NCBI GenBank assembly: GCA_014376585.1
Contig: JACMRG010000213.1
Coordinates: 1 to 33,149 of the forward strand
DNA length: 33,149 nt
Source: Opitutaceae bacterium
Lineage (GTDB): Bacteria; Verrucomicrobiota; Verrucomicrobiia; Opitutales; Opitutaceae
Direction: 5' to 3'
In this document: positions 1 through 33,149 of the stretch, piece by piece
How positions within the stretch are numbered: the first letter of the stretch is position 1
How the letters are laid out: the number at the start of each line of letters is the position of its first letter
Notes under the pieces: model-generated
Seen by the model: the letters and a program-made list of their open reading frames with translations, nothing else
Database searches by the model: none
What the model was told of the DNA's origin: nothing
Program-made: the position numbers and the translations under genes

Positions 1-141
1 ACTGCGCCTGTCGGCGGGCGCCCACACGCACAGGGAGGCGACGAAAGCCCGTTCGGCAACCACACCGGCTACTACACGCTGCTCGTCCTTATCCCTTCTT
101 CGACCGCTTCCGCCATCACGCATCGCAAAGACGCCGTCTAT
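1..141 (+). pseudogene. UbiD-family decarboxylase remnant, frameshifted
   Basis: Frame 1 reads SPFGNHTGYYT early and then AITHRKDAVYT, both hallmark stretches of UbiD-type (de)carboxylases such as those of ubiquinone/menaquinone synthesis. Between them the reading frame is lost: the expected PYPFFD stretch is found in another frame (around bases 91-109), so there are at least two compensating frameshifts. The match stops abruptly near base 141, where transposase-like sequence begins. No full domain, start or stop is visible and the left part lies outside the window. Assignment is by remembered family motifs. Confidence 0.55.
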
Positions 142-142
142 A

Positions 143-300
143 CCGGTCCGCCTCACGGCCGACCGAGCCTACAACGCCGATGCGATCCGCACCCAGCTCG
201 CCAGCGACGCGTTGACAAAAGTGTCATTCCCGCCCGCAGCAACCGCGTCGATCCTCAGCCGCATTCGACCGTGCTCTACCAGCTCAGGTTCCGTTTCAGG
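143..300 (+). pseudogene. IS5-family transposase remnant, frameshifted
   Basis: Reading from base 143 gives VRLTADRAYNADAIRTQLA, typical of the DDE transposases of IS5-family elements (the D of the ADRAY motif is catalytic in the family). After a frameshift near base 220 the homology continues in frame 1 as VIPARSNRVDPQPHSTVLYQLR, the stretch that precedes the catalytic E. The homology ends around base 300, before the conserved RVERFF-type segment. No terminal inverted repeats are visible. It is a dead internal fragment fused directly to the UbiD remnant on its left. Confidence 0.6.
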
Positions 301-427
301 CGGTCACGTCATCTGCGTGCGGATGCGCGCCGACAAGGGCCACAGCATCAACAAGACTGCCGGGTAATTCCAACCTTGGTGCGTTTAGCCGATAGAAAAG
401 CGGGCGCAGCCGATACGCACGGCGAGT

Positions 428-1390
428 TTGCCGCTAAGCTCGAAGAAATCCCCGCGCCGGGCCACGCGGCCCACACCTCAAAGTGTGCCCGACATTCCGG
501 CCTTCGGACGCGCGGACTCAACCGTGTCCAATCCGTTAGTCCTATTTCCGGCCGCCAATGGCTATCGTCGTCGCCTTTACGAAGGCCGGGCGCTCAGCGT
601 CTACTACGATCACCATGCAAGCAACGAATGGGGTGAACATACCCGCGAGCAGGAGCAACTCTCGGCTATTTTGAACGAAGCCACGGTCAGGCTGAAATGG
701 AAACCGGCCGACGGCGATTGGCGTGACGTGAAAATCCAGGGACCGAGCGTGTGGCTGATTCCCTCCGGCACGCCGCACGCTCTGGTCTGCCCGGGGGACG
801 TGAAAATGGTGACGTTGTTTCTGGAACGGGAATTCACGGCCGGCTTTAAGGTCTGTGCGGCCTCCGCGGTTACAGTCATCGCGCTGGCGCAGTTGATCGT
901 GCGTGACGCGTTTATCGGACATCTGGCGGGTCGCTTTCGGCAGATGTGTTGTGAACAAATCGTTCACGATGCGGCCTATGTTGAATCCATCGGCCGGATG
1001 CTCGGCACACATCTGCTTCGGGCGATGTGGCGCGGCGACGTGCGACCGGATCAGGCCGTGGGGTTGACGGACGAGGTGCTGCAACGGGTGGTTGGCCATA
1101 TCGAAGACCACATCGGCGACTCGCTTCGCCTCGCCGCACTCGGTCGCGTGGCGGGAATAAGTTCCAGTCATTTTGGGCGGCTCTTCAAAGTGAGCACCGG
1201 CCTGACCCCGCACACGTATGTGCAGCAACGGCGGGTGGCGAAAGCCCAGCAACTCCTGCTGGAGACTGACAAAAAGGAGGTCGAAATCGCCAGCCTGTGC
1301 GGATTCTCCGACGAGACCCTGATGGCCCGGTGGTTTCGTCGAGAGTTGCAGTGCCGCCCGAGTGAAATTCGGGCGCAGCGTCCGTCGTGA
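428..1390 (+). CDS. AraC-family transcriptional regulator
   Basis: A 320-residue protein with a C-terminal AraC/XylS DNA-binding domain of two helix-turn-helix units (about residues 215-318). The first HTH includes LAALGRVAGISSSHFGRLFK followed by GLTPHTYVQQRRVAKAQQLL; the second includes EVEIASLCGFSDETLMARWFRR. The N-terminal part has a cupin-like sensor look (HTREQEQLSAIL, then WLIPSGTPHALVCPGD), the usual effector-binding arrangement. The start is uncertain: the first 20 or so residues are low quality and run back towards decayed DNA, and an in-frame GTG at 485 is a reasonable alternative. No target operon is evident next to it. Ligand unknown. Confidence 0.85.
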   Translation: MPLSSKKSPRRATRPTPQSVPDIPAFGRADSTVSNPLVLFPAANGYRRRLYEGRALSVYYDHHASNEWGEHTREQEQLSAILNEATVRLKWKPADGDWRDVKIQGPSVWLIPSGTPHALVCPGDVKMVTLFLEREFTAGFKVCAASAVTVIALAQLIVRDAFIGHLAGRFRQMCCEQIVHDAAYVESIGRMLGTHLLRAMWRGDVRPDQAVGLTDEVLQRVVGHIEDHIGDSLRLAALGRVAGISSSHFGRLFKVSTGLTPHTYVQQRRVAKAQQLLLETDKKEVEIASLCGFSDETLMARWFRRELQCRPSEIRAQRPS

Positions 1391-1551
1391 GATTAGCCGG
1401 ATCTTTCGCGCGTTCAGCCGAGACGGCCAGCCGGCCGGTGTGATAGTCTAACTCAGTTTAAGTCTGACCGCGGTGCGCCTTGGCGTGCCGCGTTTCCAAC
1501 CCCCAAAACCGTGGCGAACTCCGCCGCGTCAACGTCCCCTACAAATGCACC

Positions 1552-1836
1552 ATGCCTCACCTCATCCATCCCGTTAGCGTAACCATCCCGTTCGCCGCCG
1601 CCGATTATGGCGTGTTCGTAAGCGCCACTCGTCAACTGCGGCGCATTATGAGCCGCAGCGCCCCCGGTGTTATCGCTCTCATCAAATTCAACCTACAGGG
1701 CCGTGACGCCACCGGCATCGCTGACGACTACCTCGATGCCATTCGCTGGCCCAATCCAGCGGGTCGGGTCATTTCCCTGAGAGGACGTAGGAAAACGAAC
1801 GGTCCGAATAGTCGATCCGTTCGTTTGGTCGCGTGA
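1552..1836 (+). CDS. hypothetical protein, doubtful
   Basis: A 94-residue reading from ATG 1552 (the frame is open from about 1480). Codon choice has the GC-rich third position of neighbouring genes and the first 70 residues look protein-like (VSVTIPFAAADYGVFVSATR, then ALIKFNLQGRDATGIADDYLDAI). The tail is basic and overlaps a perfect 10-bp inverted repeat, so the frame may be fortuitous there. No family recognised and no clear ribosome binding site. It lies between the AraC gene and the left end of the mobile element. Confidence 0.25.
   Translation: MPHLIHPVSVTIPFAAADYGVFVSATRQLRRIMSRSAPGVIALIKFNLQGRDATGIADDYLDAIRWPNPAGRVISLRGRRKTNGPNSRSVRLVA
1793..1826. repeat. perfect 10-bp inverted repeat with 14-nt loop
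   Basis: AAACGAACGG at 1793-1802 is exactly mirrored by CCGTTCGTTT at 1817-1826. It lies just outside the last leftward gene of the mobile element. There is no long T-run on either side, so it is not a classic terminator. It could be a recombination or regulatory site. Confidence 0.6.
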
Positions 1837-1859
1837 GCAGTGCCACGGGTTCTCGCGAT

Positions 1860-1880
1860 AAAAACGTAGGCGATGCGCCT
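1860..1880 (-). terminator. weak rho-independent terminator of the leftward conjugation operon
   Basis: On the minus strand a 5-bp stem AGGCG-CAT-CGCCT (1880 to 1868) is followed, after three bases, by five T. It lies about 80 bases beyond the stop codon of the coupling-protein gene, a fitting place for the operon end. The stem is short, so confidence is low. Confidence 0.35.
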
Positions 1881-1961
1881 CGGCCCGCCCGGTGATTTAT
1901 TTCGGAGTGAGGCGGATGCTTGGGCGAATGGCTTTTTCCGCCTAAGTCTGCTCACGAAAAA

Positions 1962-3461
1962 TCAGGCCACGACTCCTCGGGCGCGGGACTCGTTCGCGTT
2001 CGTAAACGACGTGAACGGTAGTTTTCGCAAGAGTGGTTTCCCGGTTCTTCGGGGATGTTTTACGACGGCATTGCCGTCGGCCAGCGAAAGGAACGAGGTC
2101 GGCTTGAACCACGGTTCGTCCATCGGCTGCCAGTTGCGCGAGGTGCGTCCGCTACTCACCCCGCCGCTGTATTTACGAATCTCCCGACCGCCCATCTTCT
2201 CGGAGAGGATCTTCGCGCCTTTTTCGTCCGCCGCCCGAAAGTGGATCTGCGTCCGCAAATTCGCCATGAAGACATCGGCCTTCCGCTCGGTCTCGAACGC
2301 GGCGTAGAGCGAGAGCGGTGTCTGCGTGGCGGAAATCAGACTGACGCCCGCTTCACGGAGTTCATCGACGGTTGCGTGATCCGAGAACCCGTCCTCGGAA
2401 ACCAGCGTGGTCTTTTGGCCTTCATCGAGAACGAGCGCTATGAGGTTCCGACGGCGCATCTCGTCGGGCTCGAGATCGAATCGCCGGAAGGCGTGCAGAA
2501 AGAAGAGCTGCTTGAAGAGCAGGTTCAAATAGCGCCGTTCGACCTGATAGGTCTGAGGCACCGACAGGCAGATCAGCCGGCCGGCATCGACTTCGGCCAA
2601 GCTGAAGTTGGGCGTGATCGAACACACGACCTGCCGAATGTCGGGCGGAGTGTAGGGCCGCAGATAGTTCGCGACGGTATAAACGGTGCCGCTTTTTTGT
2701 TCGGGTGGTTGCGCGTAGAAGGCGCTGAAATATTGCCGCCCAACTTCGGCCGCCGGACCCGGGTGCTCGGCCAAGCGAGCCAAGAGCAGGGCCGTGTCCG
2801 TGGAAATGCAGATGGTGTCATGCACGTTGGCGAGCGTCACCGGCAGCTCCGCGAGTTCGAGCGCGTGCATGGCATGGGTGATGACGTCGCGGGCGGTTTC
2901 CTTGAAAAACGCCTGACCGCCCCGTTGGCCGGAGGCCGTGGCGGTGTCCACGACGATCTTGGCGTAGGTGCTCCACGGCACCGAGGCGTCACCCAATATG
3001 TTCAGGCGCAGGGATGGCGTCCATTGGGCCGGAGCGATATGCGTCGGCCGAACACGGATCAACCGCAGACTTTCCTTCTGCCCGAGTTTTTCCGCCATCG
3101 CCGCCAGCGGTTTCCAGAGTGCGCCCTTGGAATCGATGGCCAGAATGCCAGTATCCGGCAGCGTCGAGCGGAGGCCATGCACGACCGGCACCACGGCGCG
3201 CGCCGTCTTGCCCGTGCCGGTGGCCCCGGTGATAAAAAAATGGCAACACGCCTCGTCGCGGGTCCATTCGAGTCCCCACAGGCGGAGGACGACGGCCGCC
3301 TTGGCCTCGAATCCGGCAATCAACGCGCAATAAATCAGCCACGCTCCGACGCCTTCCGCCAACACCGGCAACCAATAGCCGACGGGTGCCGCGACCATCA
3401 GCCGGACCGCGACGGCGACGGCGAAGCAAACGACAGCGAGGCCAGTAGTGAGTTGATTCAC
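1962..3461 (-). CDS. type IV coupling protein (VirD4/TraD-like ATPase)
   Basis: A 499-residue membrane ATPase of the T4CP family, which brings the relaxase-DNA complex to a secretion channel during conjugation. Two hydrophobic segments lie near the N-terminus (about residues 8-25 and 30-50). Walker A is GATGTGKT (79-86), Walker B is IALVLDEG (341-348), and the TraG/TraD-type sensor stretch GVSLISATQT follows (372-381). The length is somewhat short for the family, with a small all-alpha domain. It is the last gene of a leftward four-gene operon and overlaps the upstream gene by four bases, which implies translational coupling. No mating-channel genes are present in the window, so the channel would come from elsewhere. 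Confidence 0.88.
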   Translation of the reverse strand: MNQLTTGLAVVCFAVAVAVRLMVAAPVGYWLPVLAEGVGAWLIYCALIAGFEAKAAVVLRLWGLEWTRDEACCHFFITGATGTGKTARAVVPVVHGLRSTLPDTGILAIDSKGALWKPLAAMAEKLGQKESLRLIRVRPTHIAPAQWTPSLRLNILGDASVPWSTYAKIVVDTATASGQRGGQAFFKETARDVITHAMHALELAELPVTLANVHDTICISTDTALLLARLAEHPGPAAEVGRQYFSAFYAQPPEQKSGTVYTVANYLRPYTPPDIRQVVCSITPNFSLAEVDAGRLICLSVPQTYQVERRYLNLLFKQLFFLHAFRRFDLEPDEMRRRNLIALVLDEGQKTTLVSEDGFSDHATVDELREAGVSLISATQTPLSLYAAFETERKADVFMANLRTQIHFRAADEKGAKILSEKMGGREIRKYSGGVSSGRTSRNWQPMDEPWFKPTSFLSLADGNAVVKHPRRTGKPLLRKLPFTSFTNANESRARGVVA

Positions 3462-3943
3462 GTGAGCAGCACGATGACGGCAGAAAGCACGCCCACCGTG
3501 ACGCCGATCAAAAACGTCGCGAGGAATTGGCGACGCAGGGCCGTCTGAAAACTGCGGGAAAGCGGCGCGAGCGTCTTCTCCAACGCCTGAAGTCGGGTCA
3601 GTGCGTCGGCCACCGGCTTGGTGAGCTTCGCGTCCAGTTGGGCCTCCAGTTCGGCAGGCTTTTCCTCCAAGGCCACCTGCACGTCAGCCAGCGCGTCATT
3701 GACGCCCGCCACGATTTCGGCCGCTTCCGTCAGATGCCCGATGCGGTCGTCGAGCGCTTTTTTGATTTCCACGATGGTGGCTTTGAGGGTGTCCTCCGAT
3801 TGTTTCACTCGCCGCCAGTGCCACGCGATGAGCAAGTAGACCGGGTCCGTCGGATGCAGTTTGTAGTGGGCCGGCACCCATTTCAGGTCGTCCGGGAAGT
3901 TTCCAGGTTCGAGCAAATCCTCGGGTTTGAGCGCGGCACTCAT
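3458..3943 (-). CDS. coiled-coil, C-terminally membrane-anchored conjugation accessory protein
   Basis: A 161-residue protein of no family I recognise. The first 45 residues are soluble (DDLKWVPAHYKLHPTDPVYLLIAWHWRR). Residues about 48-130 form long amphipathic helices with heptad-like spacing (KKALDDRIGHLTEAAEIV and so on), and residues about 139-160 are one hydrophobic helix ending in VLLT. It overlaps the coupling-protein gene and the ParA gene by four bases on either side, so it is co-translated with both. Single-helix anchored coiled-coil proteins are common next to relaxase modules. A scaffold role between coupling protein and relaxosome is an inference. Confidence 0.75.
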   Translation of the reverse strand: MSAALKPEDLLEPGNFPDDLKWVPAHYKLHPTDPVYLLIAWHWRRVKQSEDTLKATIVEIKKALDDRIGHLTEAAEIVAGVNDALADVQVALEEKPAELEAQLDAKLTKPVADALTRLQALEKTLAPLSRSFQTALRRQFLATFLIGVTVGVLSAVIVLLT

Positions 3944-4641
3944 GGCAACAGTAGCTCCCGGGCTTTGCCGAACTCGTCCTTCATCCGGGCGTGGAACCGG
4001 ACGCAGCGTGAGCGATCAAGCAGGTGCAGGGCATCGGATTCGCGCCCCCGGCCGACGGTCAGATTCGCCTGCTGCAAACGGTTCTTCGTGACCTCCGCGA
4101 GACACGGCACATCGACCTCCACTGCGCCGTAGTCCGCCAGCCGTTTCCGAGCATTGCTCTGGGTAAAAAGATCGAGGTTTCCCCCATCGCGCAGGTTGCG
4201 GGCGACCAACCAGCGCACGCGGGGGCCGTGGGAGTCGAGCAACTCCGCAATCTGGGAATTCGCGTCCTTGTCGTCGGTCGCGATCACCGCGAACACCAGC
4301 GTGCAGCCGAATTTCTCCTGCATTTCGGGCAACTGCGTTTCGTCGAGGTAGGCGAGGACTTTGCTTCCGCCGGTCGCACGATTGTCCACGAGCACCACGT
4401 CGGCCTCCGGCAGCGAAAGGACGATCCGGTCGAGCACACCGAGCTTGTCGGTGTCGACATCGGTATCGATGAACTCGGCTTCGGGCACCAACCGGTTGAA
4501 CGTGGAATTGGCGTGGTCGAGGTCGAACGCCTTTAAGCGAACGCCGGCGTCGGTGAGATAATCATGGAGCAAGGTGGCGACAAAGCTCTTGCCGATGCCT
4601 CCTTTGTCCTGGGGAAAGAGAATGATGCGTTTGGTGGGCAT
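3940..4641 (-). CDS. ParA/MinD-like P-loop ATPase
   Basis: A 233-residue protein with the deviant Walker A KGGIGKS (residues 13-19), preceded by IILFPQD and followed by the switch-type stretch FDLDHANSTF. A later VVLVDNRATGG fits Walker B. These are features of the ParA/MinD/TraL-like ATPases that act in plasmid partition, or as ATPases in conjugative elements. The second residue of the family's usual xKGGxGK(S/T) motif is intact. It is the second gene of the leftward operon, between the HTH-like protein and the coiled-coil protein. A ParB partner is not adjacent, but the serine recombinase across the control region carries a ParB-like HTH. A role in element maintenance or relaxosome positioning is plausible. 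Confidence 0.8.
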   Translation of the reverse strand: MPTKRIILFPQDKGGIGKSFVATLLHDYLTDAGVRLKAFDLDHANSTFNRLVPEAEFIDTDVDTDKLGVLDRIVLSLPEADVVLVDNRATGGSKVLAYLDETQLPEMQEKFGCTLVFAVIATDDKDANSQIAELLDSHGPRVRWLVARNLRDGGNLDLFTQSNARKRLADYGAVEVDVPCLAEVTKNRLQQANLTVGRGRESDALHLLDRSRCVRFHARMKDEFGKARELLLP

Positions 4642-4655
4642 GGATTGGATGGGGT

Positions 4656-5036
4656 TCAGTAGTTGTCGCGGGCGATTTTTGGTCCGCGCCGGTTGGGAGT
4701 GGATTCAGCGGGCCGCAGACTGGCGGGCGGCACGGTAGCAGCAGAAACTCGGACCGGTGCAGCCGAGCGGTTCGCCTCGCGAGCCTCACGGCGCGCGCGT
4801 TCGATTTCCGCCTTGGTGAAGTGGCCCCGGCAATAAACACCGACGCCGGCCGGCGAGACTTTGATTCCGTGCGAGTGGAGCGTCGCCGCGATCTGCTCGT
4901 AGCTCATGAACTTCGCCCGCCACGCGAGCAGCACGTCGCGGTAAGGCGCGAGTAGCCCACGGTGGTGCGCGGCCGGATCGTAGTTCCGGGCGTCCTCCAT
5001 GAGGCGGGCGTGAAGTTCAGTGGTTTCGGCCATCAC
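4656..5036 (-). CDS. small HTH-like DNA-binding accessory protein
   Basis: A 126-residue basic protein, the first gene of the leftward operon and closest to the control region. Residues about 30-70 (YRDVLLAWRAKFMSYEQIAA followed by LHSHGIKVSPAGVGVYCRGH) have the pattern of a resolvase- or TraK-like helix-turn-helix: a 'sYeqIAatL...gi.VS...v' unit. Then follow a charged helix (KAEIERARREAREANR) and a disordered Pro/Ser/Arg tail. Such small proteins next to a MobF relaxase usually bind oriT in the relaxosome. The tandem 11-bp repeats just upstream are a natural target. Function is inferred from position and the HTH-like pattern only. Confidence 0.65.
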   Translation of the reverse strand: MMAETTELHARLMEDARNYDPAAHHRGLLAPYRDVLLAWRAKFMSYEQIAATLHSHGIKVSPAGVGVYCRGHFTKAEIERARREAREANRSAAPVRVSAATVPPASLRPAESTPNRRGPKIARDNY

Positions 5037-5050
5037 CGGAACGCTATCGT

Positions 5051-5066
5051 CGTATGGCTTTAAGTA
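5051..5066 (+). repeat. direct repeat copy 1, CGTATGGCTTT motif
   Basis: CGTATGGCTTTAAG at 5051 recurs as CGTATGGCTTTTAG at 5320. A shorter copy, CGTATGGC, lies at 5083-5090. The copies bracket the intergenic control region of the mobile element. Confidence 0.5.
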
Positions 5067-5099
5067 AATTGAAAAAAGATTTCGTATGGCCGGTAGAAA

Positions 5100-5151
5100 G
5101 TAGTGGCGAAGTAGTGGTCGAGTAGTGGCGGAGTAGCGATGTAGTGGCGGC
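5100..5151 (+). repeat. iteron-like tandem 11-bp repeats (GTAGTGGCGAA)
   Basis: Five head-to-tail units start with GTAG: GTAGTGGCGAA (5100), GTAGTGGTCGA (5111), GTAGTGGCGGA (5122), a short GTAGCGAT (5133), and GTAGTGGCGG (5141). The spacing is close to one helical turn, as expected for cooperative protein binding. This fits iterons, a parS-like centromere or oriT accessory sites. Confidence 0.7.
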
Positions 5152-5370
5152 GGCGTGAGATATTCCTAGCGGACGCTAGGGGTGGCGTGTCCACGGATTC
5201 ATAGGTAGAAAGTGCGGCTAGTGCCGCTCAAGTTCAGTCTTCGCCTCATTCAATCGCAGGGGGATTCAATGGTGCCGACCGGGTCACTCAAATGATTTGG
5301 ATGATGTTTAATTGGCTTCCGTATGGCTTTTAGGATGGCAAAGATATGGGTTTTAGACAGGGTCGTAAGC

Positions 5371-8022
5371 ATGGTCAGATTCGATAAGCCCTGTGTCCTT
5401 GCTCATGGTGCCGTGGAGTATTTCCGCGAGCACATGGCTGTGGGTGATTACCTGACTCAGGACGGTAAGGTTGAGATGACTTGGCAGGGAGTCGGGGCGG
5501 AACGTCTCGGTTTGGCTGGTTCATGTCAGCTCGCGCATTTTGAAAACCTGTGTGCCGGGCTGCACCCGGTGTCCGGGGAGAAACTCATGGTGCGGGATAA
5601 GGGTGAGAATCGACGGGTCTGTTATTTTGGACAGGTATCGCCGCCCAAGGATGTTTCCGTTCTTCATTTAGTGGGTGGTGACGAACGGATCGGCCGCTGG
5701 TGGCAGGAAGCGGTTGCGGAGACGCTGCGGGAGATGGAAGCGCTGACCGCGACCCGCGTGCGGCGCGCCGGTCAGAATTTCGACCGTCGCACCGGCAATA
5801 TGGTGGCGGTCGTCGTCACCCATGACGCCAACCGGGCACTCGACCCGCAGCTGCATACCCATGTGTGCATCATGAACCTCACCTACGACGGAACCGAGGG
5901 CCGCTGGAAAAGCGTTCAACCCTCGGGATTCTATCGGCATCAAGGCTACCTGCGGGAGGTTTGTTACAACAAGCTCGCCGGATTCATGACGGCGGCCGGG
6001 TATGAATTGGAGCCGGGCCAGCGCCTCGGCTTCGCGGTGAAAGGCGTTCCGCCAGAGTTGCGTGAGCTGTTCAGTAAGCGGCGGCGGGAAATTCTCCGGC
6101 AAGCGGCGGCAACCGGGGCGAAATCCCAGGATGAACTTCAGGCGATTGCCGTGCGCAGCCGAGCCGAGAAAACCAAGGCGACTGCCGCGACCTTGCGCGC
6201 GGGCTGGCTGGCCGAAGCGGGCGCGCACCTGGAAACGCTGCGGGCGGTGGTCGCGGCCGCACAGGGTGGGCCCGCGAAACTCGATCCCGTCACTCCCTTG
6301 GATGCGTTGCGGTCGGCGGAGGCGCATGTCTTCGAGCGCAAATCCGTCGTCGATGACCGACTGTTGCTCCGCGAAGCCCTCATCGCGGGTCGCGGTCAGG
6401 TGTCATTGGATGCGCTGAAGCGCGTCATGGCCGGCCGCGAACGTTCCGGCGAATTGGTCCGCGTTGACGAGGAGATCGCTTGGCGGGAGGGCCTGGAGTC
6501 GGAGCGCGAATTTACCGGCTGGGCGAACACCCAAGTTAAACGTCGGGCGGCGCTCGGCAAAGTTCCGCGCGGTTCAACCTTGGAAAAGGATCAGGCGGCG
6601 GCGGTGCGCGACCTGCTTGGCTCCACGTCGGGTGTCGTCATCCTGCAAGGCGACGCGGGCACTGGCAAAACCACGTGTCTGAAAACCGTGGTCGCCGGTA
6701 TCGAGCAGGCCGGTGGCAGGGTGTTTGGCTGCGCGCCGTCGTCGGGCGCGGCCGATGTGCTTCGCCGGGAACTCACGCCGGAAGCGGATACGCTCCAGCA
6801 ATTGCTCGCCAACGAGGCGATGCAGCAGACGACGAGGGGCCGGGTGCTGGTTGTCGATGAGGCGGGACTCGTCTCCGTGCGGCAGATGCGCGACCTTTGC
6901 CGGCTTGCTGCCCGCAACGACAACCGGCTCCTGCTGGTGGGCGACATCAAGCAGCACGCTTCGATCGAGGCCGGCGACGCGCTCCGGTGCTTGCAGGAAT
7001 TCGCCCGCGTGCCGGTGTTTCATCTGACCGAAATCCGGCGGCAGGTGGACCCGGCTTATCGGAAGGCGGTGGCCCGCCTGGCGCGCGGTGACGCCTTCGG
7101 TGCGTTCAACGAGTTCAACCGGCTCGGTTCCGTCCACGAGATGCCGGAAGAGTCCGGGCTCTGGCAGGAAGCCGCGGCGGACTACGTGCGGACCGTGCGG
7201 GCCGGAAAATCCTGTCTGGCGATTTCGCCGGTATGGGCGGAGATCCGCGAGTTCACTTCGGCCGTGCGCGCTCAGTTGCGGCTCGCGGGTGTGCTCACCG
7301 GCGCCGAGCACGCGGTCACGACGGTCGAAGCGCTCAAGTGGACGCAGGAGGAGCGTCGCCGGGCGCAGAACTATCGTCCCGGCGATGTGCTCACCTTTCA
7401 CCATTCGTGGGGGCGCTTCCGCAAATTCGATACGGCCGCCGTGGTGCGGCAGGAGGACCGCCAGCTGGTGTTGCGTGACCCGGAGGATCGCGAGCGGTGG
7501 TTGGACCCCCGGCAGGCCAGCGGGTTTGAAGTCGGCACGACGAACGAGATTTCCATCGCGGTGGGCGACCGCCTGTTGATCCGGGCGAATGTGAAGCCGG
7601 CTAACCTGCGCAACGGCGACCTGGTCGAGGTCGCGGCCATCGGCGACGACGGCGAGATTGCACTCAAGGACGGGCGCGTCCTCCCCGTTTGGTTCCGCGG
7701 GTTCACCCACGGCTATGCAGCCACCTCGCACTCCGCGCAGGGTAAGACCGTGGATCGCGGCATCGTGCTGATGGCAGAAGCGGGCATCGCGGCTGGCGAT
7801 CTGAAACAAGCCTACGTCTCAAATTCCCGTTTCCGTGAAAGTCAGGTCATTTTCACCTCCGACAAAGCCGCCGCCCGCGACGCGATGATGCGTCTCGCCG
7901 ACCGCAAGCTCGCCCTCGAAATGGTCGGCCTGGATCAGCCCGAGAACCCGTCATCTCGAAAGTCCTGGCGCGCGCGTTGGGCATCGCATCTCGCTCCTTC
8001 GGTTCACGCCAAAGTCGCATGA
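5371..8022 (+). CDS. MobF-family relaxase-helicase (TrwC/TraI-like)
   Basis: This 883-residue protein nicks oriT, stays covalently bound to the 5' end and unwinds the strand for transfer. ATG 5371 is chosen because it places the expected N-terminus (VRFDKPCVLAHGAVEYFREH) at the start; the frame is open back to 5323. Candidate catalytic tyrosines are Y17 and Y27, close to Y18 and Y26 of TrwC. The metal-binding triad is H151, H162 and H164 in HDANRALDPQLHTH. The helicase half is RecD-like: Walker A GDAGTGKTT (427-435), Walker B RVLVVDEA (491-498), then GDIKQHASIEAGDALR, and a C-terminal HGYAATSHSAQGKT motif. All key residues are intact. It is shorter than F TraI and close to TrwC in length. The stop codon overlaps the next start. 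Confidence 0.93.
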   Translation: MVRFDKPCVLAHGAVEYFREHMAVGDYLTQDGKVEMTWQGVGAERLGLAGSCQLAHFENLCAGLHPVSGEKLMVRDKGENRRVCYFGQVSPPKDVSVLHLVGGDERIGRWWQEAVAETLREMEALTATRVRRAGQNFDRRTGNMVAVVVTHDANRALDPQLHTHVCIMNLTYDGTEGRWKSVQPSGFYRHQGYLREVCYNKLAGFMTAAGYELEPGQRLGFAVKGVPPELRELFSKRRREILRQAAATGAKSQDELQAIAVRSRAEKTKATAATLRAGWLAEAGAHLETLRAVVAAAQGGPAKLDPVTPLDALRSAEAHVFERKSVVDDRLLLREALIAGRGQVSLDALKRVMAGRERSGELVRVDEEIAWREGLESEREFTGWANTQVKRRAALGKVPRGSTLEKDQAAAVRDLLGSTSGVVILQGDAGTGKTTCLKTVVAGIEQAGGRVFGCAPSSGAADVLRRELTPEADTLQQLLANEAMQQTTRGRVLVVDEAGLVSVRQMRDLCRLAARNDNRLLLVGDIKQHASIEAGDALRCLQEFARVPVFHLTEIRRQVDPAYRKAVARLARGDAFGAFNEFNRLGSVHEMPEESGLWQEAAADYVRTVRAGKSCLAISPVWAEIREFTSAVRAQLRLAGVLTGAEHAVTTVEALKWTQEERRRAQNYRPGDVLTFHHSWGRFRKFDTAAVVRQEDRQLVLRDPEDRERWLDPRQASGFEVGTTNEISIAVGDRLLIRANVKPANLRNGDLVEVAAIGDDGEIALKDGRVLPVWFRGFTHGYAATSHSAQGKTVDRGIVLMAEAGIAAGDLKQAYVSNSRFRESQVIFTSDKAAARDAMMRLADRKLALEMVGLDQPENPSSRKSWRARWASHLAPSVHAKVA

Positions 8023-8372
8023 GCATCGAAATCTTTCCCGGAACCAAGCCGCTCATGCGGCCAGCGCCCCCGAACTGGGGCGAGATCTCGCCCGACGGCA
8101 AGACGGCGACCGTGGTGCGTTTCGCGCTCGTGGACCGGTGGGTGTCCTTTCCAGCCGATCAGTTCAAACGCTGGGAGCACGCGGTGGGCGAACCGGAGAT
8201 GCTGACGATCAAAACCGAGAAAGAGGAAATCGTCATCGAGGGCCGCGAATTGGCCGAGATCCGCGCGGCGCTCGACTTGGGCCGGCTCTGTGAACTGCGG
8301 GCGAATTTCCCGGGCCCCAGGGGGGCTGGGCCCGGTCCGCAGGTCCGCCGAATCACGATTGAAACGGCATGA
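8019..8372 (+). CDS. hypothetical small protein of the mobilization operon
   Basis: A 117-residue protein whose ATG overlaps the relaxase stop codon (ATGA), so it is translationally coupled to the relaxase. It is predicted soluble and slightly basic, with a beta-rich first half (ATVVRFALVDRWVSFPADQF, then WEHAVGEPEMLTIKTEKEEI) and a short C-terminal helix and tail rich in Gly/Pro. No family recognised. The next gene begins three bases after its stop, so it belongs to the same transcript as the relaxase and the methylase-helicase. A longer in-frame start at 7977 would lie inside the relaxase gene and is less likely. Confidence 0.65.
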   Translation: MSIEIFPGTKPLMRPAPPNWGEISPDGKTATVVRFALVDRWVSFPADQFKRWEHAVGEPEMLTIKTEKEEIVIEGRELAEIRAALDLGRLCELRANFPGPRGAGPGPQVRRITIETA

Positions 8373-8375
8373 AGC

Positions 8376-11300
8376 ATGGCGCAAAAACGACTCAACGATC
8401 CGTCGCAACTCGATCTCTTCGCGCACGCCCAACATGAGCGGACTCCTCACATACGGACGGATGGCGGAAGCCCACTGGCGGGAGTATTGTCCGCGGATCG
8501 TGCGGACGCTGGAAAATCAGGACCGGTCGCAGGCGGCGCTGCTGGAAGCCCAGGAGCGGACGTTGGACGAGATGGAAATACTGATGCGACAGTTCCGCCG
8601 GCAGGGACTGAACCCGCAGCAGACGCACGATCAGGCCTGGGAGCTGGTGAGGGAGAAATACATTCTCCTGCCGCCGGAGCGGGCGAAATAGTTCCGCTCA
8701 ACGCGAACAACTACCGGATCACCGACGCCGACCGCATCGGCGAAGGCGGACTAAAACAGAAGTATCGCCAGAATCTCGCGGCCATCCGCACAGTCCGCCA
8801 GATTCAGGCGGAGGCCCGGCCGGCCACCACGGAGGAAAAAGCCGTCATCGCCAAGTATGTCGGCTGGGGCGGACTGCCGCAGGTGTTCGCCACGCCGGCG
8901 GACGCTCCGCAGTGGAGAGCCGAGCAGGAGGAGCTGGCCGGATTGCTGGAACCCGATGAATTGAGTTCCGCGCGCGCCACTGTGCTCAACGCGCACTACA
9001 CTTCGCCCACCGTCATCCGGGCGATGTATGCGGCGCTGGACCGTCTTGGTTTCAAACACGGTCGCGTCCTCGAGCCCGCCTGCGGACTCGGACACTTTTT
9101 TGGCGTGATGCCGGATGCGATGGCGGCGCGCTCGCATTTGACCGGTGTCGAAATCGACCCGCTCACCGCCCGGCTCGCCCAGGCGCTCTACCCCGACGCG
9201 GACATCCGGTCGCAAGCGTTCGAGAACGTCACGCTTCCGACGAATGGCTTCGATCTCGCGGTTTCCAACGTGCCGTTCGGCGACTACGCGCCCTTCGATC
9301 CGAAGCTCAATCCGCGGAAATTTCATATTCACGACTACTACTTCGTAGCCGCGGCCGAGCGCGTGCGGACCGGCGGGCTGGTCGCGTTCGTCACGTCGCG
9401 CGGCACGCTCGACAAACAGTATCCCCATCTGCGCGAGGCCGTGGCCAAGTCGTGCGATTTTATCGGCGCAATCCGCCTGCCGAACACCGCCTTCAAAAAG
9501 AACGCCAATACCGAAGTCACGACCGACATCGTGTTCCTTCGCAAACGCGCGCCCGGGGAAAAAGTCGGCGGCCAGCCGTGGCGGGAGAGTCGACCGCTGG
9601 GCGCGGAGACGAACGCCATTTTTCTTAACGAGTATTACCACGCGCATGCCGAAATGATGCTTGGCCGGCTAGAGCGGGTGGAGCACGGCATGTATGGTCG
9701 CGAGGAAGTCCGGCTTTCCGCCGACGGACGCGACTTGGGTGAAGCGTTGGCCGGTGCGGTCGCGACGCTTCCGGCGAATGTCTTCAAGCCGCTCTCGGAG
9801 CAGCAGGCGGCGGCGATGCGCCAGACCATCCCGGTGCCACCGGGCGTAAAGCCCAACGCCTACGTCCTGACGAACGAGGGCGGCGGCGGAATCGCCGTGC
9901 GTGACGGCGACGAGTTGCGGCTGTTGACCGACTTGCCGCCACTTATGGCGCGGCGCATCCGGCGGCTGATCTACGTGCGCGACGCAGCGCGCGATTGCTT
10001 GCGCACGCAGGTCGAGAACCGGCCGGACGCCGAGGTCGAGGCCGCGCGCTTCCGGCTCAATCAGGACTACGACTATTTTAACGGGCAGTTCGGGCCGGTG
10101 TCGCACCCGGCGAATGTCCGCGCGTTCGCCGGCGACCCCGATTTGCCGTTGCTCCTTTCTTTGGAGAACTACGACGACGACACCAACACTGCGACGAAGA
10201 CGGCCATCTTTCGAGAGCGCACCATCCAGCGGCGCCAGCCCGTGCTGGCCGCCGGCGGAGCGAAAGAGGCCCTCGTCATCACGCTCAGCGAAAAGGGTAA
10301 AGTCGATCTGTCGCACATCGGAAAACTCCTCGGCAGATCCGAGGCCGAGTTTCTGCCGGAGTTGCAGGGCGCTCTTTTCCTTAACCCAGAGAGCCAGCGG
10401 TGGGAGACGGATGACGACTACCTCTCGGGCAACGTCCGACGGAAACTCGCGATGGCTGAGCACGCGGCAAAAACCGACGCCCGGTATCGACCCAACGTCG
10501 AGGCGTTGGCCGGCGTGCAGCCGGTCGACCTCACGGCGACGGAAATCGATGTCCGACTCGGATCGGCGTGGATTCCCACGAGGGATGTCGCCGCCTTCGC
10601 CGTCGACCTCCTGCACGGGCATCGCCCGGACGACGTGCGCGTGCATCACGCGGCACAGGTCGGGCTGTGGACGGTCGAGGTCAACGCCGCCATCAAGACC
10701 GGCGTCGCCGACCGCACCGAATGGGGCACCGCGCGCATCGCGGGTCACGCGCTGATCGAGGACGCGCTCAATCTGCGCACCCCGACGATTTTCGACTATG
10801 ACGACGAGGGCAAAGCTACCGTCAACGTGACGGCCACGGAGTCCGCCCGCGACAAGCAGCAGAAAATCAAAGACCGGTTTTCCGAATGGATTTGGGAGGA
10901 CGACGCCCGGCGCGAGCGGCTCGTGGATTTCTACAACCGGGAGTTCAATCACCTCCGGCTCCGCACCTTCAACGGCGACCATCTCACGCTGCCGGGCGCG
11001 AGTCCGACGATCACGCTGCGCCCTCATCAAAAGGCGGCGGTGTGGCGCATCCTGCAAACACCCAACGCGCTGCTCGCGCACGTGGTCGGCGCCGGGAAGA
11101 CCTACACGATGGCGGCTGCCGCGATGGAACTGAAACGACTCGGGCTCGCCCGGAAACCGATGTTCGTCGTCCCGAATCATATGCTCGGTCAGTTCAGCTC
11201 AGAGCTGCTCGCGCTCTATCCCGGTGCGAACGTTCTCGCCGCCGGGCGCGACGACTTCGCGAGCTTGCGTCGGCGCGAATTGATGAGCCGCATCGCGACC

Positions 11301-13694
11301 AATAATTGGGACGCGATCATCGTCACGCATTCGGGTTTCGAGCGGCTGCCGCTCTCGGCCAAGGCTCGTAAAGAATTTCTGGATGGGCAGCACGCGGAAC
11401 TGGTCGAGTGCATTTTGGAGCACAAAAGCCGGATTGGTGCATCGGCGTCCGGCACGCGGCTCGTGAAGGAATTGGAGCGCGCGAAAAAGAAACTCGAAGG
11501 CCGGATCAAAGCGCTCGGAGCCGAGCACCGCAAAGACGACACCCTGACGTTCGAGGAACTCGGCGTTGACCGGCTGTTCGTGGATGAGGCGCAGGCGTTC
11601 AAGAACCTGTTCTACATTTCCAAAATGACGCGAGTGGCCGGTCTGCCGCAGACCGCTTCGGAGCGGGCGTTCGACATGTTCCTGAAAGTGCAGCACGTCC
11701 AAAAGCAAAACGACGGCGCGGGCGTCGTCTTCGCCACCGGCACCCCGGTCACGAACACGATGGCGGAGATGTTCACGATGCAGCGCTACCTGCAAATGGA
11801 CGCGTTACGGCGTCAGAGTCTCCAGCACTTCGACGCGTGGGCCGGCACGTTCGGTGAGACGGTGACGGCGATGGAGCTGGCCCCGGATGGTGCCGGCTAC
11901 CGTTTGCACACCCGGTTCGCCCGGTTCGTGAACGTCCCGGAGCTGATGCAGATGTTCCGGTCGGTGGCCGACGTGCATACGGCGGATATGCTCAAGCTCC
12001 CCATTCCCGCGCTCGACGGCGGCAAGGCGCGCATCGTCCGCGCGCCCGCGACGCCGGAATTAAAGGCATTCGTCGCCGCGTTGGCGGTGCGCGCCGAGAA
12101 ACTCAAACGCGAGAAGGTCGATCCCTCTGTGGACAACATGCTCAAAATAACCGGTGAAGGCCGGAAGGCGGCGCTCGACATGCGATTGGTGCGGGGCGGC
12201 ACGGCGGATGCGCCCGAGAGCAAGGTCAACCAAGCCGTCCGCGAAATATTTTCTATCTGGCACGAAACGCGGGCGGACCGGCTGACGCAGATGGTGTTTT
12301 GCGACTTATCCACGCCGAAGGTCGAGGGGCGCGGCTTTTCCGTTTACCAAGATGTCAAAGCCAAGCTGATCGCACGCGGCGTGCCCGCCGAGGAAATCGC
12401 CTTCATCCAAGACTACGACGGCGACGCCGTGAAACTGACGCTCTTCAAAGACGTGCGGTCCGGCAAGGTGCGCGTCCTGTTGGGTTCTTCGCAGAAAATG
12501 GGCGCGGGCACTAACGCGCAGACGAAGCTGGTGGCGTTGCATCATCTCGACGCCCCGTGGCGTCCCGCGGACATCGAGCAACGTGAAGGTCGCATTCTCC
12601 GGCAGGGCAACCAAAACGCGGTTGTCCGCGTGAACCGCTATGTCACGGAAGGCAGCTTCGATGCTTACATGTGGCAAACGCTTGAAACGAAGGCGAAGTT
12701 CATCGCGCAGGTGATGACCGGCCAAACCGTGGCCCGCCGGCTCGAGGACTTGGATTCACCCGCACTCACATATGCCGAGGTAAAAGCCATCGCCTCGGGT
12801 AATCCGCTCGTCATCGAAAAGGCCAAGGTGGATGCCGAGGTCATGCGCTTGTCGCGGCTCCGCTCCGAGCACAGCGAATCGCAGTATGGCACCCGCAGCC
12901 GGTTGCGCATGGCCGGCGAGGATGTCGCACGGCTCGAACGTCAGGTGGCGGCGATGGAGCAGGACAAGGCCACGTGCGTGGATACTCAGGGTGATAAGTT
13001 TCGGATGGTCGTCGGTCAGAAAACCTACACCGAGCGCGCGGAGGCCGGCGCGGCGCTGGTGTATCTGGCGGCCGAACATCGCGACGATTATCTTGCCGGA
13101 CGCGCCGGAACCATCGTGCTGGGCGAGCTAGCCGGTTTCAAACTCGAATACCGCTCGGCGTGGCCCGACAAGGTCACCCTGCGGGGCGCGGCCGAACACG
13201 TTGCCAACATTTCGCCATCACCGATCGGCTCTATCAGTTCGCTCGAACACGCGGCGCGCTCCATCGAGGAACACGTGCTGCGGCTCCGCGATGAACTCGC
13301 GCGGTGTCGGACGAACCTCGCGGAGTTGACCGCACTCACGGGAAAAATCTTTGAGCACGAAGAACGCTATCGCGAACTCCTCAAGCGACAGGGCGAACTC
13401 GTTGACCTGCTCGACATCACCAAAAATCAGGCGTCGGCGCAGCAGGCCACCGAATCAACGGGCGACGCGGAATCGGTGGCTGCGGTAGCGCCGGAACCGA
13501 ACTCGCCCAGCGAAGAGGAATCGTCCGAAGAAGCACCCGCGCCGGTGGTCGCTACCGAAGTGGCGCTGGCCAAGACGACGAAAATCCGTCCGATCAAGAC
13601 CCGGCGGTTGGTGAAAAAAGAGCCCGTCCAATCGCTCGCGCCAACGGTGCGATTGTCGTCTGGCAATACCGGCCGGATGCAAATTGCCGTATGA
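8376..13694 (+). CDS. N6-adenine methylase / SNF2-type helicase fusion (DarB-like)
   Basis: A giant 1772-residue protein. Residues 1-110 are a Gly/Ala/Pro-rich linker after a short QLDLF-containing head. A methyltransferase domain follows, with the AdoMet motif LEPACGLGHFFG (232-243) and catalytic motif NVPF (298-301, a variant of NPPF/Y). A superfamily-2 helicase follows: motif I VVGAGKT (903-909), motif II VDEAQ (1069-1073), motif VI QREGRILRQG (1402-1411). The C-terminus is coiled coil, then an acidic and finally a basic tail. The methylase-plus-helicase architecture recalls phage P1 DarB and large proteins of conjugative elements thought to protect entering DNA from restriction. That role is inferred. 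The second P of the catalytic motif is replaced by V, as I recall for relatives. An 85-codon ORF overlaps its 5' end in another frame. Confidence 0.88.
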   Translation: MAQKRLNDPSQLDLFAHAQHERTPHIRTDGGSPLAGVLSADRADAGKSGPVAGGAAGSPGADVGRDGNTDATVPPAGTEPAADARSGLGAGEGEIHSPAAGAGEIVPLNANNYRITDADRIGEGGLKQKYRQNLAAIRTVRQIQAEARPATTEEKAVIAKYVGWGGLPQVFATPADAPQWRAEQEELAGLLEPDELSSARATVLNAHYTSPTVIRAMYAALDRLGFKHGRVLEPACGLGHFFGVMPDAMAARSHLTGVEIDPLTARLAQALYPDADIRSQAFENVTLPTNGFDLAVSNVPFGDYAPFDPKLNPRKFHIHDYYFVAAAERVRTGGLVAFVTSRGTLDKQYPHLREAVAKSCDFIGAIRLPNTAFKKNANTEVTTDIVFLRKRAPGEKVGGQPWRESRPLGAETNAIFLNEYYHAHAEMMLGRLERVEHGMYGREEVRLSADGRDLGEALAGAVATLPANVFKPLSEQQAAAMRQTIPVPPGVKPNAYVLTNEGGGGIAVRDGDELRLLTDLPPLMARRIRRLIYVRDAARDCLRTQVENRPDAEVEAARFRLNQDYDYFNGQFGPVSHPANVRAFAGDPDLPLLLSLENYDDDTNTATKTAIFRERTIQRRQPVLAAGGAKEALVITLSEKGKVDLSHIGKLLGRSEAEFLPELQGALFLNPESQRWETDDDYLSGNVRRKLAMAEHAAKTDARYRPNVEALAGVQPVDLTATEIDVRLGSAWIPTRDVAAFAVDLLHGHRPDDVRVHHAAQVGLWTVEVNAAIKTGVADRTEWGTARIAGHALIEDALNLRTPTIFDYDDEGKATVNVTATESARDKQQKIKDRFSEWIWEDDARRERLVDFYNREFNHLRLRTFNGDHLTLPGASPTITLRPHQKAAVWRILQTPNALLAHVVGAGKTYTMAAAAMELKRLGLARKPMFVVPNHMLGQFSSELLALYPGANVLAAGRDDFASLRRRELMSRIATNNWDAIIVTHSGFERLPLSAKARKEFLDGQHAELVECILEHKSRIGASASGTRLVKELERAKKKLEGRIKALGAEHRKDDTLTFEELGVDRLFVDEAQAFKNLFYISKMTRVAGLPQTASERAFDMFLKVQHVQKQNDGAGVVFATGTPVTNTMAEMFTMQRYLQMDALRRQSLQHFDAWAGTFGETVTAMELAPDGAGYRLHTRFARFVNVPELMQMFRSVADVHTADMLKLPIPALDGGKARIVRAPATPELKAFVAALAVRAEKLKREKVDPSVDNMLKITGEGRKAALDMRLVRGGTADAPESKVNQAVREIFSIWHETRADRLTQMVFCDLSTPKVEGRGFSVYQDVKAKLIARGVPAEEIAFIQDYDGDAVKLTLFKDVRSGKVRVLLGSSQKMGAGTNAQTKLVALHHLDAPWRPADIEQREGRILRQGNQNAVVRVNRYVTEGSFDAYMWQTLETKAKFIAQVMTGQTVARRLEDLDSPALTYAEVKAIASGNPLVIEKAKVDAEVMRLSRLRSEHSESQYGTRSRLRMAGEDVARLERQVAAMEQDKATCVDTQGDKFRMVVGQKTYTERAEAGAALVYLAAEHRDDYLAGRAGTIVLGELAGFKLEYRSAWPDKVTLRGAAEHVANISPSPIGSISSLEHAARSIEEHVLRLRDELARCRTNLAELTALTGKIFEHEERYRELLKRQGELVDLLDITKNQASAQQATESTGDAESVAAVAPEPNSPSEEESSEEAPAPVVATEVALAKTTKIRPIKTRRLVKKEPVQSLAPTVRLSSGNTGRMQIAV
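8434..8691 (+). CDS. candidate overprinted gene, 85-residue helical protein
   Basis: This ORF lies wholly inside the 5' part of the methylase-helicase gene, shifted by one base. It starts at ATG 8434 and ends at TAG 8691. Its protein is strikingly well-formed: an opening SGLLTYGRMAEAHWREYCPR followed by charged, amphipathic helices (ALLEAQERTLDEMEILMRQF, then THDQAWELVREKYILLPPER). I recall related small proteins next to similar helicase genes in other elements. The overlapping frame reads as a low-complexity Gly/Ala/Pro linker exactly here, as expected if this frame carries the main constraint. No strong ribosome binding site is visible. The function is unknown. Confidence 0.6.
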   Translation: MSGLLTYGRMAEAHWREYCPRIVRTLENQDRSQAALLEAQERTLDEMEILMRQFRRQGLNPQQTHDQAWELVREKYILLPPERAK

Positions 13695-14083
13695 GAAACG
13701 AAGTCGCGAGGTCATTCATCCCGGCGTCCGACGGGCTTACGGAAGGGCAGAGGTTGAACCGTATCTGCGAATTGCTCTCCAAGGCTGTCGTCCGCGACTG
13801 GGCCAGCCGGATTGTGGTCGAGCGCGGCGCGGGCGGCGCGCCGGAGGAGCCGTGCGCCCCGATGGCGGAGGCGTCCGATGGAGCACGGGTTCTCAGCTAC
13901 CTGTCGCTCGTTGGTGAAGCGAGTTCGGCGCTAATCCGCGAAACGCTCGGATTGTCCAAGATGCGGGTCTATCGCGCCGTTCATTCATTGATCAGGAGCG
14001 GCCGGGTCACCGCCAAAGGGCGCTCTCGAATGACGACCTATGCGCTCAGTCGAACGGAGGCGAGTAAGGTGACGCTCAATTGA
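13691..14083 (+). CDS. winged-helix DNA-binding protein
   Basis: A 130-residue protein whose start overlaps the stop of the methylase-helicase gene (ATGA). The C-terminal half (about residues 66-122) has a MarR/TrmB-like winged-helix pattern: VLSYLSLVGEASSALIRETL, then GLSKMRVYRAVHSLIRSGRV and a TAKGRSRMTTYAL wing. The N-terminal half is helical with an Ala/Gly-rich linker. The wing-helix unit resembles the extreme C-terminus of the serine recombinase next door (IIAFLRRAGPT, then STYRRLSELVSAGQV), so the two may share a fold. It could regulate the element's operons or act as a directionality factor for the recombinase. Both are inferences from position. Confidence 0.7.
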   Translation: MRNEVARSFIPASDGLTEGQRLNRICELLSKAVVRDWASRIVVERGAGGAPEEPCAPMAEASDGARVLSYLSLVGEASSALIRETLGLSKMRVYRAVHSLIRSGRVTAKGRSRMTTYALSRTEASKVTLN

Positions 14084-14090
14084 ACCGGAG

Positions 14091-16460
14091 ATGAAGCCCG
14101 CCCAAAACGTCACCGCCCTGTGGATGCCTGCCGCGATCTACACACGCGTTTCGACCACCAAACAGTTGGGCCGTCGGATGGAATCGTGCGAGAGTCAGGA
14201 AGCCATTTGTCAGGACTATATCCGAACTCAAGCGCCGGTTAAGGGCTGGGATCATGTGCAGACGTTCACCGATCCAGCCTACTCCGGTGCAACCATGAAG
14301 CGGCCGGGGATGGACGCGCTCAAGCAAGCGGTCGCGGCTGGCCAAATCCGCGTCGTCGTCATCTTCAAGTTGGAGCGCGTCCTGCGTTCGACCGACGAGT
14401 GGGCACCGTTTCGCACGTTTCTGAGTCAGAACAATTGCGAGCTGGCGAGCGCGATGGAGGATATTTCCGAAAAAACCGCGCTGGGCCGGCTCAAAAATAA
14501 CCTGCTCGTCAGCGTCTCCGAATATGACCGGTTGAACACCGCCGAAAAAGTCCGAGCGAAAATGGGCGAGCAGGCGAAGCGCGGATTTTGGAACGGCGGT
14601 AGCGTTCCCTACGGCTACGCCTACGACAAGACTACCCAGAAGCTGAGCCACCACCCCGTGGAATCTGTCGTGGTCCGGCGCATCTACGAGCGTGCGGCCG
14701 GGCTGGTTTCGCTCACCGACTTGGCCAATTTCCTCAATGCTGAGGGCCTTCGCACCAAACAGCGATTTTTGCGCCGTCGTGACGGCACCCGGCAAGTTAT
14801 CGGCCAGCAGCGATTCCGGTCGGACGGCCTGCGACTGCTTGTTACAAATCCCATCTATCGTGGTGTGGTGCGATTCCAAGGCGAGGAATACCGAGGTCAA
14901 CATGAAGCGCTGGTGTCCGATGATCTGTGGGAACGCGCGAATGCCGCGGTCCGGGAAACCCGCCCGCGGGCGGAGTTGCGCGTCGACCAGAATATCCACC
15001 AATACCTGCTCAAGGGGATTTGCCGTTGCGGCCACTGCGGTCGCTCGCTGATTCCGCAGACCTGCGGGGACAGCAACAACGCCCACAAAAGGTATCGCTA
15101 TTACAACTGCGGCTCCGTGCTGCGCGACCGCCGTCTCGGCGAATGTCCGGTGGGCCGGCTATCGGCGCGGGCCTTGGAGGGCGCGGTCATCGCTTTTCTC
15201 GGTGAGGTCAGCAAGCACCCGTCGCTCGTCAGCGGTGTCCTCGAAGCGACGCGTGCGCGGTCGAAGGGAGATCGACAGTCACTGCGGACCGATCTGGACG
15301 CGCTCCAAGCGCGGTTGGATAAGGTGAATGAGGAGTTGGGTCGGTGTGTGGACGTAGTGGCAAAAGGGGGCGCGGGTGTGCTCGGCCCCGAGCTCATGAA
15401 GCGCGCAGAAAAATTGCGCGCGGAGCAGGATCAATTGGTGATCGGGCGCGAAAAAAAACGTCAGGAGCTGGTGGCGTGTGATGCCGCGACCTATAACGAG
15501 AAGCGTGTGCAGGACTCCCTGGAACGACTCACTCTAATTCTGCCGGTATTGGCTCCGGCCGAACAGGCGGAACTCGTGCGTTTGTTTGTGGACCGTGTCG
15601 AAGTCCGGGAACCGGCGCGGACACAATTCGGCGCGTCGCTCGAGGAAGGCGCATCACGTCGCGTGCTGGCGCTGCGGATCAAATTGCATCTGCCGCGATT
15701 GGTGGAGGGCATCGAACGGGCCGATGGGACAGGCAAGTCGGTCGCGAATTCATATCGGCCGATTGCCGCGCGCGGCGTCAACTTTGAGACCAAGGTGGAT
15801 TTCTCCCAAGCGCTCCGTGGCGTCGTGACGCTCCTCGCCCCATTTCACCATCCGGTGCGCGTTTCCGGGAGGGCCGATGGCATCGCTCTTGTCGAACGGG
15901 CTAAAGTTGCCGGCGAGACGCAGCATTTGGTGGTGCGCGCGCAACACTGGCATCGCTTGCTCGAGAGCGGCCAAGCCGCCAACCGGGTCGCGCTGGCCAA
16001 GCGATTTGGCGTCACCCCGGGTGCCGTTACGCGCACCTTGAAAATGATTCAGTTGAGTCCCGAGATTCAAAATTTTCTTGGCACGTTGAAGACAAAGGAG
16101 GCTCTCCGGCATTTCGGAATGAAGAAAGTCGGCGCCTTGGCGGACCTGACCCGGGAGGAGCAACTCGCCGGTTTCGAGCGCATCCGCCGTGCCTTCGCCC
16201 AGCCGACGCCGGACTTGGTTCCGGGTGAACCACTCAAGGTGTTCCGGTCCGAAGCCAAAGAAGCCGAGGATATGGCCGACACCGAGCGCATCATCGCCTT
16301 CCTCCGTCGGGCCGGGCCGACCGCTCCACGGAGGATCGGCGCGGAGGTGCAGCTATCAATCGCATCGACCTACCGGCGCCTTTCCGAACTTGTGTCGGCC
16401 GGCCAAGTCGCCTGCACCGGTAACACTCGAAATCGCACCTATGCGGCACTAACGGCGTAG
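14091..16460 (+). CDS. large serine recombinase with ParB-like C-terminal extension
   Basis: A 789-residue site-specific recombinase, the likely integrase of the element. The catalytic N-terminal resolvase domain has the nucleophile S21 in YTRVSTTKQ, followed by the family stretches KLERVLRSTDEW and EYDRLNTAEKVRAKMGEQAK. The 'recombinase' domain follows (GFWNGGSVPYGYAYD onwards), then a zinc ribbon with C-x-C-x2-C (about 310-315) and later YYNCG and CPVG, then a coiled coil (about 400-470). Unlike ordinary large serine integrases (about 450-600 residues), it continues with a ParB-like HTH (LAKRFGVTPGAVTRTLKMIQ, around 635-655) and a terminal winged helix. It ends the rightward operon, eight bases after the winged-helix gene. 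An internal ATG at 14124 is an alternative start. Confidence 0.9.
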   Translation: MKPAQNVTALWMPAAIYTRVSTTKQLGRRMESCESQEAICQDYIRTQAPVKGWDHVQTFTDPAYSGATMKRPGMDALKQAVAAGQIRVVVIFKLERVLRSTDEWAPFRTFLSQNNCELASAMEDISEKTALGRLKNNLLVSVSEYDRLNTAEKVRAKMGEQAKRGFWNGGSVPYGYAYDKTTQKLSHHPVESVVVRRIYERAAGLVSLTDLANFLNAEGLRTKQRFLRRRDGTRQVIGQQRFRSDGLRLLVTNPIYRGVVRFQGEEYRGQHEALVSDDLWERANAAVRETRPRAELRVDQNIHQYLLKGICRCGHCGRSLIPQTCGDSNNAHKRYRYYNCGSVLRDRRLGECPVGRLSARALEGAVIAFLGEVSKHPSLVSGVLEATRARSKGDRQSLRTDLDALQARLDKVNEELGRCVDVVAKGGAGVLGPELMKRAEKLRAEQDQLVIGREKKRQELVACDAATYNEKRVQDSLERLTLILPVLAPAEQAELVRLFVDRVEVREPARTQFGASLEEGASRRVLALRIKLHLPRLVEGIERADGTGKSVANSYRPIAARGVNFETKVDFSQALRGVVTLLAPFHHPVRVSGRADGIALVERAKVAGETQHLVVRAQHWHRLLESGQAANRVALAKRFGVTPGAVTRTLKMIQLSPEIQNFLGTLKTKEALRHFGMKKVGALADLTREEQLAGFERIRRAFAQPTPDLVPGEPLKVFRSEAKEAEDMADTERIIAFLRRAGPTAPRRIGAEVQLSIASTYRRLSELVSAGQVACTGNTRNRTYAALTA

Positions 16461-16532
16461 TGACCCCGCGGAGATCGTCGCTTGCGCTTGACCATTCAAT
16501 CTTCGCAATCCGGCCCACAGGAAGCGGTGCCC

Positions 16533-17105
16533 CTACTTCTCCGCGCTGCTGCGATCGCAGTTGCAGTCGAGGCACGCGCCGTCAGCGCAGGCACCGCAGA
16601 ATTCCTGAAGCTTCTTCCGCAATTCCGCGCGGGCGCGGTGGAGCGTAACGCTGGCGTTATTGGCCGTCATCCCGAGCGCGATGGCCGTGGCCGACACCGG
16701 CCGGCCCTCGAGATCGACGCGGCGGAGCAACTCGGCGTGGGTCGGTTTGAGTGACGGCAGCAGATGCGCGAAGCAACCGCACAAAACCCGCTCGGCGTCC
16801 GCGTCGTCGGCGAGCGTGATTGCATCAGCGGTCCACGCGTCCTCCCGCCGGCGCGTGGCGTTGCGACTGCGCGCATGATCTATGATGACGTTGCGGAGGA
16901 TCTGATAAAACCACGCGACGCTTTTCTCACCATCTTTCAATTCGTCAGCGCGCTGGAGGGCCTTGATGAGGCCGTTCTGGAGGAGGTCATCGGCATCGGC
17001 TGCATTGCCGACGCGCGAGACGAGGAAGGCTTTGAAAGCACTGTGATGAGCGAGCAGCGCGGACGCAACATCGGGCGAGCTGGGCCGGGACATGCGATGC
17101 ACCAT
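16533..17105 (-). CDS. CorE-like ECF RNA polymerase sigma factor with Cys-rich C-terminus
   Basis: A 190-residue ECF sigma factor. Region 2 includes NAADADDLLQNGLIKALQRA and VAWFYQILRNVIIDHARSRN; region 4 includes LLRRVDLEGRPVSATAIALG and ASVTLHRARAELRKKL. The C-terminus is a cysteine-rich tail, CGACADGACLDCNC (C-x2-C-x4-C-x2-C-x-C). Such a domain is known from CorE-type (ECF44) sigma factors of Myxococcus, which sense copper or cadmium/zinc directly and need no anti-sigma factor. None is encoded here. It lies beside copper-handling genes, two of which carry a shared ECF-type promoter motif. A Met at codon 5 (17093) is an alternative start. Confidence 0.85.
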   Translation of the reverse strand: MVHRMSRPSSPDVASALLAHHSAFKAFLVSRVGNAADADDLLQNGLIKALQRADELKDGEKSVAWFYQILRNVIIDHARSRNATRRREDAWTADAITLADDADAERVLCGCFAHLLPSLKPTHAELLRRVDLEGRPVSATAIALGMTANNASVTLHRARAELRKKLQEFCGACADGACLDCNCDRSSAEK

Positions 17106-17201
17106 GGTCCCATTTCCACAGACGTAAAGTGCGGTCTCGCTCCGACGGCGCCCTGGACTCCCGTAGCTTTCGGCGCCGCCGCGGGACTGAGCGAGGGCCG
17201 G

Positions 17202-17549
17202 TCATTTTTTCCCAGCTTGCTCGGCTGCGAGTTTCGCGAGGTATTTTTCCGGGTTACGAAGGAATTTCTTTTCGCAGGGCTTGCAGCAAAACTTGATGAC
17301 CTGGCCTTGGTAGAGCATCGAGACCTCGTCGCCCATCGAGTCGAGGTCGCTGTCAGTCACGAGGCAGATTTTGAGGGGATACGCCTTGGCGGGGCCTTTT
17401 TCGACGGGACTGGTCGCGGCGGGCGCCGGAGTAGCGGGTTTGGTCGGCTGCGCCGCGGCGAAGGACGCGGCGAAACCGAGGAGGATGACGAGCAGGAGGC
17501 GGTTGGTTTTCATAGAAGAAACGAATTTGGAGGAGGAGTGGTTGTTCAT
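17202..17549 (-). CDS. exported YHS/TRASH-like metal-binding protein (copy 1)
   Basis: A 115-residue protein with a signal peptide (KTNRLLLVILLGFAASFAAA) followed by a Pro/Ala linker. The conserved core has the pattern YPLKICLVTDSDLDSMGDEV, then IKFCCKPCEKKFLRNPEKYL. The CC-x2-C cluster plus an upstream Cys is typical of YHS/TRASH-type small metal-binding domains seen with copper and heavy-metal genes. It is about 40% similar by eye to the second copy at 19951-20280. An ECF-like promoter lies just upstream. The start may instead be the Met at 17513, which gives a more usual signal peptide and a longer leader. It is likely periplasmic; copper is the best guess for the metal. Confidence 0.75.
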   Translation of the reverse strand: MNNHSSSKFVSSMKTNRLLLVILLGFAASFAAAQPTKPATPAPAATSPVEKGPAKAYPLKICLVTDSDLDSMGDEVSMLYQGQVIKFCCKPCEKKFLRNPEKYLAKLAAEQAGKK

Positions 17550-17566
17550 GATTGATTCATCCTGGG

Positions 17567-17593
17567 AGACGGAGTCCGCGCGGTAATCTTACA
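17567..17593 (-). promoter_or_regulatory. predicted ECF-sigma promoter (copy B)
   Basis: On the minus strand TGTAAGA (17593-17587) is followed, after 15 bases, by CGTCT (17571-17567), the general shape of ECF -35 and -10 elements. The identical pair with identical spacing precedes the other YHS-like gene. The -10 lies 18 bases before ATG 17549. Confidence 0.65.
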
Positions 17594-17642
17594 GCGCGAA
17601 TCGCATTGCGCGGACCATCGCTTCGCAGACACGTGCAGGAGA

Positions 17643-17672
17643 CCGCCGGTGGGAATCAGAGCACCCCGGCGG
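17643..17672. other. strong hairpin between multicopper oxidase and YHS-like gene
   Basis: CCGCCGGTG (17643-17651) pairs with CACCCCGGCGG (17662-17672) with one bulged C. It lies downstream of the oxidase stop on the minus strand and before the next promoter. No T-run follows, so it may act as an mRNA 3'-end stabiliser or a weak terminator. Confidence 0.45.
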
Positions 17673-17707
17673 CGAGCGTGGTCACACTTTGAACGAGGCC
17701 GGAAAAC

Positions 17708-19942
17708 TCAGAAACGGAAGCCGAGGCCGGCACCGAATCCGTAATCGGAATCGAGCGTAGTGTTGAGAGAGACGCGTTTTGAAACGGTATAGGAGAGCGT
17801 TGAATTCCAGGAGAATTTCATCGCGGTGTCGTAGTCCGCCCGTGCGGTGAGGCTGACGCGCGAGGTGAGTTGAAACATTTTTACGAGGGCGAGCCGCGCG
17901 TCCCCGTTGCTTTGCAGAGTGGCCGTGCAATCGACGAGGTAGGGCATCCGGTAGGTGGCGCCGGCAATGACGGCGTCGTGGCCGTCTGGGATGTTCGTGA
18001 GACGATAGCCGGCGAAGGCGGTCCAGCGCGGGTTAAAATAGCGCGAGACAGTCGCGTCGATTTCATATTCGCGGTGCTCGACCCTTTCCCAGCCCGCTTT
18101 CCACATGAGGTTCAGGTTGTCGCGTCCCCGTTGGATCGTGCCCATCCCTGTGCTAAGGTGGGACTGGACACTGGCGTCGATCCACGCGAAGGTGTGCGGC
18201 ATCGCGTGTTCGCCGAGAGCAGGGCGATAGGCAGGGGCGGAAGTCAAAGGTGGGGCATCGGAAGATGACGCCGGGGAATCGTGCGTGGAGTTTGCGGCGG
18301 CGCGTATTTCGTCGCCCGCGGGATAGCTCACGACGCGCGCCATGCCGGCCATCATGTGGTAGAGCAAGTGGCAGTGGAATAACCAGTCGCGGTCCTCGTT
18401 GGCGTAGAATTCGATGGTGCGCCGGCTCATGGGTGGCACGTCCACGGTGTGCTTGAGTGGCGCGTAGTCGGGGTCCACGCCATCGGGAATGAGCAGGCGG
18501 AAGAAATGCCCGTGCAGGTGCATGGGATGGTGCATCATGGTGTTGTTCACCAGCACGACGCGAAGAATCTCACCGCGCTTTACCGGGACAGTGCTCTGCT
18601 CGTCGATGGGGCGGCCGTCGATGGACCAGAGGTATCGAATCATATCGCCTGTGAGCTTGAGCGTGATCTGGCGCACGGGTGCATCTGCGGGGAGCGTCGT
18701 GGGCGACGTGGACTTGAGGCGCAGATAGGCAGACAGCGGGCGGGGGTTCTCCTTCGCGAGCGCCTCGGCGTCGCTGAGCGAGCCGGACTCGTCGAGCTGG
18801 TCGAGCACGGCGGCGAGCGCGCCGTCCATGTCGTAGGGAGTGAGCGGTGCGGGCATGGGCGCGAGATTCTCCTGGCCGTCACCAAGAAAGACGGACGCGT
18901 GGCCGGAGCCGTCCTGCGCGGTGGCGCGGACTTCCCACGCGGCAGGTGCGCCGGCCGGCACGGTGACCAGGAGATCATAGGTCTCGGCCATGCCGATGAG
19001 CAGGCGATTCTGGCGGATGGGGACGACGTCCCTGCCGTCGGCCGCGATAATCGTGAGCGGGCCGGCGGCTGAGCTGAGATAGAAATAAGTCGAGGCGCCG
19101 GAGTTGATGAATCGGAGGCGGACGGTTTCCCCGGGACGCGAGGGGAATTGCTGACGCGGACGTCCGTTGGCGAGGAAGGCGCCGTAGGCGACGTCGGAAA
19201 TGTCCATCGGCGGCAAGCGGGCTTTTTCCCGCTTCCAATAGTCCGCGAGGTGCCCGGCCCGGAGCGCGCCGAGGAGCGACTGTGCAGTGCCTTTGCGGAT
19301 CGCATACCAATCGCTGCCGCGGAGGAGCGTGCGCATTACGTCGCTCGCGTTTTCGTTGGTCCAGTCGGAGAGCACGACAACCTCCTCGTGGTCGATGTGC
19401 GGGAGATCGGTGCGTGTGGGCGCATCAGCCTTTGGCTCGATGACGATGGCGCCGTAGACGCCGCGCTGCTCCTGCAGGCCGGTGTGGCTGTGATACCAGT
19501 AAGTGCCGCTGTGTTTCAGGAGAAACTCAAACGTGCGCGTCTCGCCGGGTCCGATGGGAGGCGTCGTGAGGTAGGGCACGCCATCCTCAAGATTGGGCAC
19601 GAGCACACCGTGCCAGTGCGTCGAGGTTTGCTCGGACGTCAGGCGGTTGCGCACGTGAATGCGCGCGACATCGCCCTCGCGGAAACGCAACACCGGACCT
19701 GGCACGGAGCCATTGATCGTGAGCGTGCGCACCGGCTGGCCGGCGGGCGAGAGCATGGACTCACCGATCTCCAGCGTGTATTCGACGATTGGGGCGTCGG
19801 GATAAAGCTGAGAGGCCTTCGGCAGGAGTTCGAACGCAGCCCACGCGGCCTTGCCCCGGCCACCGCACTCCTCGCAGGCGCGGGCGAAAGGAGCGGTGGC
19901 GAGAAGCGTCGCGGCGGCGAGAAGTGGGCGGAAGCGATTCAC
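17708..19942 (-). CDS. multicopper oxidase (CopA-like) fused to outer-membrane barrel-like domain
   Basis: A 744-residue exported protein. After a signal peptide (about 1-22) comes a CEECGG motif, then three cupredoxin domains with all copper-ligand motifs: HWH (109-111), HSH (151-153), HPMHLHGH (472-479) and HCHLLYHM (523-530). This fits a CopA/CueO-type Cu(I) oxidase of periplasmic copper resistance. After a Ser/Pro/Ala linker (about 550-575), residues about 580-744 alternate polar and hydrophobic residues in beta strands and end in GAGLGFRF with a terminal Phe, like the CopB copper-resistance outer-membrane protein. CopA and CopB are usually separate, so the join is notable. It lies nine bases after the copy-2 YHS-like gene and is probably co-transcribed with it. 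Confidence 0.9.
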   Translation of the reverse strand: MNRFRPLLAAATLLATAPFARACEECGGRGKAAWAAFELLPKASQLYPDAPIVEYTLEIGESMLSPAGQPVRTLTINGSVPGPVLRFREGDVARIHVRNRLTSEQTSTHWHGVLVPNLEDGVPYLTTPPIGPGETRTFEFLLKHSGTYWYHSHTGLQEQRGVYGAIVIEPKADAPTRTDLPHIDHEEVVVLSDWTNENASDVMRTLLRGSDWYAIRKGTAQSLLGALRAGHLADYWKREKARLPPMDISDVAYGAFLANGRPRQQFPSRPGETVRLRFINSGASTYFYLSSAAGPLTIIAADGRDVVPIRQNRLLIGMAETYDLLVTVPAGAPAAWEVRATAQDGSGHASVFLGDGQENLAPMPAPLTPYDMDGALAAVLDQLDESGSLSDAEALAKENPRPLSAYLRLKSTSPTTLPADAPVRQITLKLTGDMIRYLWSIDGRPIDEQSTVPVKRGEILRVVLVNNTMMHHPMHLHGHFFRLLIPDGVDPDYAPLKHTVDVPPMSRRTIEFYANEDRDWLFHCHLLYHMMAGMARVVSYPAGDEIRAAANSTHDSPASSSDAPPLTSAPAYRPALGEHAMPHTFAWIDASVQSHLSTGMGTIQRGRDNLNLMWKAGWERVEHREYEIDATVSRYFNPRWTAFAGYRLTNIPDGHDAVIAGATYRMPYLVDCTATLQSNGDARLALVKMFQLTSRVSLTARADYDTAMKFSWNSTLSYTVSKRVSLNTTLDSDYGFGAGLGFRF

Positions 19943-19950
19943 GGGACGGG

Positions 19951-20280
19951 TTATTTCTTCGTCGCAGCGCTGGCGGTGGTTCCGGCGGCGTCGAGCTTGG
20001 CGAGAAATTTGGCGGGCTCCTTTTCAAATTTATTGATGCAGCTCTTGCAGCAGAAAATCACAATGCGGTCCGGTTGGCCGGCTTGCTGGCAAACGTATTC
20101 GACGGGCTGGCCCATGCCGCCGAGCTTTCCGCCCGACACGACGCAGGTTTTTAGCGGGTAGCCGGACTTGGCGGTGGTCGTCGCGGGCGCGGCGGGTGTC
20201 GGGGCCGCATAGGTGGCGGTCGTGGAAAGGCCGGCCAACAGGAAAGTGAATTTGATAACGCGTGAGAGAGAGGAGAACAT
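19951..20280 (-). CDS. exported YHS/TRASH-like metal-binding protein (copy 2)
   Basis: A 109-residue protein from ATG 20280, with signal peptide (FSSLSRVIKFTFLLAGLSTT) and core YPLKTCVVSGGKLGGMGQPV then VIFCCKSCINKFEKEPAKFL. It matches copy 1 in the order TCVVS/ICLVT, the GGMG/DSMG stretch, FCCKxC and the Pro-Ala/Glu-Lys helix. The frame is open further upstream (to 20463), but that part overlaps the neighbouring membrane-protein gene, and the ECF-like promoter at 20311-20337 lies just before 20280, so the short form is right. It is the first gene of the YHS-oxidase operon. A periplasmic copper chaperone or sequestering role is inferred. Confidence 0.78.
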   Translation of the reverse strand: MFSSLSRVIKFTFLLAGLSTTATYAAPTPAAPATTTAKSGYPLKTCVVSGGKLGGMGQPVEYVCQQAGQPDRIVIFCCKSCINKFEKEPAKFLAKLDAAGTTASAATKK

Positions 20281-20310
20281 TGGATTGGTAGATTTGAGGG
20301 TTCGGGAGGG

Positions 20311-20337
20311 AGACGGAGTGGTTGCGGTGGTCTTACA
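20311..20337 (-). promoter_or_regulatory. predicted ECF-sigma promoter (copy A)
   Basis: Minus-strand TGTAAGA (20337-20331), 15-base spacer, CGTCT (20315-20311) followed by CCC. It shares the flanking bases GGTxxTCTTACAxCG and GGGAGACGGAGT (plus-strand reading) with copy B at 17567-17593. It lies 31 bases before ATG 20280, giving a leader of about 25 bases. Confidence 0.68.
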
Positions 20338-20420
20338 ACGAATCGCGCACTCAGCGAGGGCGTGATGCCTGTCCTGCCCCAATCTCTGCCGGCCGTCTCG
20401 CGTCCTGATCGAACGAATGA

Positions 20421-20825
20421 CTACGTCGACGCCTTCGGTGCGCCACGGCGCCGTAGCAGCCACGCGAGATAGGCGGCGGCGGTGACGTCATAGCTGCCGC
20501 AGAACATCGGCCAGAACGCGGGCACGCCGGAGTTGGCGAAGAGGTGGCCGCGGAAATAATCATAGACGCCGTGCGCCGCCAGGCCCGCGACGAGGAACCA
20601 TTGGCTGGTTTTGAATCCGAGGACCGAGAGGGTCAGGAACGCGACGATGCCGATGCCTTCCAGCAGCAGCGTGGAGGTGGAGCCGCTCATCACCGCGAAC
20701 AGGCCATAGAGGCCGCCGATGACGGCCAGCACCGTCGAATAAAACGAGCGCTCGCGGTCGAAGCCGACAAGGGTGCCGAAGAGCGCGATGGCCAGTGCGA
20801 GAACGATGCCGATGAGAAGTGCCAT
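20421..20825 (-). CDS. small integral membrane protein
   Basis: A 134-residue protein with about four hydrophobic helices (ALLIGIVLALAIALFGTLVG; STVLAVIGGLYGLFAVMSG; LLLEGIGIVAFLTLSVLGF; WFLVAGLAAHGVYDYFRGHL) and a basic C-terminal tail (LLRRRGAPK). There is a His-Gly-x-Tyr-Asp-Tyr-Phe patch between helices and a Cys in the final part. I do not recognise the family. It lies between the copper cluster and the hydrolase operon on the same strand, 56 bases downstream of the hydrolase gene. Nothing in the sequence ties it firmly to copper. Confidence 0.7.
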   Translation of the reverse strand: MALLIGIVLALAIALFGTLVGFDRERSFYSTVLAVIGGLYGLFAVMSGSTSTLLLEGIGIVAFLTLSVLGFKTSQWFLVAGLAAHGVYDYFRGHLFANSGVPAFWPMFCGSYDVTAAAYLAWLLRRRGAPKAST

Positions 20826-20881
20826 GGTAATTTATGTTGAAACTGGCAGCCGCAGTTTTTTGTCCCAACCGAGGAGATTCT

Positions 20882-22045
20882 TCATTTGGCAACGACTGCG
20901 TCCACCAAGGTCTGAAAATACCCCTGGACCTGGCGGATGGTCTTCAGGTCGCCATAGGCACCGGCCGTAAACACAATGGTGATGTCCAAGTCGGGCACCA
21001 CGAAGATCCGCTGGCTGCCGTTGCCCCAGGCAGCGCGCCACGGTAGAGGGCGGCCCTGCCAGTTCACGGTGCCCGTCCACCACTGTAAGCCATAGTGGGT
21101 GTCGTCGAAGCCCGTGGCCAGACGCGGTCGCAGCATTTCTTCGATCCAAGCGGACGGGACAACCTGCCTGCCGTTCCAATTGCCGTGATTCAGCACGAGG
21201 CGGCCCAGCTTGGCCATGTCCCTGGGGCGAAGGCGGAGGCCGCTGTTGGCCATGGGACGGCTCCGGAGGTCGGTGACCCACTCCACATCGAAGATGCCCA
21301 AGGGTTCAAAAAGGGCCGTGCGAGCGAAATCGACCCACGGCATTTTGGTCGCCCTTCCGAGTATGTCCGCCAGCACTACGGTGCCGCCGCTGTTGTAGTT
21401 GAACGTGCTAGCGGGCTCGGCCACCGGTGGGCGCCCCAACACGAAGCGGATGGGGGAGTCCTTCCAGGCCAGTCGGTCCTCGTCATTGGGAAAGCCTGCA
21501 CCGGACTCGCGCCATTCCAGACCGCTGCCCATCATGAGCAGGTGCTCCAGGGTGACCTTGCGCAGGGCCGGCGTGGCGAGGTCCGCGTGCTCGGGATAGA
21601 AGTCGACGACCGGCGTGGCGAGCGATCCAAGTTTACCCTGAGCCTGCGCGATGCCCACCAGCAACGCGACGACACTCTTTCCCACGGAGCGCGTGTCGTG
21701 GCGCTCCGCCGGCCCGAACGCTACGGTGCGGCGGAAAAGTTTGAACTGGGGCTTGTCACTGCCCTTGCGGTAGCCCTCGGCCACCAGCTTACCGTGTCGC
21801 TCCACCACCACCGCGTGCAGGTTCGCCTCGCCGCCGAGCATTTTGGCGAGGACTTCCGACAGTTTCGCGGCGTCAAAGCCCGCGGCCTGCGGCTCCACGA
21901 CCGTCCAGCCGTCGTCGAGGGCCGCGGGCCGCGCGGGCACCTGTGCGAGAAGTGAGACGCTCAGCAGGGAGAACCCGAGGGCGGCCCGCATTAGGGTCAC
22001 CCCCACGCGTGGCCCAAAGTGGGTGAAACGACGAGGATGGGACAT
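20882..22045 (-). CDS. serine hydrolase of the beta-lactamase class C / CubicO family
   Basis: A 387-residue exported protein. A signal peptide (RAALGFSLLSVSLLAQVPA) follows the second Met; the start may be 22045 or 21991. The active-site SxxK is SVGK within HDTRSVGKSVVALLVGIA, the YxN-type motif is YNS in FNYNSGG, and the region LEHLLMMGSGLEW is typical of the family. C-terminal strands include YGLQWWTG and IFVVPDLDITIVFTAGAYGD. These proteins are esterases, D-aminopeptidases or penicillin-binding-like hydrolases; the substrate cannot be told here. The frame stays open upstream to 22600, but that part lies over the methyltransferase-like gene and is rich in Arg, so it is rejected. It is the last gene of the 24898-20882 operon. 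Confidence 0.85.
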   Translation of the reverse strand: MSHPRRFTHFGPRVGVTLMRAALGFSLLSVSLLAQVPARPAALDDGWTVVEPQAAGFDAAKLSEVLAKMLGGEANLHAVVVERHGKLVAEGYRKGSDKPQFKLFRRTVAFGPAERHDTRSVGKSVVALLVGIAQAQGKLGSLATPVVDFYPEHADLATPALRKVTLEHLLMMGSGLEWRESGAGFPNDEDRLAWKDSPIRFVLGRPPVAEPASTFNYNSGGTVVLADILGRATKMPWVDFARTALFEPLGIFDVEWVTDLRSRPMANSGLRLRPRDMAKLGRLVLNHGNWNGRQVVPSAWIEEMLRPRLATGFDDTHYGLQWWTGTVNWQGRPLPWRAAWGNGSQRIFVVPDLDITIVFTAGAYGDLKTIRQVQGYFQTLVDAVVAK

Positions 22046-22095
22046 GATGGGTTCCACGATCTGATGCAGGAATCTCGGTCTGCGCTCGTCGGCGT

Positions 22096-22557
22096 TCACA
22101 ACCAGCGGCGCACGTTGGCGCAGTAGGCGGAAAATTCCGAGGGGAACAAGGAGGTGAGCGCTCTTTCCTTGGGACCAATCTGAAACCGGTTCACGTCGAG
22201 GACGAAGGAGGGGACGAAAACAAAGCCGAGAGCGTTCTCCAAAAACACCGCCCATCCGATCAGGACGATCAGCGCACCGAGATACATGGGATTGCGGGTC
22301 AGTTGATAGATGCCGGATTTTACGAGGGCGGAGGCGGCGGCGGGTTTCAATGGGTTGACCGTGGTCTTCGCGATCCGAAACGAGACGACGCCCGCGACCG
22401 CGACGCCGACGCCGACGGCGGCCAGGCCAAGTGCGATGGCGTCCCGTGCGGGCACTTGGGAATCTGCCGTCGGTGTGGCCCGCGAGCCGAACCACATGAG
22501 CGCCGCAACGAAAACCAGGACAACGAGCGGCGGGACTTTCAGTTCGAGGGAGTGCAT
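22096..22557 (-). CDS. isoprenylcysteine carboxyl methyltransferase-like membrane protein
   Basis: A 153-residue protein with four or five membrane helices (LKVPPLVVLVFVAALMWFGS; AIALGLAAVGVGVAVAGVVS; GALIVLIGWAVFLENALGFV) and the family signature SGIYQLTRNPMYLG, the AdoMet-binding stretch of the ICMT/PEMT-like families, followed by an E-x-L and FPSEFSAYC near the end. Bacterial members methylate small or lipid substrates that are mostly undefined. ATG 22557 gives the usual N-terminus. A GTG at 22605, overlapping the GlxA stop as GTGA, would add 16 residues and imply coupling. It sits between GlxA and the hydrolase in the same operon. Confidence 0.82.
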   Translation of the reverse strand: MHSLELKVPPLVVLVFVAALMWFGSRATPTADSQVPARDAIALGLAAVGVGVAVAGVVSFRIAKTTVNPLKPAAASALVKSGIYQLTRNPMYLGALIVLIGWAVFLENALGFVFVPSFVLDVNRFQIGPKERALTSLFPSEFSAYCANVRRWL

Positions 22558-22601
22558 GAGTGATTGTCGGGAGGACGGAGCGGTCAGGGAAACCTTGCAA
22601 C

Positions 22602-23636
22602 TCACCGTGCGGAGGGTCGCTTCTTGCGGGTGAGCGGTGCCGGTTTTATCCGCGCAGGAGCGACGTGGGGGGAAAATCGGCCGCGGTATTGCGAAGGGGT
22701 GACGCCGAATTTCCGCAGGAACACGCGCCGCAGATTCTGTTCCTCGGCGTAGCCCGTCGTGGCGACGATTGCTTTCAGGGGCAGGCTCGTTTCCTCGAGA
22801 GCGCGACAGGCCGCTTCAAGACGCATGGCCTCCACCGTCTTGGCCGGGGTGCGCCCGGATTTGGCGGCGTAAACTCGGGCAAAGGTTCGCGGCGGCATTC
22901 CGGCTTGTTCGGCCAAGCGCTCAACCCTGAGATCGCTGGCCAGATTGCCCGCGATCCACGCGTGGAGATCGGCGAACGTCCCCGAATCTCCCGATTGGGC
23001 TGCGAGCGGCACACTGAACTGCGACTGTCCGCCGGAGCGCTTGATGAACATGACGAGCTGACGCGCGGTTTCGATTGCGACCCGGTGACCGAAATCCTCC
23101 TCGATGAGGGCGAGCGTGAGGTCGATGCCGGCCGTAACGCCCGCCGACGTCCAGATCGGGCCATCGTGGATGAAGAGCTTGTCGGCATCGACGTGGATCT
23201 TCGGGTGCAACGTCCGCAGGCGAGCGACCCAGTCCCAGTGCGTGGCGACGCGGCGGCCGTCGAGTTGTCCGGCCGCGGCGAGCAAAAAAGCGCCGGTGCA
23301 AACCGAGCACACGCGACGCACCGTGGGCGCGCGTTGCTTGATCCATTTCACAAGTTTCGGCGGAGCATAGTAACTTTGGCCGCGGCAGCCGCCGGCCGTT
23401 AGGATAGTGTCAATTGTCGTGCCCTTCAGCTTCGACAATGGCACGGTCATGACAGCGAGCCCCGAACTCGACGTGACCAATCCGCCGCCGGCACTGGCCA
23501 CGATGACTTCGTAGAGGCCGGAGCCATTGGCCGCCGCACTCCGGCCGGCGGTGGCAAACGCCTGCAACGGTCCGGCGAGATCGAGCAGATTCATGTCCTC
23601 GTAAGCGAGGATGACGATGCGGCGGGTGAGTTTCAT
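22602..23636 (-). CDS. GlxA-type transcriptional regulator (DJ-1/PfpI + AraC)
   Basis: A 344-residue protein. Residues about 1-170 form a DJ-1/PfpI (class I amidotransferase-like) domain: IVILAYEDMNLLDLAGPLQAF at the start and VCSVCTGAFLLAAAGQLDGR with the nucleophile-elbow-type Cys, then ATHWDWVARL. Residues about 215-320 form the AraC DNA-binding domain, with RVERLAEQAGMPPRTFARVY and ACRALEETSLPLKAIVATTG, then YAEEQNLRRVFLRKFGVTPS. GlxA-type regulators control catabolic or stress genes. Its start overlaps the stop of the exported DJ-1 gene by four bases, so both are co-translated and probably act together. Confidence 0.9.
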   Translation of the reverse strand: MKLTRRIVILAYEDMNLLDLAGPLQAFATAGRSAAANGSGLYEVIVASAGGGLVTSSSGLAVMTVPLSKLKGTTIDTILTAGGCRGQSYYAPPKLVKWIKQRAPTVRRVCSVCTGAFLLAAAGQLDGRRVATHWDWVARLRTLHPKIHVDADKLFIHDGPIWTSAGVTAGIDLTLALIEEDFGHRVAIETARQLVMFIKRSGGQSQFSVPLAAQSGDSGTFADLHAWIAGNLASDLRVERLAEQAGMPPRTFARVYAAKSGRTPAKTVEAMRLEAACRALEETSLPLKAIVATTGYAEEQNLRRVFLRKFGVTPSQYRGRFSPHVAPARIKPAPLTRKKRPSAR

Positions 23637-24898
23637 TTCGCGGAGATTCGAGCGGCTTTTGCTTGGGAGCGCTGCGGAATCAAGGGGTATTCGAAATCGA
23701 GTGCGACACCGTAGGCGGTGTTGCGGCCATAGAGTTGATTGATCCCGTCAATCGATTTTGCGAACCATTGCCCCGAGGGCGTGGCGTCGAACTCCGGCAG
23801 GATTCGGTCCATGTGATGGGCTGCGTTTGCGCGGGTGTCCGGGATAACAATCAAACCATGACGGGTGCGCACCGGCTCGCTCGATGTCGATAGCGCGTGA
23901 ACCATGCTGCGACCGGTGCGGGAATAGGCATCGGCGGTCACCGCGAGAGCGACCTCGTCAACGCCGGGTGCGACTGGCAAACCGATCATCTCGGTGGAAT
24001 GAAACCAGTGATTGGTGTAGTTGGCCGTGATGAGCGCCTTGAGGTTAACGCCGAAGCGGGGACGGAAAGGCGCGGTAGAGTGTGACGCGCTCCAGTCGGC
24101 AACGCCAAATTCGGTGGCCAGAGCGACCGCCCGGTCGCGGCCGGCAATGGCTTCGACGATGGCGAGCGAAGCGGGAAGAGCGGCGCTGATCCCGGCCGTA
24201 GAGATGATTTTCCCGTCGGAAATGTAGCGGACATCGGCGACCCAGTTGACGCCGGGAAACATCTTGCGACGGACTTTTTCGCTGGCCCAGTGCGCGGTGG
24301 CGCGCCGGCCGTCCATGAGGCCCGTGGCCGCAATCACAACCGCCCCGTCGCAAATGCTGACAAGCGTGCTGCCTTTCACGCCTTGGGCTTTTACCCAAGC
24401 GACCAGCGCGGGGTCGTTGTATTTCGTGACTGCCGGGACGATCACGTAATCGGCACCCTCCGGAAAGCGTGCGTCGAACTGGTCGGACGTGACGTCCGGT
24501 TGGAGAATCAGCGTGGGGCGCATGTGAAGGACGCCCGGTTGTGTCGCAACGGTGACGACCTCCGCGGCACCGGACGCCGCGAGCACGCCGTAGGGCATGG
24601 CGAAGTCCGTCAGTTCCGTGCCTGAGTTTTCTCCGATGATGGCGATCAGCGGGCGCTGGCGTCCGAAGCGCGCTTGGTAAGCGGGGATAGAACCGTCGGC
24701 GGTGGAAGTGAGGGCGGTGGCATCCGAGGCGCTCCCGTCGGCGGGCGCGGCAGCGGCGAACGTCGTGAGGCCAAGCAGCGCGGCGGGAATGAAGAATCGG
24801 CGGGCGATTCGGAGGGAGGCGATGATCGTGGTCATGGGTTGTGGAGTTGAGCGACCAGTATCGCTGAATCTTCGATTGGCGGATATGACGATAAACAT
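23633..24898 (-). CDS. exported DJ-1/PfpI-family protein
   Basis: A 421-residue protein with an N-terminal signal-type hydrophobic stretch (FFIPAALLGLTTFAAAAPA) and a DJ-1/PfpI domain: PLIAIIGENSGTELTDFAMP, then the elbow VSICDGAVVIAATGLMDGRR and ATAHWASEKVRRK. The C-terminal third is extra, with no family recognised. ATG 24898 has a good upstream AGGAA at the right spacing; ATG 24835 would give a shorter signal peptide and is an alternative. The domain is a clear relative of the DJ-1 half of the GlxA regulator encoded immediately downstream. An extracytoplasmic paralogue of the sensor domain is unusual. Confidence 0.82.
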   Translation of the reverse strand: MFIVISANRRFSDTGRSTPQPMTTIIASLRIARRFFIPAALLGLTTFAAAAPADGSASDATALTSTADGSIPAYQARFGRQRPLIAIIGENSGTELTDFAMPYGVLAASGAAEVVTVATQPGVLHMRPTLILQPDVTSDQFDARFPEGADYVIVPAVTKYNDPALVAWVKAQGVKGSTLVSICDGAVVIAATGLMDGRRATAHWASEKVRRKMFPGVNWVADVRYISDGKIISTAGISAALPASLAIVEAIAGRDRAVALATEFGVADWSASHSTAPFRPRFGVNLKALITANYTNHWFHSTEMIGLPVAPGVDEVALAVTADAYSRTGRSMVHALSTSSEPVRTRHGLIVIPDTRANAAHHMDRILPEFDATPSGQWFAKSIDGINQLYGRNTAYGVALDFEYPLIPQRSQAKAARISAK

Positions 24899-25051
24899 TC
24901 ATTTCCTGCCACGCGTGCGGCGATAACAAAGGGCCTTTAATCCCAACATCCTTGACCCCAACCCGACGCTGTCCTCTTACGCTTTCCGTCCATCCATCAT
25001 CGGCTGGCCGCTAAGAGTGACGCGGATGGTGATCGCGGTGGTCTTTTTCCT

Positions 25052-25951
25052 TCAACGAATCTCGGCGCAGACCGCCCGAATATGACCGCGCAGCCAGCGA
25101 TGCGCAGGATCGGCATCCATTCGAGGGTGCCAGAGCATTGATACCGTAAACTCTGGCGTGGTGACGGGGATGGGAAAACTATGCATTCCTGCCCGCAAAT
25201 TCCCTGTATGGCGCTCGGGCACGCTGGCAACTAAGTCTGAGGACCGGGCCAGCGCTAGCGCAGTCGCGAAGCCCCCTACAATCGCCACCACGATTTCCCG
25301 TGCCACTCCAAACGACCTCAGAGCCTCGTCTATCGGCTCTTTGTCGGGACCCTGTCGCGAGATCGAGATGTGCCTGCCGGCTGCATAGCGGACCGGAGTG
25401 ATTTTACCTCTGCACAGGGCGTGACCTTTCCGCACGACCCCGATGTATCGATCCCGGAATAGTGCCTGCGCGCGCACCTCTGGACTTGTGGTCGCCTCTA
25501 CGACGCCGGTTTCGAGATCAACCGACCCGTTGCGGAGCAGTTGGCTGTCCTTATCCGCCTTCTGGAGGAATCGCAGCCGGACCTGCGGTGCTTCCTCGCC
25601 GATGCGCGTGATCAGACCCGGTCCGAAGTTTTCCACGAAACCTTCACTGGTCCGAAGCGTAAAGGTCCGGACCAAAGATTTGAGATCAAGTTTCTCGGTT
25701 GGGCGGAGCACCGCTTCGCCGCCTTGCACGAGCTGACTGACCCGCTCACGAAGTTCGAGAGCCCGGGGTGTGGGCACGAGACCGCGACCGGCCCGGACCA
25801 AGAGAGGATCGCCCGTTGTCTCCCGCAATCGCGCTAAGGCCCGGCTCATCGCCGATGAGCTTAACCGCAAGCGCTGGGCGGCGCGCGCGACGCTCCCTTC
25901 CGCGAGGAGCACATCAAGGGTGACGAGCAGATTGAGATCTGGCCTAGACAT
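25052..25951 (-). CDS. LysR-family transcriptional regulator
   Basis: A 299-residue protein from ATG 25951, with the N-terminal LysR winged HTH (PDLNLLVTLDVLLAEGSVAR, then AAQRLRLSSSAMSRALARLR and DPLLVRAGRGLVPTPRA) and the periplasmic-binding-like effector domain (SLVRTFTLRTSEGF onward). The start is placed where the family begins and has AAGGTG five bases before it. The frame is open much further upstream, but that part overlaps the divergent promoter. It is transcribed divergently from an MFS pump gene 83 bases away with a palindrome between them, the standard arrangement of a LysR regulator and its target. Inducer unknown. Confidence 0.9.
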   Translation of the reverse strand: MSRPDLNLLVTLDVLLAEGSVARAAQRLRLSSSAMSRALARLRETTGDPLLVRAGRGLVPTPRALELRERVSQLVQGGEAVLRPTEKLDLKSLVRTFTLRTSEGFVENFGPGLITRIGEEAPQVRLRFLQKADKDSQLLRNGSVDLETGVVEATTSPEVRAQALFRDRYIGVVRKGHALCRGKITPVRYAAGRHISISRQGPDKEPIDEALRSFGVAREIVVAIVGGFATALALARSSDLVASVPERHTGNLRAGMHSFPIPVTTPEFTVSMLWHPRMDADPAHRWLRGHIRAVCAEIR

Positions 25952-25980
25952 CCTCGCACCTTGCTGAGCCATGGCGTTCA

Positions 25981-26008
25981 ACGCACGAATATAGTGCAAA
26001 CGGTGCGT
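25981..26008. promoter_or_regulatory. candidate LysR operator in divergent promoter
   Basis: ACGCAC (25981-25986) is mirrored exactly by GTGCGT (26003-26008) with a 16-base spacer; inside lies a smaller GCAC-N7-GTGC. It lies centrally between the LysR start and the MFS start, 25 bases from the latter. Confidence 0.5.
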
Positions 26009-26033
26009 CTTCCGCCCTACCAAGATATGGGCT

Positions 26034-27542
26034 ATGGTTTGGCCCATGTTGAAGACGACCATTGCAGAACGAGACGAGCCCACCGCTGAAAGCGCCCGGC
26101 ACGCACCCTCAGCGAGAGGCGCGCTTGCCGCCCTTTCGCTGTCCATGTTGCTCTCCTCGCTCGGCACGAGCATCGCCAATGTTGGACTGCCCACGTTGGC
26201 CCACGCGTTTACCGCCTCGTTCCAGCAGATCCAGTGGGTTGTCCTCGCCTACCTTCTCTCCATCACGGCCCTGATTGTCAGTGTTGGTCGACTCGGTGAC
26301 ATCACCGGCCGCCGCCGGCTGCTCTTAGCTGGAATCTTCCTGTTTACGGCGGCCTCGGTCCTGTGCGGTTTGGCGCCCATGCTTTGGCTGCTGATTGCTG
26401 CTCGGATGGTGCAGGGTCTCGGAGCAGCTATCATGATGGCTCTCACCATCGCATTTGTCGGTGAGACCGTCCCGAAGGCAAAGACGGGCAGCGCCATGGG
26501 GCTACTCGGAACGATGTCCGCGATTGGGACCACGCTCGGGCCGTCACTCGGCGGCATCTTGATCTCCGGGCTCGGCTGGCGGGCTATCTTTCTAGTCAAC
26601 GTGCCGCTGGGGATCGTGGCATTTCTACTCGCCCGTCGCTATCTGCCCGCTGATCGCCGCGTGCCAACGACTGATCGGGCCGCTTTCGATTATGTGGGCA
26701 CACTGCTGCTTGCCCTGACTCTCGCCGCCTATGCGCTCGCGATGACGATGGGGCGGGGCCACTTCGGTTCGCTCAACCTGACTCTGCTAGTGGCTGCGGC
26801 ATTTGGCCTCGGACTTTTCATGCTCGCCGAGACGAGAGCAGCATCGCCCCTCATTCGCTTGGCGATGTTTTGCGAGCCCTTGCTGAGTGCGAGCCTCGCC
26901 ATGATTGGCCTCGTCTCAACGGTCATGATGACAACCTTGGTGGTTGGACCGTTCTATCTCGCCCGCACCCTCGGGCTCGGTGCGGCCGCGGTTGGACTTG
27001 TCATGTCTGTAGGACCACTGGTCGCCGCGTTGACAAGCGGACCGGCGGGTCGAATTGCCGACCGCTTTGGCGCACAAGCGATGACCATCGGGGGACTCAT
27101 CGGCATGACCGCTGGTGCTGTCATTCTATCGTCGCTGCCCGCGGCCCTGGGGCTTCTTGGCTATATCTGCCCCATCGTTGTTATCACGGTCAGTTATGCC
27201 CTATTTCAGACGGCCAATAACACCACCGTTATGCGGGATGTTCGCCCAGAACAGCGGGGCGTTGTTTCCGGACTGCTGAACCTATCGCGCAATCTCGGGC
27301 TCGTCACCGGCGCCTCCGTGATGGGCGCGGTGTTCGCGCTCGCATCGTCGACCACCGATATCACTACGGCCCCAGCCAAGGCCATCGCCAGCGGGATGCG
27401 GATCACGTTTTCGACCGCGGCCGCTCTGCTTGTTTGCGCGTTAGCTATCGGGCTTGAAAGCCGGTCCCGCGAGCAACGAAAGGCAACTTCGCTGCTGAAG
27501 GAACCTGGTGCGAGCGGGCTCAGTGCCCTCACTGCGACTTAA
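26034..27542 (+). CDS. MFS drug-efflux transporter, DHA2 (14-TM) type
   Basis: A 502-residue inner-membrane protein with about 14 hydrophobic segments. The first cytoplasmic loop motif A is GRLGDITGRRRLLLAG, motif B is RMVQGLGAAIMM, and motif C is GTTLGPSLGG, all typical of proton-driven DHA2 exporters (EmrB/QacA type). The N-terminal 25 residues are soluble, and a Met at 26046 is an alternative start. It is divergent from the LysR gene, and its 3' end overlaps the convergent TetR gene by four bases. It probably exports a toxic organic compound. The substrate is unknown. Confidence 0.9.
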   Translation: MVWPMLKTTIAERDEPTAESARHAPSARGALAALSLSMLLSSLGTSIANVGLPTLAHAFTASFQQIQWVVLAYLLSITALIVSVGRLGDITGRRRLLLAGIFLFTAASVLCGLAPMLWLLIAARMVQGLGAAIMMALTIAFVGETVPKAKTGSAMGLLGTMSAIGTTLGPSLGGILISGLGWRAIFLVNVPLGIVAFLLARRYLPADRRVPTTDRAAFDYVGTLLLALTLAAYALAMTMGRGHFGSLNLTLLVAAAFGLGLFMLAETRAASPLIRLAMFCEPLLSASLAMIGLVSTVMMTTLVVGPFYLARTLGLGAAAVGLVMSVGPLVAALTSGPAGRIADRFGAQAMTIGGLIGMTAGAVILSSLPAALGLLGYICPIVVITVSYALFQTANNTTVMRDVRPEQRGVVSGLLNLSRNLGLVTGASVMGAVFALASSTTDITTAPAKAIASGMRITFSTAAALLVCALAIGLESRSREQRKATSLLKEPGASGLSALTAT

Positions 27543-28225
27543 TGGTCCTTGGGCTTGCCCACGTGGTTTTTCGTTGGCCGAACCGGCACCCGAAAAAATG
27601 CGTCTAAAACGGATTCTCCGATTTGATCCACGCGACTCTCGTCGAGTCCGAAACTGGCGAAGTGTCCGTCGGAATACATGCGGGCCAAGCCGTAAACCAG
27701 AGCCCGTCCCGCGAGATGAAAATACCTAATTTCAACACCCGGAAGCAGGCCCTGCTCCTGCGCCTCTCCCAAGAGACGGATACCTTCGGCCTGAATTGCC
27801 TGGCTCCGCTTGCGCCATGCCGCAGACGCATCCGAATCCAGAAGGCTCCTATCGGAGATGACCTTGAAATGGGACGGATTGCGGACTGCCCAGCGGATCC
27901 AAGCTTCGCCGATGGCGCGAAAACGCATGAGCGGATTCTTGTCGGCGGCTTTTTTCAACGACGACGCCACTTCTTCTTGGAGCCGAAGCATGGCCTCTTC
28001 GGCCACTGCAGTCATCAAGGCGGACCGGTTCGGAAAGTGCCGAAACGGAGCGCCGGAAGAAACTCCGGCTAATTTCGCCACCGCGCGCACGGTAACGTTT
28101 TCCGGCCGGATCTTCGCGATCAACTGCAGCGTCGTATCGATTAGCACCTGCCGGAGATTTCCGTGGTGATAAGTGTCCTTGGAGGGACGGGTTTTACCGG
28201 GACGAGACTTGGTCGAGATCGGCAT
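27539..28225 (-). CDS. TetR-family transcriptional regulator
   Basis: A 228-residue repressor. After a basic leader comes the TetR HTH: YHHGNLRQVLIDTTLQLIAK, then VTVRAVAKLAGVSSGAPFRH and FPNRSALMTAVAEEA. The ligand domain has the WHG-type look (LMRFRAIGEAWIRWAVRNPS, HFKVISDRSLLD). It is divergent from the lipoprotein gene at 28309 with two palindromic operators between them, so it probably represses that gene and itself. It converges with the MFS gene, so control of the pump is possible but not shown. Confidence 0.9.
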   Translation of the reverse strand: MPISTKSRPGKTRPSKDTYHHGNLRQVLIDTTLQLIAKIRPENVTVRAVAKLAGVSSGAPFRHFPNRSALMTAVAEEAMLRLQEEVASSLKKAADKNPLMRFRAIGEAWIRWAVRNPSHFKVISDRSLLDSDASAAWRKRSQAIQAEGIRLLGEAQEQGLLPGVEIRYFHLAGRALVYGLARMYSDGHFASFGLDESRVDQIGESVLDAFFRVPVRPTKNHVGKPKDH

Positions 28226-28253
28226 GGCGTGGAGGGGATTCTAAGAAAATAAT

Positions 28254-28268
28254 GTAAGCACTGCTTAT
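28254..28268. promoter_or_regulatory. TetR operator 1
   Basis: TAAGCA-C-TGCTTA, a perfect 6-bp palindrome around one central base (GTAAGCACTGCTTAT). It lies 29 bases before the TetR start codon. Confidence 0.7.
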
Positions 28269-28291
28269 TTAAATCGACAAGCACGGATAAA

Positions 28292-28306
28292 GTAAGCACC
28301 GCTTAC
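28292..28306. promoter_or_regulatory. TetR operator 2
   Basis: GTAAGC-ACC-GCTTAC, 6-bp arms around three bases, nearly the same sequence as operator 1 and 38 bases from it. It ends two bases before ATG 28309, where a bound repressor would block transcription or translation of the lipoprotein gene. Confidence 0.7.
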
Positions 28307-28308
28307 AT

Positions 28309-29124
28309 ATGGAAAATAACTTTTCACCTATTGGGGCTCGCGCCTCCTTTACCCAACGGATCATCGGCGCACGCTTAGTCGCCAATGCCGCGGTGCGCAA
28401 AACGGCCGAACACTTTGCCGCGGCAAAGTCCAAGCTCACCGAAGTCGCGCTCGTCCTCCGTCCGAGCCCGTCGAACGCGATTCCCACAGGATTGCGCTCC
28501 CGGTGGCTGATTCTGCCGGTTACCATCGCTTCGCTGTTTTTGGGCGGGTGCGCCAGCATGTCGAACCACTCCAGTGGATTTCTTGATAACTACACTCAGC
28601 TAAAGCCTGATCCCAAGGATTCACATCGCCTAGTTTATGAGCGGACCGATTGGAAGAAGGCGGGCTATACCAGCGTCCTCATCGAGCCCGCGGTCGTTCG
28701 TCTCACGCCCGATGATCAGAATAAAATCAGCGCGAAGGAAGTAGCGGATCTTGCAGCCTACAGCGACAAGGCCATGGCTAAGGCATTCGCGAAGGAATGG
28801 AAGATCGTCACGGTCGCGGAGCCCGGCACGCTCCGAATTCGCTCTGCGATCACCGGAGTAGACACTTCCAATCCCGCCCTCAACGTGGTCACGAGCCTGG
28901 TCATTTGTCCGGTCGATAACGGCGGTGCCAGCGTGGAATACGAGATTCGCGATGCCACCAGCGGCGAGCAACTCGTGGCCCTTGCGGGCTTCACCAATGC
29001 CACCCCGCTGGAAGGCCTTTGGGCCTATACCCGCTTCGGTCAGGCGCATTATGCCATCGACCATTGGAGCGTCGAACTGCGCAAGATCGTCCGCCCGACC
29101 GTCACGAAGATCGCGGCGAAATGA
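28309..29124 (+). CDS. lipoprotein, DUF3313-like
   Basis: A 271-residue protein with a lipobox LFLGGC (Cys 81) after the hydrophobic stretch WLILPVTIASLFLGG, so the mature part begins at residue 81 if processed. The mature domain (DNYTQLKPDPKDSHRLVYER, then SVLIEPAVVRLTPDDQNKIS and so on) resembles the DUF3313 lipoproteins, of unknown function. The first 60 residues are an unusual N-terminal extension for a lipoprotein signal. A TTG at 28492 would give a normal signal peptide, but ATG 28309 sits right after operator 2. The TetR protein probably regulates it. Confidence 0.8.
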   Translation: MENNFSPIGARASFTQRIIGARLVANAAVRKTAEHFAAAKSKLTEVALVLRPSPSNAIPTGLRSRWLILPVTIASLFLGGCASMSNHSSGFLDNYTQLKPDPKDSHRLVYERTDWKKAGYTSVLIEPAVVRLTPDDQNKISAKEVADLAAYSDKAMAKAFAKEWKIVTVAEPGTLRIRSAITGVDTSNPALNVVTSLVICPVDNGGASVEYEIRDATSGEQLVALAGFTNATPLEGLWAYTRFGQAHYAIDHWSVELRKIVRPTVTKIAAK

Positions 29125-29168
29125 CCGGCGTCACAGCAGCCGCACCATCCACCAATCATCATGCTTAA

Positions 29169-29468
29169 ATGAGGGCCCCCGTCACTACACCCGTCGATTC
29201 TCGTCTCAACTCCCGTCCTGTTCTCTACACCAAAATTGACTGCCCGTGGTGCGCCGAGGCCCGCGAGGTCCTTGATCGCCAAGGGATCGGTTGCGACGAA
29301 CGGATCGTAACGACCGACGCCGACGCGTGTGCCGAAATGATGCGCCTCTCCGGCCAGGCGAAAGCTCCGGTCCTCGACTGGTCGGGCGAAATTCTCGCCG
29401 ACTTCGGTGCCGCCGAACTCGAACCGTTTCTCGCCGCCAAGGTTCTCGCGAGCGAGGTGCGGTCGTGA
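29169..29468 (+). CDS. glutaredoxin-like protein
   Basis: A 99-residue thioredoxin-fold protein with the active-site CPWC in YTKIDCPWCAEAREVLDR (about residues 25-28) and the cis-Pro stretch KAPVLDWSGEILADF. This is a classic dithiol glutaredoxin, reducing disulfides or glutathione-mixed disulfides in the cytoplasm. The N-terminal 15 residues are extra. Its stop codon overlaps the GTG start of the small membrane-peptide gene (GTGA), so translation is coupled. Confidence 0.85.
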   Translation: MRAPVTTPVDSRLNSRPVLYTKIDCPWCAEAREVLDRQGIGCDERIVTTDADACAEMMRLSGQAKAPVLDWSGEILADFGAAELEPFLAAKVLASEVRS

Positions 29469-29611
29469 TCACCGTTGTCGTCGTCCTCGCGTTGCTCGTC
29501 GCCCTGGTTGCTACTGAGGAATCATCGGCAGCGTTCCCCGCCGAAGTTCGTAGAAAGCAACCCCGCGCCTTCAGTCCGAAACCAACTAGCAAAACGAACC
29601 CCATCCCATGA
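29465..29611 (+). CDS. small membrane peptide, 48 residues
   Basis: From GTG 29465 the peptide begins ITVVVVLALLVALVATEESS, a membrane or signal segment, and ends with a basic tail (RRKQPRAFSPKPTSKTNP). The start overlaps the glutaredoxin stop (GTGA), and the stop overlaps the next start (ATGA). Coupling on both sides argues for a real gene. It is too short for family recognition and its function is unknown. Confidence 0.5.
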   Translation: MITVVVVLALLVALVATEESSAAFPAEVRRKQPRAFSPKPTSKTNPIP

Positions 29612-30117
29612 ATCTTTCGCCAACTGAAAGCTCCGCAGCGACTATTGCTGGCGCGCAACGCGAGATGCGTTTCGCCTACTACGGTGGCGCGCTCGGCATG
29701 CTCACCTCTGCCACTGTGTGGCTGATCGCTGGGATTGTGTCCGTGGTCGTGTCTCCTGAACGCGCTTTCTGGGCTCTATTTATTGGTGGCATGTTCATTC
29801 ACCCCGTATCGGGGCTGCTTACCAAAGCCATTGGACGTCCGGGCAAACACAGCGCTAGCAATCCATTTGGTTCTCTCGCGCTGGCGACGACGTTTTGGAT
29901 GATCTTGATGATGCCGCTCGCGTATGGCGTCTCTCGCTTGCACATTGAGTGGTTTTTTCCGGCCATGCTCTTCATCATTGGCGGTCGATACCTGACTTTT
30001 GCCACCATCTTTGGCGCGCGGACTTATTGGTTTTGTGGTGCGACACTTGCCCTAGCCGGGCTCGCTTTGGGGCGAGCAAGCGCTTCGCCTGGGCGCGTTC
30101 TCCGGCGCGACAATTGA
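29608..30117 (+). CDS. DUF7010-like membrane protein
   Basis: A 169-residue protein with four or five membrane helices (GGALGMLTSATVWLIAGIVS; AFWALFIGGMFIHPVSGLLT; LATTFWMILMMPLAYGVS; WFFPAMLFIIGGRYLTFATI; GATLALAGLALG). The N-terminal AQREMRFAYYGGALG and the FIHPVSGLLTKAIGRPGKHS loop match my memory of DUF7010. Function unknown. It is coupled to the 48-residue peptide upstream. Confidence 0.75.
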   Translation: MNLSPTESSAATIAGAQREMRFAYYGGALGMLTSATVWLIAGIVSVVVSPERAFWALFIGGMFIHPVSGLLTKAIGRPGKHSASNPFGSLALATTFWMILMMPLAYGVSRLHIEWFFPAMLFIIGGRYLTFATIFGARTYWFCGATLALAGLALGRASASPGRVLRRDN

Positions 30118-30188
30118 GGCCGTTTTTGCCGTCACCATCGTCGTTACCACGCGGCGAGAAATTGCGGGTTAACCATTGGTTCGTCAGT

Positions 30189-30887
30189 ATGACTTCCTCT
30201 ACAAAAGCCGATTGGCTTATCCCCGGCGGACTGACCGCACTCAGTGTCATCCCGATGGCTGGTGGAGCCTTTCGATTGGTTGAAATTGGTGGTGGTGCAG
30301 CGATCACACCCGACAACGCACGGTTCTTCGCCGCACCGCTGTCCGTCGTGTGGCATATTGTCAGCTCCGTGATTTTTTGTGTGCTTGGAGCGGTCCAGTT
30401 CGCACCTAGGTTCCGCCACCGCAACCCAAACTGGCACCGTGCGGCCGGGCGGGTGCTGGTCCCGTGTGGGATAGTCGCCGCGTTGACGGGCCTGTGGATG
30501 ACCCAGTTCCATCCGCCCGCAACTTTTGTCGGGCCGTTGCCCGCGAGCTTCGACGGCGCTTTTCTTTACGTCATCCGACTGCTGGCGGGTTCGGCGATGA
30601 CATTGTCTTTATGCCTCGGTGTTGCGGCGATCTTGAGGCGCGACATCCCGCGACACCAAGCATGGATGATCCGCGGTTATGCCCTCGGCCTCGGCGCGGG
30701 CACGCAAGCATTCACGCATCTCCCGTGGTTTCTGTTCCCGAGCATTCGCGGGGAACTGGCAAGGACGCTTTTCATGGGAGCGGGCTGGGCGATTAACGTC
30801 GCGGTAGCCGAATGGATAATTTCGCGTGGGCGCCCTCAAAAATCATTGAACGACCTGGAACAACCAATCCCCGAAGCGACGCGTTGA
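30189..30887 (+). CDS. DUF2306-like membrane protein
   Basis: A 232-residue integral membrane protein with about six helices. The motifs VWHIVSSVIFCVLGAVQFAP, RFRHRNPNWHRAAGRVLVPC and IPRHQAWMIRGYALGLGAGT, with paired His in two helices (WHI, WHR, RHQAWM), match the DUF2306 family of putative heme- or quinone-type membrane proteins. The frame is open further upstream (29949), but that part overlaps DUF7010; ATG 30189 is the natural start. The gene is followed by an attC-like site overlapping its stop, so it looks like a gene cassette. Confidence 0.8.
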   Translation: MTSSTKADWLIPGGLTALSVIPMAGGAFRLVEIGGGAAITPDNARFFAAPLSVVWHIVSSVIFCVLGAVQFAPRFRHRNPNWHRAAGRVLVPCGIVAALTGLWMTQFHPPATFVGPLPASFDGAFLYVIRLLAGSAMTLSLCLGVAAILRRDIPRHQAWMIRGYALGLGAGTQAFTHLPWFLFPSIRGELARTLFMGAGWAINVAVAEWIISRGRPQKSLNDLEQPIPEATR

Positions 30888-30964
30888 ACATGGCCCACTT
30901 CAAGGCCATGTATTGAGTGAATTCACTGTCTCGATAACCCTCAGTGGCATAAACAACGTTCGGC
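30870..30964 (+). repeat. attC-like site 1 (integron cassette end)
   Basis: The 3' core GTTCGGC (30958-30964) and upstream CAGTGGCATAAACAACG pair imperfectly with CCGAA, CGTTG, ATGG and CCACT at 30871-30898, giving an interrupted hairpin. The stop codon of the DUF2306 gene lies inside. The 15 bases from the core onward (GTTCGGCAAAAAAAT) are identical to those at 32390. The 5' core is degenerate, so this is the weakest of the three sites. Confidence 0.45.
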
Positions 30965-30970
30965 AAAAAA

Positions 30971-31330
30971 ATGAAGCTCTCCTGCCCCAAACTGCTGCTG
31001 CACCTTGAAGGGTTCAGCGTTTTGGTCGCTGCCTGTTTGGCATATCACGCCGGCGGTTTCGCCTGGTGGAAGTTTGGCGCCTTGTTTCTGGCGCCGGATC
31101 TGCCGATGATTGGCTACGCGTTGAGCACAAAGATCGGTGCCGTGACCTACAATGCGGCGCACACATATGTTGCGGTTGGAGTGCTTTGGCTGCTCGGCCA
31201 TTCGTTGGGCATGTCGCACGTTTTGCCGATCTGCCTGATCTGGCTGGCGCATATCGGCTTTGATCGGGTGCTTGGTTACGGGCTCAAGTATCCGGACGCG
31301 TTCAAAGACACGCATCTTGGCAGACTATGA
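30971..31330 (+). CDS. DUF4260-like membrane protein
   Basis: A 119-residue protein with four helices and the family stretches LLHLEGFSVLVAACLAYHA, LFLAPDLPMIGYALSTKIGA and YNAAHTYVAVGVLWLLGHS, ending HIGFDRVLGYGLKYPDAFKD and THLGRL. This is the DUF4260 family as I recall it, small membrane proteins often seen as single-gene cassettes. The start codon follows only seven bases after the attC-like core, with no room for a distinct promoter. Function unknown. Confidence 0.82.
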   Translation: MKLSCPKLLLHLEGFSVLVAACLAYHAGGFAWWKFGALFLAPDLPMIGYALSTKIGAVTYNAAHTYVAVGVLWLLGHSLGMSHVLPICLIWLAHIGFDRVLGYGLKYPDAFKDTHLGRL

Positions 31331-31346
31331 CTTCCGTTACAGAAAC

Positions 31347-31399
31347 GCCGAACCACTTTCCACTGCCGTCGCTGCGCGCGGCAGATTAAAACATTCGGC
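31347..31399 (+). repeat. attC-like site 2 (integron cassette end)
   Basis: The 5' core GCCGAAC (31347-31353) mirrors the 3' core TTCGGC (31394-31399). Inside, CTTTCCACTGCCG pairs with CGGCAGATTAAAA: CTGCCG/CGGCAG paired exactly, TTT/AAA paired, and a bulge between. This is the usual two-stem attC pattern in 53 bases. Confidence 0.62.
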
Positions 31400-31413
31400 A
31401 ATAAACCAAGAAT

Positions 31414-32313
31414 ATGACGAAGGTAGAGACAAACGGCATTATTATCAATTACGATACTACTGGATCAGACCAAGAAGAGGCCATTCTACTGATCTCGGGG
31501 CTCGGCACTCAGATGATCCGCTGGCCTGAATCTTTTTACGATTCTCTGGCATCTTGCGGCTTTTATGTGATCCGTTTCGACAATCGTGACGCGGGGCTTT
31601 CCACGCATTTCTTAGAGAGCCCAGTGCCAGATTTTGGTGTTTTAGCAGCCACTCTTGCAGAGGGACGTCAACCGGATGTTCCATACACCCTTCGAGACAT
31701 GGCAGCCGACGCGGTCGGCCTGCTTGATACCCTAGGTATACAGAAAGCTCATCTTGTCGGCAGATCCATGGGTGGCATGATCGCACAGATGGTAGCTAGC
31801 GAAAGCTCGCACCGTGTCGCGTCGTTGGTTTCCATCATGTCCAGCACGGGCAATCCTAGTCTTCCGTCGGCAGCCCCGGATGTCATGGCAATGATGATGC
31901 GGAGATCTCCCAATCCGTTCGAGGACGAGGTGGGTTTTCTCTCTCATAGTCTTGCATTCGCGCGTCGCATTTCCAGTCCCGCATATCCCTTCGACGAAGA
32001 GACACATAGTGCATTAATCCTAGCTGAAGCACGTCGTGCTTATGATCCTGGTGGAATTGGGAGGCAGATCGCTGCGATTGGAGCGATTAGCCTCAACCGA
32101 GCACGTCTCTCTGATATCTCTGCTCCCACTTTGGTGATTCACGGTGCGAGCGACCCACTGATACCTCCCGTTTGCGGAGAAGACACGGCCACGAGTATTC
32201 CTGAATCCGATCTTATGATGATTGATGGTATGGGTCACGATATACCGTCTGATCTTCAACAGACCGTGATTGATGCGATTGTGAGGAACTGCCGAAGAAA
32301 GCCGAACAAGTAA
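31414..32313 (+). CDS. alpha/beta hydrolase
   Basis: A 299-residue soluble hydrolase. The oxyanion region is LLISGLGTQMIRWP, the nucleophile elbow is GRSMGG (Ser 122 or nearby, within AHLVGRSMGGMIAQ), the acid is the Asp of GASDPLIPP, and the catalytic His is in MIDGMGHDIP. The order and length fit the esterase/epoxide hydrolase-like group (TAP or EstB type). Base and codon use is AT-richer than neighbouring genes, which suggests transfer. It lies between attC-like sites 2 and 3, with its stop inside site 3. Substrate unknown. Confidence 0.9.
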   Translation: MTKVETNGIIINYDTTGSDQEEAILLISGLGTQMIRWPESFYDSLASCGFYVIRFDNRDAGLSTHFLESPVPDFGVLAATLAEGRQPDVPYTLRDMAADAVGLLDTLGIQKAHLVGRSMGGMIAQMVASESSHRVASLVSIMSSTGNPSLPSAAPDVMAMMMRRSPNPFEDEVGFLSHSLAFARRISSPAYPFDEETHSALILAEARRAYDPGGIGRQIAAIGAISLNRARLSDISAPTLVIHGASDPLIPPVCGEDTATSIPESDLMMIDGMGHDIPSDLQQTVIDAIVRNCRRKPNK

Positions 32314-32396
32314 GTGGTGGCAACGGCGGACAACGTCGCCAGTTCGCTTCGTTCTGAACGCCTTTAACTCGCCGTGCCGCACTTCAAACGTTCGGC
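32301..32396 (+). repeat. attC-like site 3 (integron cassette end)
   Basis: The 5' core GCCGAAC (32301-32307) is the exact complement of the 3' core GTTCGGC (32390-32396). Next to it AAGTGGTGGCAACGGCG pairs with CGCCGTGCCGCACTT (two small bulges). The hydrolase stop (32311-32313) lies inside the site, as is common for cassettes. It is the clearest of the three sites. Confidence 0.7.
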
Positions 32397-32506
32397 AAAA
32401 AAATCGCTCCTGAATTAAAATCACTCCTCCAGAAGACTCGAACACGGAAAGAAATCGCCCGGCCGGTGACAGCCGTCCTGCCGTTGAGACCGGCAGACCT
32501 AACTAC

Positions 32507-32593
32507 ATGAGTGAAACGGTCGTGAATGAAATGCATGAAACGCAAATTCGGTTCGGCCCCATTTCTGTCCGATTCCAACCAACTTCGATTTGA
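32507..32593 (+). CDS. very short ORF, doubtful
   Basis: A 28-residue reading from ATG 32507, beginning SETVVNEMHETQIRFGPISV. It lies in the 331-base gap between the hydrolase and the minus-strand gene, after attC-like site 3. It has protein-like composition but no ribosome binding site and no recognised family. A perfect CTGCCG-N7-CGGCAG hairpin sits just before it at 32478-32496. Apart from these, attC site 3 and the terminator, I see nothing in this gap. Confidence 0.15.
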   Translation: MSETVVNEMHETQIRFGPISVRFQPTSI

Positions 32594-32615
32594 CCGATCT
32601 TTGTCTTCCCTCTGG

Positions 32616-32639
32616 GAAAACCCGTTGCATTTCAACGGT
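32616..32639 (-). terminator. rho-independent terminator of the right-edge gene
   Basis: On the minus strand CCGTTG-AAATG-CAACGG (32638 to 32622) is followed by GTTTT. It lies six bases beyond the stop codon of the minus-strand gene. Confidence 0.55.
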
Positions 32640-32644
32640 TCATC

Positions 32645-33149
32645 TCACCATCCGTTCATTGCAGCCAGTGGGAGCTTAATTTGCGTCCATTCGGCGACGC
32701 GGTGGAAATCGGGACGGGAGAGTGGTGTTGTGGCTGAAAGTGTGAACGTGCCATCGGCATGATAATCGTAGCGACAGGCGTTAAAAGCCCAAACACGGGG
32801 AGGAGGCACGGCCGGTGGCAGGAGGCGCGCCAAAGGCAGGCGAATGGAGAGTCGCCAGCGGCGAGCGCTGGTCTCGATCTGCACGGCATGCTCGCCGATC
32901 AAGGTCGGGCGGAGATAGTCGTCGAGCCCGCGCGTGCGGTCGGCGGTGCGGTGCGGGTAGTGGAGCTGCAGGCAATGACCTTCCGGGCTGAATTGAAATT
33001 CGTGGTAGTCGGGGCGGCCCTCGGCTTGGAGGAAAAGCTCGAAAGTATCGCCGAGCTTCCAGAGGAACTGCTGGTTGGCGGTCGCGGTGGTGGTGATGTG
33101 ATCGTCGGAGAGCGTGGCGCTCACGAGGAGGGCGTCGCCGGCGAGGGCG
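32645..33149 (-). CDS. C-terminal part of a carbohydrate-binding-type protein (runs off the right edge)
   Basis: The frame is open to the window end, so only the last 167 residues are seen (LAGDALLVSATLSDDHITTT onward, through NQQFLWKLGDTFELFLQAEG and YHEFQFSPEGHCLQLHYP). The pattern of a strand, then WxLGDxFELFLQ, then a YxEFxxSPxG strand matches family-9 carbohydrate-binding modules and DOMON-like sugar-binding domains, which bind ligands in a beta sandwich. It ends with KLPLAAMNGW. A GTG at 33124 is not taken as the start because the conserved fold begins upstream. Any catalytic domain would lie outside the window. Confidence 0.7.
   Translation of the reverse strand, partial: ALAGDALLVSATLSDDHITTTATANQQFLWKLGDTFELFLQAEGRPDYHEFQFSPEGHCLQLHYPHRTADRTRGLDDYLRPTLIGEHAVQIETSARRWRLSIRLPLARLLPPAVPPPRVWAFNACRYDYHADGTFTLSATTPLSRPDFHRVAEWTQIKLPLAAMNGW

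Follow-up and report, generated by a model that had tools for sequence, protein, structure and literature searches.

Can one stretch of bacterial DNA be held to two proteins at once and, if so, which of the two reading frames came first? This question is raised by a contig of 33,149 nucleotides (hereafter the window) from an Opitutaceae bacterium (JACMRG010000213.1), one contig of a 5.24-Mb draft genome, in which an open reading frame (ORF) of 85 codons lies within a much longer gene for a DNA methylase-helicase. A first reading, made from the sequence only, had proposed that the small gene is overprinted inside the longer one and that both frames are used. Here, we compare the locus with its relatives in bacterial genomes, phages and plasmids, and ask which frame is preserved, what the small protein is related to and which of the two partners is the older. 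The longer gene is termed the host. The features of the window are as follows.

5323–8022, + strand: MobF/TrwC-type relaxase-helicase
7977–8372, + strand: small upstream ORF of 131 aa, which stops 3 nt before the host ATG
8376–13694, + strand: host gene, N6-adenine methylase and SF2 (SNF2-like) helicase, 1772 aa, a DarB-like dyad by domain order
8376–8433, + strand: host head outside the overlap, MAQKRLNDPSQLDLFAHAQ, with the clamp-type motif QLDLF at about 8406–8420
8434–8691, + strand: nested 85-codon gene for a TnpV-like, predicted four-helix protein, in the host +1 frame
8434–8691, + strand: host residues about 20–105 across the overlap, stop-free, nearly neutral and probably a disordered linker
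8709–9100 (end approximate), + strand: beginning of the conserved core of the host, with LPD36-like helices (NNYRITDADRIGEGG...)
13691–14083: 130-codon ORF, which overlaps the host stop codon by 4 bases and has weak winged-helix matches
14091–16460, + strand: large serine recombinase, weakly CcrB-like

Placement and recurrence of the nested gene

Re-reading both frames confirmed that the small ORF, which runs from ATG 8434 to TAG 8691 (85 aa), lies entirely within the 1772-codon methylase-helicase ORF at 8376–13694; position 1 of each small-gene codon is position 2 of a host codon. The description of the host frame on the same bases was also correct: it is rich in Gly, Ala and Pro, with QLDLF before the overlap and NNYRIT after it. 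The longest mechanical ORF of the small frame has 133 aa and begins at GTG 8290. Conservation of the small protein begins at ATG 8434, and 66 of 80 loci have an ATG in this column; 13 of the other 14 have an in-frame ATG or GTG 3–5 codons upstream, and the last (L110) has a small-frame ATG 2 codons downstream of the usual start column. A Shine–Dalgarno-like stretch at most 16 nt from the ATG accompanies only 15 of the 66 ATG starts.

When 95 genomes were searched with the small protein, 8 of them yielded 13 copies (the window's own copy and genome counted); further searches gave matches in 31 of the 252 genomes of an Opitutaceae family set (two with short fragments only) and 80 loci in a collection of named genomes. 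The best named matches are metagenome-assembled genomes labelled Opitutaceae or other Verrucomicrobiota, with a few bins labelled otherwise. From 120 matched loci, seven were set aside (L001, L090, L092, L093, L116, L118 and L119) and the remaining 113 reduced to 88 distinct loci. Both frames are open in 82 of the 88, the exceptions being L050, L063, L070, L088, L108 and L113, and no intact copy shown has a third frame free of stops.

The choice of loci for the rate tests described below favours intact copies, and a host-first survey, in which the query was the host core that follows the overlap, was made to offset this bias. The core has matches in 28 of the 252 genomes of the family set and in 35 of 384 genomes of the class (some genomes are in both sets). 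The survey comprises 76 loci, the partial host places G173:C44, G175:C221, G158:C105 and G430:C54 being left out; nine were excluded because they are incomplete at the start or distant (L158, L175, L204, L224; L176, L220–L223). The remaining 67, the window included, are termed close hosts and match from residue 1–3 at 48% identity or more. The small ORF is present in 63 of the 67, in an identical relative frame in all 63 (L151 and L170 match only partly in the small frame, and L197 is cut by a contig end), and the host frame is open through the overlap in 62 of these 63, with L214 as the exception. The recurrence in relatives on which the first reading had made its case conditional is borne out, and the small frame is recognisable, rather than broken, in most close hosts.

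The small ORF was not found in four close hosts (L186, L199, L201 and L216), in which the clamp motif is followed by a short, different Pro-rich linker that leads straight into the core in one frame, and it is absent from five of five distant hosts (41% identity or less). P1 DarB has no nested ORF (best profile match E 0.22) and no such head (the head judged by eye). The small segment is therefore dispensable to the host, whose linker sequence is free. L222 (G471:C19) has a 4600-codon open frame with a Gly-rich stretch before the host core, and there the host +1 frame holds a different, charged, coiled-coil-like ORF of about 165 codons; the junction of head and core may host other nested genes.

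Across 74 loci, the distances between small proteins are correlated with those between hosts (Mantel r 0.72; the largest value among permutations is 0.11). Small gene and host have therefore mostly moved together, with local mosaicism. Between the window and L014, 22 of 60 bases differ at 8494–8553, in the middle of the small ORF, and the blocks 360–1140 nt past the start differ at 0–4 bases; between L014 and L016 the difference falls in the next 60-base block (14 of 60). This mosaicism in the middle of the ORF resembles the outcome of local recombination or of rapid change in helix 2.

Kinship of the small protein and its reach in mobile elements

The structural model of the small protein consists of four helices (pLDDT 88). 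Comparison of this fold with solved structures gave nothing significant (the top PDB entry, 2apl, at E 3.7 and TM 0.40, is not evidence), and a PDB sequence search with the small protein gave nothing below E 0.18. The top match in BFVD is Q8W6J4 (TM 0.75, E 1.4e-3), which we guess to be orf33 of phage PBC5. In Pfam, 25 of 32 relatives match TnpV (PF14198) at E ≤ 1 (best 4.9e-7); the curated cut-off of 27 bits is passed by two of ten relatives scanned singly (L060, 30.2 bits; L089, 29.5 bits) and not by the other eight. The window's own copy has no PF14198 match in Pfam, and a PF14198 search across 19 related genomes and 14 controls gave none. Profile–profile comparison with the TnpV alignment, which has only four rows, recovers a relationship: the Verrucomicrobial/phage set matches it at probability 78 (E 1.8e-5) over the N-terminal half only, and by way of the Streptomyces set the probabilities are 94.6 (E 6.8e-8) and 96.1 (E 3.3e-9). 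In the eight singly scanned members that match PF14198, the matches begin at profile position 21–25; the kinship does not extend over the full length of TnpV, which has some 20 more residues at its N terminus. By these profile comparisons, the small protein is a distant relative of TnpV. TnpV genes are mentioned, in the accessible text of PMC9815147, in elements inserted in snf2 genes.

Other collections add little. All 32 members of the Verrucomicrobial/phage set match phrog_938 in PHROG, the window copy at its last stretch, and the best PADLOC match is at E 0.01 (3 of 32 members). DUF1896 is a similar small protein found beside helicases; its family PF08989 gave no match in the window's own genome or in 14 controls, a result that does not in itself establish absence.

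Phages carry the same arrangement. The viral-contig relative L118, used as query, found 21 phage records, in which the features over its matches are annotated as DarB-like, DNA methylase, helicase, PLxRFG, transglycosylase, hypothetical or unknown. All 11 phage loci fetched from these records have a nested homologue with the host frame open at small +2: Erwinia phages PEp14, Pavtok and Stean, Klebsiella phages SopranoGao and LASTA, Pseudomonas phage Itty13, Vibrio phage VvAW1, Sinorhizobium phage PBC5, Agrobacterium phage Atu_ph08, Ochrobactrum phage POI1126 and Microcystis phage Mwe-JY07. In ten of the 11, about 740 to 1880 open codons of the host frame precede the small gene; in PBC5, 89 do. 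At the nested spot, ten of the 11 are annotated with only the big gene or wrong-strand ORFs; in PBC5 (L122) the nested stretch is the end of another annotated gene. There, at 2716–9309, the small frame is open for 2197 codons, so that the small protein forms the tail of the gene annotated upstream. In Itty13 (L124, 4905–16163), three long ORFs are annotated opposite a DarB-like frame of 4112 codons, probably a misannotation.

The window's small protein itself matches 11 phage records at E ≤ 1 (best 5e-6), its amino-acid similarity reaching phages at 33–38% identity. The window's host core matches 104 phage records at E ≤ 1e-5, of which the best 25 are about 40–46% identical, with DarB-like genes among those listed; the check for nested ORFs covered few of the 104. 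Viral contigs gave no match to the window small protein alone and three to the small-protein alignment.

Plasmids gave no match at E 1e-3 to the window small protein or to its phage form, and weak plasmid matches were obtained only with a relative as query at E ≤ 10. On Streptomyces plasmids, the small ORF is nested in annotated giant helicases (L131, L132, L142 and L143); in Streptomyces L133, L134 and L140 it is itself annotated and the host frame crosses it without a stop, encoding methylase and helicase domains in L133. Streptomyces L136 has a longer, separate small gene abutting the helicase, and the +2 frame of Thermobifida L141 is free of stops across the small ORF and is not joined to an annotated helicase. 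Among Bacillota, the small ORF of Virgibacillus (L137) and Cohnella (L138) is nested in frames encoding methylase and helicase domains. On the Cohnella herbarum plasmid (3115–8333) TnpV is annotated, and the surrounding methylase-helicase frame, of at least 1739 codons, is absent from the incomplete PLSDB table. The faecal contig L146 has a TnpV ORF within an open frame of 915 codons, with the methylase-helicase after it in a different frame; in Clostridia, the TnpV genes of L135 and L139 stand alone. The mention, in the sequence-only reading, of similar small proteins beside related helicase genes finds its counterpart in the separate Streptomyces gene and in free-standing TnpV. Very diverged ORFs occupy the same place and frame in Burkholderia DC1 (eight records of five Burkholderia phages in total, DC1 included) and Pseudomonas 8P, with weak profile support (E 0.003–0.007 and 0.5, respectively).

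In the window, relaxase, 131-aa ORF, methylase-helicase, 130-codon ORF and serine recombinase stand in a row, an order that suggests a mobile element. Among the 57 loci with at least 3 kb upstream, a homologue of the relaxase is present in 19 (in 18 of them ending 411–597 nt before the small start) and a homologue of the 131-aa ORF in 18. The relaxase was rejected as a constant partner of the small gene, given that only 19 of 57 loci have it.

The small protein might instead be an excisionase-like factor for the element's serine recombinase, its nesting being incidental. This role draws on the TnpV kinship, on the part in excision that the accessible text of PMC3158075 postulates for TnpV of Tn4451, and on the large serine recombinase of the window itself. 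The constant neighbour in phages and plasmids is, however, the methylase-helicase, and no serine recombinase is annotated in the 11 fetched phage stretches (about 16–18 kb each, not whole genomes). We give the excisionase-like role a small but appreciable chance.

The host enzyme and its head

Pfam matches to the host include ResIII above its cut-off, and Methyltransf_11/25 and Helicase_C below theirs; GEGG after NNYRITDADRI, and NVPFG, were seen by eye in the core. A helical domain with the GXGU motif, a methylase and an SF2 helicase follow one another in the host, the domain order of the DarB-like dyad in PMC5512222.

A clamp-type motif, QL[SDNEG][LF][FL], is present in 85 of 87 heads, 5–18 residues before the overlap, where shuffled heads give a mean of 0.1. 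The consensus of sliding-clamp-binding peptides is given as QL[S/D]LF in the accessible text of PMC12309361, and QLDLF in the window's host head agrees with it at all five positions; by this consensus the head carries the canonical sliding-clamp-binding peptide, predicted to bind DnaN. Near the overlap, no clamp motif was found in the 11 named phages, 8P, DC1, Cohnella L138 or seven Streptomyces loci, and clamp-type motifs lie after the overlap in Virgibacillus L137 (QLELF), the faecal phage contig L146 (QLSLF) and the viral contig L118 (QLDLI). The tethering role proposed below would therefore apply only to the Verrucomicrobial elements and to a small number of others, in which the motif suggests that some DarB-like enzymes ride on the replication clamp. 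The host model was built from 9 rows and its overall quality is poor: mean pLDDT is 48.6, and 188 of 300 residues, some of them in the methylase, score below 50. Block pLDDT is 26–34 over the first 100 residues, and no helix of four or more residues occurs before residue 126. The host residues over the overlap are probably disordered, forming a flexible linker, with which this model is weakly consistent.

An alternative is that the methylase-helicase starts after the overlap, in which case the small gene would simply be the preceding gene and the open host frame and QLDLF head a leader or an accident. As annotated, the helicases of Streptomyces L134 and L140 begin only beyond the small gene, and P1 DarB does without such a head. 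Yet the head motif lies in the same frame in 85 of 87 loci, almost every close host with the small ORF is open through it, ten of 11 phages have a long open host frame upstream, and the four close hosts lacking the small ORF carry motif, short linker and core in one frame. Nor is the openness of the host frame to be expected: with the small protein kept and its codons redrawn, the host frame is open in 17.5% of draws per locus (34% when codons are permuted only), and for all 30 representatives to be open log10 P is −26 (redrawn) or −18.5 (permuted), loci being taken as independent. We consider a later host start unlikely.

Selection in the two frames

The openness of the small frame is weak evidence, since with the host protein fixed and codons redrawn it stays open in 76% of draws per locus, and relatives were needed for a decision. 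The rate tests omit the six loci with a broken frame and then L035 and L038 (indel), which leaves 80 loci, 74 of them with enough host sequence; these yielded 30 pairs, each locus being used once and the pairs treated without a tree.

Differences follow the codons of the small frame. In the 30 pairs, difference rates in the overlap are 0.106, 0.081 and 0.230 at small-codon positions 1, 2 and 3; downstream, they are 0.116, 0.078 and 0.307 at host-codon positions 1, 2 and 3. Fourfold wobble sites of the host differ at 53 of 1323 (0.040) in the overlap and at 2017 of 6555 (0.308) downstream, an eightfold reduction; the values for six 85-codon windows downstream lie between 0.288 and 0.330. When sites are classed by their effect in the two frames, the rates are 0.090 where both proteins change, 0.291 where only the host changes, 0.071 where only the small protein changes and 0.327 where neither does. 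A constraint on RNA or DNA (a structure, or a transfer or attachment site) rather than on a second protein would suit an overlap located in mobile elements, but the constraint tracks small-codon positions, low at 2 and 1 and high at 3, and amino-acid similarity extends as far as phages; the reading was rejected on this codon rhythm, and we regard it as highly improbable.

The ratio of non-synonymous to synonymous change (omega), estimated for both frames together in the 30 pairs, is 0.31 (95% 0.24–0.39) by NN/NS and 0.22 (0.14–0.34) by SN/SS for the small frame. For the host frame within the overlap it is 1.27 (1.08–1.54) by NN/SN and 0.89 (0.65–1.32) by NS/SS, so that purifying selection is detected on the nested frame and not on host residues within the overlap; in the first third of the overlap the host value is 0.71 by NS/SS, perhaps a sign of some residue constraint there. 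Positive selection on the host frame was rejected as an explanation of the value of 1.27, which probably reflects stronger constraint on small-codon position 2 than on position 1, and not adaptive change. Outside the Verrucomicrobial set the test is thin, with a pooled small-frame omega of 0.41 for four phage pairs; for two Streptomyces pairs it is 0.72, and the pair L131–L132 (1.0) shows no constraint.

The small protein is thus a conserved product, its sequence strongly preserved in the bacterial relatives tested, as the rate comparison suggested by the sequence-only reading now shows. That a GC-rich, low-complexity host stretch leaves another frame open by chance, as the 76% of redraws allows and as ORF length alone would not reject, was rejected on the substitution pattern (host wobble suppression, small-frame codon rhythm and omega of 0.31) and sits poorly with homology to annotated TnpV and to separate genes, so that its probability is close to negligible.

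What is preserved in the host is of another kind: the host frame is kept stop-free over the overlap, and its residues there are nearly unconstrained. The claim that both frames are used is supported for the small frame and, by the log10 P of −18 to −26, for the openness of the host frame; it does not extend to host residues, which at an omega of 0.89–1.27 are not preserved. Small-frame fourfold wobble sites differ at 243 of 983 (0.247), against 0.308 downstream, and are lower in 24 of 30 pairs (Wilcoxon p 0.002). Excess wobble conservation, mostly an excess of G, is found in 18 of 49 testable columns among 44 representatives. The fraction of Gly, Ala and Pro is 0.48 in the overlap versus 0.22 in the rest of the host (30 loci); since 0.45 is expected from the small codons when read in the host frame, the linker-like appearance of the host stretch is largely a by-product.

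Origin of the overlap and a proposed mechanism

By comparison across relatives, 8434–8691 is a genuine protein gene inside a second gene, in another frame. This TnpV-like gene straddles, out of frame, the joint of the head (or of upstream polyvalent domains) with the methylase-helicase core. Free-standing TnpV relatives, hosts without the small ORF and near-neutral host residues make the small gene the likelier elder. The original proposal, a small gene overprinted inside the methylase-helicase, is on these grounds probably backwards: the host linker is probably the overprinted newcomer, and the small gene the old partner.

A route to this state can be suggested. A head or upstream domain would have been joined to the methylase-helicase by reading an intervening TnpV-like gene in a new frame, and this new-frame reading would have locked the small gene and the host together. 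The host stretch would then act as a flexible tether between the N-terminal clamp-binding QLDLF peptide and the LPD36-methylase-helicase body, and the tethered enzyme might ride the sliding clamp and modify newly replicated DNA of the element. The small protein would be made from the shared message through internal initiation at ATG 8434. From their linkage only, we infer that it is a partner of the host enzyme, and it may act with it as an accessory subunit or as a regulator of element DNA processing. Taken whole, the explanation of a real 85-residue nested gene, a host frame kept as a clamp tether and an older small gene is one that we hold with reasonable confidence.

Relation to known systems and significance

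The small protein resembles TnpV (PF14198) of Tn4451-type and clostridial elements in its distantly similar helical core, its small size and its occurrence in mobile elements. Unlike the window copy, which is nested and has no Pfam match, TnpV is free-standing in L135 and L139 and has about 20 more N-terminal residues. The host resembles the DarB-like dyad of phages and conjugative elements (PMC5512222, accessible text) in its LPD36-type start, N6-adenine methylase and SF2/SNF2 helicase, and its core is about 40–45% identical to DarB-like phage genes. It differs from P1 DarB, which lacks head, linker and nested ORF, and from the dyad as described in that text, where an overlapping ORF, TnpV and a clamp motif go unmentioned: in the accessible part, neither 'overlapping' nor 'TnpV' appears, and 'nested' is used only for a protein fold. 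Our literature search, largely outside subscription papers and supplements and thus weak evidence of novelty, found no description of an ORF nested in DarB-like genes.

Long overlapping genes firmly established in bacteria are few, according to the accessible text of PMC9927249. A small gene embedded in a mobile-element core gene has a parallel in ardD within tniA of Tn5053 (PMC3533173), but ardD, in the accessible text, is antisense, whereas the small gene of the window lies on the same strand as its host and is widely conserved. As in viral and Escherichia coli O157:H7 overlapping genes, one stretch of DNA serves two proteins; the O157:H7 cases are, in the sources as accessible, antisense or recent, whereas here the nested partner is the old and conserved one.

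On balance, we lean towards a deeply conserved nested pair on one strand, which occurs in elements of Verrucomicrobiota, in tailed phages and in the plasmids of Actinomycetota and of Bacillota. In this view, a TnpV-like gene of ancient origin also supplies, through another frame, the disordered tether of an antirestriction enzyme of the DarB type; the old gene is the constrained partner, and what is new and overprinted is the linker. If this is true, the nested gene and the host enzyme would be physically inseparable in transfer. One arrangement, in one relative frame, is kept across very distant mobile elements and missed by annotation. It adds a hidden conserved protein to a well-known antirestriction enzyme and offers a testable case of a protein linker that arose from an older gene read in a new frame.
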